Shown here piece by piece: positions 1 through 64,000 of a stretch of DNA of 64,000 nt. The notes beneath the pieces were generated by a model. The model was not told where the DNA came from and did not search any database. It saw only the letters and a list, made by a program, of their open reading frames with translations. The stretch is from [Clostridium] asparagiforme DSM 15981. GTDB taxonomy: Bacteria; Bacillota; Clostridia; Lachnospirales; Lachnospiraceae. The stretch lies in assembly GCA_025149125.1 (NCBI GenBank), contig CP102272.1:4402001-4466000 (forward strand), read 5' to 3'. Both the position numbers and the translations under genes were made by a program. How positions within the stretch are numbered: the stretch's first letter is position 1; each line of letters starts with the position of its first letter.

Positions 1-964
1 GGGCGCTTCCGCCGATGATGGCAGCCTGGGAAACGGTTCCCTTGGGAGAAGGCATAACGCCGAACTCGAACTTGGTAATGTCGGTGGTCATGGAGTTATA
101 GTTCCAGGAGCCGGACAGCAGGATGGCCACGTCGCCGTTCTTGAAGTATTCCACCGGGTTGTCCGTGGAACCGCCGGCCCAGATGGCCTTGGGCATCACG
201 CCGTCCTCGTTGGCCTTCACAAACTGCTCCAGGGTGGACACGTTGGCGGGGCTGTTCACCGCCACCTTGAAGGAATCGCCGTCCTTCACCGTCAGGGAGC
301 CGCCGTTGGCATACATCAGAATATCGTATCTGGCTCTGGAAACGTCCGCCACAAAGCCGTACTTGATGTTTCCAGCCGCCTGGATCTTAGCCGCATTCTC
401 GTACAGCTCATCCCAGGTCCAGGGATTCTCGACCGTGGGGGCTTCCACGCCGGCAGCCGCAAACGCGTCCTTATTATAATAGAAGTTTGTAGTCGTAAAC
501 TGGCTGGGCAGACCGGAAATCTTGTCGGACTTGTAGTCCTTTCCCACGATCTTTAATGCGGACTCCTCAAAGAGGCTGGTGTCCACCACCGTGCTCATGT
601 CCACGAACTCCTCGGGGTAGAGCTGGTGCAGTCTGGTGGTCTGGATCAGGTCCGGCAGATCCTTGTTCTTAGCCATGGAGGGGAACTTGGTCAGCTGGTC
701 GTCGTGGGAGATCACCATCTTGTCCAGGGTTACCCCCGCCTCAGCCGCCCAGGCCTCCATGGCCTTGTTCAGCGCGTCCTCAGCGCCCGGCTCCTCGGGG
801 TTTAACACCTTCATGGTTCTGCCCTCGGTCTTTACGGAGCCGTCCGCCTGGGTCTCGGCCGGAGCCGGAGCACCGGAATTCGAGCTGCCACCGCAGGCCG
901 CCAGAGACAGAGCCATCATTGCCGCCAGAACTCCGGCAGCCGCCATCTTACTTGTTTTTTTCAT
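1..964 (-). CDS. Sugar ABC transporter substrate-binding lipoprotein (C-terminus outside window)
   Basis: This is an extracellular solute-binding protein of the family-1 type that delivers a sugar or oligosaccharide to an ABC permease. The first 321 residues are visible. There is a lysine-rich start, a hydrophobic signal segment and a lipobox (LAAC, Cys24) followed by a Gly/Ser/Ala linker, so it should be a lipoprotein anchored on the outer face of the membrane. The ATG at 962-964 is preceded by an AGGAAGG ribosome binding site. It follows the GH105 gene on the same strand after about 30 bp, so it probably belongs to the MFS-GH105 transcription unit. The permeases would lie beyond the left edge. 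The ligand cannot be read from the sequence; oligogalacturonide or rhamnose-containing sugars are inferred from the neighbours. Confidence 0.85.
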   Translation of the reverse strand, partial: MKKTSKMAAAGVLAAMMALSLAACGGSSNSGAPAPAETQADGSVKTEGRTMKVLNPEEPGAEDALNKAMEAWAAEAGVTLDKMVISHDDQLTKFPSMAKNKDLPDLIQTTRLHQLYPEEFVDMSTVVDTSLFEESALKIVGKDYKSDKISGLPSQFTTTNFYYNKDAFAAAGVEAPTVENPWTWDELYENAAKIQAAGNIKYGFVADVSRARYDILMYANGGSLTVKDGDSFKVAVNSPANVSTLEQFVKANEDGVMPKAIWAGGSTDNPVEYFKNGDVAILLSGSWNYNSMTTDITKFEFGVMPSPKGTVSQAAIIGGSA

Positions 965-994
965 TATTACCTTCCTCTCTTTCCTTTTATCTTA

Positions 995-2101
995 TCATTT
1001 CATTGATTGATGATCCAGTTCCAAAAAATACAACATGGCCAGCGCCTGGCCGTAGGGCATGGGCTTTAAGGGAATTTCCTTATAAAAGTTCTTGTCCTCC
1101 CGTCCCATGGGCGTGCCGTAGGAGACCTGTTGTAAAATCCCCTCCCCGTCCGTGTAAGCCAGAATCTGCTCCAGGGGCTTTAAGGCCACCGCCTCGTACG
1201 CACCATCCAACAGCCCCATGTGGACCCCTTTGAGCAGTCCGTAGGCGAACCCGCAGGTGGCGCTGGACTCCACATAGGAATCCGGGTCGTCGATCAGGGT
1301 GTGCCACATCCCGTTTTCCGCCTGGTATTTCTCCAGGGAACGGGCCTGGGCCCGCAGAGCCTCCGTCAGGTAGCGGCGCACGCTCTCGTCGCAGTCCGCG
1401 ATCTCTAAGTATTCCGGGATCGCCGCCGTGATCCAGCAGTTGCCCCGCCCCCAAAAGGCGCCGGCGAAATTGTTCCGCTCCTCAAAGGTCCAGCCGTGGT
1501 ACCACAGTCCCGTCTCGCGGTCGCACAGATACTTGGTGTGCAGCAGGAACTGATACTGCGCTTCCTCTTTATAGTCCTTTCGGTCCAGAATCCGGCCCAT
1601 ATTGGCCAGAAACAGCACGGTCATAAACAGGGTGTCGTCCCAAAGCTCGCCCTTGTTCACGCTGTCCGAGGTGATGTGCTGAAGCCCGCCCTCCTCGGTT
1701 CTGGGGAAATCCGTCATAATCCAGTCCGCCCACTGAGTGCAGACCTTCAGGTAATCTTCCCGGCCCAGATGCTCCGCAAGAAAAGACAGAGGCAGCATGG
1801 GCGTCATGGTATTCACATTTTTTGCCGGCAGGCCGATGGCAAACTGCCGTTCGTAATATTTGTTCAGAACCGACAGATACCGCTCCTCGCCGGTGGCCTT
1901 AAACAGCTTCCAGTAACCGAAGAGTCCAACGCCCTGGGTCCATTCCCAGAACTGGTACCGCCTGATGTCATCGCAGGCCAGGCTGTTTTTCTTCATCCCC
2001 TCGAGAAAGGTTTCATCCTCCTCATAGAGCACCTTCTCGAAACTGGAGGCGTACAGCCGCAGCGCTGCTTTGATCGTTTCCTGGTTCATATCGTCGTTCA
2101 T
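995..2101 (-). CDS. GH105 unsaturated rhamnogalacturonyl hydrolase
   Basis: Family GH105 (YteR-like) enzymes remove the terminal 4,5-unsaturated galacturonic acid from short oligosaccharides made by rhamnogalacturonan lyases. No signal peptide is seen, so it should act in the cytoplasm. The (alpha/alpha)6-barrel hallmarks are present: an EWTQGVGLFG segment, an NVNTMTPML segment, WDDTLFM (Asp156 aligns with the YteR catalytic Asp143) and WGRGNCW. The chosen ATG overlaps the stop of the upstream MFS gene as ATGA, with GGAAGAG just before it; ATGs 12 bp either side are alternatives. A Cys replaces the Gly of the second GH105 copy (5403-6494) in the WGRGN motif. The tight coupling with the transporter suggests import of the substrate followed by intracellular hydrolysis. 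Confidence 0.88.
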   Translation of the reverse strand: MNDDMNQETIKAALRLYASSFEKVLYEEDETFLEGMKKNSLACDDIRRYQFWEWTQGVGLFGYWKLFKATGEERYLSVLNKYYERQFAIGLPAKNVNTMTPMLPLSFLAEHLGREDYLKVCTQWADWIMTDFPRTEEGGLQHITSDSVNKGELWDDTLFMTVLFLANMGRILDRKDYKEEAQYQFLLHTKYLCDRETGLWYHGWTFEERNNFAGAFWGRGNCWITAAIPEYLEIADCDESVRRYLTEALRAQARSLEKYQAENGMWHTLIDDPDSYVESSATCGFAYGLLKGVHMGLLDGAYEAVALKPLEQILAYTDGEGILQQVSYGTPMGREDKNFYKEIPLKPMPYGQALAMLYFLELDHQSMK

Positions 2102-3312
2102 CCCCTCTTCCATATAATCTGTCCGCTCCGCGCCCCGAACCTTCTCGCAAACCTCAGATATGCGAGGTAAAAGCCCGCCATGCACAGAGGAACCGCCATA
2201 AAGCTGATTCCGTAGCCAAAATAGTCCGTCGCTCTCCCGAACACCAGGTTAAACCCGATGTCCGCCAGGGTCCCCAGACTGATCACCGCCCCCGCCGCCG
2301 TGGAAAGCATGTGCTGCGGGAAAACGGACCCGATCATGAACACCATGGTTGGGTACACAATGGAGAGGAACAGGCCGGACAGGCTCAAAAGCCACAGCCC
2401 GCTTCCGCCCAGGACCGATCCCAGGATAAACAGAACCGCTCCGATTCCGCCGAACCCGCAGATGCTCCTCACCGCTCCCAGAGCGGATACCGCGGGGGAG
2501 AACACCAGCCGTCCCACGGTCATGCCGCCGTAGAACCCGGACAGGTAAAGGGCCGCCCGTGAGGCCGTGAGGCCCAGGGCTCCGGTGCCGTAAGCCACCA
2601 GCCAGTTCATGATTCCGTGCTCCGCCACAAAGTAGAAGCCGAAGATCACCACCAGGAGCCAGAAGCCCGGCTGCCGCGTTACGGTCGCGAAGGAGACTGC
2701 CTTTTTGGCGGACTGCGCGGAAGATGTCGCTTCGGGGCGCTCCCCGCTTCCCGGGATCTTCACCCCTGCCAGAAACAGCGCCGCCAGAAGCCCCAGCCCC
2801 AGCAGAAACAGGTTCACGCCCCGGAATACGCCGTAGCTGTCCGCCATCCGCCCTACCAGGTTCTGGCTGGCGCTGGTTCCCACTCCTTGCACAAAGAAGA
2901 ACACATTGACCAACATCCCCGGAGCCGCGGTAAAGATAAGCGGCGTCAGCAGGTTGACCGTGGTGTTTAACAGCGTGGACGCGCCCATGGCGAAAAACAC
3001 GCTGACCAGCAGGAGCAGAAAGTGATCGGAAACCACATAGACCGCCAGCGCCGCCATCCACAGAAGCAGCACCGCCATGGTGGTTTTCTTCCGGTCGAAC
3101 CGGTCCATCATCTGTCCGCCCAGGCTGAGAAATACCAGATTTCCCAGATAGCTGACCATGATGATCACCGACAGGCCGGAGGCGTTCAGAGTAAAATGCT
3201 GTTGGAACACCGGAGCGAAAATCCCTCTCAGGGAATCGCTCACTCCCAGACCCGCCATCAAAATCATAAAACCGGCTGCCGCCCGCAGCTCCCCGACTCT
3301 CCTGTGTTCCAC
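2098..3312 (-). CDS. MFS transporter, sugar/oligosaccharide type
   Basis: This is a 12-helix major facilitator superfamily permease of about 404 residues. Hydrophobic helices run along the whole length, with a charged loop (GGQMMDRFDRKKT, the MFS loop 2-3 signature) after the second helix and a longer polar central loop near residues 190-210. The GTG at 3310-3312 was chosen because a perfect GGAGG lies 6 bp upstream; an in-frame TTG at 3333 would add seven residues. It is the first gene of a unit running leftward into GH105 and the binding protein, and it is divergent from the AraC gene at 3497. Uptake of unsaturated rhamnogalacturonan fragments is inferred from context only. Confidence 0.85.
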   Translation of the reverse strand: MEHRRVGELRAAAGFMILMAGLGVSDSLRGIFAPVFQQHFTLNASGLSVIIMVSYLGNLVFLSLGGQMMDRFDRKKTTMAVLLLWMAALAVYVVSDHFLLLLVSVFFAMGASTLLNTTVNLLTPLIFTAAPGMLVNVFFFVQGVGTSASQNLVGRMADSYGVFRGVNLFLLGLGLLAALFLAGVKIPGSGERPEATSSAQSAKKAVSFATVTRQPGFWLLVVIFGFYFVAEHGIMNWLVAYGTGALGLTASRAALYLSGFYGGMTVGRLVFSPAVSALGAVRSICGFGGIGAVLFILGSVLGGSGLWLLSLSGLFLSIVYPTMVFMIGSVFPQHMLSTAAGAVISLGTLADIGFNLVFGRATDYFGYGISFMAVPLCMAGFYLAYLRFARRFGARSGQIIWKRG

Positions 3313-3415
3313 GCCGTACCTCCGATGTTTCAATCCGTCTCTCGACTACGCACCTAGTATAGCGGTTTTTGTCCTCCAAATTCTACTTCTTTTTTGCTTA
3401 ATATCGCTAATTATA

Positions 3416-3445
3416 TTGCATTTTTTGCTTTTTTTGTTGTATAAT
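3416..3445 (+). promoter_or_regulatory. Promoter of the AraC gene
   Basis: A consensus -10 TATAAT lies at 3440-3445, with a weak -35 TTGCAT at 3416-3421 and an 18-bp spacer. The region is AT-rich and lies between the divergent MFS and AraC genes, so control of both directions from here is likely. Confidence 0.5.
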
Positions 3446-3496
3446 CGAGGAAATGTACCGCATCCCATGCAGAAGAAACTCCCTTGAGGTGAACAG

Positions 3497-4414
3497 ATGA
3501 GCGAATTAATCAACGGAATTCTCTATGAAAAGCGCCACGATATTATCATCAACAACATGTCCGACGGCATCTATTATTACTTTGACTACGACGAGCGCTC
3601 CTTCCAGGTAAACATGGATTTCCAGCATTTCCACAGCTTCTACGAGATCCATATCCTGCTGGCCAAGAGCGCCAGCCATCTGGTGGAGGGAATCCCCTAC
3701 TCCATACACGCCGGAGACATCGTCCTGCTGCGCCCCTCCCTGCTCCACAAGACCATCTACCCCCAGGGAGCGCCCAGCCGCCGGCTGATCATCAACTTTC
3801 TCTATCCCCAGGAGTATCTGGACAGCCACCCGGCATTTTCCCGGATTCTGGAACCCTTCGGCCAGGAGATCCCCATCTTCCGCTTTGACCAGGAAAAAAC
3901 GGCGATCTTAAGCGATATGCTCAACCAGGTGTTTCTCCTGTCCACCCGGTCCATGCCCGCGGACATCCTAAACACCATGGTCCACGCGGAGTTCACCCGA
4001 TTCCTCTACCGGCTCTGGGAGCTGAGAAGCTTTAACGTCTATGTGCCGGAAAAATTCGAGAGCCCGCTTTCGGAGAAAATTTACCAGATCACAAGCTACA
4101 TCCACAACCACTATTCCGAGGAATTATCCCTGGAATCCCTGGCGGAGCAGTTCTATATCAGCACCTACTACCTATCCCACCGGTTCCGGCAGGTGACGGG
4201 CTACACTCTGATCCACTACATCCAGATGACCCGCATCCGCAGCGCCCAGTACGCGTTAATCAACACCCGGGAAAAGATCACCGACATCTCCGCCGCCTGC
4301 GGATTCACCAGTTTTTCCCAGTTCAACCGGGTGTTCCGCAAATTCTGCGGCGTCTCCCCGTCTGACTTCCGGCGGGATCCGGTCACTTCCTCATTTCCGA
4401 CGCATAGCGCTTAG
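3497..4414 (+). CDS. AraC family transcriptional regulator (cupin sensor)
   Basis: This 305-residue regulator has an N-terminal AraC-type cupin sugar-sensing domain (about 20-170) and a C-terminal double helix-turn-helix (about 195-295). The second helix-turn-helix carries the typical ITDISAACGFTSFSQFNRVFRKFCGVSP pattern, in which ACGF, FSQFNRVF and GVSP are the recognisable AraC signatures. It is divergent from the MFS-GH105-binding protein unit, which it probably activates when the sugar is present. Its 3' end overlaps the convergent second AraC gene by 32 bp (4383-4414). The ribosome binding site GAGGTG precedes the ATG by five bases. Confidence 0.9.
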   Translation: MSELINGILYEKRHDIIINNMSDGIYYYFDYDERSFQVNMDFQHFHSFYEIHILLAKSASHLVEGIPYSIHAGDIVLLRPSLLHKTIYPQGAPSRRLIINFLYPQEYLDSHPAFSRILEPFGQEIPIFRFDQEKTAILSDMLNQVFLLSTRSMPADILNTMVHAEFTRFLYRLWELRSFNVYVPEKFESPLSEKIYQITSYIHNHYSEELSLESLAEQFYISTYYLSHRFRQVTGYTLIHYIQMTRIRSAQYALINTREKITDISAACGFTSFSQFNRVFRKFCGVSPSDFRRDPVTSSFPTHSA

Positions 4415-5399
4415 GGGTGGTGCCGGTCAGGCGCTTGAAGGTATTGATAAAATGGCTGTCGCTGTTGTAAGACAGGGAAATGGCCGTATCCGTCACGGAA
4501 AATCCCTTTTGCAGCAGCTCCTTGGCCCGGTCGATCTTGGCCTGGGCGATAAACTGCCCCAGGGTAAACCCTGTCTCCCGCCGGAAATAGTGGCTCAGGT
4601 AATGGCTGCTGATATAAAACTGCCGCGCGATGTCCTCCAGATCCAGGCGCTCGTCGACATGGTCGCGCACGTAGGTTTTGATCTGCTCCACGCGCTCCCG
4701 GGGGGTGGTGCCTGGCTCCCGGCTCATGCCGCTGCCTGCCTCCCGGCTCATGCCACTGCCCGGCTCTTGGCCCACGCCGCTGCCTGCCTCCCGGCCCCTG
4801 CCGCCTCCCGGCTCCCGGCCGGCCTTCTCCCATCCGGCTCTCCCGCAGTTCTCCCAGCCGTCTCCTCCCCCCGCTTCCAATGAATGCGAGAATTCGTCCA
4901 GTTTCACCAGCAATTCCAGAATACAGAGCTTTAAGAGAACCTGTCCGGCCTCATCCTCCCGCCTGCGGCTGTACCCCTCGATGCGCTCCATCTGCCGGAT
5001 CACCTGCTCCAGGGTGCCGCCGGACAAATGCAGTCTCACGCCGCCCTCCTCCCGGTCCTCAAAAAGCCGCGAAAACCGATAACCCAGAGCCGGTTCCAGG
5101 CCCAAAATCCAATCCGGATCAAACATCAGCACATACCGGCTGTAAGCCGCTCCCTCCGCGCCCTCAGTCTTATGGTATTCCCGGTTGTTGATCAAAAACA
5201 GGTCCCCCGGCCTGGTCTGATACATCCGGCTCCCGATCCGGATGGAAGCGCCCCCGCTCATAAACAGCAGCAGCTCATACTCCTTGTGGATATGAAGCCC
5301 CTTCATTTTCCAACTTCTGGTACTGCCGCTGTAGTAGTAAAAGGAGTGGAATTCCTCGTAAAATCCTTCCTGTCTCATCTCCCGCCGCCTTTCCTCCAT
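4383..5399 (-). CDS. AraC family regulator with Gly/Ser/Glu-rich repeat linker
   Basis: This AraC-type regulator has a cupin sensor (about 15-165), a C-terminal double helix-turn-helix (about 240-335, with LEDIARQFYISSHYLSHYF and FINTFKRLTGTTPKRY features) and an unusual linker of about 55 residues between them. The linker has several eight-residue repeats of the form E-(A/P)-G-S-G-M-S-R, encoded by 24-bp DNA repeats. It lies 3 bp after GH105 (5403-6494) and probably shares its mRNA. ATG 5399 sits right behind GAGGG; the second ATG at 5378, with GAAAGG nine bases upstream, is a good alternative start. The expected role is control of the 837-residue protein and GH105 unit. Confidence 0.85.
   Translation of the reverse strand: MEERRREMRQEGFYEEFHSFYYYSGSTRSWKMKGLHIHKEYELLLFMSGGASIRIGSRMYQTRPGDLFLINNREYHKTEGAEGAAYSRYVLMFDPDWILGLEPALGYRFSRLFEDREEGGVRLHLSGGTLEQVIRQMERIEGYSRRREDEAGQVLLKLCILELLVKLDEFSHSLEAGGGDGWENCGRAGWEKAGREPGGGRGREAGSGVGQEPGSGMSREAGSGMSREPGTTPRERVEQIKTYVRDHVDERLDLEDIARQFYISSHYLSHYFRRETGFTLGQFIAQAKIDRAKELLQKGFSVTDTAISLSYNSDSHFINTFKRLTGTTPKRYASEMRK
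4700..4860 (-). repeat. Intragenic ~24-bp tandem repeats in AraC linker
   Basis: Degenerate in-frame 24-bp units encode the Gly-Ser-Gly-Met-Ser-Arg-Glu linker of the AraC regulator. Because the unit is a multiple of three, copy number changes would alter linker length without a frameshift. Confidence 0.7.
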
Positions 5400-5402
5400 C
5401 CC

Positions 5403-6494
5403 TCACAGAAGCCGTATCTCCTGCAACAGCAGGATCGTCATCGCCTGACCGTAGGTGATCGGGCAGCAGACAATCTCATTGTAAAACTCCGCGTTCCAGC
5501 CGATGGGCGTGCCGTAGGAAACGCCCTCCACGGTGCCGTCCTCCGAAATCTTCCCCAGCACCCCGGGGATTCCCCGGCGGATCACCGGCTCAAACTCCTC
5601 CCGGTCCAGGTATCCCAGGCGGACGCCCTTCATGATTCCCGCAAGGAACGCGGCGCTGGCCGACGTTTCCAGATAGGTGTGCGGGTTGTCGATCACGGTA
5701 TGCCACAGCCCGGTCTCTGAATCCTGATACTCCTTTAACGCCCGGGCCTGGCAGACAAACACGCTGAGGAAATAGCGCCGCAGCGGATCCCCGGTGCCCA
5801 TCTGCTCCAGATATTCCATGATCCCCATGGTATACCACCCGTTCCCGCGCCCCCACAGTACCTTGCCGTAATTGTGGTTCCCCCGGAAATTCCAGCCGTG
5901 GCAGAACAGCCCCGTCTCCCGGTTCAGCAGAAAACGGATGTGGTTTAAAATCTGATAATCCGCCTCCCGGACGAGCTCCTCCCGCCCCAGAATTTTTCCG
6001 GCCCGGGCCAGGAAAAACACCGCCATAAACAGGGTGTCGATCAGGATCTCACCGTCGTTTGGATCGCCGGTGATCATGTGCTGGAAACAGCCCTCCCCGG
6101 CGCGCAGCAGGCCCGTCTCATCCATCATCCACTGAACCCAGTCCTCCACAAACCGCCGGTACGTTTCCTTCCCCGTGATCTCGTACAGGTAGGTGAGCGT
6201 CAGCATGGGGGCCGTGGTATTCACATTCCGCTCCATTCCCCCCTCCGCAATCTTCCGGTCAAACCATGCGGTCAAAAACTCCAAAACCCGCGGATCCTTC
6301 TCCATCTGATAATTCCGGTACATCCCGTACAGGCCCACGCCCTGGGGCCACTCCCAGCAGTCCATATCGATCAGGCTCACCGGAAATTTTTCTTCCATTC
6401 CGGTATTCTTCATATCCATCATACGGGCGTTCACCCGTTTCTCGGTCTCCCGAATCCATTCCCTGTCCCAGGTATTCTCCATCATGTGGTTCAT
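5403..6494 (-). CDS. GH105 unsaturated rhamnogalacturonyl hydrolase (second copy)
   Basis: This is a second GH105 enzyme, 363 residues long, without a signal peptide and so predicted to be cytoplasmic. It has CWEWPQGVGLYG, NVNTTAPML, ILIDTLFM (Asp153 aligns with YteR Asp143) and the intact WGRGNGW motif, followed by LWHTVIDNP and TSASAAF, which are typical of the family. The ATG at 6494 has GGAAAGG ten bases upstream. It lies between the 837-residue protein and the AraC regulator on the same strand. It differs clearly from the copy at 995-2101, so the two may act on different unsaturated oligosaccharides (for example different linkage or acetylation). That difference in substrate is inference. 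Confidence 0.9.
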   Translation of the reverse strand: MNHMMENTWDREWIRETEKRVNARMMDMKNTGMEEKFPVSLIDMDCWEWPQGVGLYGMYRNYQMEKDPRVLEFLTAWFDRKIAEGGMERNVNTTAPMLTLTYLYEITGKETYRRFVEDWVQWMMDETGLLRAGEGCFQHMITGDPNDGEILIDTLFMAVFFLARAGKILGREELVREADYQILNHIRFLLNRETGLFCHGWNFRGNHNYGKVLWGRGNGWYTMGIMEYLEQMGTGDPLRRYFLSVFVCQARALKEYQDSETGLWHTVIDNPHTYLETSASAAFLAGIMKGVRLGYLDREEFEPVIRRGIPGVLGKISEDGTVEGVSYGTPIGWNAEFYNEIVCCPITYGQAMTILLLQEIRLL

Positions 6495-6640
6495 ATCTTA
6501 CCAGCCTTTCCTGTTTTTCTCTGTGCGGCGGGCGGAAGGAACGTCTGCCGCTGCCTTCCCGGCTCCCCGACGCGCTTTATCCGCAACCTCCCGGTTCCCC
6601 GGCGTCGTTCCCTCCGCGCCATCTCCTGCGCTCCTGCCCT

Positions 6641-9154
6641 CTATTCCCAAATGCGCCGCACTGTCCCGGCGTTACCCGCCGGGTAATCGTACGGGCTGCT
6701 TCCGTCCACCGTAAACCCGTCCCTCGTCAGAACCATCCGCCCCAAACGCGCATCTCTCACCTCGGCCCTCACTCCCGGCTCCCAATAAATCTCCATTCCG
6801 TCCAGACTCTCATAAAATGCTTCCAGCGAGGGATACTCCCTGCAATTTCCAATCTTAAGAATCCACAGATTGTCCCGCCCCGGACTCTTAAACTCCCGGT
6901 ACCGGCACGGCCCGCTCTCCTCCATTCTCAGTCCGTTGACCGCCCGGGCGCCCACATACCCGCCGTCCTTGCAGGCCGCCACCGTGTACTCCCCGCCGAT
7001 ATAGGAGGAAAATTCCATCAGCGGCGCGTAAACGTGGGTAAAGTCCACCGGGTGCTCCGGGTCCAGGCGGTACATCATGATCCCCAAATTCCGGTACTGG
7101 GCCGCCAACGGCAGCGTGCCGTTCCCCGCCCAATAATTGGGCCTGCCGTTGCCGTAGGGCTGCACCTCCCCGGGATGGCTCACATACATCTGCGCCGTCA
7201 TATCCAGGGTGGCCTGCATGATATGCTCCTGATATCCCGGCGTGAACGGCCGGAAATTCACCGCAGTGGAAAGCTGGGCGTACCGGTCCTTGTACAGATA
7301 CAGATTCACATGCCCCTTATAGCCCTGGGTTTTCTGGTATTCCAGCGCCTCTCCCTCCGCCGTCTCCAGAAACGCCTCATTCTCCGCCTGGGGCCGGTAA
7401 TCCCCCAGCGCAAAGGAAATGTACGCCAGGGCCGCCCGGTTCAGGTTCCCCTTATTGTATGCAATGTACAATAACGCCGTGGTGCCCGCCGCGTAATTGC
7501 CCTTGTTCTCCTTCTCGTAGCTTCTCCCGAAGGTAGTCATCACCGCCCCCCGGTGGGCCAGCAGCGCCAGATCCCGGAAAATCACATCCAACGCCTTTTC
7601 AGCCGCCGTATGCCAGCGGCTCCCTTTCTCCGCCAGGTTGTGGAGGCCGCATAACCCCAGCACATCCACCGGTATGTAAGCGTTGCTGTTCCACTCCGTG
7701 ATATACTCCCCGAAAAACGTGTCGAACCATTCCTCCAGCAGTTCTTCCGCCCGCTCCCGCTGCAGGCGTCCAGTGCGCCCGCTGCAGGCAAACACCTCGT
7801 CCGGGTACAGCGTCCCCGCGTAATACTGGCAGATGTGGAACAGCAGCGCGTGGTTCTCGCTGAAAAACCACATCACGTCGTTGCCCGGCTCGTCGATCCA
7901 GTAGCGGAAATTCAGGATCACCCGCCGGACCTCCTCCCGCACGTTAGGTTCCAGCAGTTCTCCGAACCGCTTCACGATCTGCAACACCACGATCAGGTGA
8001 AAATCGCTGCAATCCTTGCGCGCGTCAATCCCTGCCAGCTCCTCCAGAATGATACTCCCGGCCCGCTTCCGGTCCCCGCCGGCAGCCAGGATCGCCGCAG
8101 CCTTGTATACATTATCCACCTCAGTGTCCGCCAGATATTGCAGGGCCCGCCGCTTTCTCCCCTCCAGGGTATCCGGTCCGGCCAAAAGCAGCTCCCGGTT
8201 AAAAATCTGAGTGGCGATTTTCCGCTTCACCCACACCCGTCCGGCCCGGCAGCCGATGGTAAAATAGTAGAATCCGGGCAGCTCCCGCTCCGCGTCAAAC
8301 AGTCTCAGACTTCCGGCCCCGGCGGCCAGGCGGTATTTTGAGCGGCGCACCAGCGTCTCGCTGCGCGCGATCTTATCCGCCACCGGCTTATACACAGCCT
8401 CAATGTCCACCTGGCGGGCCAGTGGATTTTCCAGAGACAGCTCCACCGGCCCGCCCAAATAGACCTCCCGGTCAAAGGCCATGTCCTTTAACATTCCCTC
8501 CAGCCGGTCCACCTCGTCCACATCCACCTCGTCCTCGGCCGGGATGCAGATTTTGAGTTTTTGATCCCCCAGATACCGGAGCCGGAGATAATAATCCGTG
8601 TCCCGCTCCGCCAGATCCTCCAGGCAGACCACGATTTTGTTCATGCCCCTGCAAAGCGCCGCGCTCACCCGCCTGCGCTTCACCATATTGCGGGTAAACG
8701 GAATAAAATCCTCCACAAGCTGTCCGTTGACCCACAGGGTGAGACCCCCGCAGGTCTGAAGCTCAAACTCCGCCCGCTCCTCCTCCGGCGCGAAAAGCCC
8801 GGTATAGCAGTAGGTGCGCAGATAGGTCGGATTGAAATAGAACTCCGAGAAATCCACTCCCTGGTTGCCGAAGGGGAAATACAGCTCCACCGGTTTGCGG
8901 CAGCCGAACACCTCCACCTCCGCCCCCAGCCCGTACCCGCTCAAATCCACATACTCCGGCAGCGCGCCCGTCCGCTGCCCGATCATCTCCCTGCGGCAGG
9001 GGTTCTCATAGACCGAAAATCCCTTCTCCAGCCATTCGTTCACCGTGCCGGACAGAGTCGCCCTGGCGTACACTCCCGGACGGCAGAAGGTGCCCGCAGT
9101 CAGAAATCGGTTGATATACCCTTCTGGTTCCAGATTATATATAAAATGCTTCAT
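6641..9154 (-). CDS. Large uncharacterised protein, probable carbohydrate-active enzyme
   Basis: I do not recognise this 837-residue protein. It has no signal peptide or membrane segment. The first ~220 residues look beta-rich, with a lectin-like or accessory-domain character (LTLWVNGQLVEDF resembles the way glycosidase jelly-roll domains read). Residues ~340-620 are alpha-helical with aromatic-rich patterns (FRYWIDEPGNDVMWFFSENH, ITEWNSNAYIPVD, TTFGRSYEKENKG), suggesting an (alpha/alpha) barrel such as those of GH or polysaccharide lyase families. The C-terminus is again beta-rich. It is the first gene of the unit that continues into GH105 and AraC, with a strong GGAGG site before the ATG. 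The context argues for an intracellular enzyme acting on pectin-derived oligosaccharides, but no catalytic residues can be assigned. Confidence 0.6.
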   Translation of the reverse strand: MKHFIYNLEPEGYINRFLTAGTFCRPGVYARATLSGTVNEWLEKGFSVYENPCRREMIGQRTGALPEYVDLSGYGLGAEVEVFGCRKPVELYFPFGNQGVDFSEFYFNPTYLRTYCYTGLFAPEEERAEFELQTCGGLTLWVNGQLVEDFIPFTRNMVKRRRVSAALCRGMNKIVVCLEDLAERDTDYYLRLRYLGDQKLKICIPAEDEVDVDEVDRLEGMLKDMAFDREVYLGGPVELSLENPLARQVDIEAVYKPVADKIARSETLVRRSKYRLAAGAGSLRLFDAERELPGFYYFTIGCRAGRVWVKRKIATQIFNRELLLAGPDTLEGRKRRALQYLADTEVDNVYKAAAILAAGGDRKRAGSIILEELAGIDARKDCSDFHLIVVLQIVKRFGELLEPNVREEVRRVILNFRYWIDEPGNDVMWFFSENHALLFHICQYYAGTLYPDEVFACSGRTGRLQRERAEELLEEWFDTFFGEYITEWNSNAYIPVDVLGLCGLHNLAEKGSRWHTAAEKALDVIFRDLALLAHRGAVMTTFGRSYEKENKGNYAAGTTALLYIAYNKGNLNRAALAYISFALGDYRPQAENEAFLETAEGEALEYQKTQGYKGHVNLYLYKDRYAQLSTAVNFRPFTPGYQEHIMQATLDMTAQMYVSHPGEVQPYGNGRPNYWAGNGTLPLAAQYRNLGIMMYRLDPEHPVDFTHVYAPLMEFSSYIGGEYTVAACKDGGYVGARAVNGLRMEESGPCRYREFKSPGRDNLWILKIGNCREYPSLEAFYESLDGMEIYWEPGVRAEVRDARLGRMVLTRDGFTVDGSSPYDYPAGNAGTVRRIWE

Positions 9155-9200
9155 TTCACATTCCTCCTATCTCCCCGCCATGGTCCGGCGGCATTTTTCT

Positions 9201-9223
9201 ATCATATCACATTCCGTTTCGGA
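9201..9223 (-). promoter_or_regulatory. Extended -10 promoter and small palindrome before the 837-residue gene
   Basis: On the minus strand a TGATATGAT extended -10 lies at 9201-9209. Directly upstream is the inverted repeat TCCG-TTT-CGGA (9213-9223), in the position of a regulator site. No clear -35 is seen, which fits activator-dependent transcription, for example by an AraC protein. The rest of 9224-9340 shows nothing recognisable. Confidence 0.4.
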
Positions 9224-9340
9224 GTATTTGCGTATTTTAAAGTGAAAACTGCAGATTTTTGCTCTGCCTGCGAAATCCTCCCCTTTTCCGACGGACCGAC
9301 AGCAATCACCCTCAAACCGCTTCCGATGTCTGTCACAGAC

Positions 9341-9384
9341 AAAAAAGAACCCCGCCGGCGCATAGTTCCCGGGCGGAGTTCCTC
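9341..9384 (-). terminator. Rho-independent terminator of the C69 hydrolase gene
   Basis: On the minus strand a stem GAACTCCGCC/GGCGGGGTTC (one G-T pair) is followed by six T residues, about 90 bp after the stop of the C69 gene. Confidence 0.75.
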
Positions 9385-9475
9385 GTCTCCACGCATTTAT
9401 TCCAGATTGTACTAAAAAATCCGCTGCTTTTCAATCCCTGTCCGCAGTTTTCCAATTAAGCCAGCCCCTGCGGTC

Positions 9476-10849
9476 TCACACCAGCTCCATCCCCGTTCTC
9501 CCGCAATAATCCTCCAAAAATTCCCTCCGCGGCCCCAAAACGCCTCCGTCCCGCTCCATCTGTCCGCGGACGGCCTCAAAATGCCGCCGTGCAAATGCTT
9601 GCGCCCGTTCTGCGGCGGACTCCATCATCCGGTTTAAAACCGCGCCGGCCGGCCCGGTCTCCCCCCGCTCCAACAGTGCGGCCGCCTGCCCCTCCGCCTG
9701 ATCCGCCTCCCGGTCAAGCCGCGCTTCAAGCTCCGCCGCCTCCCTTTGGACCGCAGGCGCAAACCGCTCATAATCCGCGCTGACCGCCGCGGCCAGCCGC
9801 TCGAACAGCCACCACAGGGAAATCTCCTCAAACCGTTCCCCTCCCTGCTCCATACAGGCCGGAAGCCATCCGGTCAGATAGACCGGCAGATACACGGAAC
9901 AGCAGGGCAGGGACATGGCGTGGCGCGCCACAGGCCCCAGACCGGCGCGGTAAAACACCTGCATGGACGCGGTGGTCTGGCACGCATCCCAGGTCATGGC
10001 GTGCATGCAGATGGTGGGAAACGTTCCGTACGCCGCCCCAAACCTGGGCTTTAACAGGCCGTCCTCATAGTGATCCCGCAGAAGCCTTCTGATCCCCGGA
10101 ATATTCTGAGGCTCCCCGCCGTCCAGAAGCTGGTTCAAACGTCTCCACCGGGTGACGGAATTGGTCTGCCTGGGCGCGGGCAGCGTGTAGGCCTTGGCAA
10201 AATCGAAGGGTTCTCCCGGGGACAGCCATCCATTCTCCCGGGCGTGCCGCTCCAGGTCGCCGCTGCACAAATCGAACTCCCGCTCAATGGAATAACAGTT
10301 GCTGATGGCCCCGTAGGTGCGAATCTGCCGTGCGATCCACCTGCGCCCCGCGGTCTCCAGCACCCAGATTTCATCGGGGTCCATCACCATATACGAGTTT
10401 TCATACCGCCGCTCAAACAGCCGGCTGGCATTTCCCCGCTGCCCGTACTGCTCCAACAGGCCGGTGATAACTTCTACCGCCTCCCTGGCGGTAGCCCCCC
10501 GTTCCAGTCCCAGACGCAGCAGGTCCATTCCAAGAAGCCCGGTTTGTGTTTCGCCGCTCTCATCCCTGCTTCCCTGAGCCTCGTTTCCGATCGCCACGCC
10601 CCGCTCATTCACCCCCATCTCAAATCCCCAGATCCAGTACGGTCTCGATCCCAGAACGCCGTAGGTATGGGGGACCTGAGGGATGGAGATATAGGTGCAC
10701 TCCACCGTTTCGCCATCCCCGTGATCCTGCGGCGGAAACCAGATGAGCGGCTGCGCCTCCCCCAGAGGCCGGTCGCTGTTTTTTGCCATAGTATTGCTGC
10801 CCTGCGCGCAAAACCGCGCTGTTACCGCAAGGGTGTCGCATGATAGCAT
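9476..10849 (-). CDS. Secernin-like C69 family N-terminal nucleophile hydrolase
   Basis: This 457-residue protein resembles the peptidase C69/secernin family of Ntn hydrolases (dipeptidase-like). The near-terminal MLSCDT segment supplies the nucleophile Cys4, followed by the family signature TMAKNSDRP at ~20-28 and GVNERGVAIGNE at ~79-90. No signal peptide is seen; the first three residues would be removed to expose Cys4. GAGGAGG precedes the ATG. It lies 29 bp after the LysR gene on the same strand and is probably co-transcribed. A symporter and a YkvI-like membrane protein diverge from that regulator, suggesting a peptide or amide-compound uptake and cleavage set. The substrate is unknown. 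Confidence 0.75.
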   Translation of the reverse strand: MLSCDTLAVTARFCAQGSNTMAKNSDRPLGEAQPLIWFPPQDHGDGETVECTYISIPQVPHTYGVLGSRPYWIWGFEMGVNERGVAIGNEAQGSRDESGETQTGLLGMDLLRLGLERGATAREAVEVITGLLEQYGQRGNASRLFERRYENSYMVMDPDEIWVLETAGRRWIARQIRTYGAISNCYSIEREFDLCSGDLERHARENGWLSPGEPFDFAKAYTLPAPRQTNSVTRWRRLNQLLDGGEPQNIPGIRRLLRDHYEDGLLKPRFGAAYGTFPTICMHAMTWDACQTTASMQVFYRAGLGPVARHAMSLPCCSVYLPVYLTGWLPACMEQGGERFEEISLWWLFERLAAAVSADYERFAPAVQREAAELEARLDREADQAEGQAAALLERGETGPAGAVLNRMMESAAERAQAFARRHFEAVRGQMERDGGVLGPRREFLEDYCGRTGMELV

Positions 10850-10878
10850 CGTGTGTTCCTCCTCGTATTATAAATAAA

Positions 10879-11808
10879 TTAATCCGGCATGTGAAAGGAT
10901 TGCCTCAATATCTCGATAAAGGATTGTTCCGGCGGCATAAGCACATACCCTTCCCGCTGGATCCAATATGTTTTGATTGTCAGGTTGGTATCGTTCAATG
11001 GGATATATTGAATATTCTGCGTAACCCCAAGATTGTAGTGACTCCAATCGCAGCCCAGATAATAACCGTCCGTTCCCCCAATCACCTGCAACAGCGTACC
11101 ACGATCCTGTACGATAATCCGTTTTTCCACCACATTCTGGTTATACTGGAATATATCCGAACAATAGTTGATCTTTGTGATATCTTCATCTGAATAGGTA
11201 ACGTGGGGATATGCCTCCAGCGCCTTGCTCCCTATGCTGACCTGTCCCGCCAGCGGGTGGCCGCAGCGCACCTGCGCGCAAACCGGACTCTCGTCCAGCA
11301 GATGGCTCTCCAGCCCCAGATTCCGGCACATTTGCAAAAAGTCTGCTTCCCGGTCGTTCGTGGTGTGCAGAATGCCCAGATGACAGACCCGGTTCGCCAC
11401 AAGGCGCAGGATATTCTCAGTGGGCTCTTCCTGAAGAACCAGATTCAGCAGTCTGGCTTCATTGCATTTTTGATGGTAAAAATTTACAAATGCGTTCACC
11501 ACCACAGAACAGCGCTGTGTGGCAATCAGAAGGGTTATCTCGGCGGTTTTCTGACAACTGAAATATTGGCTGTCCAGCTCCTCCATATCCGCCAGCACCT
11601 TCTTCACCTTAGTCAGGAACAAAGCCCCGTCATTTGTCGGAATTACGCCCTTATTCGTACGTCTGAAAATCGTGATGCCGGTCTGCGCCTCTACCTCCTT
11701 TAAAATACGGCTCAGCGTCGACTGAGATACATACAGAGATTGGGCTGCCCGGTTGATGGAGCCGATCTGTTCGATCTGCACCAAATAACGTAGATTCTGA
11801 ATGTCCAT
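10879..11808 (-). CDS. LysR family transcriptional regulator
   Basis: This is a 309-residue LysR-type regulator. The N-terminal winged helix-turn-helix (MDIQNLRYLVQIEQIGSINR start, then AAQSLYVSQSTLSRIL) spans residues 1-65, and a substrate-binding domain follows. GGAGG precedes the ATG by nine bases. It is divergent from the symporter gene (12073) and followed closely by the C69 hydrolase, so it most likely controls both directions in response to the transported compound. A promoter can be proposed at 11832-11860 (TTGCAA, 17 bp, TATTGT on the minus strand). Confidence 0.9.
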   Translation of the reverse strand: MDIQNLRYLVQIEQIGSINRAAQSLYVSQSTLSRILKEVEAQTGITIFRRTNKGVIPTNDGALFLTKVKKVLADMEELDSQYFSCQKTAEITLLIATQRCSVVVNAFVNFYHQKCNEARLLNLVLQEEPTENILRLVANRVCHLGILHTTNDREADFLQMCRNLGLESHLLDESPVCAQVRCGHPLAGQVSIGSKALEAYPHVTYSDEDITKINYCSDIFQYNQNVVEKRIIVQDRGTLLQVIGGTDGYYLGCDWSHYNLGVTQNIQYIPLNDTNLTIKTYWIQREGYVLMPPEQSFIEILRQSFHMPD

Positions 11809-12072
11809 CTGTTTTATCCTCCGTTATTTTAACAATACCTGTTTTGAAACATCATTGCAACTGAAATCTGCCTGCGGTGTTATGAAGATTCTGCATGACC
11901 GCTATGGTAAAATCGCACTTCTCGTATTCAGCAATATTTGCTATAATTTCATTGTGACAATTTATTTTTTTATTCATTTTGCTGGGCCGGTATAAAGGAA
12001 ATGTTAATTGGGGTAATGTTTACAATGTGACAATGCGGGATTTTTCCAAAAGAAAAGGAATGGGGGAAACTT
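11809..12072. promoter_or_regulatory. Divergent LysR/symporter control region
   Basis: The region carries a perfect ATTGT-G-ACAAT palindrome at 11951-11961 and a one-mismatch copy at 12024-12034, 73 bp apart. Such T-rich short palindromes fit LysR-type sites, which often occur in pairs. The LysR promoter is proposed at 11832-11860. TATAAT at 11942-11947 and TATAAA at 11991-11996 are possible -10 elements for the symporter gene, but good -35 elements were not seen. Confidence 0.4.
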
Positions 12073-13506
12073 ATGACAACAACGATTAAAATAGGCGTCA
12101 TACTGGTCTATGTAGGGCTGATAACTGCAATCGCGCTGTACTGTGGCCGCGGCAACAAAACATTCAAGGATTTTGCCATCGGGGGCGCTAAAATCCCTTG
12201 GTTTATCATGGCGGGGACACTCTTCTCCACCTTTTGCGGCGGCGCCACAATGGTTGCTTATGTCGGTAATTTCTACTCTCAGGGAATGATCTGGATCTGG
12301 ATTCCCATCCAGGTATCCCTGGTGGGTCTGATCTATCTGGTCATTTGCCGCCGGATTTTTAATATGAGGCAGATTTCCACTGCCGATATCATGGCAAGGC
12401 GTTATGGAGAAAATACACGCCTGCTCTCTTCCGTTGTGGTCATGATCGCCGAGGTGGGCATGGTCGCGGCGATGATGAACACCTTTGCCGCAATGGTCAC
12501 CACCTATGTGGGCCTTTCCAAAGGTATGGCCCTGGCGCTGGCCGTAGTGCTGTTCATCGCCACCGCTGCCCTGGGAGGCTATAAGGGAGTGGCCACCACG
12601 GATGCGCTCCAGGGTGTGATTATTTTCTTTGGCCTTTTGATGGGCGTAGTTGTCTTCACCGGAAAGGCGGGCGGTTTCCATGCCATCGCACAGGCAGCCG
12701 GACCTGAAAAGATGAGTATTTTCAGCACCGCAAACGGCTGCTCCTTCATCACCATATTTGGCACCTTCGTCTCCAGCTTCGGCATGCATATGGCCCTTCA
12801 AAGCGGCTATGTGAGCCGTATTAACTCCGTAGGGACCCTGAAGGAAGCGCGTAAGGGCCTTACCGCCTATGTCATTTTCATCACCCTGGCCTTTGCAGTT
12901 TTTGTGCCGATCATCGGTATGAGCGCCAACGTGCTGCTGGAAAATGAGACCATCGGCGACTCCGTAATCGGCACCATGCTGAACCTTTATATGAGTCCTG
13001 TCATATCCTGTATTTATGTGGCCGCCATTGTCTCCGCCGTACTCACCACCGCCAATTCCTCTCTGCTGTCCGCTTCCATCTGTATCACCCATGACATTTA
13101 TGGGCGCATCATCCGTAAAGATGCAACGGACCGGCAGCAGCTGGCGGTGTCTAAAATTGCGATTGTATCGCTTACCCTGATCGCCCTGGTAATCACCCAG
13201 TATTTCACCACCATCATCTCCATGATGTTTGTGACCTATACCATCAATGCCCTGATCGCAATTTCCCTGTTTGCAGGGCTTTATTCCAAAAAGGGCGGCT
13301 CCACCGCGGCCAACCTGTCCCTGGGGCTGGGAATTGCCAGCGTGTTAATCTGGCTGCTTTTGGGTACTCCTTTTGAAATCCATGTGGCAATCATCGGACT
13401 ACCCGTGGCGGGCATCGGTTATCTGATCGGAATCCTTGTGGGGAAAAAGCCCACCGAAGCCCAGATGGCGGTTGTGGACGAATCCGCCCGCCATTTGGCT
13501 GAGTAA
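12073..13506 (+). CDS. Sodium:solute symporter family transporter
   Basis: This 477-residue integral membrane protein of the sodium:solute symporter (SSS) family has about 13 hydrophobic segments. Near residues 25-60 it shows FAIGGAKIPWFIMAGTLF and CGGATMVAYVG, matching the family core, and STADIMARRYG follows at ~116. It has a purine-rich GGGGG-type ribosome binding site and an ATG start. It is divergent from the LysR gene and precedes a YkvI-like protein. The substrate (amino acid, peptide or organic acid) cannot be told from the sequence. Confidence 0.88.
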   Translation: MTTTIKIGVILVYVGLITAIALYCGRGNKTFKDFAIGGAKIPWFIMAGTLFSTFCGGATMVAYVGNFYSQGMIWIWIPIQVSLVGLIYLVICRRIFNMRQISTADIMARRYGENTRLLSSVVVMIAEVGMVAAMMNTFAAMVTTYVGLSKGMALALAVVLFIATAALGGYKGVATTDALQGVIIFFGLLMGVVVFTGKAGGFHAIAQAAGPEKMSIFSTANGCSFITIFGTFVSSFGMHMALQSGYVSRINSVGTLKEARKGLTAYVIFITLAFAVFVPIIGMSANVLLENETIGDSVIGTMLNLYMSPVISCIYVAAIVSAVLTTANSSLLSASICITHDIYGRIIRKDATDRQQLAVSKIAIVSLTLIALVITQYFTTIISMMFVTYTINALIAISLFAGLYSKKGGSTAANLSLGLGIASVLIWLLLGTPFEIHVAIIGLPVAGIGYLIGILVGKKPTEAQMAVVDESARHLAE

Positions 13507-13536
13507 TAAATCGCAATACAATCCTTGTTGTAACCT

Positions 13537-13571
13537 GCGGCAGCTGCCCTGTTCGGATAGCTGCCGCTTTT
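13537..13571 (+). terminator. Terminator after the symporter gene
   Basis: The stem GCGGCAGCT/AGCTGCCGC is followed by TTTTC, 30 bp after the symporter stop. The next gene starts at 13610, so its expression may depend on read-through. Confidence 0.75.
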
Positions 13572-13609
13572 CAATCACCTTTATTTACAAATCGGAAAGG
13601 AATACGCCT

Positions 13610-14695
13610 ATGAAACCTTTGAACCCGCTGCGCTTAGGAATGACCTTCGCCGGCTGCTTCCTCGGCGCCGGATATGTCTCCGGCCAGGAACTCCTGCAAT
13701 TTTTCGGCGTATTCGGCGCCTGGGGTTGGGCGGGTCTGACGGTCGCGCTGCTGTTGATCTACACCGCCGGCTTAAGTCTTCTCAAACTGGCCTTTACACA
13801 TACCGGACAGACGCCCGGCCAGCTCATACTGGGGCGGAAAGCTCCCGCACTGCGGGGACTGCTGACCGCACTGCAGCTGCTGTTTCTGTTCAGCGTCACC
13901 TCCGTCATGACCGCCGGAGCGGGAGCCCTGATGAAACAGCTGGCGGGGCTCAGACCATGGCTGGGCTCCCTGGGATTTACGGTGCTTCTGTTCTTTGCGG
14001 CTATCCATGGTCTGGAAAATGTTATTTCTATCTTTTCCCTGTCCGTTCCCCTTCTCACCGTCACTTCCGCCGTCTGTTCCCTGATTGCGCATTTTGTTCT
14101 GGCGCCGGACGCGGCAATGGACGCCGCTGTCAATCCCCTCATCGGCGGCTGGCTCACGGGAAGCGTAACCTTCGCCAGCTACAATCTGTTCAGCGCCGTC
14201 GGGATATTGACCTTGCTTGGAAGGCGGACTGCCGGGAAGCGCACCCTCTATAAAGGGACTCTCTTAGGCGTTCTCCTCCTCTTTCTGATCGCAGCCAGCG
14301 TGCTCTGTTCACTTTACGCATACCCGCAGATCCGCGCGACGCAGCTGCCGATGCTGGCCCTGGCCGGGGCTATTCACCCGCTTCTCGCTTACCTGTACGG
14401 AGCCCTGCTCCTGATCTCCATGTTCGGCACCGCTCTTTCCTGCACAACGGCCCTGACCGAACAGCTGCGCTGGTATTTCTCGCAGTTGGACGGACACCGG
14501 AAAATGCTGTCGGCGCTTCTACTGTTCTCAGCTTTCGCAGGCAGTCTGGCCGGATTTTCAAGTCTGGTGGGCACCGCATACCCGCTGTTCGGATATTGCA
14601 GCAGTATCTTTCTCGTCTGCCTGCTGTGGCGCTTAGCCGGCCCCCTGTTGCGCGTCCTTCACAACAGGCTGTTGGCGGCGCGGCGCTGTTCATAG
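13610..14695 (+). CDS. YkvI-like integral membrane protein
   Basis: This 361-residue membrane protein has about ten hydrophobic helices. The first carries GAGYVSGQELLQFFG, characteristic of the YkvI family, which is related to amino acid/polyamine-type transporters. GGAAAGG lies nine bases before the ATG at 13610; an upstream in-frame ATG at 13436 lies inside the symporter gene and has no support. It follows the symporter after a terminator, so the two may be partly coupled. The role is unknown; amino acid or small-solute transport is inferred from the family fold. Confidence 0.75.
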   Translation: MKPLNPLRLGMTFAGCFLGAGYVSGQELLQFFGVFGAWGWAGLTVALLLIYTAGLSLLKLAFTHTGQTPGQLILGRKAPALRGLLTALQLLFLFSVTSVMTAGAGALMKQLAGLRPWLGSLGFTVLLFFAAIHGLENVISIFSLSVPLLTVTSAVCSLIAHFVLAPDAAMDAAVNPLIGGWLTGSVTFASYNLFSAVGILTLLGRRTAGKRTLYKGTLLGVLLLFLIAASVLCSLYAYPQIRATQLPMLALAGAIHPLLAYLYGALLLISMFGTALSCTTALTEQLRWYFSQLDGHRKMLSALLLFSAFAGSLAGFSSLVGTAYPLFGYCSSIFLVCLLWRLAGPLLRVLHNRLLAARRCS

Positions 14696-14759
14696 TCTGC
14701 GGCAGCATTTATCCCAACAATCGCCCGCAGGCTGCGCAAGCGGCTCATTGCATTCAATA

Positions 14760-14789
14760 CAAAAACCGCCGGATACCCCAGCGGTTTTC
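14760..14789. terminator. Bidirectional terminator between YkvI-like and LacI genes
   Basis: An ACCGC...GCGGT stem is flanked by A5 on the left and T4 on the right, so it can stop transcription from both convergent genes. Confidence 0.7.
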
Positions 14790-14833
14790 TCCATCCTCTG
14801 CCTCTCTCCCGCGGCCAAACCGGCGGACACGGC

Positions 14834-15823
14834 TTACCTCACGCTCCCCCGCTTCAACAGCCGGGGAGCGAATTCAACTTTCTTGTAGTACGTCCTTCCC
14901 GTCTCCATCTGATCCAGCAAGGCGTAAATCGTCTCCGCGCCCAGCTGCTTGGTGAGCACGTCCACGGTGGTCAGGGGCGGGTTCATGAACTCGCCGGGGG
15001 AATCCCCGTTGATCGAGATCACGGACACATCCTCCGGCACCCGGATTCCCCTCTGGGCCAGGGCCTTTAACATCCCGATTGCGATGGGGTCGTTGGAGGC
15101 CGCAAAGGCGTCCGGCAGCTTCTCCCCTTTATCCAGCCATTCAAGCATCATCCGGCAGCCGTTCTCCGTCCCGTGGGCTCCGTACACGGACTCGCGGCAT
15201 ACCAGGCCGCTCTCCCCCGCCAGGCTCGAAAACACCTGGCGTTTGCTGTACCGCGGCAAAATATCCGGGGTCTCATCGCCGCCAAAATAAACCACGGTAT
15301 CAACGCCCTGGTCCGCCAAGCAGCGCACCATCAGCTCCACCGCCCCGTAGACGTCGTAGGTAATCCAGTCCATCCGCTCCGGATAAAAGTTCATCAGACC
15401 GGTGAATACCAGATGCGGGGTTTTTACCGCTTTGGCGATGGAATCCACCTCCTCACGGCTGAAGTTGCCCATGATCACCGCGCCGTCGCAGACCTCCGCC
15501 TGGTGGCGCAGCATGCTCTGGGGCACGTACCGGTAACTGATTCCCCGCTCCATACAGGCGTTTTCCTGGCCGGTGCGCATGGAAAAATAGTAGGCGTTGT
15601 CCATCTGATTGTCAAAATGGGTGTCCTTATGGACGATGACAATGTTTTTCCGGGCCTGAAGGATTTTCTGGCGTTTCTGCTCGTAGCCCACCTGCTCCGC
15701 AGCCGAAAAAATCCGCTTCCTGGTCTCCGGTGTGATCTTCAGTGTAGCGTCGTTTCTGAGCGCCCGCGATACAGTTGTAACCGCAACTCCGGCTGCCGAT
15801 GCCACGTCCTCTAATGTCGCCAT
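14834..15823 (-). CDS. LacI family transcriptional regulator
   Basis: This 329-residue regulator has an N-terminal LacI helix-turn-helix (TLEDVASAAGVAVTTVSRAL, residues 3-22, then a hinge to ~55) and a periplasmic-binding-protein-like effector domain (60-325). It has an AGGAAGG site before the ATG. It lies 63 bp after the glycerophosphodiesterase gene on the same strand, at the end of the ABC operon, so it likely regulates that operon as its last cistron. The effector is probably a sugar or a sugar/glycerol phosphate (inferred). Confidence 0.9.
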   Translation of the reverse strand: MATLEDVASAAGVAVTTVSRALRNDATLKITPETRKRIFSAAEQVGYEQKRQKILQARKNIVIVHKDTHFDNQMDNAYYFSMRTGQENACMERGISYRYVPQSMLRHQAEVCDGAVIMGNFSREEVDSIAKAVKTPHLVFTGLMNFYPERMDWITYDVYGAVELMVRCLADQGVDTVVYFGGDETPDILPRYSKRQVFSSLAGESGLVCRESVYGAHGTENGCRMMLEWLDKGEKLPDAFAASNDPIAIGMLKALAQRGIRVPEDVSVISINGDSPGEFMNPPLTTVDVLTKQLGAETIYALLDQMETGRTYYKKVEFAPRLLKRGSVR

Positions 15824-15886
15824 ATTGCCTTCCTCCGCTTGGATGCGGGCTTTTTTAATCCGGCCCGCTCATTTTTATTAATTGTA

Positions 15887-16642
15887 CTAAATATTTCCTT
15901 GTTTTTCAATCACATTCTTTCCGGCCGCCGTCCTCTTTTCCAGCTCCGGCCGGTCGCTCTCATACATATCCACCCCCAGTTCCCGCGCCAGCCGCGTCCA
16001 TTTTTCTTCCCGGAGGATCGCCCCGTCCACAAAATACCCGGCCTGGTGCAAATCCTCAACGATCTTTGGCGTCATGTTGTAAACGTAGGAGAGATATACC
16101 ATGGCATCCATCTCCTCCATCAGCTTCACCGGGTCCGCGGGCACAAAGGGCACGATCAGGCCAATGTGAAACTCCGGATTCACCTGTTTTAAATGTTTTA
16201 ATACCATATAGTCCGCGCCGAAGGCGAACACCTGCTCCCCCATGCCGTATTCTCCGGTCAGGTCCGCCAGGCGCTCCACCAGCGCAAATCCCCGCTCCTG
16301 CATATCCACGGGCACGCTTTTTAATTCCAGCGCCAGGCAGATGCCCTTTCCCGAAGCCCAGCTGAACACCTCCCGCAGCGTGTTCACCGGCAGGGCCTTC
16401 TGCATTTCCTCCAGGGTGTGCTCGTGGACGTACCCGCGCAGGCGGCATTTTTTGCTCAGCTCCGTGTCGTGGTAAACCACGATTTCACCGTCCTTTGTGA
16501 GCTGAAGATCGATTTCCAGATAATCCGCTCCGCGGCGGATTCCCTCCTTCATGGCGGGAATCGTATTCTCAAAATACTCGCACGCGCATCCCCGGTGGCC
16601 TCCCACCAGCACATGATCCCGGTCTGCAATCAATTTTCTCAT
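15887..16642 (-). CDS. ugpQ: Glycerophosphodiester phosphodiesterase
   Basis: This 251-residue cytoplasmic GDPD enzyme hydrolyses glycerophosphodiesters to glycerol-3-phosphate and an alcohol. The core motif is intact: GHRGCACEYFENT near residue 14-26, ADYLEIDLQLTKDGEIVVYHD near 39-59, and LALELK near 107. The metal-binding Glu/Asp and catalytic His pair are therefore present. It lies directly after an ATPase gene in the order binding protein, permease, permease, ATPase, phosphodiesterase, matching E. coli ugpBAECQ. This supports import of glycerol-3-phosphate or glycerophosphodiesters by the neighbouring ABC system. The symbol is by gene order and family, not by proof of orthology. Confidence 0.88.
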   Translation of the reverse strand: MRKLIADRDHVLVGGHRGCACEYFENTIPAMKEGIRRGADYLEIDLQLTKDGEIVVYHDTELSKKCRLRGYVHEHTLEEMQKALPVNTLREVFSWASGKGICLALELKSVPVDMQERGFALVERLADLTGEYGMGEQVFAFGADYMVLKHLKQVNPEFHIGLIVPFVPADPVKLMEEMDAMVYLSYVYNMTPKIVEDLHQAGYFVDGAILREEKWTRLARELGVDMYESDRPELEKRTAAGKNVIEKQGNI

Positions 16643-16660
16643 AAAGCCCCCGCTTTCCGC

Positions 16661-17773
16661 TTATTGCTCCATCAGCACGTTGGCCTTGGTCTCGCTGTCG
16701 AACACATTGATCTGGTCGGTCAGGAGAATTCCCATCTCCCCCTTCACGTCCGCCAACCCCCTGTAAAATGCATACTTTGTGGTATCCTCCTCCGAGATAC
16801 GGATCAGGTTTTTGCCCACCTGGGCCTGTACCAGCAGTTCCTTGCCCAGATTCTCCACCATCTGCACCTTCAGGTGGATGGCTCCCGCCACATGTGCCTC
16901 CACCGGACGCATCTGGTGAGAGCGGACGCCGATCTTCACCTCGCGGTCCAGGCTGCCCGCCAGAGCTTTGGCCCTGGCCGGAGGAACGGGAACCGTCTGT
17001 CCGTCCACCAGAAAGCAGAGACCTCCCTCCCCCTTCACCAGCCTGGCGTCGATAAAGTTCATTGGCGGATTTCCCATGAAATTGGCCACAAACAGGTTCA
17101 CCGGGTGCTGGTAAAGCTCAAAGGGCGTATCGAACTGCTGAATCCGCCCGTTGTCCAGGATGGCGATGCGGTCCGCGATGGCCATAGCCTCCTCCTGGTC
17201 GTGGGTTACAATGATGGAGGTGATCCGCGTCTCAGCCTGCAATTTCTTGATCACCTCACGGATCTCAATTTTAAGCCTGGCGTCCAGATTGGACATAGGC
17301 TCGTCGAACAAAAGAATTTTAGGCTCCTTCACCATGGCGCGGCACATGGCCACGCGCTGCTGCTGCCCGCCGGAGAGCTGGGTCGGCTTGCGGTCCAGAA
17401 GATGCTCGATCTGCAGCTTTGCCGCCATCTTCCGGGCCCTGTCATAGCGCTCCTCCCTGGCCACCTTTTTCTGCTTCAGCGGAAAGGCGATGTTGTCGAT
17501 CACCCGCAGGTGGGGGTACAGGGCGTAGGACTGGAACACCATGCCGATGTTGCGCTCCTTGGGCGCTTTGTTTGTGATATCCACCTCGTCCGAACGGATG
17601 GTGCCGTCCGTGGGATCAAGGAGTCCTGCGATACAGTTTAAGGTGGTGGATTTTCCACAGCCCGAAGGCCCCAGAAGGGCGATAAACTCTCCGTCCTGAA
17701 TCTCCATGTTGATTCCGTCCAGAGCGGTCACGCCGCCCTCAAATTCCATTCTCAGATTTTCGATCTTGATCAT
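16661..17773 (-). CDS. ABC transporter ATP-binding protein, UgpC/MsmK type
   Basis: This 370-residue ATPase couples to the two adjacent permeases. It has Walker A GPSGCGKST (residues ~35-43), the signature LSGGQQQR (~133-140), Walker B ILLFDEPMSNLDA (~152-164), the switch His in VTHDQEEAMA (~190-199), and a C-terminal TOBE regulatory domain (~240-370) typical of the CUT1/MalK group. It lies 6 bp after the permease stop. MsmK-like ATPases may serve several permeases. Confidence 0.93.
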   Translation of the reverse strand: MIKIENLRMEFEGGVTALDGINMEIQDGEFIALLGPSGCGKSTTLNCIAGLLDPTDGTIRSDEVDITNKAPKERNIGMVFQSYALYPHLRVIDNIAFPLKQKKVAREERYDRARKMAAKLQIEHLLDRKPTQLSGGQQQRVAMCRAMVKEPKILLFDEPMSNLDARLKIEIREVIKKLQAETRITSIIVTHDQEEAMAIADRIAILDNGRIQQFDTPFELYQHPVNLFVANFMGNPPMNFIDARLVKGEGGLCFLVDGQTVPVPPARAKALAGSLDREVKIGVRSHQMRPVEAHVAGAIHLKVQMVENLGKELLVQAQVGKNLIRISEEDTTKYAFYRGLADVKGEMGILLTDQINVFDSETKANVLMEQ

Positions 17774-17779
17774 TTTACG

Positions 17780-18622
17780 CTACACTCCTTTTCCGCTGGC
17801 AATATTTCCTTCCATCAGGGATCTCTGGGAGATCAGGAAGAACACGATAACCGGTAACATATACACGAGGGCCATAGCCGCAAACACCCCGTAGCTGGCG
17901 ATCATCTGCTCGTTGCTGGACAGGGACCGCAGGTAGGTGGCGAACACAGGCGTCTTGGAATTGAAAATCAGGGTGTTGAACAGGATGTAGTTGGACCATG
18001 CGCTCAGGAATGAGAACACGGAGATGGAGGCGATGCCCGGTTTCACCAGGTAAATGATCACCTGGAAAAAGGCGCTCACCCGGCTGCATCCGTCCACCAG
18101 GGTGGAATTTTCAATGTCCCGGGGTATGCCGTCGAAAAAGTTCTTGATAATAAAGGACGAACCCGGTATGCGGAAGGCGATCGCCACCAGCAGCACGCCC
18201 AGCATGCTGTTGGCCAGCTTCAGCTCCACCAGCACGTAGAGCACGCCGATGAGCAGCAGCAGGTGTGGAAACATGCGCAGCACCAGCAGGGCGTACTGGA
18301 TGAATTTCCGGCCCCTGAATTCCAGCCTGGAAATCGCATAGCCGGACAGACAGCTGATCACCACCTCGGTGACGGTCACCACCACGGTGAAAAAGATGGA
18401 GTTGGTCAGCGCCTTGCCCACCGGCTCGATCTTTGTCTGCTTTAGTTCCATGCCTTTATACAGAAACTGGAAATTTCCCAGAGTAAAGTTCCCGGCGTCG
18501 TCGAAAAACGCCATTTTAAAGAACGATCCGTAGATCAGCAGGATGGGCACCGTGATGGCCAGCATCACGATGACGGCGGTCCGCTGATTCCGTTTCTCAT
18601 GTCGGTTCAATGTCTGTTTCAT
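17780..18622 (-). CDS. ABC transporter permease, UgpE/MalG type
   Basis: This 280-residue inner membrane permease has six hydrophobic segments. The coupling EAA-like loop reads AFRIPGSSFIIKNFFDGIPRDIE, with the conserved Gly, before the fifth segment, followed by STLVDGCSRVSAFFQVI. It has GGAGG before the ATG. It forms the second half of the heterodimeric channel with the gene at 18635 and lies 12 bp after it. Confidence 0.92.
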   Translation of the reverse strand: MKQTLNRHEKRNQRTAVIVMLAITVPILLIYGSFFKMAFFDDAGNFTLGNFQFLYKGMELKQTKIEPVGKALTNSIFFTVVVTVTEVVISCLSGYAISRLEFRGRKFIQYALLVLRMFPHLLLLIGVLYVLVELKLANSMLGVLLVAIAFRIPGSSFIIKNFFDGIPRDIENSTLVDGCSRVSAFFQVIIYLVKPGIASISVFSFLSAWSNYILFNTLIFNSKTPVFATYLRSLSSNEQMIASYGVFAAMALVYMLPVIVFFLISQRSLMEGNIASGKGV

Positions 18623-18634
18623 ACCATTTCCTCC

Positions 18635-19516
18635 CTATCTGCGGTCCCGCTGATTCATAACCCGGTTGACGAAGAGCATGAGGATCAGCACCACCACGAT
18701 CAGCAGCATGGAGATCGCCGCGCCGTAGCCGTACTGCTGATCCCGAAATGCCTTGTGGTAGGCGCTCAGCGCCCAGACCTCCGTCTTGATTCCCGGCCCG
18801 CCGTCCGTGATCAGCATGATGGTCACATAGTTGGTTAAAAGCCCCAGGGTCTCCCACAGGGTGATAAACTGGATGTGGTAGCGGATGTTGGGCAAAATGA
18901 TGCTCTTTACGATCTCCCACTCGCTGGCCCCGTCCACCCGGGCCGCCTTGAACTGGTTTTCCGGTATACTCTTGATGGCGCTGGAAAATATGGTGGTCCC
19001 GTAGGCAAAGCTGACCATGACCGTGGCGAACAGGATGATCTGGAAGGGGTACTTGGCAATCCAGTTCAAGGGGAGGCTGCCCGTCAAAGCCGTGTACAGC
19101 TGGTTGACCAGGCCGGCATCGCTGGCCTCCAGAAGCCAGATCCACAGCACGGAGTACACCACCGCGGGCGTGATCATGGGGATCATAAGAAATGCCTTAA
19201 AAACCCCGGAAACCCGCTCGCTCTTGATAAAATACGTGGTCATCACGGCAAAAAACAGGTCCAGCACCACAGTTCCCGTGATAGCAATCAGCACAAATAC
19301 TGCCGTGTTCCGGATAATGGTCAGGGTGTTGGGATCGCGGAAAATTTTCTCATAGTTCTTCAGGCCGGTGAAATGCCACTGAAAGGCCGAGTCCAGATTG
19401 GTAAAGGACATGGCCACCGTGATAAAGGCGGGAAGTATGTAAAACACCGCCACCAATACGAGAAACGGGCTAAGAAATGCGTACGCCTGCCCATTTTTAT
19501 ACTTCTTTTTGTTCAT
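18635..19516 (-). CDS. ABC transporter permease, UgpA/MalF type
   Basis: This 293-residue permease has six hydrophobic segments and an EAA-like loop (IKSIPENQFKAARVDGASEWE) near residues 180-200. It pairs with the downstream permease. It is separated from the binding protein gene by 62 bp that hold a hairpin, a common arrangement that keeps binding protein mRNA more abundant than permease mRNA. Confidence 0.92.
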   Translation of the reverse strand: MNKKKYKNGQAYAFLSPFLVLVAVFYILPAFITVAMSFTNLDSAFQWHFTGLKNYEKIFRDPNTLTIIRNTAVFVLIAITGTVVLDLFFAVMTTYFIKSERVSGVFKAFLMIPMITPAVVYSVLWIWLLEASDAGLVNQLYTALTGSLPLNWIAKYPFQIILFATVMVSFAYGTTIFSSAIKSIPENQFKAARVDGASEWEIVKSIILPNIRYHIQFITLWETLGLLTNYVTIMLITDGGPGIKTEVWALSAYHKAFRDQQYGYGAAISMLLIVVVLILMLFVNRVMNQRDRR

Positions 19517-19547
19517 GCGCGTATCCTCTCATTGCATTCAAGTGGGA

Positions 19548-19571
19548 AAGGTTCCCGAAAACGGGAACCTT
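19548..19571 (-). terminator. Intercistronic hairpin between binding protein and permease
   Basis: A perfect stem AAGGTTCCC/GGGAACCTT with a 6-nt loop and no strong T-run lies directly after the binding protein gene. It probably attenuates transcription or protects the upstream mRNA rather than ending all transcription. Confidence 0.6.
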
Positions 19572-19578
19572 ATGCCTG

Positions 19579-20970
19579 TTATTTCTGCACCAGTCCGTCG
19601 ATGTTGAGTTCCGCCTGAGCCTTCGCGTTCTCAAAGGACTCCTGAGGTGTGGTCTGTCCCAGCTCCAGAGTCACGATCTCCGTAAACAGATAGCCTCTTA
19701 AAGTCGTCTGTCCCTCCACTGCGGGCGGCGTGACGGCGTAGTCCGTCATATAGGTCACCCCGGCCAGCAGGGGATGCTCCGTGATCTGCGGGTCCTCGTT
19801 GGCCTTTTTCACGGAGGACAGGGTGTAAATGGTGGCGGCATGTCTGGCCATCATATCCGAAGAACCGGTAATCATCTCGCGCACAATGTCCTTACAGACC
19901 TCTGGGTATTTGGTGTCCGCGCTGATGGCGATGGTCTGAGGCGCGGCCACTGCAAAGGGCTGTCCGGACGCGTCCGCAGCCGGGAACAGCACAAAGGCCT
20001 CCTGCTTGGCGAATTCCTCGGTGGAACGCCCCGCAGCCTGAGCCACATAGGTGGCGGAGAACATAGGCCCGTAGTAGGCGAAGGCCTCGCCGGTGCCCAC
20101 CATCTTGTTGATGGTATCCCAGCCCAGCTGGTTTAAATTGTCCGGAGTAATCCCCCGCGTCTGAGCGTTGTCATAGGTAAACTGGAAGAACTTCAAAATC
20201 CCCTGGTTGTCGAACACCAGCTGGTTCTGGTCGTTATAGTAGACCCCTCCCAGGGCATTGATAATGTCGTAAAAGTCATTACCTGCGCTGGGACGGTGAA
20301 CCAGGCCGTACTTGGCTCCGCCCTTCTCCACCACCTCCTGGCAGATATCGATAAAGTCGTCGAAGAGCACTTCCTTGTTCCGGATCTTCTCAGGCAGGGC
20401 CTCCACCTCCTCGTCGGTCCAGCCGATGGCTTTTAAGTCCTCCTTATTGTAGTAGATCACGCGGAAGGGCATGTCCATGGGAATGGCGTAGGCTTTCCCG
20501 TCCACCATGCAGGCGTTGAATGCGCCGTCCACAAAATCGTCGGTCATAAGGTCCGTCACATCCATAACCACCCCGGCATCCGCGTATCCGGCAATGTCCG
20601 CATCGCAGGTGAAAATATCCGGCGCGTCCCCGCTCTTGTGGGAAAACACGATGTTGTTGTGGTAATCCGTCCAGTCGATCTGCTGGTAGTCGGTCTCAAA
20701 CTGAACCTCGATATTCTTTCCCTCGGCGGCGTACTTCTCATTCAGCCGTTTGCCCGCCTCCATCACGGCCTCCGGGATCGTGACATAGTCCTTGTTGTGG
20801 GACAGCTTGATGGTGACGATCTCCTTCTCCGCCGCCGCGTCCCCCTGGGCATTGGCTTCCGCTTTCGTCTCCGCCGCTTTTGTGCCCGCTTCCTGACCGC
20901 CGCCGCAGCCCGCCAGCATCCCCGCCGCTACCGCTGTGCACAACAGTGCGCTCAACATTTTCTTTCTCAT
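19579..20970 (-). CDS. ABC transporter substrate-binding lipoprotein (Ugp-like operon)
   Basis: This 463-residue family-1 extracellular solute-binding lipoprotein has a signal peptide with a lipobox (LAGC, Cys22) and an Ala/Lys/Glu-rich tether to ~50. The first gene of the five-gene ABC/GDPD set, it captures the substrate outside the membrane. Gene order points to glycerol-3-phosphate or glycerophosphodiesters. A sugar ligand is possible because the CUT1 family includes many sugar binders and a LacI gene follows. AGGAGG precedes the ATG. Confidence 0.88.
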   Translation of the reverse strand: MRKKMLSALLCTAVAAGMLAGCGGGQEAGTKAAETKAEANAQGDAAAEKEIVTIKLSHNKDYVTIPEAVMEAGKRLNEKYAAEGKNIEVQFETDYQQIDWTDYHNNIVFSHKSGDAPDIFTCDADIAGYADAGVVMDVTDLMTDDFVDGAFNACMVDGKAYAIPMDMPFRVIYYNKEDLKAIGWTDEEVEALPEKIRNKEVLFDDFIDICQEVVEKGGAKYGLVHRPSAGNDFYDIINALGGVYYNDQNQLVFDNQGILKFFQFTYDNAQTRGITPDNLNQLGWDTINKMVGTGEAFAYYGPMFSATYVAQAAGRSTEEFAKQEAFVLFPAADASGQPFAVAAPQTIAISADTKYPEVCKDIVREMITGSSDMMARHAATIYTLSSVKKANEDPQITEHPLLAGVTYMTDYAVTPPAVEGQTTLRGYLFTEIVTLELGQTTPQESFENAKAQAELNIDGLVQK

Positions 20971-21114
20971 TTTCTCATCCTCCTGTTCTCATGATCAATG
21001 CATTTTTGTTTCCTTTTTTTCAGTAAATTTTTCCCACTACTTTCCAGCAGACGCAGCGCTCCCGTTCTGGGCATTTTTCACTTTTTTTCCGCTGCGATGT
21101 CGCTTATATGGTTG

Positions 21115-21203
21115 ATTATACTGTCACTTCACCGGAAAGTCAATGGTTTTTACAGTAAATTTAAAACAATATTTTAGTAAAATATATTTATTTTTTTACT
21201 GAA
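21115..21203 (-). promoter_or_regulatory. Promoter and upstream TTTACT repeats of the ABC/GDPD operon
   Basis: On the minus strand there is a near-consensus promoter: -35 TTGACT (21138-21143), a 17-bp spacer and -10 TATAAT (21115-21120). Upstream of the -35, TTTACT occurs at 21154-21159 and 21176-21181, exactly 22 bp (two helical turns) apart, and an inverse copy (TTTACTG on the plus strand) lies near 21195. Direct repeats of TTNACA-like hexamers in 11-bp phase are the layout of PhoP/PhoB boxes. Phosphate control would suit a ugp-type operon, but the match is imperfect. Confidence 0.6.
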
Positions 21204-21268
21204 TTGTGTTATACTGATTTCCACAACCAAAAACAAGGATATTTGAATCAGAAAAGGAGTTGATATCA

Positions 21269-21994
21269 ATGATTCGCACAGTTGCAGATTTACATACCCA
21301 CACGAGTGTGAGCCAGCACGCCTACAGCTCGCTGGACGAGATGGCCCGCAGCGCCGCAGAGCTGGGCCTGGCAGCCATCGGGATCACGGACCACGGACCC
21401 GGCATGATGGACGGTGCAATCCGTCACCATTTCTATTGTATGAGAGGACTTCCGAAGGCGGTCCACGGCCTCCGCCTGGTAACCGGAGCCGAGGTCAATA
21501 TAAAAGATTTTGACGGCGGCCTGGATCTGGACCGGGACGTGCTGCGGCAGCTGGATTTCGTGGTGGCCTCCTATCACGTGGAGGCCATCGATCCGGCTGC
21601 TTCAGAGCAGCATACAAGGGGATGGCTAAACGTTATCGCCAACCCAGACGTGGACTGTCTGGGCCACTGCGGCAACCCGGTGTTCGCCTGCGACTACGAG
21701 GCCGTGGTAAAAGCCTGCCGGGAGCACGGCAAGGCGGTGGAGATCAACTCCAGCTCCTTTAAGGTACGCCCCGGAAGCGCCGAAACCTGCCGCGCCGTGG
21801 CCCTGCTCTGCAAGGAATACGGCGTCCCCGTGCTGATCAGCTCCGACGCCCACTCCCGCTACTTCGTGGGGGATCACCGAGCCGCCATCCGGCTGCTGGA
21901 GTCCGTGGGCTTCCCGGAGGAGCTGGTGATCAACGGCGAGAAAGGACGGCTCATGAACTATCTGGACTGGCTGGAACAGGGAAAGGCTCTGTGA
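21269..21994 (+). CDS. PHP domain phosphatase, YcdX-like
   Basis: This 241-residue PHP-family metal-dependent phosphoesterase has the four PHP metal motifs in order: DLHTHTS near the start, TDHGP (~41-45), GAEVN (~74-78), and a C-terminal SDAHSR (~190). These supply His/Asp/Glu ligands for a trinuclear metal site. AAAAGGAG lies nine bases before the ATG at 21269; a TTG three codons upstream overlaps this site and is unlikely. It is divergent from the ABC/GDPD operon and may process an imported phosphorylated compound, which is inference from position. Confidence 0.88.
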   Translation: MIRTVADLHTHTSVSQHAYSSLDEMARSAAELGLAAIGITDHGPGMMDGAIRHHFYCMRGLPKAVHGLRLVTGAEVNIKDFDGGLDLDRDVLRQLDFVVASYHVEAIDPAASEQHTRGWLNVIANPDVDCLGHCGNPVFACDYEAVVKACREHGKAVEINSSSFKVRPGSAETCRAVALLCKEYGVPVLISSDAHSRYFVGDHRAAIRLLESVGFPEELVINGEKGRLMNYLDWLEQGKAL

Positions 21995-22108
21995 TGCCGC
22001 CGGGAATCCGCAGCCGGGCAGACGGCCGGAGCGGCGGCACATTGCAGCATTATTTCCGATAAAATATTTCCATTTGGCAAATATAAAGGGCCATAATCTC
22101 TTCAAACT

Positions 22109-22197
22109 ATGGTATAATAAGGAAACGTAATACTTATCATCAGCCTCACGGCTGGTGACATGGTATAATAAGGAAACGTAATGCTTATCATCAGCCT
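22109..22197 (+). repeat. 38-bp tandem duplication with an extended -10 upstream of glnA
   Basis: Two copies (22109-22146 and 22160-22197) are 37/38 identical and start 51 bp apart. Each carries TGGTATAAT, an extended -10 element (22110-22118 and 22161-22169), so this appears to be a duplicated glnA promoter region. The first copy is followed by a small CAGCC-TCAC-GGCTG hairpin. No good -35 is seen for either. Confidence 0.75.
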
Positions 22198-22243
22198 GAT
22201 AACGAACGCGTTTCGCGAACACACCAATTTTGGAGGGGAAAAC

Positions 22244-23671
22244 ATGTCTAAGAGTACAGAAGTATTACAAATCTGCCAGGAGCAGGGAATCAAAATGATT
22301 GATTTCAAGATGACGGATTTAAACGGCCGGTGGCGGCACATCACGATCCCGGTGGAGCGCTTTAACGAGGATATTTTCACCCAGGGCATCGGCTTCGACG
22401 GTTCCAACTACGGGTACGCCCCGGTGGAGAAGAGCGATATGGTCTTTATCCCGGACCCGGAGACCGCGGTGGTGGACCCGTTTACGGAGATTCCCACCCT
22501 GACCATGTGCGGGGACGTCTGCGTCATCGGGAAGGAGAACCGCCCCTTTGACCAGTATCCCAGAAACGTGAGCCTGCGGGCCATCCAGTACATGAAAGAC
22601 CAGGGGATCGCGGACCAGATGCTCATCGGGCCGGAGTTTGAGTTCCATTTATTCGACAACGTCAGCTACATGGTAGAGCCCCAGCGCATGGCCTTCACCG
22701 TGGACACACGGCAGGCGTCCTGGAACAGCGGCCGGGAGACCGCGGACAACAAGGGCTTCCAGGTGCCCGGAGGCGGCGGATACCACATCGCGGCGCCTCA
22801 GGACGTGGCCTACACCCTGCGCAGCAAGATGTGCATGCTGCTCCAGGACTGGGGCGTGGACGTCAAATACCACCACCACGAGGTGGGCGGCTCCGGTCAG
22901 ATGGAGATCGAGGTAGAGCTGGGCGATATGGTGGACATGGCGGACAAGACCATGATCATCAAGTACGTGATCCACAACGCCGCCGTCCAGGACGGAAGGA
23001 CCGCCACCTTTATGCCCAAGCCCATCTACAAAGAGGCGGGCAACGGCATGCATGTGCACATGCTGTTGTTAAAGGACGGGGAGCCCGTTTTCTACGACGA
23101 GAACGGTTATTCCGGCCTGAGCAGGACAGCCCACTATTTTATCGGCGGACTGTTAAAGCACGTCCCGTCCCTGTGCGCCTTCACCAACCCGTCCACCAAC
23201 TCCTTCAAACGCCTGGTGCCTGGGTTTGAAGCGCCGGTGACCATCGGCTATGCCACCTCCAACCGCAGCGCCGTGATCCGCATCCCGGCTTACGCAAAAA
23301 CGCCAAAGGCCAAGCGGTTCGAGCTGAGGAACCCGGACGCCACGGCCAACCCCTACTACGCCTACGCCGCCATTCTCATGGCCGGACTGGACGGAATCAA
23401 AAACCAGATCGACCCGGAAGCCCACGGCTGGGGTCCCTTTGACTGCAACCTCTATGACCTGCCCGAGGATGAGAAGGCGAAGATCCAGTCCCTTCCCAAG
23501 ACATTGGACGAGGCATTGGACGCCCTGGAAGCGGACCACGACTATTTGACCGCAGGCGGCGTGTTCCCGGAGCGTCTCATTGAAATCTGGCTGGGGAAGA
23601 AACGCCAGGAGAGCCGTGAGCTGTCCCAGATTCCCCATCCGGCGGAGTTCCAGCGGTATTTTGATCTTTAA
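22244..23671 (+). CDS. glnA: Type I glutamine synthetase
   Basis: Glutamine synthetase condenses glutamate and ammonia using ATP and is the main nitrogen assimilation enzyme. The 475-residue protein has the N-terminal beta-grasp domain (~15-110, with a GFDGSNYGYAPVEKSDM loop) and the catalytic domain with GPEFEF, HHHEVGGSGQMEIE, NGMHVHM, NPSTNSFKRLVPGFEAP and NRSAVIRIP motifs, i.e. the complete metal and nucleotide site. The ATG at 22244 has GGAGGGG five bases upstream. It is monocistronic behind the duplicated promoter region. It is somewhat longer than the usual ~445-residue clostridial GSI-alpha. Confidence 0.96.
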   Translation: MSKSTEVLQICQEQGIKMIDFKMTDLNGRWRHITIPVERFNEDIFTQGIGFDGSNYGYAPVEKSDMVFIPDPETAVVDPFTEIPTLTMCGDVCVIGKENRPFDQYPRNVSLRAIQYMKDQGIADQMLIGPEFEFHLFDNVSYMVEPQRMAFTVDTRQASWNSGRETADNKGFQVPGGGGYHIAAPQDVAYTLRSKMCMLLQDWGVDVKYHHHEVGGSGQMEIEVELGDMVDMADKTMIIKYVIHNAAVQDGRTATFMPKPIYKEAGNGMHVHMLLLKDGEPVFYDENGYSGLSRTAHYFIGGLLKHVPSLCAFTNPSTNSFKRLVPGFEAPVTIGYATSNRSAVIRIPAYAKTPKAKRFELRNPDATANPYYAYAAILMAGLDGIKNQIDPEAHGWGPFDCNLYDLPEDEKAKIQSLPKTLDEALDALEADHDYLTAGGVFPERLIEIWLGKKRQESRELSQIPHPAEFQRYFDL

Positions 23672-23756
23672 TCCGTAAATGCGCGGCGGGGTCCCGGTGG
23701 ACCGTGCCGCGTTCTGCCGCACTCCTACGGCCTTCGGAAAAAACCGCCGGGCGCAC

Positions 23757-23797
23757 CAAAAAAAGGGTACCGCTCCGTTCAGGAATGCGGTACCCCT
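23757..23797 (-). terminator. Terminator of HPr (usable by glnA)
   Basis: The stem GGGTACCGC/GCGGTACCC is followed on the minus strand by seven T residues. The hairpin lies between convergent glnA and the HPr gene, so on the plus strand it can also mark the glnA 3' end, although the T-run there is poor. Confidence 0.8.
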
Positions 23798-23858
23798 TCT
23801 TAAAATTCTGATTTTCCCGTATGGAGAGTCCCGGGACTCCAATCATACAGGGATGGAC

Positions 23859-24125
23859 TTACAGCTCGCCCAGTCCGCTCTCAATGGCCTCGGACAGAGT
23901 CTTTAACGCCTCTTCCTCATCCTCGCCGTCGCAGATCAGGTTGATCTCGGTGCCGGACTTGATCCCGGCAGCCATCACGTTTAATACGCTCTTTGCAACG
24001 ATCTTTTTATCCCCACACTCAATGATAACGTCGCATTTGAACTTCATGGCAGCCTGAGAGAGAACGCCGGCGGGTCTTAAATGTAATCCGGAGGGATTCA
24101 CAACGGTTAAAGTTTTACTGATCAT
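23859..24125 (-). CDS. HPr family phosphocarrier protein
   Basis: This 88-residue HPr-fold protein carries the PTS phosphorelay His15 in SGLHLRPAG and the regulatory Ser46 in AKSVLNVMAAG at the canonical positions. It can therefore be phosphorylated by enzyme I at His15 and by HPr kinase at Ser46 for catabolite control. It is monocistronic, far from ptsI, with its own strong promoter and terminator. A second HPr-like protein lies beside ptsI at 60867; the sequence alone does not tell which is the main carrier. Confidence 0.92.
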   Translation of the reverse strand: MISKTLTVVNPSGLHLRPAGVLSQAAMKFKCDVIIECGDKKIVAKSVLNVMAAGIKSGTEINLICDGEDEEEALKTLSEAIESGLGEL

Positions 24126-24193
24126 ATCAATTCTCCTTATTAATATATTTTATACTCGTTTGGGAGCCTTAGAAAGGCATGTCTCCTACCAAG

Positions 24194-24222
24194 ATTTTAT
24201 TACAATCACCCATTGATGTCAA
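24194..24222 (-). promoter_or_regulatory. Promoter of the HPr gene
   Basis: There is a consensus -35 TTGACA (24217-24222), a 17-bp spacer and -10 TAAAAT (24194-24199) on the minus strand. The -35 abuts the stop codon of queH, and the leader is about 60 nt. Confidence 0.85.
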
Positions 24223-24223
24223 G

Positions 24224-24991
24224 TTAATCGGCCACTTCGCGGTCAACTTTTTCACAAACTTTTTCACAGTCGTCCGCCGCCCCGCATTCTGTCCCGACGG
24301 CTCCGTCCTTACCCCTCCTGGCTTCCCGGGAAAATACGCAGCCGCAGTAGTCCTGCCGGTAGAGGCCGTACCGGGCCGACAGCTCGGTGGAGCGCTTGTA
24401 GCCGTTCTTTTTCTTGAAATCGGACATCAGATAGGGCACGCCGTACTCTGCGGCCAGCCGCTCCCCGATCTCGTTGAGCTTTCCTGCATTTTTCAGGGGG
24501 CTGATGGACAGCGTGGTGGTAAAATAGTCGAACTTCCCCTCTACTGCCGCCCGGGCAGCCCGGCGCAGGCGCAGCTCATAGCAGATAAAGCAGCGCTCTC
24601 CCCCTTCCCGGTCTCCCTCATGCCCCCGCACCGCCTGGTAAAATTCCTCCGGCTCATACTCCCCGCCCTGAAATTCCACCGGAATTCCCAGCGCCCCGGC
24701 GCACTCCATCTCCCGGATCAGCCGCTCCTGCTCCCCGATGCGCTCCTGATACTCCTGTGGTGGATAGATGTTGGGATTAAAATAAAACAGCGTGATGGCA
24801 AAATACCGGGAAAGGTACTCCAGCACGTAGCTGCTGCAGGGCGCGCAGCAGCTGTGCAGCAGCAGCCTGAGCCTTTTGCCTTCCCGCTCCAGACCCTCGA
24901 TCACCTTGTCCAGCTCCCGCTGGTAATTGCGCTTCTGCGCCGTCCGGCCCGTGTCTGCGCCCCGGCCGTTTTTTGTCGTCTCTCGCTCCAT
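24224..24991 (-). CDS. queH: Epoxyqueuosine reductase QueH
   Basis: QueH performs the last step of queuosine synthesis in tRNA, reducing epoxyqueuosine to queuosine; it replaces QueG in many anaerobes. The ~255-residue protein has the conserved cysteine motifs HSCCAPCS, RCFICYELRL and YCGCVFS, which bind an iron-sulphur cluster and an additional iron. The ATG at 24991 has GGAGGAG upstream. An in-frame upstream extension to 25144 is low-complexity and GC-rich and is probably not translated. It lies just after sigA on the same strand. Confidence 0.92.
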   Translation of the reverse strand: MERETTKNGRGADTGRTAQKRNYQRELDKVIEGLEREGKRLRLLLHSCCAPCSSYVLEYLSRYFAITLFYFNPNIYPPQEYQERIGEQERLIREMECAGALGIPVEFQGGEYEPEEFYQAVRGHEGDREGGERCFICYELRLRRAARAAVEGKFDYFTTTLSISPLKNAGKLNEIGERLAAEYGVPYLMSDFKKKNGYKRSTELSARYGLYRQDYCGCVFSREARRGKDGAVGTECGAADDCEKVCEKVDREVAD

Positions 24992-25162
24992 TCGCGCTCC
25001 TCCCCGCCGCTCTGAACAGCGGCCTCTATTTTCCCAGACCGCGGCGCCATTTTCCGGCGCCCCGCGGTATTTTCCGGCGCCCGCCGCATTTTCGAAACGC
25101 GAAAAACGGGGCCGCCCTACCGGCGGTCCCGCACAACGTTCCATTCACTCTATACCCGAAGC

Positions 25163-26308
25163 TTACAGGAAATCCCGGATCCGCTTGCTGCGCACCGGAT
25201 TGCGCAGTTTGCGCAGAGCCTTTGCCTCGATCTGGCGGATGCGCTCCCTGGTGACGTTGAACTCCTTGCCAACCTCCTCCAGCGTGCGGGGATGTCCATC
25301 CTCCAGGCCGAAGCGCAGCACGATCACCTGGCGCTCCCGCTCCTTCAAATCTCCCAGCAGCGCATCGATGTGCTCGCGCAGCATCACGGACTCCACATTC
25401 CCCTCGGGGGTCACCACATTGTTGTCCGCCACAAAATCGCCCAGGTTGGAGTCGTCCTCCTCGCCGATGGGAGTCTCTAAGGAAGCGGGCTCTCTGGCGA
25501 TCTGCATGATCTCCATCACCTTGTCCTCGGTCATGTCCAAAGCCTCCGCCAGCTCGGTCACAGAAGGCTCATAGCCCAGCTCCAGCGTCAGCTTACGCTG
25601 CATCTTGGACATCTTGTTAATCGTCTCCACCATATGCACCGGCACCCGGATGGTGCGGGCCTGGTCTGCCAGCGCCCGCGTCACGGACTGGCGAATCCAC
25701 CAGGTAGCATATGTACTTAGCTTATAACCCTTTGTATAGTCGAATTTTTCAACGCCTTTAATCAGTCCCAGATTTCCCTCCTGAACCAGATCCAGGAAGC
25801 TCATTCCCCTGCCGGTATAGCGCTTGGCAATACTAACCACCAAACGCAGATTGGCCTCAATCAACCGCTCTTTTGCAGCTTCGTCGCCCTCGGCTTTGCG
25901 CTGGGCCAGCTGTAATTCTTCATCTGCCGTAAGAAGCGGTACTGTGCCGATCTCCTTCAGGTACATACGGACGGGATCTTCGGTTCCGATACCCTCGAGC
26001 AGGTCCACCGCATCCAGGTCGATCTCCTCTTCCTCCGTATCCTTCATAAAGCTGTCATCATCAAGGTCCAGATCCAAATCCAGATCGTCCAGGAGCGCGG
26101 ATTCCTCTGAGAGCATCTTCTCGTCCAGTTCGGGAACTACGTCGATATTACGGTTCTCCAGATAACTGTAAATGTGGTCCATCTGCTCCGGCGACAGGCT
26201 GTCTCCGGCAAAGAAGTCGTTGATCTCCCCGGCATCGAGCGTATTGTGTTTGCCCTTTGCAAGTTCAACCAGCTTTTCCAGCTTTTTTAAAAAATCGTCC
26301 TTTTCCAC
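25163..26308 (-). CDS. sigA: Primary RNA polymerase sigma factor
   Basis: This is the housekeeping sigma-70 factor, 381 residues. A reduced acidic region 1 (D/E-rich, ~60-110) precedes region 2 with [20 protein letters not shown] and [19 protein letters not shown], which binds and melts the -10 element. Region 3 follows, and region 4 contains [28 protein letters not shown], which reads the -35. dnaG, its usual neighbour, is not present upstream; a lipid kinase gene is there instead. Its own promoter is clear. Confidence 0.96.
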
Positions 26309-26385
26309 TGATAAACGTCCTTTCGCTTGAAAGTAAGTAGGTTGCCTACGCAGAAGCTCCTGTGGAGAAACTTCTACAACTTATC

Positions 26386-26414
26386 ATTATATACGATCAA
26401 TCGATACTTTTCAA
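26386..26414 (-). promoter_or_regulatory. sigA promoter
   Basis: -35 TTGAAA (26409-26414), a 17-bp spacer and -10 TATAAT (26386-26391) on the minus strand, between the lipid kinase stop and the sigA start. Confidence 0.85.
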
Positions 26415-26466
26415 CATATTTACGGAAAAACTTATCAAAATCGACGTAACAGTTCAAAAGGCGGCC

Positions 26467-27369
26467 TCACATCAGCTCGTCGTTTCTGCGCAGAATCCGG
26501 ATCTTTTTCTGCAGATTCACGATCTCCACCTCAGTCCTGCTGCCGCCGAACTCGCCGTCCAGCACCCAGTCCACCGGCGCATCCGACACCATGCGGATCG
26601 CCCGGGTCTTGAACTTGTATACATACTCGTTGGGCTCTTCCTTCAGGAACATGTAGTTGATAATGTTGGTTAGGTCCACCGGCGTCCTGGGCATGCGGAT
26701 CAAAAGCACCTCGAACTCGCCGTCGTTTAAGGCCACGGACTGGTTCACCAGGCCCTTGAAGCCGCCCACGCTGATGGTGTTGGTGACCATTCCGAACACA
26801 AAATCCTCCTCCAGCACCTGGTCGTCCCACTCCACCCGCATATGCCTGGGCTTTAAGCCCGCCAGGCTCTTTACGCCCTCCAGCACGTAGGCGTTGTGGC
26901 CCAGCCAGTTCTTCTTGTCCTGGGGCGTCAGATAGGACACTTCCGTGAAGGCTCCGAAACCGGCGATGTAGACGAAATACTGGTCTTTACAGAAGCGCCC
27001 GATGTCGATGGGATAGGGGCTGCCCTCCACAATGTCGGCGGCCGCCTCCTGCATGGACTTTGGAAGCCCCAGGCTGGCGGCGAAATCGTTGGTGGACCCG
27101 GCCGGAATATACCCAAGCAGCGGGATGCGCTCCAGATTCATCATACCGGTCACCGCCTCGTTCAAGGTGCCGTCACCCCCGCTCACCACCAGCACGTCCA
27201 TTCGGTCCGCGTAATCCTTCACCCACTCCACACAGTCTCTCTGACTCTGGGTCACGTGGACATGGATATCGTAACCGGCTTTGGTGAAAATGTCGAGGAT
27301 TCCCATGAGCTGGCCCCGGATCTGTTCCTTACCGGAACGCGGATTGAAGATAAACATCAGTTTTTTCAT
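26467..27369 (-). CDS. Diacylglycerol/lipid kinase family protein
   Basis: This 300-residue YegS/DgkB-type lipid kinase phosphorylates diacylglycerol or related lipids with ATP at the membrane. The N-terminal half has the NPRSGK motif and the glycine-rich VVSGGDGTLNEAVTG nucleotide-binding loop (~60-74). PAGSTNDFAASLG (~95) follows, and the C-terminal beta-sandwich closes the protein. The ATG at 27369 has GGAGGG eight bases before it, preferred over an upstream ATG at 27423. It lies between mutY and sigA on the same strand. Confidence 0.92.
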   Translation of the reverse strand: MKKLMFIFNPRSGKEQIRGQLMGILDIFTKAGYDIHVHVTQSQRDCVEWVKDYADRMDVLVVSGGDGTLNEAVTGMMNLERIPLLGYIPAGSTNDFAASLGLPKSMQEAAADIVEGSPYPIDIGRFCKDQYFVYIAGFGAFTEVSYLTPQDKKNWLGHNAYVLEGVKSLAGLKPRHMRVEWDDQVLEEDFVFGMVTNTISVGGFKGLVNQSVALNDGEFEVLLIRMPRTPVDLTNIINYMFLKEEPNEYVYKFKTRAIRMVSDAPVDWVLDGEFGGSRTEVEIVNLQKKIRILRRNDELM

Positions 27370-27427
27370 TCCACATTCCCTCCTTTCCAAAGTATGTCCC
27401 CTTTTTCTTCCATTATCCAACAAAATC

Positions 27428-28537
27428 CTAAATCAATTTGGTGTACGCCTTAAATGCGCCCGGCAGCGGGTATTCCCCTTTCACCGCGCTGCGCTCTACA
27501 AAGAAAAACGCGCCCTCCCGGTTCATTTCCCCGCCCTCCCTCAGAGACACGGCGTAACCGGCCATATGCCACTCCACATGGGAAAAAATGTGTTTGGCCG
27601 CGGGAAGGGGTTCCACCGCCTCCACCAGGTCCGCGGATAAACCGAAGGCCCCGGGGACCTGGTCCGGCTCCAGATGTCCCGTCACGTTGGGCAGCTCGTA
27701 GAGGGAAGCCAAAAGCCCCGTGTCCGGGCGCTTATGGATGGCGACCTCCTCCCCCCGCCGGATCAGGCAGACGGTCAGTTCCTCCACCTTCCGCTTCTTT
27801 AGAGCGCCGCGCACCGGAATCTCCTTCCACAGCCCCTGCCTGCGGGTCAGACAGATGGATTCCATTGGGCACTCCCCACAGCGCGGTTCCCCGCCCGGCA
27901 CGCAGACGATGGCTCCCACCTCGATCAGGCCCTGGTTGTACTGGCTGGTCCGCTCCCGGGGCATGATCTCCCTTAGCTCCCGCTCCATCCTGGCCTTGAC
28001 CGACGGCTGCCGGATGTCCTCCCGGTCCGCCAGCACACGGGAAATCACCCGCAGCACGTTTCCGTCCACCGCCGGAACCGGAAGCCCGAAGGCGATGGAG
28101 GCGATGGCCCCCGCCGTGTAGCTTCCGATCCCGGGAAGGGCCAAAAGCGCCTCGTAGGAGCCGGGCAATTCGCCGCCGTGGCGTTCTGTGATCATAAGCG
28201 CCGCTTTCTTTAAATTCCTGGCCCGGGTATAGTACCCCAGGCCCTCCCACAACTTCATCAGGCGGTCATCCTCCACCGCTGCCAAAGCCTGCACGGTGGG
28301 GAGGGCCGCCATAAAACGTTCAAAATAGGGTTTTACCGCCTCCACCCTGGTCTGCTGGAGCATAATCTCCGAAATCCAGACCCGGTAGGGCGTGGGATCG
28401 TCGCGCCAGGGAAGGGCTCTGGCATGTCCCTCATACCAGGAAAGCAGCGGCCTGGCCATTGCCTTAAGCCGCTGCTGACGGTCCAATTCATCTTCTCGTT
28501 CCAAGACCTGTATCCGGTCATACAAATGTTTCGTCAT
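27428..28537 (-). CDS. mutY: A/G-specific adenine glycosylase
   Basis: MutY removes adenine mispaired with 8-oxoguanine or G. The 369-residue protein has the endonuclease III-like fold with the helix-hairpin-helix LPGIGSYTAGAIASIAFG and catalytic Asp in VDGNVLR, an iron-sulphur cysteine set, and a C-terminal NUDIX-like 8-oxoG recognition domain (~235-365). The first cysteine interval reads CVPGGEPRC, seven residues rather than the usual six, so the cluster loop is one residue longer. The ATG overlaps the birA stop as TGATG. Confidence 0.93.
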   Translation of the reverse strand: MTKHLYDRIQVLEREDELDRQQRLKAMARPLLSWYEGHARALPWRDDPTPYRVWISEIMLQQTRVEAVKPYFERFMAALPTVQALAAVEDDRLMKLWEGLGYYTRARNLKKAALMITERHGGELPGSYEALLALPGIGSYTAGAIASIAFGLPVPAVDGNVLRVISRVLADREDIRQPSVKARMERELREIMPRERTSQYNQGLIEVGAIVCVPGGEPRCGECPMESICLTRRQGLWKEIPVRGALKKRKVEELTVCLIRRGEEVAIHKRPDTGLLASLYELPNVTGHLEPDQVPGAFGLSADLVEAVEPLPAAKHIFSHVEWHMAGYAVSLREGGEMNREGAFFFVERSAVKGEYPLPGAFKAYTKLI

Positions 28538-29517
28538 CACACATACCCGTAAACGCCCCGAACGGAAACCTCGCCCGATATCACGGACTTTACTTCTCCT
28601 TCGGAACATTTTACCAGGAGAGCCCCCTGGCTGTCAATACCAAGGGCCTCCCCCTGGTACTCTCCGGCCGGATCCAGAACCCGGACCTGGCGGCCCGTGT
28701 TGGCGGACCAGCGGTTGTAGGTGTCCACCAGGCCCGATAAGTCGCCCGCCTTCTCAAACAGGGCGTAATACTTCTCGAAGGCGTTCATCACCGCCGCCAC
28801 AAGGGGACTGCGCTTCACGCCCCGCCCCAGCTCCAGCTTCAGGGAGGTGGCGGTTTTTCCCAGCTCCCCGGGAAATCCATCCATATTCACATTGATCCCG
28901 ATGCCCACGATCACGTAGCGGATCCACTCCGCCTCCGTGCTCATTTCCGTCAGGATGCCCACAACCTTCTTTCCGCCGCAGACAATGTCATTGGGCCATT
29001 TGATCGCCGCCTCCAGGCCGGTCAGGCCGCGTATGGCGTCCGCCACTGCCAGGGCAGTCACCAGCGTCAACATGGACGCGCGCTGAGGCTCAAGCTCCGG
29101 CCGCAGGATCAGGGTCATCCAGATCCCAGTCCCATCCGGCGCCTCCCAGTGACGGCCACGGCGGCCCTTTCCGGCGGTCTGGCTATCCGCCACCACCAGG
29201 GTCCCGTGGGGCGCGCCTTGCTCCGCCAGCTGTCTTGCCCGGGTGTTGGTGGAGTCCGTGCTGTCGTAATAGACCAGGTTGGAGCCGGCCCAGGCGGAAT
29301 CCAGGCTGCTCACCAGCTCGGCCCGGGTGATCACGTCCGCCCCCTGTACCAGCCGGTATCCCTTATTGCGCACAGCCTGAATCTGGTAGCCTTCCTCCTT
29401 GAGCTGTCCGATGGTTTTCCATACCGCCGTCCGGGACACCCCAAGCTGTTCGCAGAGCTGCTGGCCGGAGAGATACCCCTCCGACTCCCGCAGCATTTTT
29501 AAAATCTCTGTTTTCAT
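28537..29517 (-). CDS. birA: Bifunctional biotin ligase/biotin operon repressor
   Basis: This 326-residue BirA attaches biotin to biotin carboxyl carrier proteins and represses biotin genes. The N-terminal winged helix (SGQQLCEQLGVSRTAVWKTI, ~16-35) is followed by the ligase domain with GRRGRHWEAP (biotinyl-AMP loop, ~118-127), KWPND (~172) and a C-terminal SH3-like domain. It is translationally coupled to mutY and lies 8 bp after a small membrane protein gene. Confidence 0.95.
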   Translation of the reverse strand: MKTEILKMLRESEGYLSGQQLCEQLGVSRTAVWKTIGQLKEEGYQIQAVRNKGYRLVQGADVITRAELVSSLDSAWAGSNLVYYDSTDSTNTRARQLAEQGAPHGTLVVADSQTAGKGRRGRHWEAPDGTGIWMTLILRPELEPQRASMLTLVTALAVADAIRGLTGLEAAIKWPNDIVCGGKKVVGILTEMSTEAEWIRYVIVGIGINVNMDGFPGELGKTATSLKLELGRGVKRSPLVAAVMNAFEKYYALFEKAGDLSGLVDTYNRWSANTGRQVRVLDPAGEYQGEALGIDSQGALLVKCSEGEVKSVISGEVSVRGVYGYV

Positions 29518-29525
29518 GGCTTCAT

Positions 29526-29831
29526 TTACCCCCAGATACTGATGGCGCTGAGCACGCCCACCGCAGCCAGGACCACGGTGAGCAAAATGTGTATTATGCC
29601 CGTTCTGCGCTTTTTCTTGTCATGTCCCTGAGTTTTCAACTCAAACACGCCGCTGACCGCGTTCAGCGCTGCGGCCAGGAAAAATACCAGTGGAAAGAGC
29701 ACCTCATGGCCCTCCGGGTTGAGAAATGAAAGCAGTCCGAGGACTACCACTAAAATACCTACGATGAGGTGGAACACATCCAGAAATACGCCTGAATGCC
29801 GGTCTCCCCTCCTCGACTGTGAATGCATCAT
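29526..29831 (-). CDS. Small membrane protein, three predicted helices
   Basis: This 101-residue protein has hydrophobic segments at ~16-38, 45-62 and 78-99, separated by a basic HDKKKRR loop. The family was not recognised. It lies 6 bp after argF and 8 bp before birA on the same strand, so it is almost certainly in the argF-birA-mutY mRNA. No function can be assigned. Confidence 0.7.
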   Translation of the reverse strand: MMHSQSRRGDRHSGVFLDVFHLIVGILVVVLGLLSFLNPEGHEVLFPLVFFLAAALNAVSGVFELKTQGHDKKKRRTGIIHILLTVVLAAVGVLSAISIWG

Positions 29832-29837
29832 ATATTA

Positions 29838-30827
29838 TTATTCTCCCAACGTAGCCAGCATCACCGCTTTTATGGTGTGCATGCGGTTTTCCGCCTCGTC
29901 GAAAACCACCGACCGGGCGGATTCGAATACTTCATCTGTCACTTCCAGTTCCGTTACATTAAAACGCTCGCCCATCTCCTTGCCGATCTTGGTTTTGAGA
30001 TCGTGGAAAGAGGGCAGGCAGTGGAGGAAAATAGCCTGGGGTCCCGCGGCGTTCATCACGTCCATGGTCACCTTGTAGGGCGTCAGATCGCGGATGCGCT
30101 CCTCCCAGACCTCGTCCGGCTCGCCCATGGACACCCAGACGTCGGTGTCGATCACGTCCGCGCCCTTCACCGCGCTGTTCACATCCTCGGTCAGGGTCAC
30201 GGAGCCGCCGCTAAGGGCAGCAAAGGCTTCACACTGCGCCACCAGCTCCGGCGCAGGGAAATACTTCTCAGGCGCGCAGGCCACAAAGTGCATCCCCACC
30301 TTGGAACAGGCGATCATCAGGGCGTTGCCCATGTTGTAGCGGGCGTCGCCCATATAGACCAGCTTCACGCCCTTTAAATGTCCCAGATGCTCCCGGATCG
30401 TCAGCAGATCCGCCAGCATCTGCGTGGGGTGGTCCTCATTGGTCAGACCGTTCCACACCGGCACGCCTGCGTATTTTGCCAGTTCCTCCACGATCTCCTG
30501 GCCAAATCCGCGGTACTCGATGCCCTCATACATTCCGCCCAGCACGCGGGCCGTGTCCGCGATGCTCTCCTTCTTGCCGATCTGGGAGCCGGACGGATCC
30601 AGATATGTAGTGCCCATGCCCAGGTCGTGGGCGGCCACCTCGAAGGCGCAGCGCGTTCTGGTACTGGTCTTCTCAAAGATCAGGGCCACATTTTTCCCCT
30701 TCAGCGTGTCCACGAGAATCCCTTTTTTCTTCTTGTCCTTCAGCTCTGCCGACAGGTCAAGCAGGTACAGAATCTCCTCTTCCGTATAGTCCTTTAATGT
30801 TAAAAAATGCCTTCCTTTTAAGTTCAT
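29838..30827 (-). CDS. argF: Ornithine carbamoyltransferase
   Basis: This enzyme converts ornithine and carbamoyl phosphate to citrulline in arginine synthesis (or works in reverse in the deiminase pathway). The 329-residue protein has the carbamoyl phosphate motif STRTRCAFE (~55-63), HPTQMLADL (~134), and HCLPSFHD (~268) including the ornithine-binding region. The upstream ArgR-like boxes and the absence of arcA/arcC nearby favour the biosynthetic role, so the symbol argF is preferred. It is the first gene of the unit with birA and mutY. Confidence 0.94.
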
Positions 30828-30854
30828 GGCTGCTTCCTCCGTTTTTTTACAGTA

Positions 30855-30919
30855 TGCATATTTATTAGCATATATAAATATTTATACTATAATTTACTAC
30901 AGGAGCAGCCGGATGTCAA
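30855..30919 (-). promoter_or_regulatory. argF promoter with paired ArgR-like boxes
   Basis: On the minus strand there is -35 TTGACA (30914-30919), a 17-bp spacer and -10 TAAATT (30891-30896). Directly downstream lie two AT-rich inverted repeats: a perfect 14-bp TATAAATATTTATA palindrome (30873-30886) and TGCTAATAAATATGCA (30855-30870), two bases apart. Paired ~18-bp AT-rich palindromes separated by 2-3 bp are the known ARG box layout, and this position over the start site would allow repression. The box sequence departs from the consensus TGAATNNNNATTCA. Confidence 0.55.
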
Positions 30920-31064
30920 GGGTTGGATTGCATATTTTATCAATCATTGGTATAATTAATATTAAATATACAGGTTATGCAATTCGTTTCAAAGATGATT
31001 TTTCTTTCAAAATCGAGGTTTTTTCTTCTCTCACCTCCGGAACCGCTGCATAAAGTATGCATAA

Positions 31065-32207
31065 TCAGATTCCTTTTAAAACTTTCTTTCCCGCCTTCCG
31101 GTGAATGATCCGCAGAAGCTCCTCCACCTGATACACCTTAAAGCGGCTGATCCGGTACTGTCTGGCAAGCTCCTCCAGCAGGGACAGGTACAATTCCTTG
31201 TAGTCCCAGCCCTCCTTCAGCTTCATCTCCCGTGCCATCTGCGGCAGAAGGGTTTCCGTGTAATAGCGGTAGCCGTTGGGGAACCGGCTGATTTCCTCCT
31301 CCATCTCCGGCCTCAGATAGGCCAAAAGCTGCGGAAGCTCGGACATCATCTTGTCGAAATAGTAGGGCTCCCCGGAGGGGGCGTCGATGTAGTACCCGCG
31401 CCCGGCCAGCCCGTAAAGCATGCGCTTGGCGTCAAAATAGCCCAGCACCATGTTCCGTTTGGCCCGCCTGCGGTCAAATTCCAGGATTCCGCCCAGGTCC
31501 TGGCGCGGGCAGATGTGATGGAGGTTCACGTCCTCCGGAACTTTGAGGCGGCGCTCCGTGTCCACGCCCAGGCCGTAGATCCGCACCACGATGATGTCCT
31601 TGTAGCCTTTGTCCATCAGCACGTCCACCGGCACGTTGTTCACGCCGCCCCCGTCCATGTAGAGCTTACCGCCCAGCCGTTCCGGGCGGAAGCCGATCAG
31701 GTAGGCGCTGGCCATCAGCATGTCGCCGATCTCGCCCTCGGGCGTCTCCTTGACGTTCACCACCAGAGGCTGGCGGTCCGAGACGGAATAGGTCACCACG
31801 TAGAGGTCTCTTGGCGAGCTGCGGATCCGTTCCTCGTCCACCATATCCCCGATCAGGCCCATGAGCGGGGCGATGTCAAAGCCCCGGTCCTTTAACAGCC
31901 GGGTGCCTCCGGCGATGAGATCGGGCAGGTTTTTCAGACTGAAATTCTTGATCCGCTCCATCAGGGCTTCGTCCACATCCATCACCCGGGAATAACTGAT
32001 GTTCTCCCAGATCCGCTCGGCCTTGGAAAAATCGTCCATGCAGATCAGCGCTCCGTTGAGGGCTCCCACCGAGGTTCCGGCCACGCCCTTTATGCGGATT
32101 CCCGCCTCCTTCAATGCCTTCCACGCGCCCACCTGGTAGGCTCCCTTGGCTCCTCCGCCTTCCAGGACGATGCCGTATTCCTTATTCAAGTCCAGTTGTA
32201 ACTCCAT
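31065..32207 (-). CDS. Patatin-like phospholipase
   Basis: This 380-residue serine lipase of the patatin/RssA family hydrolyses acyl lipids. It has the oxyanion motif GGGAKGAYQVG (~17-27), the nucleophile elbow GTSVG (~44-48) and the catalytic Asp in MDGGGVNN (~198-205). A C-terminal helical region (~280-380) has no recognised motif. GGGGAGG precedes the ATG. The start overlaps the 3' end of the NfeD-like gene by 26 bp, so translation is coupled to the nadE-trmH unit. Confidence 0.9.
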   Translation of the reverse strand: MELQLDLNKEYGIVLEGGGAKGAYQVGAWKALKEAGIRIKGVAGTSVGALNGALICMDDFSKAERIWENISYSRVMDVDEALMERIKNFSLKNLPDLIAGGTRLLKDRGFDIAPLMGLIGDMVDEERIRSSPRDLYVVTYSVSDRQPLVVNVKETPEGEIGDMLMASAYLIGFRPERLGGKLYMDGGGVNNVPVDVLMDKGYKDIIVVRIYGLGVDTERRLKVPEDVNLHHICPRQDLGGILEFDRRRAKRNMVLGYFDAKRMLYGLAGRGYYIDAPSGEPYYFDKMMSELPQLLAYLRPEMEEEISRFPNGYRYYTETLLPQMAREMKLKEGWDYKELYLSLLEELARQYRISRFKVYQVEELLRIIHRKAGKKVLKGI

Positions 32208-32460
32208 GCATCCTCCCCTTGCTGCGCCGGCTGCCGCGGTCCGCCCGGCCCGCCAGAATTACTGCCGGCCTGACCGCCAGAAGCAGCAGAAATGAAACCG
32301 TCACAAAACACATCAGCTGCCCTTTCATACCGGCGTACAGAAAGGCTGCCGCGGCCGCCGCCAGCGCTCCTCCCGCAAACCATAGGGTCGTCAGGGATTT
32401 CTGGATCATCTCCAGTCCCAGCAGCGCCAGAAAAACCGTCATCCACGCGATTACCGCCAT
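32182..32460 (-). CDS. Short NfeD-like membrane protein lacking the OB domain
   Basis: This ~92-residue protein has the N-terminal membrane part of the NfeD family: AVIAWMTVFLALLGLEM, TTLWFAGGALAAAAAAFLY and a third helix ending in VSFLLLLAVRP. Normal NfeD proteins continue into a soluble OB-fold of 60-80 residues, which is absent here. The reading frame instead ends in a basic Arg/Gly tail inside the patatin start. GGAAGGAG eleven bases before the ATG at 32460 favours this start over an ATG 24 bp upstream. It could be a genuine short form or a 3'-truncated gene. Confidence 0.7.
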   Translation of the reverse strand: MAVIAWMTVFLALLGLEMIQKSLTTLWFAGGALAAAAAAFLYAGMKGQLMCFVTVSFLLLLAVRPAVILAGRADRGSRRSKGRMHGVTTGLE

Positions 32461-32615
32461 TCTTTGATCCACTCCTTCCATCAATCTGTTCCACAGATCC
32501 TTCCGCCGGACGGCAGCCAGGCCCGCGTTTCCGGCGTGAACAATCTATGTATAGAAGTGGGGACTGCGGGCGGTCGAAACAACCGCGGTGCCGGTGAAAC
32601 CTGCGAGCCGCCAGA

Positions 32616-33455
32616 TCATCCCCGGCTGTTATTCCGCCTCTGCCGGGCCGCCTCGAACATCAGAACCGAGGAGGCCACTGCGGCGTTGAGGGACTCTACC
32701 TGGCCGGCCATGGGGATTTTGATGTAGCAGTCCGCCATGGCGGCGGTCTCCTCCGTCAGGCCGGCAGCCTCGTTTCCGATGAGAAAACCAATATTACCAG
32801 TATAATCTTCCTGGTCGTAATTATTCGTCCCTTTGAGATGGGCCGCAAACAGCCGCACGCCTGCGGACTTGATCTGCGCCAGGGCGGCGCTTAAGTCGTC
32901 CACATACACAAAGGGAACCCGGAGAATGGAGCCCATGGTGGAGCGGATCACCTTGGGATTGTAGATATCCGCGGTATCCCGGTTCATCACCAGACCGGTG
33001 ATTCCGGCGCCCTCTCCCGCCCGCAGGATCGTGCCCAAATTGCCCGGATCCTGAAGGGTTTCCAAAATCATCAGACAGGCGGGCGCGGGCGGGTTCTTCC
33101 CGACCGGGACGGAGGTTTTCGGAATCTGCTTTCCGGCCTGCGGCAGCAGCTCCTCCAGCCGGTAATGCCGCTGCTTTACCACCGCCAGCACGCCCTGGGG
33201 CGTTTTTGTGTCCGCCATGTAGTTCATCACCACATCGCTTACCGTCTCGTGGGGAAATCCCGCCAGCCAGCGGCGGTTCCCCGGCACGCTGCCGAAATCC
33301 TCCGTCACATAGAGCATCTCCACCTGATCCGGCGAAAGCTCCCGGCACATGCGCAGGCCCTCGGCCACGTAGCAGTTTTCCTCCCGCCGGGCCTTGGCCT
33401 TGGCGCGCAGGTTCACCACCCGTTTTACCTGTTTATTGCTCGTGCTGCCGATCAT
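32616..33455 (-). CDS. TrmH/SpoU family RNA 2'-O-methyltransferase
   Basis: This 279-residue SAM-dependent RNA ribose methyltransferase has an N-terminal RNA-binding segment (~1-95) and the SPOUT knot with motif ILETLQDPGNLGTILRAGEGAG (~130-151), IGNEAAGLTEE (~225-235) and IPMAGQVESLNAAVASSVL (~247-265). These are the three SpoU motifs. The target base in rRNA or tRNA cannot be told. The ATG overlaps the nadE stop as ATGA. Confidence 0.93.
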   Translation of the reverse strand: MIGSTSNKQVKRVVNLRAKAKARREENCYVAEGLRMCRELSPDQVEMLYVTEDFGSVPGNRRWLAGFPHETVSDVVMNYMADTKTPQGVLAVVKQRHYRLEELLPQAGKQIPKTSVPVGKNPPAPACLMILETLQDPGNLGTILRAGEGAGITGLVMNRDTADIYNPKVIRSTMGSILRVPFVYVDDLSAALAQIKSAGVRLFAAHLKGTNNYDQEDYTGNIGFLIGNEAAGLTEETAAMADCYIKIPMAGQVESLNAAVASSVLMFEAARQRRNNSRG

Positions 33456-35401
33456 AATTTGTTCTCCTGTCCGTGAATCCGATCCAGCTCCTCCAGCCAC
33501 AGGCGGCTGCACGCGTCGCTGGGCATCCGCAGGTCCCCTCTGGGCGACACGGCCACCGACCCCACCTTGGGACCGTCCGGCAGGCAGGAGCGCTTGAACT
33601 GCTGGGAGAAGAAGCGGCGGTAAAATACCCGCAGCCACTTGTATACCACATCCGCCTCATACTGGCCTTCAAACGCGATCAGCGCCAGGCGGTAAATCTT
33701 GGAAGGCGCGTAGCCGTAGCGCAGGATATAATAGAGGAAGAAGTCGTGAAGCTCGTAGGGCCCCACCAGATCCTCGGTTTTCTGGGCGATCTCGCCGTCC
33801 TTGGGGGGCAGAAGCTCCGGGCTCACCGGAGTGTCCAGCACGTCGTAGAGCACGTCCGCCAGCTCCTTCTCGCCGCAGGTGTCCGCGTAGTAGCGCACCA
33901 GATGGCGCACCAGCGTCTTAGGCACCGAGGCGTTGACGCCGTACATGGACATGTGGTCGCCGTTGTAGGTAGCCCATCCCAGGGCCAGCTCGGACATATC
34001 GCCGGTTCCGACCACCATGCCGCCCACCTGGTTGGCCACATCCATGAGAATCTGAGTCCGCTCCCTGGCCTGGCCGTTCTCATAGGTCACATCGTGATTT
34101 TCCAGGTCCTGGCCAATGTCCTCAAAATGACTGGTCACGGAGCGGCGGATGTTGATCTCCCGCAGGGAAGCGCCTACCCGCTTTGTCATGGTGCAGGCGT
34201 TGCTGTAGGTCCGGTCCGTGGTGCCGAAGCAGGGCATGGTCACGCAGCAGATTTGTTCCCGAGGAAGGCCCAGCATGTCGAAGGCGCGCACCGTCACCAG
34301 CAGCGCCAGAGTGGAATCCAACCCGCCGGAGATACCGATCACCGCGTGGCTGCAGCTGGTGTGCTCCAGGCGCTTTTTCAGGCCCATGGCCTGGATGGAG
34401 AGGATTTCCTCACAGCGGCGGCTCCGCTGTCCCTGATCGTGGGGCACAAAGGGCGCCGGGTCCACGGTCCGCAGAAGCGCTCCGGAACAATCCGGCTCCG
34501 AGAAGGAAAACTCCACCACCTGATAGTGGTCCGCCCGGCGTATCTCCTCCCCGGCCGGGAAAGTAGTCATCCTGCGGCGCTCCCCGGTCAGACGTTCCAG
34601 GTCCAGGTCCGCATAAATGGTCTCGTTGACAAACCGGCGGGACTGGGCCAGGCAGGTGCCGTTCTCCGCGATCAGGTTCTGACCGCCGAACACCAGATCC
34701 TGGGTGGACTCCCCCTCCCCGGCGTTGGCGTACACATAACCGCAGACCAGGCGGGCGGCCTGGCCGCAGATCAGCTCCCTGCGGTAGGCGTCCTTGCCGG
34801 TGGTCTCATCGCTGGCCGAGCAGTTGACCATCACCGTGGCCCCGGCCATGCAGTGGCGGATGCTGGGCGGACAGGGAACCCACACGTCCTCGCAGACCTC
34901 CGCCCCAATCATCAGGCCCGGGGCGTTCTTGCAGGAGAACAGAAGGTTGGCGCCCATGGGCACCGTCCCGCCCTCCCACGCTGCCTCCACCGGAATCTCA
35001 TTTCCAGGGCAGAAGTGGCGGGCCTCATAGAACTCCTGATAGTTGGGCAGGTTGGTTTTCGGCACAAGACCCAGAAGCTTCCCGTCCTTCACCGCGGCCG
35101 CTACATTGTACAGCTTGCCGCCGCGCTCCCAGGGCAGCCCCACAAAAACCAGCATGTCCTTCCCGGCCGTGGCCCGGATCACCTGCCGAAGCGCCTCCAA
35201 TGCGCCGTCCAGCAGCGTCTGCTGCGAGAACAAGTCGCCGCAGGTGTAGGCGGTAAGGCACAGCTCCGGGAACACCATAAGCTTGGCGCCCTTTTCGTAC
35301 CCCTCCTCCATCAGCCGGATGACCTGCTCCCCGTTAAACACGGTGTCGGCCACCCGGACCTTGGGTGTCGCCGCTGCGACACGGATAAATCCATCTCTCA
35401 T
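33452..35401 (-). CDS. nadE: Glutamine-dependent NAD+ synthetase
   Basis: This enzyme amidates deamido-NAD+ to NAD+ with ammonia from glutamine. The ~649-residue protein has an N-terminal nitrilase/amidase domain with the Glu-Lys-Cys triad (VFPELCLT, VPKTNLPNY, GAEVCEDVW) and a C-terminal synthetase domain with the PP-loop GISGGLDSTLA and the YNGDHMSMYG and ELLPP segments. The ATG at 35399-35401 is preferred because GGAGG lies 11 bases upstream; ATGs 9 and 18 bp earlier are alternatives. It is the first gene of the nadE-trmH-nfeD-patatin unit, and the 105-bp repeats lie directly upstream. Confidence 0.95.
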   Translation of the reverse strand: MRDGFIRVAAATPKVRVADTVFNGEQVIRLMEEGYEKGAKLMVFPELCLTAYTCGDLFSQQTLLDGALEALRQVIRATAGKDMLVFVGLPWERGGKLYNVAAAVKDGKLLGLVPKTNLPNYQEFYEARHFCPGNEIPVEAAWEGGTVPMGANLLFSCKNAPGLMIGAEVCEDVWVPCPPSIRHCMAGATVMVNCSASDETTGKDAYRRELICGQAARLVCGYVYANAGEGESTQDLVFGGQNLIAENGTCLAQSRRFVNETIYADLDLERLTGERRRMTTFPAGEEIRRADHYQVVEFSFSEPDCSGALLRTVDPAPFVPHDQGQRSRRCEEILSIQAMGLKKRLEHTSCSHAVIGISGGLDSTLALLVTVRAFDMLGLPREQICCVTMPCFGTTDRTYSNACTMTKRVGASLREINIRRSVTSHFEDIGQDLENHDVTYENGQARERTQILMDVANQVGGMVVGTGDMSELALGWATYNGDHMSMYGVNASVPKTLVRHLVRYYADTCGEKELADVLYDVLDTPVSPELLPPKDGEIAQKTEDLVGPYELHDFFLYYILRYGYAPSKIYRLALIAFEGQYEADVVYKWLRVFYRRFFSQQFKRSCLPDGPKVGSVAVSPRGDLRMPSDACSRLWLEELDRIHGQENKL

Positions 35402-35431
35402 ATTGATCATTGCCTCCATCTATCTGCTTGT

Positions 35432-35793
35432 CCGCTGGTCGGAACCGAACCGGCGCGATATAAGTCCAGCGACATTACGCCGGCCCTGCCGGCTTCCCTC
35501 CGGGGGATGCACACGGTTCGGTCCGTGTTTTTCCTCCCGCTGGTCGGAACCGAACCGGCGCGGATATAAGTCTAGCGACATTACGCCGGCCCTGCCGGCT
35601 TCCCTCCGGGGGATGCACACGGTTCGGTCTGTGTTTTTCCTCCCGCTGGTCGGAACCGAACCGGCGCGGATATAAGTCTAGCGACATTACGCCGGCCCTG
35701 CCGGCTTCCCTCCGGGGGATGCACACGGTTCGGTCCGTGTTTTTCCTCCCGCTGGTCGGAACCGAACCGGCGCGATATAAGTCTAGCGACATT
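35432..35793. repeat. ~105-bp intergenic tandem repeat, 3.4 copies
   Basis: Direct repeats start at 35432, 35537, 35643 and 35749 (period 105-106 bp; the last copy is cut at ~45 bp). Copies are nearly identical, differing by a few substitutions such as AGTCCAG/AGTCTAG and a one-base indel. Each unit contains nested inverted repeats (GGTTCGGT with AACCGAACC; CCGGCG with CGCCGG). There are no unique spacers, so it is not a CRISPR array. The repeat occupies most of the 510-bp gap between nadE and tcdA. No transposase or terminal duplication is seen. Confidence 0.85.
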
Positions 35794-35852
35794 ATATCAT
35801 TATCCTCTCCAAAAACAAAGGCGTGATTTACATTTTCGGAAAAATGATGTAC

Positions 35853-35881
35853 ATTGGATACTGTGAAAAATAGACGCTGTG
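35853..35881 (+). promoter_or_regulatory. Possible tcdA promoter
   Basis: A possible -35 TTTACA and -10 TACATT with a 17-bp spacer lie after the last repeat and before the tcdA ribosome binding site (AAAGGAG). The match is weak, and coordinates are given to within a few bases. Confidence 0.35.
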
Positions 35882-35911
35882 CCATTTGACGGCAGGCGAA
35901 AGGAGTAATAT

Positions 35912-36631
35912 ATGATTCATGAATTTTCCAGAACCGGAATGCTGATCGGGGAAACGGGCCTGCGGGCATTGGAGGAAAGCCGCGTTGCGGTCTTCGGGGT
36001 GGGCGGGGTGGGAAGCCACGCCATCGAGGCCCTGGCCAGAAGCGGCGTGGGAAGACTGGCCCTTGTGGACAACGACACCGTGTCCCTCACCAATATAAAC
36101 CGCCAGTCCATCGCCCTGCACAGCACCGTGGGACGCTATAAAACCCAGGTGATAAAGGAGAAAATCGCCGACATCAATCCCAAATGCAATGTTTCCACCT
36201 TTGAAACCTTCGTCCTTCCCGACAATCTGGAAGAGCTCTTCGGGCAGATCGGCCCCGTGGACTACATCCTCGACGCCATCGACACCGTGACCGCCAAGCT
36301 GGCCCTCATCGTTTACGCCCAGAGCCACGATATCCCCATCGTCGCCTCCATGGGCACGGGAAATAAGCTTCACCCGGAGCTGTTCCAAATCTCCGACATC
36401 TATAAGACAAGCGTCTGCCCCCTGTGCAAGGTCATGCGCAGAGAGCTGAAGGCGCGCCAGGTCAAAAAACTGACCGTCTGCTGGTCCCCCGAGCTTCCCC
36501 TGACCCCAGGGCCCACAGAGGAGGACACCGGCGCACGCCGGGCCACGCCGGGCAGCATCGCCTTTGTTCCGCCGGTAGCCGGGCTGCTGATCGCGGGGAA
36601 GATTGTGCGGGACCTTTGCGGGTTGGAGTAG
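35912..36631 (+). CDS. tcdA: tRNA threonylcarbamoyladenosine dehydratase
   Basis: This E1-like enzyme cyclises N6-threonylcarbamoyladenosine (t6A37) of tRNA to ct6A using ATP. The 239-residue protein has the nucleotide-binding motif VFGVGGVGSHAIEALARSGVG (~27-47), DNDTVSLTNINRQ (~53-65) and CPLCKVMRRELK near 172 in the position of the family's catalytic cysteine. The family shares its fold with MoeB/ThiF. The length and the SRTGMLIG start favour TcdA. It ends 3 bp from the convergent MarR gene. Confidence 0.92.
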   Translation: MIHEFSRTGMLIGETGLRALEESRVAVFGVGGVGSHAIEALARSGVGRLALVDNDTVSLTNINRQSIALHSTVGRYKTQVIKEKIADINPKCNVSTFETFVLPDNLEELFGQIGPVDYILDAIDTVTAKLALIVYAQSHDIPIVASMGTGNKLHPELFQISDIYKTSVCPLCKVMRRELKARQVKKLTVCWSPELPLTPGPTEEDTGARRATPGSIAFVPPVAGLLIAGKIVRDLCGLE

Positions 36632-36634
36632 ACC

Positions 36635-37474
36635 TTACTCTAATCCGCCCTTGGGGCCTCTTTTTCTCTCCATGAACCGCCCTTCCGGTGTTTCGCCGCC
36701 GTGATGGGCGAATCTTCCCCGGCCCTCTCCGCCATGAGGCCCAAATTCTCCCCGGCCTTCTCCACCGTGAGGCCCGAATCCCCCTCGGCCTTCTCCTCCG
36801 TGAGACCCGAATCCTCCCCGGCATTCCCCATGCCGCCGGCCCGCCTCGTCCGGGTGGGGCCAGCTCTCCGTCATCTTTTCCAGCAGTTGGGACAGCTGTC
36901 GCTTTTCTTCCTCCGACAGGGCGCTAAACATGTTTGCGATCATCTGCCGGTGTTCTTCCCGAACATCACGGGCGGCGTTCTCCCCCGCCTCTGTCAGTTC
37001 CAGGTCGAACCGCCTCCGGTCGCGCTCATTCTGGCGGCGTCTGATGTAGCCTCCCGCTTCCACCTTATTCAGAATCTCACTCAGAGATCCGGGCTGAACT
37101 CCCAGCACATCCTGAAGTTCCCGCTGCGTCATGCCCCGACGCTCTCTTAACAGGGACAGAATCCGCTGCTGGCCCGATTTCCGGCCCATTCCATAGTGAA
37201 AATAGTGCATACAGGCCCGCAGCTGCCGGACCAGCCTCTCGTCCAGTGTCAACGGTTCCCGGCATTTTTCCTGCGACTGCTCGGTGCATTCCCCATCTTT
37301 TGCATGTTCACCATGCCTTCCGCGTCCTGCGCACTCATCCCCCTCGTCCACATCACCGTAACGCTCAAAATACCGCCTACCCTTCCCACACTGCAACGCC
37401 TCCTTCGGGCAGCGGCTGGGGCAGCCCGGGCAAATATTTCCTGCCGTATTCTCATTCATCATATTCTGATTCAT
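36635..37474 (-). CDS. MarR family regulator with Cys-rich N-terminus and His/Gly repeats
   Basis: This 279-residue protein has a central MarR winged helix (~85-190, with GMTQRELQDVLGVQPGSLSEILNKVE and a wing rich in Arg) and unusual ends. Residues ~14-30 carry CPGCPSRC plus another Cys, and further Cys lie at ~50 and ~63. The C-terminus has about four 10-11-residue repeats rich in Gly and His of the form GEGRG-F-HG. Both tails could bind metal ions, so a metal- or redox-responsive regulator is possible (inference). The ATG at 37474 has AAGGAG eight bases upstream. Strong promoter and operator-like sites lie just ahead, suggesting autoregulation. Confidence 0.82.
   Translation of the reverse strand: MNQNMMNENTAGNICPGCPSRCPKEALQCGKGRRYFERYGDVDEGDECAGRGRHGEHAKDGECTEQSQEKCREPLTLDERLVRQLRACMHYFHYGMGRKSGQQRILSLLRERRGMTQRELQDVLGVQPGSLSEILNKVEAGGYIRRRQNERDRRRFDLELTEAGENAARDVREEHRQMIANMFSALSEEEKRQLSQLLEKMTESWPHPDEAGRRHGECRGGFGSHGGEGRGGFGPHGGEGRGEFGPHGGEGRGRFAHHGGETPEGRFMERKRGPKGGLE
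36690..36845 (-). repeat. ~30-bp in-frame repeats encoding the MarR His/Gly tail
   Basis: About five imperfect 30-bp units, each encoding a decapeptide containing Gly-Glu-Gly-Arg-Gly and His. In-frame unit loss or gain would change tail length. Confidence 0.7.
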
Positions 37475-37517
37475 AAAATCCACTCCTTTTCGTACAAACA
37501 TTGTTACCAGGTTTTGT

Positions 37518-37576
37518 TTAGGTGCCTTAACATTTTACAGTATACAGCTCCACCCTTTAAATGTCAAGGTACCTAA
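37518..37576 (-). promoter_or_regulatory. MarR gene promoter with two inverted operator-like sites
   Basis: On the minus strand there is -35 TTGACA (37562-37567), a 17-bp spacer and -10 TATACT (37539-37544). TTAGGTGCCTTAACA at 37518-37532 (plus strand) and its near-copy TTAGGTACCTTGACA at 37562-37576 (minus strand) agree at 13/15 positions and lie in inverted orientation. One covers the -35 and the other lies just downstream of the -10. Each is an imperfect palindrome, as expected for a MarR dimer. Confidence 0.65.
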
Positions 37577-37670
37577 TAAAAAAATATTTCCCCCTGTTTC
37601 CACCCCCAAAAAGCGTTCAATTCTCCCCCAATCCCCACTTGCGCCACCAACGCATTTTCCAGCACAGCAA

Positions 37671-37700
37671 AAAGGAGGCAGCGCCAAAGCTGCCCCCAAA
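37671..37700 (-). terminator. Terminator of the lipocalin-like protein gene
   Basis: On the minus strand the stem GGGGGCAGC/GCTGCCTCC (one G-T pair) is followed by TTTTT, about 100 bp after the stop of the gene at 37797. The remaining gap 37577-37670 shows nothing else. Confidence 0.7.
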
Positions 37701-37796
37701 AAGGAAGTATTAAAAACGATCCCAATTCGTTCGGAATAACCGCCTCAAAACGCATTTGCGCAGTCCCCATTAAACTTATGTACAAACTGTTTCCCC

Positions 37797-38255
37797 TCAA
37801 ACACGCTGGGCATACAGATCAAAATTAACCTGCCACCTGCCGTCCTCATCTGCCATAACATCCTGCCAATGAAAATAATTGTCCTGAATCTCCGCAAAAA
37901 CCCATTTTCTCCGTTCATCCTCAACGTTTGTGAGAACGATCTGATCCCCCTGCTTTCTCGCTTCAAACCGCATAATCTTTCCGGTATAGCAATATGCAAT
38001 ATCCCAGGCGTGGGTTCCCGGGTTGTAGACACGAAGCGTTGTCCCATATTCAAATCCGGGCAGCACGATCACGTCCTGCACCGCCATTCCCTCGAGAATC
38101 CACGAAAAATGCCACTCGCCTTTCATCACGCTTAAATCGCGGTTGTCGATATAGTCAATTTTCCAACTGCCAATCAGTTTTCCAAAATAGTCAAACTCTT
38201 CAGGTAAATCGTTATGTTTCCCTTCACTTGCCAATGCTTCAAAAAAATGCTTCAT
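37797..38255 (-). CDS. Conserved hypothetical protein, beta-barrel (DUF1579-like)
   Basis: This 152-residue soluble protein has an alternating beta pattern and GKLIGSWKIDYID near residue 25, resembling DUF1579/lipocalin-like small barrels. No signal peptide or catalytic motif is visible. It lies 54 bp after the YitT gene on the same strand. The function is unknown. Confidence 0.6.
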   Translation of the reverse strand: MKHFFEALASEGKHNDLPEEFDYFGKLIGSWKIDYIDNRDLSVMKGEWHFSWILEGMAVQDVIVLPGFEYGTTLRVYNPGTHAWDIAYCYTGKIMRFEARKQGDQIVLTNVEDERRKWVFAEIQDNYFHWQDVMADEDGRWQVNFDLYAQRV

Positions 38256-38309
38256 TCGCCGCTTCCTCCTCTTTCCCGGCCGCCCCGCCGGGACACGCCT
38301 TACTCCATG

Positions 38310-39209
38310 TCACTCCAACGGTTTCCGGTAAAACCGCCCCACAAACCGCTGGGTCTTTAAAACATTGATAATCACATGCTCATCCACATGACGGATCAGG
38401 TGAATCGCGTCCGTGGATTCGTAGGATGAGAGCACGGTGTTAAGCAGATACATCTTCTTTTTGCTGTATCCGCCGTAGGCCTCCACGCAGGAGATGCCGT
38501 GGTGAAAATGATGAATGTAGGCGTCGATCACCTCCGGGCCCTTCACCGTGGTGATCTGAAGCGTCACCTGATCGTACCGGTGATGAAACGCGCCGATCAT
38601 GCGGGTGGAAATGAACTGGAAAATAATGGAATACCCTGCGTACTTCCACCCGAACACGCTCCCGTAGATGCAGTACATCACAGCGTTTCCGAAAAACACC
38701 CAGGTCCAGATGGACATGCCCGTCCGATTGGAAATGTAGAGCGCGATAAAGTCCGTGCCACCGGTGGAAGCGTTTCCCCGCAGGGCGATCACAATGGAAG
38801 CTCCCCAGATCACGCCGCCGAAAATGACGTTCAGCACTTCGTCGTTGAAAATGGGCCGGAAGGTAAACACCTGAAGAAACAGGCTGCACAGCGCCACCTG
38901 GACCAGCGAGAAGGCGGTAAAGCGCAGGCTGATTCCCTTACAGCACAGGACGGCCACCGGGATGTTGAGCAGCAGCATGGTCACCTGCATGGGGATATGA
39001 TAGCCCCGCAGCTCCCCCAGGCGCTCCACCAGCATGGCCAACCCGGTAAAGCCCCCGGAAATGATCCCGGACGGCCTCGCAAACACCTGCAATACATAGG
39101 ATTGAACCAAAGCGGAGAGAATGACCGCAAGCAGTGTGATGGTGTAGCGGACTTCTCTCCGGTGCTTTAATTGTTCGAGATAGTCGCTGATCATACGAAT
39201 TCGATTCAT
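38310..39209 (-). CDS. YitT family membrane protein
   Basis: This 299-residue protein has five to six helices in the N-terminal DUF161 region (LAVILSALVQSYVLQVFARPSGIISGGFTG, ~27-56, where PSGIISGGFTG is characteristic) and a cytoplasmic C-terminal DUF2179 domain (~200-295). Members are common in Firmicutes and sometimes linked to thiamine or anion transport, but the function here is unknown. Confidence 0.9.
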   Translation of the reverse strand: MNRIRMISDYLEQLKHRREVRYTITLLAVILSALVQSYVLQVFARPSGIISGGFTGLAMLVERLGELRGYHIPMQVTMLLLNIPVAVLCCKGISLRFTAFSLVQVALCSLFLQVFTFRPIFNDEVLNVIFGGVIWGASIVIALRGNASTGGTDFIALYISNRTGMSIWTWVFFGNAVMYCIYGSVFGWKYAGYSIIFQFISTRMIGAFHHRYDQVTLQITTVKGPEVIDAYIHHFHHGISCVEAYGGYSKKKMYLLNTVLSSYESTDAIHLIRHVDEHVIINVLKTQRFVGRFYRKPLE

Positions 39210-39264
39210 GAGCAGAACTCCTGTTTGTCTTTTTTCGGGAAAACTGCGGGCGGACCGGATTGGA

Positions 39265-39699
39265 TCAGATCACGTAATTGTCCTGCATGGCTCTCTGCCA
39301 CTGCACCAGATCATCCAGGGTGTAGCCGTCCACCACATCCCTTATGGCGCCGTCCAGCTCCTTCCAGAGCTTTAACGTCACGCATTCCTGCTGGCGCGCG
39401 CAGGGGTTGTCATCCCCCGTAAGGCAGTCCACCGGCGCCAGGCTTCCCTCGGTGACGCGCAGAATCATGCCCACCGTGTAGTCCTTCGCCGGGCGGGCCA
39501 GATAGTAGCCGCCCTGGTTTCCCCGGATGCTGCGGACATAACCCGCTCTGGATAGTATGGATATAATCTGCTCTAAATATTTGCCGGAAATCTCCTGGCG
39601 TTTCGCGATGTCTTTTATTTTCACAGGCTCCCCGTCCGCGTGGAGGGCCAGATCAACCATCGTGCGGAGGGCATAGCGCCCTTTGGTGGATATCAGCAT
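39265..39699 (-). CDS. Rrf2 family iron-sulphur-type regulator
   Basis: This 144-residue Rrf2/IscR-like regulator has an N-terminal winged helix (STKGRYALRTMVDLA, then KDIAKRQEISGKYLEQIIS) and three cysteines at 92, 100 and 106 in DCLTGDDNPCARQQEC. These are the spacing and position used for an Fe-S cluster in IscR (Cys92, 98, 104). It therefore probably senses iron-sulphur status or oxidative/nitrosative stress. No isc or suf gene lies next to it. Confidence 0.9.
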   Translation of the reverse strand: MLISTKGRYALRTMVDLALHADGEPVKIKDIAKRQEISGKYLEQIISILSRAGYVRSIRGNQGGYYLARPAKDYTVGMILRVTEGSLAPVDCLTGDDNPCARQQECVTLKLWKELDGAIRDVVDGYTLDDLVQWQRAMQDNYVI

Positions 39700-39741
39700 A
39701 GTTTGTCACGTCCTTTTGTGATTCTTCTCAGTGTTATGAAT

Positions 39742-39771
39742 ATCATACTATTCCTGTAGGAAATATGTCAA
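39742..39771 (-). promoter_or_regulatory. Rrf2 gene promoter with overlapping operator
   Basis: On the minus strand there is -35 TTGACA (39766-39771), an 18-bp spacer and -10 TATGAT (39742-39747). A near-palindrome TATTCC-TGTAG-GAAATA fills the spacer (39749-39765). ATTCC/GGAAT-type palindromes are typical of Rrf2 family sites, so autorepression is likely. Confidence 0.65.
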
Positions 39772-39814
39772 TAGGGAGTTTTAAGCAGGGAACCCTTGAT
39801 AGAAAATTTAATCC

Positions 39815-39949
39815 ATATACAAAGAGAAGCTGCCTTTCCCCCACAGAAAGCAGCTTCTGGTCACGATCTTAAACCGTCACACTATTTAGTTTATCTGGCA
39901 TCCCCATACCAAACAAAACGTTGTAAGGCACATCATTGTGCTTCTTACA
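39815..39949 (-). ncRNA. Candidate small RNA with three hairpins
   Basis: A consensus promoter precedes a region with no gene. The transcript would start at about 39948 and fold at its 5' end into TGTAAG/CTTACA with GCACA/TGTGC (39922-39949). A small GGTAT-GGGG-ATGCC hairpin follows (39897-39910), then a 3' hairpin of 13 pairs with one bulge (39825-39858: AGAAGCTGC with GCAGCTTCT, then TTTC with GAAA). The 3' tail is T-rich but not a clean T-run. No known RNA family was recognised. It could also act as a distal leader of the Rrf2 gene. Confidence 0.5.
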
Positions 39950-39954
39950 GACAC

Positions 39955-39983
39955 ACTATAGCATCGCGGGGGTATTTTGTCAA
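39955..39983 (-). promoter_or_regulatory. Promoter of the candidate small RNA
   Basis: -35 TTGACA (39978-39983), a 17-bp spacer and -10 TATAGT (39955-39960) on the minus strand, in the middle of the 450-bp gap between Rrf2 and spoVAF. Confidence 0.7.
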
Positions 39984-40082
39984 TATTTTTTGTGCAATTT
40001 AGTGAATTGCGACATCTTTCGACTTTATTTTTTCGATTAATTTCCCTGTGCATGTCCTCCCATGAAATACATCTGTCTTTTT

Positions 40083-40112
40083 GCATAATTTCCCGGGGTG
40101 TGCGCATACTCA
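40083..40112 (+). promoter_or_regulatory. Forespore sigma (sigmaG/F-like) promoter of spoVAF
   Basis: GCATA at 40083-40087 and CATACTCA at 40105-40112, separated by 17 bp, resemble the sigmaG -35 (G-A/C-ATA) and -10 (CATACTA). They lie about 40 bp before the start of a forespore-type gene. Confidence 0.5.
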
Positions 40113-40152
40113 TTTTAGACTTATTTTTGACACGCTTTTAAGGAGGAACTTC

Positions 40153-41562
40153 ATGGAATTCTCAACGAACCTGCAGGATAATATCGATTATCTCCACAAA
40201 AAGTTGAATGTGCAGAACAACTTCGACGTGGTTTACCGGACCCTTCACATCGGCGGGCGGACGGCCTGCCTGTACTTTATAGACGGCTTTGCGAAGGATG
40301 AGACTCTGCTGAAAATCCTCCAGGTGTTCAGCACCATAAAGGAGGAGGACATGCCCGGTGACGCCCACGGGTTCACCAAGCGTTATGTTCCCTACGGCGA
40401 GGTCGGCCTGATCAAAAAGGACGACGATATGATCGTCCAGCTGCTCTCCGGCGTCTCCTGCCTGCTGATCGACGGGTACGACACCTGTATCGCCATCGAC
40501 GCCCGCACCTACCCCGCCCGGGGCGTCAGCGAGCCGGAGAAAGACAAGGTCATGCGCGGCTCCCGGGACGGCTTTGTGGAAACTCTGGTATTCAACACCG
40601 CCCTGATCCGGCGGCGCATCCGCGATCCCCGGCTGACCATGGAGATCATGACCGCGGGCGAAAGCTCCCACACGGACATCGCCATCTGCTACATGCAGAA
40701 CCGGGTGGACCAGCCCTTGCTTGAAATGATCAAAAAGAGGATTCAGAACCTGAAGGTGGACGCCCTGACCATGAACCAGGAGAGCCTGGCCGAGTGCCTT
40801 TACCCCCACAAATGGTTCAATCCCTTTCCCAAGTTCAAGTTCTCCGAGCGCCCGGACACCGCGGCGGCCTCGGTGCTGGAGGGCAACATCATCATCCTGG
40901 TGGACAACTCCCCCGCCGCCATGATCCTGCCCTCCTCCGTGTTCGACATCATCGAGGAGGCGGACGATTACTACTTTCCGCCCATCACAGGCACCTACCT
41001 GCGCCTGTCCCGGATGTTCATCTCCCTGCTCTCCCTGATGCTGACGCCCATCTGGCTGCTGCTCATGCAGAACCCGGAGCTGATCCCCTCCTGGCTGGCC
41101 TTCATCCGGCTGTCGGACCCGTTAAACGTACCCCTGATCTGGCAGCTTCTGATCCTGGAATTCGCCATCGACGGCCTGCGGCTGGCAGCGGTAAACACTC
41201 CCAACATGCTGACCACGCCCCTAAGCGTCATCGCCGGTATCGTACTGGGCGAGTATGCGGTGAAATCCGGCTGGTTCAACAGCGAGACCATGCTGTACAT
41301 GGCCTTCGTGACCATTGCCAACTACTCCCAGGCCAGCTTTGAGCTGGGTTACGCCATGAAATTCATGCGGATTCTAATCCTGATTCTCACGGCCATCTTC
41401 AACATCTGGGGGTTCGCCGTCGGAGTCATCCTGTCCGTCTGCGCCATCGTATTCAACAAGACCATCGCCGGGAAGAGCTACATCTATCCGCTAATCCCCT
41501 TCAGCCTCTCCGAGCTGAAAAAGCGGTTCCTGCGCGGACGGCTTCCCCACACGGAAAAATAG
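40153..41562 (+). CDS. spoVAF: SpoVAF/GerA family spore membrane protein
   Basis: This 469-residue protein is of the GerA/SpoVAF family, found in the spore inner membrane and linked to germination. The N-terminal soluble domain (~1-270) carries RGSRDGFVETLVFNTALIRRRIRDPRL, the family signature region. About five helices follow at ~290-440 (including PPITGTYLRLSRMFISLL and MLTTPLSVIAGIVLGEYAV). AAGGAGG precedes the ATG at 40153. It stands alone, away from the spoVA genes. SpoVAF is favoured over GerAA because of its length and short N-terminus, but the subfamily is not certain. Confidence 0.85.
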   Translation: MEFSTNLQDNIDYLHKKLNVQNNFDVVYRTLHIGGRTACLYFIDGFAKDETLLKILQVFSTIKEEDMPGDAHGFTKRYVPYGEVGLIKKDDDMIVQLLSGVSCLLIDGYDTCIAIDARTYPARGVSEPEKDKVMRGSRDGFVETLVFNTALIRRRIRDPRLTMEIMTAGESSHTDIAICYMQNRVDQPLLEMIKKRIQNLKVDALTMNQESLAECLYPHKWFNPFPKFKFSERPDTAAASVLEGNIIILVDNSPAAMILPSSVFDIIEEADDYYFPPITGTYLRLSRMFISLLSLMLTPIWLLLMQNPELIPSWLAFIRLSDPLNVPLIWQLLILEFAIDGLRLAAVNTPNMLTTPLSVIAGIVLGEYAVKSGWFNSETMLYMAFVTIANYSQASFELGYAMKFMRILILILTAIFNIWGFAVGVILSVCAIVFNKTIAGKSYIYPLIPFSLSELKKRFLRGRLPHTEK

Positions 41563-41596
41563 ACCGGGGGGGGGGCAGCCGCCGGTCTATTTTTCC
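41553..41596. terminator. Bidirectional terminator between spoVAF and galT
   Basis: A 15-bp stem GGAAAAATAGACCGG/CCGGTCTATTTTTCC overlaps the spoVAF stop codon, with T5 on the right and A5 on the left. The loop contains a run of ten G (41566-41575). Confidence 0.85.
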
Positions 41597-41614
41597 GCCA
41601 AAGAGGCCGGATCT

Positions 41615-43135
41615 CTACGCCTCCGCGAATCCCACGCTGGCCAGGAACCGGCCAAAGGCCGCCCGTCCATTTTCATCGCACTTGTAGACTCCCGCGTCCT
41701 CCAGCACTCTGGCGAACACGTTTCCCACCTCGGTTCTCAGGATGCCGTTTACATTTTCCCGGGTAACCGTCACTCCGGCGGCCGCGTAGCGGGGCAGAAA
41801 CTCTTCCACCCAGTCCGCGTGTTTTGCCAGTTCCTCATCTGCGCGGATATCCCGGCCCTCCGCTATGAAATCAGCCAGGTCCGCCAGCTCCTTCTTCAGT
41901 CTGGAGGGCAGCACCGCCAGGCCCATGACCTCGATCAGGCCGATATTTTCCTTCTTAATGTGATGCAGCTCCTGGTGGGGATGGTACACGCCCAGTGGGA
42001 ATTCTTCGGTAGTGAGGTTGTTTCTGAGCACCAGGTCCAGCTCGAACTTGTCCCCCACCTTGCGGGCGATGGGGGTGATGGTATTGTGCGGCTCCCCGTC
42101 CGTCTCCGCGAAAATGAACGCGGCCTCGTCGCTGTAACCTCTCCAGGCCGCCAGCACCCTGTCCCCCAGCTCCACCAGCCGGTCGGAATCCCCGCACCGC
42201 AGGCGCAGCACGGACATGGGCCAGAACACGATTCCCGCCTCCACGTCCTCAAAGCCTTCCAGTGTAAAATGCTTCTCGATGGGCGCCTTGGCCATGGCAA
42301 AGGTGTAATGTCCGCCCTGGAAATGGTCGTGGCTCAAAATGGAGCCGCCCACAATGGGCAGGTCCGCGTTGGAGCCCAGAAAATAGTGGGGGAACAGCTT
42401 GATGAAATCGAACAGCTTCACAAACGTGGCCCGCTCGATCTTCATGGGAATGTGCTCCCCGTTGAACACGATGCAGTGCTCGTTATAATATACATAGGGG
42501 GAATACTGGAATCCCCACTCCCCGCCGTTGACGGTGATGGGGATCACCCGGTGGTTGTTCCGGGCCGGGTGGTTGGTTCTGCCCGCGTAGCCCACGTTTT
42601 CCATGCACAGCTGGCATTTGGGGTACCCGCTCTGCTTGGCCAGCTTGGCGGCGGCGATAGCCTTGGGGTCCTTCTCCGGCTTGGAAAGGTTCACCGTGAT
42701 ATCCAGCCGGCCGTAACGGGTGTCCGCCGTCCACTTCATGTCCTTTTTGATGCGGTAGCGGCGTATGTAGTCCGAGTCCTGGCTCAGCTTGTAGTAATAC
42801 TCCGTGGCGGTCTCCGGCGATTGCCCGTAGCGTTTCCAGAATTCCCGGTTCACCTCCGAGGGTCTGGGCATCAGGCAGTTCATCAGCCTGGTGTCGAACA
42901 GGTCCCGGTACACCACGCTGTCGCTCTCCAGCAGTCCCCTGGCGCAGGCGTCGTCCAAAAGCTCCTTCAGAATCTCCTCCAGGCCGGCGTAAGCCCTGGG
43001 CGCTTCCGGCTCCCGGTACTCTGAAAGGCCCATCACATCCAGAATCTGGTTGCGCGCGTAGATGGCGTCCTCCCGTTCAATCAGCCCCGTCTCCAGGCCG
43101 TACTCCACCAGTCCCCTGATCGCATCATCAATCAT
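41615..43135 (-). CDS. galT: Galactose-1-phosphate uridylyltransferase, Firmicutes type
   Basis: This enzyme exchanges galactose-1-phosphate with UDP-glucose in the Leloir pathway. The ~506-residue protein is the long Firmicutes class, with the conserved RPSEVNREFWK region (~80-90) and GGSILSHDHFQGGHYTF (~260-276). SHDHFQGG supplies the His-x-His-like active-site residues. The ATG at 43135 has GGAGGGG seven bases ahead. No galK or galE is adjacent. Confidence 0.93.
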   Translation of the reverse strand: MIDDAIRGLVEYGLETGLIEREDAIYARNQILDVMGLSEYREPEAPRAYAGLEEILKELLDDACARGLLESDSVVYRDLFDTRLMNCLMPRPSEVNREFWKRYGQSPETATEYYYKLSQDSDYIRRYRIKKDMKWTADTRYGRLDITVNLSKPEKDPKAIAAAKLAKQSGYPKCQLCMENVGYAGRTNHPARNNHRVIPITVNGGEWGFQYSPYVYYNEHCIVFNGEHIPMKIERATFVKLFDFIKLFPHYFLGSNADLPIVGGSILSHDHFQGGHYTFAMAKAPIEKHFTLEGFEDVEAGIVFWPMSVLRLRCGDSDRLVELGDRVLAAWRGYSDEAAFIFAETDGEPHNTITPIARKVGDKFELDLVLRNNLTTEEFPLGVYHPHQELHHIKKENIGLIEVMGLAVLPSRLKKELADLADFIAEGRDIRADEELAKHADWVEEFLPRYAAAGVTVTRENVNGILRTEVGNVFARVLEDAGVYKCDENGRAAFGRFLASVGFAEA

Positions 43136-43252
43136 CAAAAGTCCCCTCCTGCTTTTCAAAGTGTTCTTTTCCAACGTTTTCTTTATTATATGCCCCGCCG
43201 GGCCTGAACACAATGGCAATTTTTTATGTGTTCTAGCAAAATTCTACGCACT

Positions 43253-43768
43253 TTACCTGGATATGGCCCGCCTGATCCGCCGGACCACCATCCCGCCCAA
43301 AAGGCCGATCAGGCTGCCCGCAACGGTCCCCGCGGCCAGCAGCACCGGAAGGTAGGCGAACAGCGCCGCCTGCTCCACCACCGCGGCCGCCACCGCGATC
43401 TGGCCGATGTTGTGGGCCGCGCCTCCGGCCACGCTGATACCCACCATTCCGAACACCTTAAAACGCTTCAGAAACGCCATCACGAGCAGGCTCAAAATCC
43501 CGCCCGCCAGGCTGTAGAGGATCATGGACGGTGTTCCGAAGGTAAAGCCCATGAGCACGATGCGCACCAGGCTGATAAACGCCGCCCCGCCGGCCCCCAC
43601 GGTGTAGAGGGCCGCGATCACCGCCAGATTGGCCAATCCCAGCTTGACGCCCGGCACCCCGAAAGAGATGGGGATCAGGCTCTCCACATAACTTAAAACA
43701 AAGGCCAGGGCGATCAGCAGCCCGTAGAGCGCCACATCCCTGGCAGCCATATTTTTCCTTCGCTCCAT
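43253..43768 (-). CDS. Gx transporter family membrane protein
   Basis: This ~171-residue membrane protein has five to six helices and the Gx family pattern (LSYVESLIPISFGVPGVKLGLANLAVI and GAAHNIGQIAVA). The family is related to ECF-type S components and commonly sits beside FMN-binding and NusG-II proteins, as here. AGGAGG lies ten bases before the ATG at 43768. It is divergent from the FMN-binding protein gene. The substrate is unknown; heptaprenyl diphosphate synthase component I is an older name for the family. Confidence 0.85.
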   Translation of the reverse strand: MERRKNMAARDVALYGLLIALAFVLSYVESLIPISFGVPGVKLGLANLAVIAALYTVGAGGAAFISLVRIVLMGFTFGTPSMILYSLAGGILSLLVMAFLKRFKVFGMVGISVAGGAAHNIGQIAVAAAVVEQAALFAYLPVLLAAGTVAGSLIGLLGGMVVRRIRRAISR

Positions 43769-43873
43769 CGCGAGCAAACCTCCTTTAATTCCCATTCCAT
43801 CCTCTTGTGCGAATGTTGCATTTGTGTTAAAATTATAACTGTCCTAACTAATTTAACCATAAGGAGTGTAAGT

Positions 43874-44365
43874 ATGAGCAAGACACAAATGAGTGCTGTC
43901 AAAAAGAACTATCTGGGCCTGGGGATCATGGCCATTCTTTCCGCACTGGTCATCGTTGTTTCCGGCCCCCTGTACCGGTCCATGAGCAACCATCCGGACA
44001 TGCCCCTGGCCGACGGCGTCTACACCTACAAGGACGAGCAGCCCGACGACAACGGCTTTTACAGCGTTGTCACCGTGACCGTGCAGGACGGGCGCATCAC
44101 CGCCTGTACCTGGGACTGTGTCAATGATGAAAATATCGGGAAGCGCCAGCTCTCCGTGGAAGGCCACTATGTCATGACGGAAAACGGCCCCACCTGGAAG
44201 GATCAGGCCGACGCCCTGGCCTCCTACGTGCTTCACCACCAGACCACGGGCGGTCTGATCAACGAAGAGGGCTACGCAATGGATGCCGTGTCCTCCGTGA
44301 GCATCAACGCCTATCCCTTTGTCAATGGCTTATCCGACTGCCTGGACCAGGCAGCCATCCGGTAA
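43874..44365 (+). CDS. FMN-binding domain protein, membrane-anchored
   Basis: This 163-residue protein has one N-terminal helix (~14-35) and an extracytoplasmic FMN_bind domain like that of RnfG/NqrC. Near the C-terminus DAVSSVS resembles the site (D-x-x-S/T-G-A-T-x-S) where FMN is attached covalently to Thr/Ser by ApbE. Gly-Ala are replaced by Ser-Val, so covalent flavinylation is uncertain. AAGGAG precedes the ATG. It is followed 3 bp later by a NusG domain II protein. Confidence 0.85.
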   Translation: MSKTQMSAVKKNYLGLGIMAILSALVIVVSGPLYRSMSNHPDMPLADGVYTYKDEQPDDNGFYSVVTVTVQDGRITACTWDCVNDENIGKRQLSVEGHYVMTENGPTWKDQADALASYVLHHQTTGGLINEEGYAMDAVSSVSINAYPFVNGLSDCLDQAAIR

Positions 44366-44368
44366 TCC

Positions 44369-44734
44369 ATGAACGCGAAGGGCCGGTCCCTGCCGCGCAG
44401 AGACTTAATCCTGATACTGGCGATCCTGTCGGTGGCCGGAATCTGGTACTGCATCACCCGCTATCAGGCCTTAAAAGGTCCCTCCGAGGTGGCCCAGGTC
44501 ACGGTGGACGGCAAGTTGGTGGAAACCCTGGATCTGAGCGTGGACGCCACCGTCACCATCACCGGCGCGGGAGGCGGCACCAACGTGCTGGTGGTTCAGG
44601 ACGGGGAAATCTGGTGCAGCGAGGCTTCCTGCCCGGACAAGCTCTGCGTCAAACAGGGGAAAAAGCACCTGAGCACGGACACCATCGTCTGCCTGCCCAA
44701 CAAGATGGTGGTCACCGTCACCGGAACGGACTGA
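44369..44734 (+). CDS. NusG domain II-containing membrane-anchored protein
   Basis: This 121-residue protein has a basic start, one helix (~12-30) and a NusG_II-type beta domain (~40-118) with a cysteine pair in EASCPDKLC. It follows the FMN-binding protein by 3 bp and is almost certainly translated with it. Such proteins lie with Gx and FMN-binding partners in many anaerobes; their role is unknown but linked to membrane flavin redox chemistry. Confidence 0.85.
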   Translation: MNAKGRSLPRRDLILILAILSVAGIWYCITRYQALKGPSEVAQVTVDGKLVETLDLSVDATVTITGAGGGTNVLVVQDGEIWCSEASCPDKLCVKQGKKHLSTDTIVCLPNKMVVTVTGTD

Positions 44735-44781
44735 GCCGGAACGCGCCCACGCCATCCCCATAAAAGTGTCCCATAATACTG

Positions 44782-44814
44782 CCGCAGCCGGCGAAAACCG
44801 GCTGCGGTATTTTT
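44782..44814 (+). terminator. Terminator after the FMN-binding/NusG-II genes
   Basis: The stem CCGCAGCCGG/CCGGCTGCGG with a GAAA-type loop is followed by TATTTTT. Confidence 0.9.
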
Positions 44815-44830
44815 GCGCGCTCTGTTTGAA

Positions 44831-46807
44831 TTATCGGATCACCGTGACCTTCTCTCCCACCACCTGCCAGTTGCTCACCGGGTTCTCCCGGCCGTCCACC
44901 TTTTTCAGGTGTTCCAGCCCGGCCAGGGGATTTAAGTCCGTCACGTAGTTCTTGCTGATGTCCAGGGTCTCCAGCAGGGGCAGCGCGGCCACCGGCTGAA
45001 TCTGGGCCAGCTTGTTGTCCGCCAGGGAGAGGTCCGTCAGCCCCGGATAGTGGGATAAAAATCCCAGCTCCGCGTCCAATGTCACGTCGTCCCAGTTCAC
45101 CATGCTGATTCCGCCGTACCGGTCCGCCTTCACGTTCTTGTACAGCTTCACGCCGTCCATAGACAGGGAGAGGAGTCCCGGATTGTCCTTTAACCGGCTG
45201 AAGTTGATCTCCATACTGGCGCCGTTCAGGTTCAGGGACACCAGCCCCTCCTTGTTGAGCAGCGCGGAAATGTCCGTGTAGAACGTGGTGCCGGACAGAT
45301 CCAGCTGGGTCAGCGCCGGAAGGTTCGCCAAAAAGTCCACTCTGTTTAAGTATTCCCAGCTCTTGGTCCCCTTTAAACGTTCAAGCTGCGTCAAACCGGA
45401 AAATGCGCCGGGATCGTCGATGCAATAGCCCGCGATGGTCAGCTCCGTAAGCCCGCCCATGCTGCGCAAAAACGAGCAGCCGTTGAAACCGGCCAGGGTC
45501 AGCGTTTTCATGTTGGTCATGCCCGAGAGATCCGGGTCCGGCTGGTTGGAGTATTTATCGATGTTCAGGGACTCCAGGCCCGTCAGTCCGGTGATGGCGC
45601 TGTAGTCGGGCAGCTCGTAGTTGCTGGTCAGGCTCAGCTCCTTTAAATTTTCGCAGGAGGAAAGCGGGGCGATGGAGATGCATTGGCTGTCGTCCAGCGC
45701 AAAGCGCTCCAGCTGCGGCATGCTGTTCACAAAACTGATGTCCTTCACATGTTCCAGGTCCAGGCGCAGCTCTGTGAGCCCGCTCATGGTGAAGAACACG
45801 GAGAAATCCGTCAGGTTGGGACAGTATTCCATGGACAGGGACTTTAAATTCTTAAGGGACGCCAGGTCCTTGATGTCGGTCAGATCGTCGCTTCCGTGCA
45901 GCTCCAGCCGCTCCAGGCCCGTGAACTGTCCGATTCCCTCCAGGGAGGTCTGATTGTAATCGTAGATCAGCCCGGTCAGCTGACCCGGATCGTCCACCAG
46001 GGCGGCCACCTCGTCCGGAGAAATATACTGCACGCCCAGCGTCCTTAAATTGTCCAGGCCCTCCAGGTCGCCGGGTTTTAGGGTGCTGTGCAGGGACAGC
46101 GTTTCCAGACCCTTCAGCGCCCTTAAGCTGGAAAAATCGTCGAACAGCTCCCAGCCCATGGTCATACCGGCCGGCAGGTCCCCCTCAAAGGTGTGGATCG
46201 CCATCTCGCCGTCCGCCCCCAGATCCCCGTCCAGACCGTAGGACACCCGGAAATATTTCCGGTCGGTGTGCGTGTCCCAAAGGCCGGGCGACAGCTCCAG
46301 ATAGCGCAGCTTCATGAGCTCCTGTTCGCTGACCTGGTCCGGCGTGCGCCCATAGATGCCTAAAATCACCTGCTCCATGCCCTGAGACCACACCACCGGC
46401 TTCTCGGGAGCTTGTGTCGGCTCCGCGGCTATCGCCGTCTCGACCACCGCGCCGGTGGCCCTGGCCGAGCTCTTCTTTCCGGCCGAACCCCGGGCGGACA
46501 CAGCGATAGCGGCCACAAAGACCACGGCGGCCGCGACGGCGATGATCACAAACCGCTTCCGCTCCTCCTCATGAACCTTCTGCGTCTCCTGAGGCAGTGC
46601 GGTCCTGGGTTTTACCTCCTGAAAAGAATGAGGCGGAAGGTCGCCCACACTACGGCTTCCAAAATTCCCCAATTTATACTCATCCCCGGATTCCTGTTCC
46701 ACGATGTAGCGGGTCTTGCAGTATTCGCAGACCGCCTCGCCCGGATGCTCCGGGTCCAGTTTTACCGTGCCGTTGCAGGCCGGACACTTTAATTCCACCA
46801 ATTTCAT
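44831..46807 (-). CDS. Zinc-ribbon, single-helix, leucine-rich repeat protein
   Basis: This 658-residue protein has an N-terminal zinc ribbon (CPAC at ~8-11, CEYC at ~27-30), a short linker, one membrane helix (~86-104), an Ala/Thr/Pro linker and a long C-terminal domain of at least fifteen internalin/SDS22-type leucine-rich repeats of ~22 residues (LTELRLDLEHVKDISFVNSM and similar). With the zinc ribbon in the cytoplasm, the repeats would face outside and may bind a partner. The function is unknown. It lies 82 bp after alkD on the same strand. Confidence 0.85.
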   Translation of the reverse strand: MKLVELKCPACNGTVKLDPEHPGEAVCEYCKTRYIVEQESGDEYKLGNFGSRSVGDLPPHSFQEVKPRTALPQETQKVHEEERKRFVIIAVAAAVVFVAAIAVSARGSAGKKSSARATGAVVETAIAAEPTQAPEKPVVWSQGMEQVILGIYGRTPDQVSEQELMKLRYLELSPGLWDTHTDRKYFRVSYGLDGDLGADGEMAIHTFEGDLPAGMTMGWELFDDFSSLRALKGLETLSLHSTLKPGDLEGLDNLRTLGVQYISPDEVAALVDDPGQLTGLIYDYNQTSLEGIGQFTGLERLELHGSDDLTDIKDLASLKNLKSLSMEYCPNLTDFSVFFTMSGLTELRLDLEHVKDISFVNSMPQLERFALDDSQCISIAPLSSCENLKELSLTSNYELPDYSAITGLTGLESLNIDKYSNQPDPDLSGMTNMKTLTLAGFNGCSFLRSMGGLTELTIAGYCIDDPGAFSGLTQLERLKGTKSWEYLNRVDFLANLPALTQLDLSGTTFYTDISALLNKEGLVSLNLNGASMEINFSRLKDNPGLLSLSMDGVKLYKNVKADRYGGISMVNWDDVTLDAELGFLSHYPGLTDLSLADNKLAQIQPVAALPLLETLDISKNYVTDLNPLAGLEHLKKVDGRENPVSNWQVVGEKVTVIR

Positions 46808-46889
46808 TTAATTACCCCCTCCAGCCTCTAAGGCATTTCTCGTTTGTCAATCCCGCCGGCAGATCCGGCCTGACAGCCGCCCGGTAGCG

Positions 46890-47597
46890 CTACCGCTTCA
46901 TACTCCGGATCAGCGCCCTGGTCTGCCCATCGATCCGCAGCGACTCGCAGATCTTTTGCAGCGCCTTGTTGTAAGTCCAGTCGTCCAGATGGTTCTTCTG
47001 CAGATAGGGCATAACCCGCTCCGGCATCTTCACATAGAAAATGGACACGGCCCAGGCCACCGCCATCCTGGAATAGTACGCCTGGCTCCGAATCCGGTCC
47101 AGAGCGCAAAGCGCCCGGTCCACATAGTCCTCGTCGATATAATAGTCCAGAAGCATCACCGCTCCGAACCGGCACTCGTACTCCAGCTCCGAGCCCAGAT
47201 AGGGGGCCAGAAGTCCCCACATCTCCTCTTTATGCTTTCCGGCGATCTTTAACGTGCCGCAAAAGCTGTCGCACACCGCCCAGTTGTCGATCACCGGCAC
47301 AAAGTCCCGTATGTAGGCGGCCGCTTCCTCCCACGCTCCGGCTCCGATGCCCACCACCATCCCCCAGAGCAGGCGCTCCTCGTGGCAGGCTTCGCCCTGC
47401 CGCCAGGCGGTTCTCACCTGGCCCACGTAACCGCGCCAGTCACCCTTTGTGATCTCCCGCGCCAACCTGCGCAGAGCGGGCGTCCTGACGCCCAGCATAT
47501 CCTCCACGCCGGGCAGCAGCTTACGGTTGAAATCCCGGTATCCCGGTTCCGCCAGTTCTTCCAGCCGGCGGCGAATCTCCGTCCGTTCCAATGTCAT
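46890..47597 (-). CDS. DNA alkylation repair protein, AlkD family
   Basis: This 235-residue helical-repeat (HEAT-like) DNA glycosylase removes alkylated purines without base flipping. The DNWAVCDSFCGTLK segment (~101-114) holds the conserved Trp/Asp of the active face, and further Trp/Tyr positions (VAWAVS) follow. The ATG at 47597 is supported by GAGGAG; it starts 11 bp after the hemW stop, so it is the third gene of the lepA-hemW unit. Confidence 0.88.
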   Translation of the reverse strand: MTLERTEIRRRLEELAEPGYRDFNRKLLPGVEDMLGVRTPALRRLAREITKGDWRGYVGQVRTAWRQGEACHEERLLWGMVVGIGAGAWEEAAAYIRDFVPVIDNWAVCDSFCGTLKIAGKHKEEMWGLLAPYLGSELEYECRFGAVMLLDYYIDEDYVDRALCALDRIRSQAYYSRMAVAWAVSIFYVKMPERVMPYLQKNHLDDWTYNKALQKICESLRIDGQTRALIRSMKR

Positions 47598-47608
47598 TCG
47601 TATTCTCC

Positions 47609-48868
47609 TCACGCGGATGTGAGCAGGAACTCGCTGAGCACAAAATTGCTCACGTCCATTCCCCACTCGGTCAGCGACAGCCACACGCCCTCCCGCCTCA
47701 ACAGGCCGTTTTTCACCAGGCGCTCAATCACCGGGCCGTACACCGAGTCCAGCTTGACCCCGAAGGTCGCCACAAAATCGATCTCTGAGATACCGCGGAT
47801 CATCCGCAGCCCCAGAAACATGAATTCCTCCATCCGCGCCTCCCGGCTCAGGCGGGTAAATTGCGGGCGCAGGCGCTCCGCCCAGCCCTCCGCGGCAAAA
47901 TCGAGGCCCAGATACCGCTCCAGGTCCCGCTCGTTGCAGAAGCGGCAGCCGCCCAGAAAGGAGGAAGCTCCCAGCCCCAGGCCCAGATACTCCACCTCGG
48001 TCCAGTAGCCGACGTTGTGGCGGCACGCAAAGCCCGGCCTGGCATAGTTGGAAATCTCGTACCGCTCGTAACCCTGCTCCGCCAGAAACGTGCGGGTCAG
48101 GTGGTAGATCCGGTTCTCCTCCTCCTCGTCCGGCAGCTCCGGGTAATCCCTCCGGCGCAGGCCGAACCGGTCCGGCGCCTCCCCCGGGCAGGTCCCAGGC
48201 TGGGGCGCGCTTTTTGCAGCCGTTTTCTCAATTCCGGCGCCGTAGCGGTCCCAGAAGGGCGTGCCCGGCTCAATGATCAGGCTGTAGGCGGAAATGTGCT
48301 CCGGCTTCAGCATGGTCACCTTTTTTAAGGTATTCCGCCAGGACTCCAGGGTCTGGCCCGGGATGCCGCTCATCAGGTCCACGTTGATGTTGGCAAAGCC
48401 CGCCATCCTGGCGCACTGGAAGCTCTTTAAAAATTCTTCAAAGGAATGGATTCTGCCCAGATTCTCTAACTCCCGGTTGTCAGCGGACTGAAGGCCGATG
48501 CTGACCCGGTTGATCCCCGCGGCCCGGTAGATGTGGAGCTTGTTCTGCAGCAGGGTTCCGGGATTCACCTCGATGGTGATCTCCGCGTCCTGGGCCACGT
48601 CAAAGGCCCGGCGCACGGCCAGGCAGACGTCCCGGATCAACTCCGGCTCCAGGACAGAAGGGGTGCCCCCTCCAATGAATACGGTCACAACCTGGTATTC
48701 CTGGCAGGAGGCACCTTCCGCCTCGATCTCGCGTATGAGCTGCTCCACATACGTCTCGTGGACGGCCGCCAGCGTCCGGAAGGAAAGAAAATCGCAGTAC
48801 AGGCATTTCCGGGCGCAAAATGGGATGTGAATGTACAGCTCCAACGTTTTTTTCTGTTTTTTTGTCAT
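47609..48868 (-). CDS. hemW: Radical SAM heme chaperone HemW
   Basis: This 419-residue HemN-like radical SAM protein has HIPFCARKCLYCDF near residue 13-26. The CxxxCxxC cluster motif is followed by Phe rather than the extra Cys of true HemN, which marks HemW, a heme-binding chaperone. GGGTPS and a C-terminal HemN_C winged domain (~335-415) are present. It lies 27 bp after lepA in a conserved order. Confidence 0.93.
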   Translation of the reverse strand: MTKKQKKTLELYIHIPFCARKCLYCDFLSFRTLAAVHETYVEQLIREIEAEGASCQEYQVVTVFIGGGTPSVLEPELIRDVCLAVRRAFDVAQDAEITIEVNPGTLLQNKLHIYRAAGINRVSIGLQSADNRELENLGRIHSFEEFLKSFQCARMAGFANINVDLMSGIPGQTLESWRNTLKKVTMLKPEHISAYSLIIEPGTPFWDRYGAGIEKTAAKSAPQPGTCPGEAPDRFGLRRRDYPELPDEEEENRIYHLTRTFLAEQGYERYEISNYARPGFACRHNVGYWTEVEYLGLGLGASSFLGGCRFCNERDLERYLGLDFAAEGWAERLRPQFTRLSREARMEEFMFLGLRMIRGISEIDFVATFGVKLDSVYGPVIERLVKNGLLRREGVWLSLTEWGMDVSNFVLSEFLLTSA

Positions 48869-48895
48869 ATATGTCTCATCTTCTCAGTTCTGTCT

Positions 48896-50710
<1,815 letters not shown>

Positions 50711-50737
50711 GTTTTATCCTCTTTCTTATGGTTTAAA

Positions 50738-50790
50738 AATGGAACGGTTCAGACGCAGCGCTCAAAACCAACTTTTCCGCCGTCTGAACT
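50738..50790 (-). terminator. Possible terminator between spoIIP and lepA
   Basis: A 10-bp stem CGTCTGAAC/GTTCAGACG with a 25-nt loop is followed after a few bases by ATTTTT on the minus strand. It is less convincing than the others because the loop is long. Confidence 0.5.
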
Positions 50791-50823
50791 GTTGCCTGGA
50801 TTGGAGGGCAGCGTGCCCTCCGC

Positions 50824-52113
50824 TTACTGAATAGTATCATTTTTTCGGCTACTTTGCAACACCATATCCAAAAGTTCTGACAGCGGCTCCATGGCGTTTC
50901 TGGCCTCCTCGTAGGTGTTGGTCTGCGCTCCCACTTCGACCAGCGCGGAGCGGGGGCGCAGGTGGAGGTTGTAGCGCAGTCCCTTCAAATAAATCTTGCG
51001 CGTAAATCCCGGATAATATGCCTGGGCGTCCAGCTGCATCTGAAAGCTGAAGGCCAGATTCTGCTCCCGGTAAGGGTTTTGCAGGTACTCGATGGGCCCC
51101 TCCGGCGTCTGGCTCATGCCGTTGAAAAACATGATCTGCGCGGTTGGTTTTCCGTCCACATCCGTCACCAGATGAAGGCTCTCCCCCACGCCGTCCCGGT
51201 GGATGTCCAGCACCACCTGCACCGACGGATTTTCCTCCAGAATCTTGCTGATCCCATCGTACGCATATGTATAAGCCTTGCTGCGGTCCAGCTTCCCGTC
51301 CACCAGGTCGTACACCGAGGTGTCGTGGATCACGTTGTACCCCTTTGCCGTCAAAAGCTCGGTCAGATAATTTCCGATCCCCACCACGGTCTCCCCCGGC
51401 CCGGAGTCCTTAAACGCCTCCTGGGAGTGGGTGTGGTAGATCAGAATCTGGGGTTTGCTGTTGTCCTCCCCGATGGAGAGATCCTCGCCCAGAAGCCGCG
51501 CCGCGCTTATCTCATCCCGCCCCGCCGTGGTGGAGGTGTGAACGCTGTAAAAATGCTTCATCAGAAAATCGTAGTCCGCCAGCTGCTCCATCACATAGGT
51601 AGGCCCGGTCACCGCACGCGAGGTAACCCCCACCAACGCCGCACCCGCAGGCACGGCTCCCGCGCCCGTCTCCCCCTGGGCCAGCGCCTGCGCCCCGCCC
51701 GCGCTCTGGTCCGTTCCGCTGTCTCCCGTCTGACCGGCCGTTGTTTCGCCGTTTTGTGTTTCGCCGTTCTCCGCCTTAGTTTCCCCCGTTTCCTCGTTGC
51801 CATACCAGGCCAGGTACTGGTGTTCCTCGTAAAATGTTTTCACCGCCTCATACTGCCGGTAGGCCGGATCCGGATCGCCGGTCTCCCATCCGTCTCCGGT
51901 CCGCCCACCCGTTCCGCCGCTCCCCGGCCGGGCCTGATGCCACACATAGTCCACCAGCCACCGGCCGCCGGTTTCCACAGCGCGCCGGCAGGCGTCCCGG
52001 TCCAGATTCTCCGCCGCCGTCCCGGCAGCCCGACCTGCCAGCAAAAGGACCAGAATCAGCCCGGTACCGGCCGCAAACCACCGGATACCTCCCGCCAGAC
52101 CTCTTCTCCTCAC
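50824..52113 (-). CDS. spoIIP: Stage II sporulation protein P
   Basis: SpoIIP is the amidase/endopeptidase of the DMP machine that drives forespore engulfment. The 429-residue protein has an N-terminal helix (~13-32), a Gly/Glu/Thr-rich low-complexity linker (~75-165), and the amidase domain (~225-425) with LIYHTHSQEAF, DIHRDGVGE and ALVEVGAQTNTYEEA, which hold the metal His/Glu residues. The start is GTG at 52111-52113 with GTGAGG ahead. gpr, the usual upstream neighbour in clostridia, is not present; repeat elements lie there instead. Confidence 0.93.
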   Translation of the reverse strand: MRRRGLAGGIRWFAAGTGLILVLLLAGRAAGTAAENLDRDACRRAVETGGRWLVDYVWHQARPGSGGTGGRTGDGWETGDPDPAYRQYEAVKTFYEEHQYLAWYGNEETGETKAENGETQNGETTAGQTGDSGTDQSAGGAQALAQGETGAGAVPAGAALVGVTSRAVTGPTYVMEQLADYDFLMKHFYSVHTSTTAGRDEISAARLLGEDLSIGEDNSKPQILIYHTHSQEAFKDSGPGETVVGIGNYLTELLTAKGYNVIHDTSVYDLVDGKLDRSKAYTYAYDGISKILEENPSVQVVLDIHRDGVGESLHLVTDVDGKPTAQIMFFNGMSQTPEGPIEYLQNPYREQNLAFSFQMQLDAQAYYPGFTRKIYLKGLRYNLHLRPRSALVEVGAQTNTYEEARNAMEPLSELLDMVLQSSRKNDTIQ

Positions 52114-52207
52114 AATGCCTCACGTCCCTTCACCCGCAGATTCTTGCGTTCAACCGCATTACTATAATCATATGCGGGAGGAGGGTGGGAATTGCAAGGA
52201 AGATGAG

Positions 52208-52464
52208 GGATGCATCCGTTCGTGAGAGGCGGGAGAACAGGGTGGGCGGTTCCAAGCTCCGCGGTAGGAGAGTCTAAGGCCCAAGGGGACGGGAAAGACG
52301 GGCACCGCTCCGAGCTCCGGCGCCGGCCTGATGCCGGCCCCTCCGCCTACGCTTTGCTCCGGGCTTTGAGAGCCCTGCGCAATCCCGCCTTTCCCGCCCC
52401 CTTGGACCTAAGACTCTCCAAACCGCTCCACAGTCACCTCCCCCCCTGTTCCCCCGCCTCTCAC
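52208..52464. repeat. Large hairpin element A (~245 bp)
   Basis: The segment 52222-52464 folds back on itself. Outer arms GTGAGAGGCGGG (52222-52233) and CCCGCCTCTCAC (52453-52464) pair exactly, and the inner GGAGAGTC (52267-52274) pairs with GACTCTCC (52412-52419). A near-identical copy in opposite orientation lies at 52754-53010. No open reading frame looks real. It lies between spoIIP and the terminator of the microcompartment operon. Confidence 0.85.
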
Positions 52465-52575
52465 CCACTACGCGTTCTCTTTTTTCTCCGCTTGATTTCC
52501 CATGTTTTGGGAGGGATGACGCCAGCTTAAGATAGTACCTATGATGGCGGCATGTTATTTCTTATTATAATAGGG

Positions 52576-52636
52576 AGTAAAAAGTTCCTGGACAGGGCTG
52601 CCTCATTACCAGCAGCCCTGTCCAGGAACTTTTGAA
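52576..52636 (-). terminator. Perfect 21-bp hairpin, terminator of the microcompartment operon
   Basis: A perfect 21-bp stem (52581-52601 with 52612-52632; 10-nt loop) is followed on the minus strand by TTTTTAC. It lies about 370 bp after the alcohol dehydrogenase stop, so element B would be in the operon's 3' untranslated region. It is nearly midway between elements A and B. Confidence 0.85.
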
Positions 52637-52753
52637 AGGAATGTTTTATCAACTTATGGTCGGAACGTAGTACGGATACAGCCCAAATCCCAGCGGCTCC
52701 ATTTCCGTCACCCCAGGGGAGGAAGTTGAGGGAGTGTTTTCGATCCCTAGCGG

Positions 52754-53010
52754 GTGAGAGTCAGGGGAGCGGGGGGTGGGGTGACTGTGGAGCGGTTCGC
52801 AGCGTCTTAGGCGGAATCGGCGCGAAAAGGTGGGATTGCGCAGGGCTTACAAAGCCCGGAGCAAAGCGGAGGCGGAGGGGCCGGCATAAGGCCGGCGCCG
52901 GAGCTCGGAGCGGTGCCCGCCTTTTCGGGGCGATTGCGCCTTAGACGCTGCCACCGCAAAGCCCTGGAACCCCAGCCCCCGCTCCCCTGACTCTCACGAA
53001 CGGATGCATC
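52754..53010. repeat. Large hairpin element B (~245 bp), inverted copy of A
   Basis: Outer arms GTGAGAGTCAGGGG (52754-52767) and CCCCTGACTCTCAC (52984-52997) pair exactly, and the inner GCAGCGTC (52799-52806) pairs with GACGCTGC (52944-52951). An apical ~90 nt is almost identical to that of element A, while the stems differ in paired fashion. It begins right at the stop of the alcohol dehydrogenase gene. Confidence 0.85.
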
Positions 53011-54184
53011 AAATCCCTCCCCTCCAAGCCTCCCCATAAACCTCTATCACCTGCTCCCTGTCAGCCCGTACAAGGTTATCCCCCATACAAAAATCCTTCA
53101 CCGCCAAATCCGCCAAATCCCCGAATTTCTCCGGATCCACCCCCTTAAGCTCCTTCAGCGTCTGAGGCATCCCTAAAGATTTCGACAAGCCGCGGATATA
53201 GTTCACACACACCTCTGCCGCCTGTCTGTCCGCCATTTTTGCCGCACCCGGTAGTTCAAGCGCCTCCGCCATCAGCTGAAAGCGCCCGGAAGCGTTGGGC
53301 GACTTACCGTTGAACTTCATCCCGTAAGGCAATAACACGCTGTTGCAGATCCCGTGGGGCAGGTTGAAATGTCCGCCCAGGGCATGGGCCATGGCGTGCA
53401 CGATCCCCAGGCCCGCGTTGGAAAAAGCCATGCCCGCCGTGTACTCGGCGTAAGCCATCATCTCTCTGGCCTTCACGTCCTGCCCGTCCTTCACTGCGGC
53501 GGGCAGATAATCCTTGATCACGCGGATCGCCCACATGGCGTCCTTGTCCGTCAACGGAGTGGCCCGCACGGACAACAGGGCCTCGACGGCGTGGGTCATG
53601 GCGTCCATACCCGTGGAGGCCGTCAGCCCCGGCGGCATGGTCATCATAAAGTCCACGTCGTTGATTGCGATGCTCACCATACAGTTGGTGTCCATGATGC
53701 ACATCTTGGAGTGGGTGGCCGGGTTGGTCACAATGTAGAAGGACGTCACCTCCGAGCCGGTGCCCGCCGTGGTGTTCACCGCCACAATGGGAAGCCCCGG
53801 CCTGGCGGACAGATTCACGCCCTCGTAGTCCTCCACCCTGCCGCCGTTGGCGATGACGATGCTCACCGCTTTGGCCGTGTCGATGGCCGAACCGCCGCCC
53901 ACCGCCACCAGGAAATCCACCTCCAGAGCCTTGGCCGCCTGGATGCAGTCATTCACCACCTGGATGGTAGGGTTTGGCTGGACCAAATAGAAAACGGCGT
54001 ACTCCGCCCCCGCCGCCAATATCTGCTCTCCCACCCGGTCCGCCGCCTGGTGCTCAAACAGAAACCGGTCCGTCACAATCAGTCCTCTGCGGTAGCCGCG
54101 CTTTTTCAGCTCGCCCGGCAGCAGCCCGATGGAGCCTTTTCCGAAAAAGCTGGTGGTCACCGCATTTATTCTCTCTCTGCCCAT
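53009..54184 (-). CDS. Iron-containing alcohol dehydrogenase (lactaldehyde reductase type) of the microcompartment
   Basis: This 391-residue group III (FucO/PduQ-like) dehydrogenase would reduce lactaldehyde to 1,2-propanediol and recycle NAD+ inside the compartment. The NAD site GGGSAIDTAK (~97-106), NTTAGTGSEVT (~138-148), and the metal-binding pattern GMDAMTHAVE and HAMAHALGGHFNLPHG (His/Asp ligands) are all intact. It is the last gene of the operon and has no obvious targeting extension. Confidence 0.9.
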   Translation of the reverse strand: MGRERINAVTTSFFGKGSIGLLPGELKKRGYRRGLIVTDRFLFEHQAADRVGEQILAAGAEYAVFYLVQPNPTIQVVNDCIQAAKALEVDFLVAVGGGSAIDTAKAVSIVIANGGRVEDYEGVNLSARPGLPIVAVNTTAGTGSEVTSFYIVTNPATHSKMCIMDTNCMVSIAINDVDFMMTMPPGLTASTGMDAMTHAVEALLSVRATPLTDKDAMWAIRVIKDYLPAAVKDGQDVKAREMMAYAEYTAGMAFSNAGLGIVHAMAHALGGHFNLPHGICNSVLLPYGMKFNGKSPNASGRFQLMAEALELPGAAKMADRQAAEVCVNYIRGLSKSLGMPQTLKELKGVDPEKFGDLADLAVKDFCMGDNLVRADREQVIEVYGEAWRGGI

Positions 54185-54223
54185 ATCATTTCCTTCTCTC
54201 CTGCTTCAGACATGATTTCAACC

Positions 54224-54484
54224 TTATTTGCCCAGCTGGGGCGGGGCATCCACAATCCCCACCACATAGGCGTCCACCGGGGCCGAGCGGTCCAGCGCAT
54301 GCTGGGTGGTCTCGTCCGTGGTTACCAGCACCAGCTCGCCGATGCCTGCGCCGATGGTGTCGGCCGCAACGAACAGCTGGGCCTTATCCCCGAAGTAGGG
54401 TTCCACCAGCAGCAGCTTAAACCCTACCAGATTCCGGCATTTCCGGGTCGACACCACCGTGCCGCGAATTGTTCCCAAAATCAT
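54224..54484 (-). CDS. Microcompartment vertex protein (EutN/CcmL pentamer)
   Basis: This 86-residue BMC-P protein forms pentamers that close the shell vertices. It has the family start MILGTIRGTVVSTRK, LLLVEP, and a C-terminal VDAYVVGIVD strand. GGAGG precedes the ATG, which overlaps the PduL stop (ATGA). This is the only vertex protein in the locus, and one is enough to close a shell. Confidence 0.92.
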   Translation of the reverse strand: MILGTIRGTVVSTRKCRNLVGFKLLLVEPYFGDKAQLFVAADTIGAGIGELVLVTTDETTQHALDRSAPVDAYVVGIVDAPPQLGK

Positions 54485-55137
54485 CTGGTTCCCTCCTTTA
54501 CCAACTCCAGCAGCTGGCCCTGTTTGAGCCGGAACGCGTTGGCGTCGTCCGTGTCCACGTGAAAATCCAGCCGTCCCTTTTCGGACACCCGGATCACCAC
54601 CTGGCCCATGAGGCCGCCTCTGGGGCCGCCCACCCGGACCGATACCCGCTCCCCGTCCTCCACGCCGAACCATCCCGCGTCCTCCGGCGTCATGTGGATA
54701 TGGCGGTCCGCGATTATGAGACCTGCGCTCAGTTCCAGAACGCCCACCGGTCCCTTAACCGTAATACCCGGCGTGCCAGACAGCTGCCCCGAGGTGCGCA
54801 CGGGCGCGTCGATCCCCAGCTTCAGACAGTCCGTTCCCGACAGCTCCACCTGGCTGGCCGGGCGCTCCGGGCCCAGCACCCGCACCCTGGCGATGGAGCT
54901 TCTGGGACCAACTAACTCCACCTGCTCCTCACAGGCGAACTGGCCCGGCTGGCTTAACGGCTTCATGGGCGTCAGCCGGTGTCCCGGGCCAAACAGCGCC
55001 TCCACATCCTCCCGGGTCAGATGGATGTGGCGGGCCGATATGCCCACCGGCACCCGATAATATCCCCCGGCAAACTCCCGGACCTGGGCGGCTACCAGCT
55101 CTGCGACACGGGCCGCCATATTCTCTCTATCCCACAT
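54481..55137 (-). CDS. pduL: Microcompartment phosphotransacylase PduL
   Basis: PduL converts acyl-CoA and phosphate to acyl-phosphate, here presumably lactyl-CoA to lactyl-phosphate, recovering CoA in the shell and later ATP. The 218-residue protein has the zinc motifs GISARHIHLT (~33-42) and ADRHIHMTPEDA (~142-153), with FHVDTDDANA near the C-terminus. Residues ~5-25 form an amphipathic helix that looks like an encapsulation peptide. ATGA overlap couples it with the vertex protein. Confidence 0.93.
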   Translation of the reverse strand: MWDRENMAARVAELVAAQVREFAGGYYRVPVGISARHIHLTREDVEALFGPGHRLTPMKPLSQPGQFACEEQVELVGPRSSIARVRVLGPERPASQVELSGTDCLKLGIDAPVRTSGQLSGTPGITVKGPVGVLELSAGLIIADRHIHMTPEDAGWFGVEDGERVSVRVGGPRGGLMGQVVIRVSEKGRLDFHVDTDDANAFRLKQGQLLELVKEGTR

Positions 55138-55166
55138 TTAAATCGCTCCGTTCTTTTGCGCCCGGC

Positions 55167-55463
55167 TTATTTTAAAAAGGGCAGAATTGCACCCACGGAT
55201 CCGTGCGGTCTGGGGATCACGTGTACCGCCACCAGCTCGCCGATTCTGGAAGCGGACTCCTGCCCGGCCTCCACTGCGGCCTTCACTGCGCCCACATCGC
55301 CCTGCACCATCACGGTCACCAGGCCGGAACCGATCTTCTCCGTGCCCACCAGCTCCACGTCCGCCGCCTTCAGCATGGCATCCGCCGCCTCGATGGACGC
55401 GGTCAACCCTCTCGTCTCGATCATTCCCAGCGCCAACATTCCTCTTTTAATTCCCTCTGCCAT
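55167..55463 (-). CDS. Microcompartment shell hexamer protein (PduA/CcmK type)
   Basis: This 98-residue BMC-H protein has [29 protein letters not shown] and the pore-region [24 protein letters not shown]. It ends in AVHVIPRPH. It overlaps the preceding shell gene by 17 bp and is nearly identical in the core to the gene at 56018, a recent duplication by appearance. Confidence 0.94.
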
Positions 55464-55860
55464 TTTTCGTTCTCCTCTCTCGCTTTAAATCCCGGGGATT
55501 TTCCCCTGTCTTGTGATCCGCCGCCGTTTGTTCTTCCCCGGCTGCGGCTTTTTCCGCCTCATGGTTTTCAATCATGTTCAAAAGCTTCAACACCTGGGGG
55601 TGGGGATTGCTGATGGTCACCGCCACCTTGACGTTGTGTTCCCCCACGATCCTGCCGGCGGCCCTGGCGGCCTCCATCGCCGCCTCCACGCCGGAGGTTG
55701 AGCCCGCCAGCACCGTGTGGCACATCTTGCCGCCCAGCCGCTTGTGGCAGCTCACCAGCTCCACCTGCGCGGCCTTAAGCGCCTGATCCACCACCACCAC
55801 CGTGTTGGCAAAATAGCTGACCTCCAATACACCTATGGCGCTTTGCCTCAAATTGATCAC
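55447..55860 (-). CDS. Microcompartment shell hexamer protein with charged C-terminal tail
   Basis: This 137-residue BMC-H protein has a diverged core ([53 protein letters not shown]) and an added ~45-residue hydrophilic tail rich in Glu, Lys and Arg. The frame opens with GTG at 55860; a TTG three codons later (55851) is better spaced from GATAGGGG and is possible. The GC-rich 157 bp before it (55861-56017) have no gene. The tail could face the lumen or cytosol; its role is unknown. Confidence 0.85.
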
Positions 55861-56017
55861 GCCCCTATCTCTGCTCGTCTATGCCTGTACAGGCCGCCCG
55901 CCTGCCCATCCGCCCCAGCGCCGCCGGCCATTGGTCTGCCGTCATCCGCCGGTCTGCTTCGTCTCCGCCGCCCGCCGGCCCGCCTTAAGCGCCGCCGTCC
56001 ACCGGTCACGCAATCTC

Positions 56018-56296
56018 TCACTTAAGCCCCGGCAGAATTTTCCGGACGTCGTCGTGAGGCCTTGGGATCACGTGGACCGCCACCAGTTCGCCGATCCGGG
56101 AGGCCGCTTCCTCCCCCGCCTCGGTAGCCGCCTTCACCGCGCCCACCTCGCCGGTCACAATCACGGTAACCAGACCGGAACCGATCTTCTCCGTACCCAC
56201 CATCTCCACGTCCGCCGCTTTCAGCATGGCGTCCGCCGCCTCGATGGACGCGGTCAGCCCTCTTGTTTCAATCATTCCAATCGCTGTTGCTGCCAT
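56018..56296 (-). CDS. Microcompartment shell hexamer protein (PduA/CcmK type), second copy
   Basis: This 92-residue BMC-H protein is almost the same as the gene at 55167 in the core ([53 protein letters not shown]), ending in [17 protein letters not shown] precedes the ATG. Together with the other hexamers it forms the facets and metabolite pores. Confidence 0.94.
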
Positions 56297-56330
56297 AATT
56301 CTTTTCCTCCTGATTGATAGCGGTCCCTGA

Positions 56331-56654
56331 TCACTCCGCCTCTTCTTGAAATTTCACTTTTGAGATACACGCCAACGCTTTCGTCCCGTCATAGGGCTGC
56401 TCGATCACTTCCACCAGCACGTCCTCCGGCCGGTTCAGCTTAAGCGCGGCCCTGCGGGCGACTTCGCAGGCTACCTTCACGTCGTCCACGCTGCCCGCAA
56501 ACTTTACCTGGGCCGTCAGCGGGATGAACGCGGAGGCGTCCTTGGGATTGATGGTGTCGATGCCGATAATCTCAATGTCCGCCGCCTTGCACGCCCTGTC
56601 CATGGCGTACAGCACCGCGCCGTACCCGGCGCACTCCAGAAAGCCGATGGCCAT
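56331..56654 (-). CDS. Microcompartment shell hexamer protein, divergent
   Basis: This 107-residue BMC-H protein has [30 protein letters not shown], a pore segment differing from the other three ([18 protein letters not shown]), and [16 protein letters not shown] near the end. The pore region is longer and more hydrophobic, so it may form a different channel. GGAGG lies nine bases before the ATG. It starts 14 bp after the aldehyde dehydrogenase stop. Confidence 0.92.
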
Positions 56655-56668
56655 ACCGTCTCACCTCC

Positions 56669-58114
56669 CTAGATGATCCGCAGGCCGCCCTCCGCCAGCA
56701 TACAGCGGCGGCGCCTGGTAAAGCTTCTGGCACAGGTCAGCCCCTCGCCCGTGGGACCCGCGATGGTCATGGTGGTGTGCCCTTCCCCGCCGATGCCAAG
56801 CCCCCTCAGGGTGGCCCCGTTTTTCACATAGATGGTCGTCTCGATTTCTTTTCCAAATTTTGTCATATTGTAAACGTTGGTCGAAAAAATGCTGGAGGTG
56901 TGGCGGTTTCCCTGCTCCGCCTCCACGCTGCATTGGATGCACTCGTCGAAGGTGCGGCAGCGCACGATGGGAAGCACCGGCATCAGCTGTTCCACCATCA
57001 CGTAGGGATGGCATTTGGGCACGTCGCAGATCAGAAGTCTGGTGTTCTCATGTCCGGAAACGCCGATGGCCTGCAAAAACAGCCCTGCGTCCTTGCCCAC
57101 CCATTTCTTGTTAACCTCGTATTTCCCGTCCTTCTGGATCAGGGCCAGCTTCACGATGGCCTCGGTCTCGGCCGGTGTGAGCAGGTAGGCTCCCTGCTCC
57201 ACCAACCCGCGGATCAGTCCGTCCGCGGACGCCTCCATCACAAACACTTCCTTCTCCGCAAAGCAGAACAGATTGTTGTCAAAGGATGCGCCCCAGTAAA
57301 GCTCCCGGGCGGCCAGCTTCACATCCGCCGTGTCGTCCACGATCACCGGAGGATTGCCCGCCCCTGCGCCGATGGTCTTTTTTCCGGAACGCAGCAGGGC
57401 GTTCACCATGCCCATGCCGCCGGTTCCCACCATCAGGCGGATCTTGGGGCTGGATGTCATCTTGTTCACAGCATCCATGGTGGGGTCCCGCTGCATGGTG
57501 ATCAGATTGGCAGGGCCGCCGTTTTCCACAATGGTCTTGTTCAGCAGCTGCAGACAGAAGGCGCAGCACTTTTTCGCTCCCGGGTGCACGTTGAACACCA
57601 CGGAATTTCCGCCTGCAATCATGCTGATGGTGTTGTGGATCACCGTCTCCGTGGGGTTGGTGGAGGGCGTGATGGCCCCGATCACCCCGAAGGGCGCGTA
57701 CTCCTCGATCATCAGTCCCCCGTCCCCGGAAATGGCGTCCGTGGTCAGGCATTCCACGCCGGGCGTCTTGTCCGCCACTGCCAGATGCTTTTCAACCTTG
57801 TCCTCCACCCGGCCCATGCCGGTCTCGTCCCGCACCATCTGCGCCAGCGTGCGCGCGTTCTCCCTGGCCATCACGCGGATGGCCTCGATCACCCGCCTGC
57901 GGTCCTCCACTTTATAATGGAAGGCCCACACCCGCCCCGCCGCCCAGGCGGCGTCGATGGCGTCCTCCACCCGCTCGAAAACTCCGTTATCACCCCGGGG
58001 GGCCGTTATGCCGGGCGCGGGCGGGTACGCTCCCCCGGCGATTGTTCCCTGCTGCTCCATGGCCGCCATGACCTGGCGCACAATGCGTTCAATATCCCTG
58101 GTCTCTATCTCCAT
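56669..58114 (-). CDS. CoA-acylating aldehyde dehydrogenase of the microcompartment
   Basis: This 481-residue PduP/EutE-like enzyme oxidises an aldehyde (lactaldehyde by context) to acyl-CoA with NAD+. It has the NAD region GVIGAITPSTNPTETVIHNT, catalytic Cys284 in NNLFCFAEK, and GTGGMGMVNALLRSGKK. Residues ~3-20 form an amphipathic helix (DIERIVRQVMAAM) followed by a Gly/Pro linker, typical of an N-terminal encapsulation peptide. The ATG at 58114 has GGGGAGG six bases upstream; a TTG six bases earlier is less likely. Confidence 0.93.
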   Translation of the reverse strand: MEIETRDIERIVRQVMAAMEQQGTIAGGAYPPAPGITAPRGDNGVFERVEDAIDAAWAAGRVWAFHYKVEDRRRVIEAIRVMARENARTLAQMVRDETGMGRVEDKVEKHLAVADKTPGVECLTTDAISGDGGLMIEEYAPFGVIGAITPSTNPTETVIHNTISMIAGGNSVVFNVHPGAKKCCAFCLQLLNKTIVENGGPANLITMQRDPTMDAVNKMTSSPKIRLMVGTGGMGMVNALLRSGKKTIGAGAGNPPVIVDDTADVKLAARELYWGASFDNNLFCFAEKEVFVMEASADGLIRGLVEQGAYLLTPAETEAIVKLALIQKDGKYEVNKKWVGKDAGLFLQAIGVSGHENTRLLICDVPKCHPYVMVEQLMPVLPIVRCRTFDECIQCSVEAEQGNRHTSSIFSTNVYNMTKFGKEIETTIYVKNGATLRGLGIGGEGHTTMTIAGPTGEGLTCARSFTRRRRCMLAEGGLRII

Positions 58115-58126
58115 CTGCAACCTCCC

Positions 58127-59125
58127 CTATGCCTTCAGCTGTACCACAACCCGCCTTACGATTTCCGCGATCAAAGCATCCTTGTCCGCAGGGCCGGAAC
58201 CGGTGGACGGGCTGCCGGAACCGGCGCCCAAACCGCCTCCCGGCATCTTCCCGGCATCTCCTGGCCGAACCAGCGGCGTCACGCCTTTAAGCGGAGCCTG
58301 CGGTCCAGTCTGTGTCCCCCCGGCCGCCGCGCAGCCGCCGCAGGAACCCCCTGCCAGCTCCGTTCCGGCCGCAGCCGTTTTCTCCCCGGCCGCCGCGCAG
58401 CTTTCGCAAACCTTGGTCAGCTGGCCGCCGTTCATGCAGGGCGGGACGCCGCCGCCGGTGATGCCCATGTTCTTGCGGATTTCCAGCAGCCGGTCCACCT
58501 GCTCGCAGGACAGATGGTTCTGCTGGCCGATGATATTTCCGGTGTACATAAGGATGGTGGCGTAATACTCCACCGACTCCAGGCGGTAGAATGCCTGGTA
58601 GATGTCGTCGCCCCAGGTAAGAGCCCCGTGGTTCGCCAGCAGCACCCCGTTATAGTGATTGACAAAGGGAGCGATGGAATCCGGCACCTCCTGGGTTCCC
58701 GGGGTCGCGTACCGGGCCACCGGAATGGTACCCAGGCTCAGAATGGCCTCGGTCAGGATCGCCGCGTCCAAGGGCTGGCCCGCGATGGCAAAACACGTAG
58801 CCATGGGCGGATGTGCATGGGTTACCGCCTGCAGCCTGGGGTTCTCCTGGTAGACCCGCAGGTGCATCTTGATCTCCGAGGACGGCTTTAACCGCCCCAT
58901 CAGCACCTTACCGTCCAGATCCATTTTCACCAGCATGTCCTGGGTCATAAAACCCTTGGAAACCCCTGTGGGCGTGGTCCAGATGGTGTTGGGCCCCACC
59001 CGGCAGCTGATATTGCCGTCGTTGGATGCGACAAAGCCCTTGGCGTACATTCGCCGCCCGATATCCAGGATCGCCTTCTTCGCCTCGAAGTCCGACTTGT
59101 ATTTCATGCCCTGAATCGTCATCAT
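58127..59125 (-). CDS. Class II aldolase (fuculose/rhamnulose-1-phosphate type) with C-terminal encapsulation helix
   Basis: Class II aldolases of this type split L-fuculose-1-phosphate (or L-rhamnulose-1-phosphate) into dihydroxyacetone phosphate and L-lactaldehyde. The core (1-~225) has SNDGNISCR, PSSEIKMH with the catalytic Glu84, HAHPP (His103, His105) and LANHG (His166) as zinc ligands. An ~80-residue Ala/Gly-rich linker follows, with CESC and CGGC pairs, then an amphipathic helix DKDALIAEIVRRVVVQLK at the end, resembling an encapsulation peptide. The ATG at 59125 has AGGTGAG 7 bases ahead; a GTG four codons earlier is less likely. It is the first gene of the operon. Confidence 0.92.
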   Translation of the reverse strand: MMTIQGMKYKSDFEAKKAILDIGRRMYAKGFVASNDGNISCRVGPNTIWTTPTGVSKGFMTQDMLVKMDLDGKVLMGRLKPSSEIKMHLRVYQENPRLQAVTHAHPPMATCFAIAGQPLDAAILTEAILSLGTIPVARYATPGTQEVPDSIAPFVNHYNGVLLANHGALTWGDDIYQAFYRLESVEYYATILMYTGNIIGQQNHLSCEQVDRLLEIRKNMGITGGGVPPCMNGGQLTKVCESCAAAGEKTAAAGTELAGGSCGGCAAAGGTQTGPQAPLKGVTPLVRPGDAGKMPGGGLGAGSGSPSTGSGPADKDALIAEIVRRVVVQLKA

Positions 59126-59227
59126 GTTTTCACTCACCTCTGCTCTCTAAAAAGTTATCTCCTCAACCAACACAAAACGTTTTCAATCCCGCGCCGCGGA
59201 TCTGGGTCCGCACGGGCTGATAACCAT

Positions 59228-59256
59228 ATTATATTGTGTTTGTATTGTTTCGTCAA
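59228..59256 (-). promoter_or_regulatory. Promoter of the microcompartment operon
   Basis: -35 TTGACG (59251-59256), a 17-bp spacer and a perfect -10 TATAAT (59228-59233) on the minus strand, about 100 bp upstream of the aldolase start. Confidence 0.9.
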
Positions 59257-59279
59257 CATTTTGTTTTTGATTATTTTTG

Positions 59280-59328
59280 TTTCTTTTGGTTTTTGCCAAT
59301 TTTTTAATATATTTCTTTTGTATTTGCC
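59280..59328. promoter_or_regulatory. Direct repeats, possible DeoR operator
   Basis: TTTCTTTTGGTTTTTGCC (59280-59297) and TTTCTTTTGTATTTGCC (59312-59328) are near-identical direct repeats 32 bp apart, three helical turns. They lie between the divergent aldolase and DeoR promoters. DeoR-type regulators often bind such A/T-rich direct repeats. Confidence 0.5.
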
Positions 59329-59360
59329 AGCAAACAACAGCTTGCAAACGCATTTTCTAT

Positions 59361-59388
59361 TTGAGTTTTCTTTTCTTTATGCTATAAT
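59361..59388 (+). promoter_or_regulatory. DeoR gene promoter
   Basis: -35 TTGAGT (59361-59366), a 16-bp spacer and -10 TATAAT (59383-59388). Confidence 0.75.
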
Positions 59389-59430
59389 AAAAGAAAATCT
59401 TTATGGATATCTCCATAAAAAGGAGGCTAT

Positions 59431-60198
59431 ATGCTTGCCGTAACCCGTAAATCCGAAATTAAAGATATTGTACTGGAAAAAAAGAGCGTAACCGTCACCG
59501 AACTGGCCAAGATTTTCTCCGTCACCGAGGAGACGATCCGCAGGGACTTAAAACAGCTGGAGAGCGAGGGATTTCTGACTCGCACTTACGGCGGCGCCTT
59601 CATACAGGACGGCGTCGAGAACAACATTGACTTATCCATCCGCGAAACCGCCTATCTGAAGAACAAACAGGCCATCGCCTCCCGCTGCCGGGAGCTGATC
59701 CACAACGGCGACTCCATCTTTCTCGATTCTTCCACCACCACCCTGACCATCGCCAAGGCCATAAACGACATGCGCCTGACTGTGGTGACCAACTCCCTGA
59801 TGATCATCAACGAGCTGTGTGACAAAGCCAATATCCACCTCATCGCCATCGGCGGCAACTACACCCCCAGGGACAAGGCCTTCAACGGCCTCAGCACCCA
59901 GGCCTGTCTGGAAACCTTCTATCTGGACAAGACCTTCATGTCCTGCCGCAGCCTGTCCATGGAGCACGGAATCACCGATTCCCTGGAATCCGTGGCCGCC
60001 GTCCGCCAGTCTCTGGCCCAGCGAAGCAAGGAAGTGTATCTGGTGGCCGATTTTTCGAAATTTGACAAGACCAGTTTCATCCACATCGCGGACTTCGACG
60101 CCATCACCGGCCTGGTGACGGACCGGAAGCTGAGCAGCCAGTGGGTGGATTTTCTGAACAGCCACAATGTAGCGGTATATGAGGCACAGAACGAGTAG
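59431..60198 (+). CDS. DeoR family transcriptional regulator of the microcompartment
   Basis: This 255-residue DeoR/GlpR-type repressor has the N-terminal winged helix (SVTVTELAKIFSVTEETIRRDLKQLE, ~19-44) and a C-terminal sugar-phosphate sensor domain (~80-240, with DSSTTTLTIAKAI and GGNYTP). Divergent from the operon, it probably responds to a phosphorylated sugar such as fuculose- or rhamnulose-1-phosphate, or to dihydroxyacetone phosphate (inference). AGGAGG precedes the ATG. Confidence 0.92.
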   Translation: MLAVTRKSEIKDIVLEKKSVTVTELAKIFSVTEETIRRDLKQLESEGFLTRTYGGAFIQDGVENNIDLSIRETAYLKNKQAIASRCRELIHNGDSIFLDSSTTTLTIAKAINDMRLTVVTNSLMIINELCDKANIHLIAIGGNYTPRDKAFNGLSTQACLETFYLDKTFMSCRSLSMEHGITDSLESVAAVRQSLAQRSKEVYLVADFSKFDKTSFIHIADFDAITGLVTDRKLSSQWVDFLNSHNVAVYEAQNE

Positions 60199-60238
60199 AC
60201 GGACCCAAAAACCGCTGCTCCAAAACGGAGATTTGACC

Positions 60239-60282
60239 GCGAAAGAGCCGGAACCCCGGGTATGGGATTCCGGCTCTTTCGT
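60239..60282. terminator. Bidirectional terminator after DeoR and YcxB-like genes
   Basis: A 13-bp stem GAAAGAGCCGGAA/TTCCGGCTCTTTC with a 14-nt loop lies between the convergent genes, with few T residues on either side. Confidence 0.65.
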
Positions 60283-60292
60283 CTGTCCCGCT

Positions 60293-60832
60293 TTACCGGA
60301 ATACAGAGCGCTTCAGGGGATAAAAACGCTCCGGAATCTTTTCCTTGACCATTTCCCTAAACTGATCCACTTTTTTTGTGTTTCCCATGCCGCGTTTGGG
60401 CAGAATGACAGCCTCTCTCCGGTTTAACTGGATCACAAACACGTCCTTTAGCTCCTCCAGCTTAGTCACCTCGCCCCACGGGTTGCTGCCCGACTCGCCG
60501 GTGGACCGGTTGCAGAAGGTCAGCCCTTCCTCGTCCGCCACGATCTGGCGCTCGGCCTTGAAGCCGGACAGATACGCATCCTTGTACTTTGAAACGTTGA
60601 TCTCCATGGTGATAACAGCGGCCGGGAAGGACACGGCCACCAGCAGGGCGCACACATGGACGATCCGGGTCAGCTCGATCACACCGGTCAGATCCAGGAC
60701 GATCAGGCCGGTAAATACCAGCCACACCACCAGCAGGATGATCCGCCTTATCCAGGAATTTCCAAATGTCCGGCTCACCATCATCTGGTGGTAGTCCTCC
60801 AGGGACATCTTAAAGTTAAACACCATTCTCAT
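60293..60832 (-). CDS. YcxB-like membrane protein
   Basis: This 179-residue protein has two helices (~30-75) and a C-terminal YcxB-type domain (~95-175, with DEEGLTFCNRSTGE and the hydrophobic strand VFVIQLN followed by PKRGM). The family is widespread but of unknown function; the C-terminal region resembles PH-like folds. It starts 34 bp after HPr and so belongs to the ptsI-HPr unit. Confidence 0.75.
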   Translation of the reverse strand: MRMVFNFKMSLEDYHQMMVSRTFGNSWIRRIILLVVWLVFTGLIVLDLTGVIELTRIVHVCALLVAVSFPAAVITMEINVSKYKDAYLSGFKAERQIVADEEGLTFCNRSTGESGSNPWGEVTKLEELKDVFVIQLNRREAVILPKRGMGNTKKVDQFREMVKEKIPERFYPLKRSVFR

Positions 60833-60866
60833 ATGCAATCAACCTCTCTGATTTTTCACTGGTTTC

Positions 60867-61139
60867 TCACTCGCCGAACCCGGAATCGATCAGCTCGATC
60901 AGCGTTTTCACCGCCTCCTGCTCGTCGTCTCCCTTGGCCGTGATTTCCACCGCTTCCCCCTGGCACAATCCCAGGGACAGTAAGAAAATAATGCTCTTGG
61001 CGTTGGCCTCATCGTCCTCCTCGTCCACTCTGCGGATCGTGATGCTGGAGCTGAATTTGCCGGCCGCCTGCACAAAATCAGAAGCCGGGCGGGCGTGAAG
61101 CCCTGTCTTATTCTTAATTACCGTGGTTCCTTTTACCAT
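60867..61139 (-). CDS. ptsH: HPr family phosphocarrier (PTS)
   Basis: This 90-residue HPr has the phosphorelay His15 in KTGLHARPAS and the regulatory Ser in NAKSIIFLLSLG, which here is residue 49 because of three extra acidic residues (EEDDEAN) before it. It lies 27 bp after ptsI, so it is the likely partner of this enzyme I. It differs clearly from the HPr at 23859. Confidence 0.93.
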   Translation of the reverse strand: MVKGTTVIKNKTGLHARPASDFVQAAGKFSSSITIRRVDEEDDEANAKSIIFLLSLGLCQGEAVEITAKGDDEQEAVKTLIELIDSGFGE

Positions 61140-61166
61140 AACTGTATTTACCTCTTTCCTCTCGAT

Positions 61167-62888
61167 TTATAAAATATCCCGCAGCTCGCTTGTCAGGTAC
61201 TCCTGAATCTCAGCCGCAGTCTCCATGTCGCATACCTTGCAGGCGATCTCCCGGGCGCGGGAAATGGTCATGCCGGTGATCATTTTCTTGGTCTGAGCCA
61301 CGAAGGCCCGCCCCATACTCAGTTTTCTCATGCCCAGGCCCACCAGCACGGCCGCGGCCAGCTCGTCGCCGCCCAGCTCCCCGCACACGCAGATGGGTTT
61401 CCCCGCCCGATTAAAGGTCTCCACCACCGTGCGGATCAGGCGGAACATGGCCGGATGGTATTTCTGGTAATACGCGCTGACCGCCGGGTTCATACGGTCC
61501 ACCGCGGTGGCGTACTGACAGAGATCGTTGGTGCCGATGCTGGCAAAGTCCACTTCCCGGACCGCCATGTCCGCGATCAGCGCGATGGAGGGAATCTCGA
61601 TCATGATGCCGGTTTTGACCGGCCCGAAGGGCTTGCCCTCGGCCTTCAGCTCCTCCTCCGCCTCCCGCAGCGCGGCTTTTGCCCTGCGGATATCGTCCAT
61701 GCTGCCCACCATCGGGAACATGATCCACAGATCCCCCGCCACGGCGGCCCGCAGCGCGGCCCTCAGCTGGGTCTTAAAAATCTCCGGGTAGGTGAAGCAC
61801 AGGCGCAGCGCCCGGTTTCCCAGGAAGGGGTTCTCTTCCTTCGGCAGCTCCAGGCAGTCCAACTTCTTATCCCCGCCGATATCCAGGGTCCGCAGGGTCA
61901 CCGGCCGCCCTTCAAAGGCCTTCAGCACCCTGGTATAAATCTCCACCTGCTCGTCCTCCCCGGGCAGGGTATCCCGGCCCATGTAGAGGAATTCAGAGCG
62001 GAACAAACCCACGCCGTCGGTGAAACAGGCGGCCTCCAGCTCCTCCGGGGAGGCGGAGCCGATGTTGAGCTCCACATCGATGCGGACTCCGTCTCCGGTA
62101 ACCGGCTCTGCGCCCTGGTATTTCCTTGTCTCCAGGGCGTGAATCCGGCAGGCTTCGCCCTTCTTCTCCAGAGCCGCGGTCTCCTCCGGAGACAAATCCG
62201 TGGCCAGGACTCCGTCGATGGCGTCAACGCCCACCACCTGTCCGTCCGTCAGAAGGTCCATGGCGCCGCTCACGCCCAAAAGTGCCGGAATCTCATAGCT
62301 TCTGGCAATGATCGCGGTGTGGGAGGTGGCTCCTCCAACCTCCGTCACAATGGCCAGAACCATCTCACGTTTCAGGGAAGCGGTGTCCGACGGGAACAAA
62401 TCCTGGGCCACCACGACCACCGGCTCCGTGAGCGCGCCCAGGTTTACCTCCCCGGCTCCGTCGCAGCTGCGCAGAAGGCGAAGCCGCACATCCTTCATAT
62501 CCGCGATCCGCTCCCGGATCATGTCGTCCTTCACCCGGCTCAACATCTTGATAAACTTGGAAAATGCACGGTCAACCGCCCATTTTGCATTGTAATATTC
62601 GTCCCGGATCAGCCCGGACACCATCTCATCCAGCGCCGGATCGGCCAGAATCTCCGCGTGAGCCCCAAGGATCGCCGCCTTGTCCGCGTCGCCCTCTCCC
62701 AGCCGCTCCCGCATGGCGGAAAGCTCGGCCCCGGCCCGCTCCCTGGCGGCCCGGTAGGCGGCTAACTCCTCCTCCGCCTGTTCCGGGCGGATGCCGGTCT
62801 GTTCCACCACGGCCTGGTAGGGAACGTACTTGTAAACCCTACCCACCGCCGCGCCTTTGGACACCGGATTTCCCTGATGTGTAACCAT
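61167..62888 (-). CDS. ptsI: PTS enzyme I (phosphoenolpyruvate-protein phosphotransferase)
   Basis: Enzyme I passes phosphate from phosphoenolpyruvate to HPr. The 573-residue protein has the N-terminal phospho-His domain with GGATSHTAIIARSYEIPALLG (~185-205), and the C-terminal PEP-binding barrel with GLFRSEFLYM, FPMVGS, GIMIEIPS, and CVCGELGGD carrying the active Cys. The ATG at 62888 has GGAGGAG upstream. It drives the phosphate flow to galactitol-type and other EII systems. Confidence 0.96.
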   Translation of the reverse strand: MVTHQGNPVSKGAAVGRVYKYVPYQAVVEQTGIRPEQAEEELAAYRAARERAGAELSAMRERLGEGDADKAAILGAHAEILADPALDEMVSGLIRDEYYNAKWAVDRAFSKFIKMLSRVKDDMIRERIADMKDVRLRLLRSCDGAGEVNLGALTEPVVVVAQDLFPSDTASLKREMVLAIVTEVGGATSHTAIIARSYEIPALLGVSGAMDLLTDGQVVGVDAIDGVLATDLSPEETAALEKKGEACRIHALETRKYQGAEPVTGDGVRIDVELNIGSASPEELEAACFTDGVGLFRSEFLYMGRDTLPGEDEQVEIYTRVLKAFEGRPVTLRTLDIGGDKKLDCLELPKEENPFLGNRALRLCFTYPEIFKTQLRAALRAAVAGDLWIMFPMVGSMDDIRRAKAALREAEEELKAEGKPFGPVKTGIMIEIPSIALIADMAVREVDFASIGTNDLCQYATAVDRMNPAVSAYYQKYHPAMFRLIRTVVETFNRAGKPICVCGELGGDELAAAVLVGLGMRKLSMGRAFVAQTKKMITGMTISRAREIACKVCDMETAAEIQEYLTSELRDIL

Positions 62889-62941
62889 GTTTGTCTCCTC
62901 CTCAAAGCCAGTCTGTTCTCCACGGGAAAAGTCCGTGGTCA

Positions 62942-62978
62942 AAAATGCTGCACTGCCGTTTAAACAGTGCAGCATTTT
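62942..62978 (-). terminator. Terminator of the EIIC gene
   Basis: A 14-bp perfect stem AAAATGCTGCACTG/CAGTGCAGCATTTT is followed by a T-run on the minus strand, in the 119-bp gap between the EIIC stop and ptsI. Confidence 0.9.
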
Positions 62979-63007
62979 CAGTCATTCATCGAATTATGCT
63001 GTTATCC

Positions 63008-64000
63008 CTATTGTGCAGCAGATGCAATCCCTCCGGGATTCAGAGCCTGATTCTCCAGAGCCGCGTAGATCTTCTCTTTGTTCTTGCGGATCAGCACGTA
63101 GGAAACCGCGTAGACCGCCACAAGAAGCGCGATTAGGATCGGGTTTTGGCTGGCGAATATCAGGAAGGTCAGGTATCCGATGGGCTGTCCGATGATGATA
63201 AAGGACGTAACCATCATTGCGCCGCCGGAACCCAGGGAGCCGCCGGCCACCTTCACAACCTCCGTAAATGTGCTGCCGCAGGCGGAGCAGATATACAGGA
63301 AGATGATACATACAATGGTGGAACCGATCACGGATTTCACCACGTTGCCGTTGGACATTGCCACGATGGGCTGGATCACGTAAGGAATTGCAACCAGGTC
63401 TACCATCGGCAGCGTTGTGTTGCCGGGCAGAACGAACGCAAGCAGCAGGATGATGGGCATGGTCAGCAGTCCGGAAACCAGGGTTGCAGTCTCGCCGTAA
63501 CCGGTAGCGTCGTTCACTGCCAGGTACCACTCGCCCTTGAAGCCTTTGGTCTTTTTCTTGGAAGCCTCTGTCAGAGCCGTAAATGCGCCGGAGAAAATGG
63601 AAGAGATCTTCGGGAATACGGACATAACAGCGGAAGTCGCAACGCCGCAGCTGAGGATTTCGCCCCAGGCAGCCAGCTGGGTGATTCTGGTGATGTTGCC
63701 CACAAAGCCGATCAGGATACCAAGGATCAGGCCCAGGGTCATGGGCTCGCCGATGATGCCCAGTTTTTTACGCATGCCGTTGGGATCCATCTGGATCTTG
63801 TACAGGCCCAGTTTATTGAGCAGCCAGTTTAACGGGATGGCGATCACCGCCACCGTGGCCGTATGTAAGGAAGCGATGGAACAGCCGGGATAGCCGTAGT
63901 AGGTAGACCATCTCTTGGCGATCACCTCGGTGATCAGCAGGGTGATTAACAGCTGCATGGTCATCAGGCAGATAGCAAGGAACATATTGCCGGTCAGAAC
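63008..64000 (-). CDS. Galactitol-type PTS EIIC component (N-terminus outside window)
   Basis: About 330 residues of a multi-helix transporter are visible and the frame runs off the right edge. The pattern (MDPNGMRKKLGIIGEPMTLGLILG, NDATGYGETATLVSG, LPGNTTLPMVDLVAIPYVIQP) matches the GatC galactitol/fructose-like EIIC family, which transports and phosphorylates a sugar alcohol or sugar with EIIA/EIIB. It precedes ptsI. The true substrate is not known. Confidence 0.75.
   Translation of the reverse strand, partial: VLTGNMFLAICLMTMQLLITLLITEVIAKRWSTYYGYPGCSIASLHTATVAVIAIPLNWLLNKLGLYKIQMDPNGMRKKLGIIGEPMTLGLILGILIGFVGNITRITQLAAWGEILSCGVATSAVMSVFPKISSIFSGAFTALTEASKKKTKGFKGEWYLAVNDATGYGETATLVSGLLTMPIILLLAFVLPGNTTLPMVDLVAIPYVIQPIVAMSNGNVVKSVIGSTIVCIIFLYICSACGSTFTEVVKVAGGSLGSGGAMMVTSFIIIGQPIGYLTFLIFASQNPILIALLVAVYAVSYVLIRKNKEKIYAALENQALNPGGIASAAQ

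Follow-up and report, generated by a model that had tools for sequence, protein, structure and literature searches.

Two large hairpins (A and B), which lie in inverted orientation within the 64,000-nt stretch of [Clostridium] asparagiforme DSM 15981 DNA analyzed here (the window), are probably the termini of a mobile, non-autonomous DNA element recognized as folded single strands. This reading is proposed because one strand keeps its shape at either end of an inverted unit whose copies disperse. A mobile non-coding element was among the readings offered in the initial annotation of this DNA, and it is supported by many copies in relatives together with a fold under selection. The hairpin family, which belongs to Lachnospiraceae, is apparently undescribed so far; no description of it was found in the open-access full-text literature (PMC, i.e. 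excluding subscription papers and preprints).

A and B are inverted partners at the two edges of a unit of 802 bp (Table 1). The two large inverted hairpins located by the initial annotation are both present, and so are the paired stem differences that it described between them and the mismatch kept in the inner stem inside TAAG/TAAG (A 52276 opposite A 52410 in A; T 52808 opposite T 52942 on the + strand in B). The point missed in that first reading is that A and B constitute two inverted ends of one unit. Its inverted arms of 215 nt match at 83%, and A (+ strand) and B (- strand) are 82% identical. When the window was scanned for inverted repeats with arms no shorter than 25 nt and no more than 1500 nt apart, four pairs emerged, all four within the unit. 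Folded as RNA, A reaches -150 kcal/mol (z -10.2) and B -156.6 kcal/mol (z -11.1), and for each of them none of 200 shuffles was as stable. The outer end of B partly supplies the stop codon of the dehydrogenase gene, namely with the last two repeat bases (53009-53010). Adjoining the unit, positions 53009-55463 harbor a microcompartment-type cluster of Fe-alcohol dehydrogenase, phosphate propanoyltransferase, and BMC shell protein. Plasmids and phages searched with the window unit gave no DNA match.

Table 1. Features of the unit and its neighboring genes (positions in the window).
Feature	Position	Strand	Remarks
Whole unit (structured ends in inverted orientation flanking a middle of 277 nt)	52209..53010	.	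Perfect 20-bp inverted ends
Left terminal inverted repeat, GATGCATCCGTTCGTGAGAG	52209..52228	+	
Right terminal inverted repeat	52991..53010	-	Same 20 bases as left
Hairpin element A	52217..52470	- (likely folding strand)	3' end at left edge of unit; covariance model 262.9 bits, reading sense +
Hairpin element B	52748..53002	+ (likely folding strand)	3' end at right edge of unit; covariance model 251.9 bits, reading sense -
A arms	Outer 52222-52250/52436-52464; inner 52267-52302/52384-52419		
B arms	Outer 52754-52782/52969-52997; inner 52799-52834/52916-52951		
A apex	52303..52383	-	Three-way junction, two hairpins, loop CTGAT in reading sense
B apex	52835..52915	+	Three-way junction
Middle hairpin, 22 bp, perfect	52580-52601/52612-52633	.	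Possibly a bidirectional terminator; not shared with other pairs
SpoIIP gene	50824..52113	-	PF07454, E 2.7e-56; gene start 95 nt from unit
Iron-containing alcohol dehydrogenase gene, microcompartment-type cluster	53009..54184	-	PF00465/PF25137; ends in outer end of B

The members of the family show a common architecture, in which a terminal stem is followed by an internal loop, a second stem, and an apex consisting of a three-way junction with two hairpins, one of them closed by a loop like CTGAT, TTGAT, or TGAA. This plan is constant from 26% to about 71% element G+C, the low-G+C elements (26-32%) being built like those of about 71%; CTAAG/CTAAG occurs in the second stem of many subfamilies and is absent from the low-G+C ones. 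What is conserved is the fold, while the letters vary freely, and the covariation is overwhelming. In alignment A2 (19 copies, aligned with MAFFT from sequence only) 96.4% of cells are paired, with double-sided changes at 57 of 88 pairs; none of 500 shuffles reaches any of five measures, and sliding the partners by 1-3 columns leaves 40.8-49.9% paired. Alignment A5 (52 rows, 50 distinct, from 12 genomes), which was fitted to the structure model and so leans towards that structure, is paired in 93.7% of cells and has double changes at 87 of 88 pairs. Its slid controls reach at most 52.0%, and 12 of 500 shuffles reached one measure, that of further pair types. Selection for a fold, which the initial annotation had deduced from the two copies, is thereby borne out by covariation across many copies.

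The strand that folds was addressed by means of a reading sense, defined as the strand starting with CGTYCGTGAG. In this sense, A-C mismatches occupy 18 columns (29 cells) of the A2 helix positions, against 3 columns (3 cells) for G-T. The loop-closing pair 155-159 and two further pairs, 2-260 and 3-259, are left out of this count; if all three are restored, 31 A-C stand against 23 G-T cells, so that the contrast comes from the stems proper. When entire arms are counted together with their conserved mismatches, 68 copies from 13 genomes hold 192 A-C and 72 G-T, with A-C more frequent in 11 genomes and equal in 2. The complement of the reading sense gives the more stable fold in 65 of the 68 copies. 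Fifteen copies outside both covariance models show 26 A-C versus 9 G-T, and the complement is more stable in 12 of them; in all these strand statistics, related copies count as separate though they are not independent. Because of the A-C excess in the reading sense and the stabler fold of its complement, the complement is the likely folding strand, whose 3' end faces outward at both ends of a pair. As judged from the sequence, the folded single strand could be DNA or RNA alike.

The paired changes might also be mutational in origin, arising when one arm is copied from the other by gene conversion or template switching, instead of reflecting selection for a fold. The double changes, mostly from Watson-Crick to Watson-Crick with few intermediates, would suit such an origin, but mismatches and internal loops are fixed in place across subfamilies, and copying from arm to arm would erase them. 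Since, moreover, the A-C intermediates are strand-biased (18 columns versus 3) and the small apical hairpins covary too, a mutational origin is considered very improbable.

With regard to the adjoining genes, an ORF heuristic applied to 37 copies assigned co-oriented left neighbors to 23 and divergent ones to 14, with SpoIIP, the neighbor of A, counted among the latter. The co-oriented genes end 6-76 nt ahead of the element in 22 of 23 cases, and 11 of the 14 divergent ones start 89-156 nt away. This location, reminiscent of that described for REP repeats (PMC3733652), would agree with an mRNA 3' element that terminates or stabilizes the transcript of the neighboring gene, as the initial annotation had suggested for stabilization. 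On the co-transcribed strand, however, A-C mismatches exceed G-T, and this strand is the less stable one in the 65 of 68 copies and the 12 of 15 further copies. A 3' element is therefore not the simplest reading and appears improbable, as the wobble-tolerant, better-folding strand is complementary to the gene usually found next to the element.

Within the genome of DSM 15981, BLASTN detects 11 places, A and B included, where the copy is either full-length or lacks one internal segment. Two covariance models, R1 (19 copies) and the broader R2 (52 rows), raise this number to 30 places, each matched by at least one of the models at E<=0.001 (22 by R1, 8 more by R2); two-strand matches count as one place, partial copies and deletion derivatives are included, and one match of E 0.14 is left out. 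Members of the genus were positive by R1 in 6 of 17 genomes, DSM 15981 included, and 11 had no match. At least 8 of 397 genomes and at least 7 of 334 genera were positive in the family search with R1, and at least 7 of 392 genomes and at least 5 of 174 genera in the order search with R2, all of the latter Lachnospiraceae and DSM 15981 included in both searches, which together reveal members in at least 10 further genera of Lachnospiraceae; since five candidates were scored per genome, these counts are lower bounds. A pattern scan identified as carriers [Clostridium] clostridioforme AGR2157, Clostridium sp. 1001271st1 H5, Hungatella hathewayi DSM 13479, H. effluvii DSM 24995, and a Clostridia bin; Enterocloster clostridioformis and Hungatella belong to Lachnospiraceae. 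The covariance-model search of relatives that had been proposed at the outset thus yielded many further copies with covarying stems, and the opposite outcome, no more copies and no covariation beyond A and B, clearly failed to appear.

Among 37 copies measured, 32 are 210-303 nt long, one has 409 nt with an insertion, and four are shortened to 61-136 nt. Three derivatives of 61-86 nt in the genome of DSM 15981 (L055, L014, and L149 at 5845706, 1914617, and 3209540) retain the terminal stem and have lost the apex. Family-type outer ends are combined with a quite different apex at L162, L148, and L156, as would result from a swap of apex and stem modules. At L142 (G008:C104:298161), the hairpin contains a run of N with arm sequence repeated on either side, perhaps from palindrome assembly failure or masking, and draft genomes may in this way undercount the family.

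No match to Rfam 15 at the gathering score was obtained in the window and 13 further loci. At E<=1, 16 other loci gave sub-threshold matches to long-hairpin microRNA models, a few other weak matches, and one true tRNA outside the hairpin. A multicopy structured RNA family with a cellular role (regulatory or protein-binding), its RNA arising from the complement strand and running outward from the pair middle, would account for the internal loops and three-way junction kept over the whole range of element G+C (26% to about 71%) and for the wobble bias towards one strand. However, Rfam gave no match at its gathering score, no conserved promoter was seen by eye in the flanks, and the copy number, the subfamilies per genome, the 11 of 17 genus genomes without a match, and the patterns of presence and absence fit a mobile element better, so that such an RNA family is rather unlikely; a functional RNA gene is not proven by covariation alone.

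The arrangement in pairs recurs throughout the family. Counted by hand with R2 (better-scoring strand per place, weak overlapping match L144 left out), 95 loci contain 28 pairs of neighboring elements, all 28 in the same inverted geometry and with gaps of 122-769 nt. In the genome of DSM 15981, a further two copies (2539034 and 2541336), co-oriented and separated by about 2 kb, lie beyond the counted pair range. Fifty copies are listed as single: 43 have no partner hairpin within 1.3 kb, and 7 have another long-armed hairpin within this distance, always on the predicted side and never on the opposite one, although the hairpin at L077 resembles an AT-rich repeat rather than a family member and L081 is readable for 356 nt only. 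Partners may be of one type, like A and B (81% identity in this comparison), or of two types, and share 32-83% identity, the low values being partly due to shortened copies. In the low-G+C genome G709, pair and middle form one unit at five loci; the model matches lie 636-1076 nt apart, the middle is either short or long, and two of these units are 97.3% identical over 1124 nt. Their ends are AAATTCCGGTTTGT..GAGG-type inverted repeats, decayed in some; among the units of the family, the end sequences include GATGCATCCGTTCGTGAG.. and AAATTCCGGTTTGT..GAGG. Terminal inverted repeats are perfect over 20 bp in the window, imperfect in the five G709 units, and weak or absent in most of the other 22 pairs.

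In Enterocloster-type and other non-G709 genomes, most pair middles lack homology from one locus to the next, and therefore it may be a single end that moves in these genomes; for Enterocloster-type genomes, the 43 of 50 single copies without a partner likewise suggest that the pair may not move as a whole. Nine pair middles examined contain no transposase gene and no convincing coding gene (longest frame 123 codons between stops), and a coding gene in the middle was rejected on this basis. The perfect hairpin noted earlier midway between A and B is real and comprises 22 bp, but it is no general feature of pairs. Scanned for terminators under a strict definition, which also misses the window's own hairpin, the 28 pair middles gave a site in one, and a terminator between partners was, by this definition, rejected as a rule.

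Copies sit at unrelated loci, and species differ in whether a given copy is present. In the genome of DSM 15981, two hairpins separated by 10 kb are 97.6% identical, with flanks unrelated beyond the nearest bases. The hairpin body is better conserved than the ~70 nt outside it, which could mean gene conversion rather than transposition. A full copy in genome G002 (C24) corresponds to a remnant in the orthologous gap of G005 (gene end 95% identical) and to none in that of G015. Copies in G015 are lacking from the orthologous gaps of G002, G005, and G013 in one case (C33) and of G013 in another (C44); a copy in G002 (C18) is lacking from the gap of G015, and two G008 copies are absent from G012, a genome without any match. 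Clean empty sites sought at orthologous gaps were not obtained, the evidence there being presence or absence only. Inspection by eye revealed no consistent target-site duplication in five G709 copies or in orthologous gaps, the latter being too diverged to define one.

Some of the hairpins are themselves interrupted. An element of ~160 bp with ends GGGCGTGTTTGAAAATT or variants is inserted in three of them, L088 (G013), L140 (G008), and L158 (DSM 15981, near 3103310). These three differ in subfamily and species, and all are interrupted at one shared model position (the match resumes at 58), at or beside the TA of CTAAG. The element also occurs at another CTA in a hairpin (L015) and outside any recognized hairpin (L080); it may prefer these hairpins, around which the loci had been fetched. 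The apical motif ACTCGC..GCTCAGACA of one subfamily (G008-type copies) is likewise present in contigs of a viral collection (L166-L174). These nine matches, of mixed context and in part hairpin-rich, look unrelated and were rejected as family members.

For the non-autonomous element favored here, the following process is proposed. As a single strand, each end of ~250 nt would fold into a rod made of the terminal stem, the conserved internal loop, and the second stem with its kept mismatch, capped by the three-way junction bearing two small hairpins. An enzyme supplied in trans would recognize these folded single-strand ends, cut beside them, and move the pair or one end, and insertions would persist mainly in the spaces that follow gene 3' ends. 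A lone end would represent a remnant or an end moved independently. REP and IS200/IS605 transposases recognize far smaller folded hairpins as single strands, those at IS200/IS605-type ends being about ten times smaller than the Lachnospiraceae hairpin ends.

Tentatively, the family might even constitute a new class of transposable elements in Lachnospiraceae, having three-way-junction rods of ~250 nt as ends on the outward 3' strands and a mover that reads the shape of single-stranded DNA or RNA. If this holds true, the ends could diverge in their letters (26% to about 71% G+C) and form heterotypic pairs. With this family, palindromic mobile repeats, mostly known as short or simple hairpins, are extended to a class as elaborate as a structured RNA, which covaries very strongly and is found in bacteria related to Enterocloster and Hungatella. 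The two covariance models provide a searchable family for seeking the enzyme that would move such shape-defined ends.

Among known systems, REPs are described as simple stems of 20-40 bp (Di Nocera 2013, PMC3733652). Those of the GTAG/CGTC superfamilies are extragenic palindromes forming inverted dimers of equal or unequal partners near gene 3' ends; REP ends sometimes supply a stop codon, the CGTC class is without known transposase, and the paper mentions neither Clostridium nor Firmicutes (PMC3733652). Inverted dimers (between genes, as in REPINs; all 28 close pairs), a position next to gene 3' ends, and overlap with a stop codon are shared with the Lachnospiraceae hairpins. Membership in the REP/REPIN class and mobilization by RAYT (Y1) transposases could explain these dimers of like or unlike partners, and in the genus the folding strand mostly starts with GTAG or CAG and its complement with CGTC or CGTT. 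Such GTAG/CGTC end tags occur in many Enterocloster-type copies, yet are absent from Hungatella and other subfamilies, and with ~250 nt, internal loops, and a three-way junction the hairpins are, by published size and description, several times larger than a 20-40 bp palindrome. Some Y1 transposase is encoded in 12 of 13 positive genomes searched; DSM 15981, in which none was found, is the exception. Of 58 matches listed in the 12 genomes, 20 Y1 loci were read with flanks of up to ~1.5 kb, and none carries an element by R1 or R2, let alone a RAYT/Y1 gene flanked by repeats. A Y1 transposase was rejected as the mobilizer on these grounds, and membership in the REP/REPIN class is distinctly improbable. 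The transposase of IS200/IS605-type elements recognizes subterminal secondary structures on single-stranded DNA (PMC6006769), but the Lachnospiraceae ends are mutually inverted, and the genome of DSM 15981 lacks a Y1 gene.

ERIC (127-140 bp) and Bcr1 (147-167 bp) sequences (PMC2267715), of which the bcr repeats may be transcribed (PMC3446304), are similarly intergenic, multicopy, self-folding, and MITE-like; as far as their published size and description go, they are shorter, occur in other taxa, and have no three-way junction described. The MRSC-65-2 motif, a mobile or repeat candidate from diverse phyla (PMC11109978), resembles the family in its long stem, strong covariation, and many copies per genome. 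Its published description as a single stem with UYCCGG repeats sets it apart from the three-way-junction rod. As regards MITEs, the terminal inverted repeats are perfect in the window unit but weak or absent in most pairs other than this unit and those of G709, and the nine middles examined are free of transposase genes. The closest known kinds are the REP/REPIN, ERIC, and MITE palindromes, compared with which the hairpins of Lachnospiraceae are larger and more complex.
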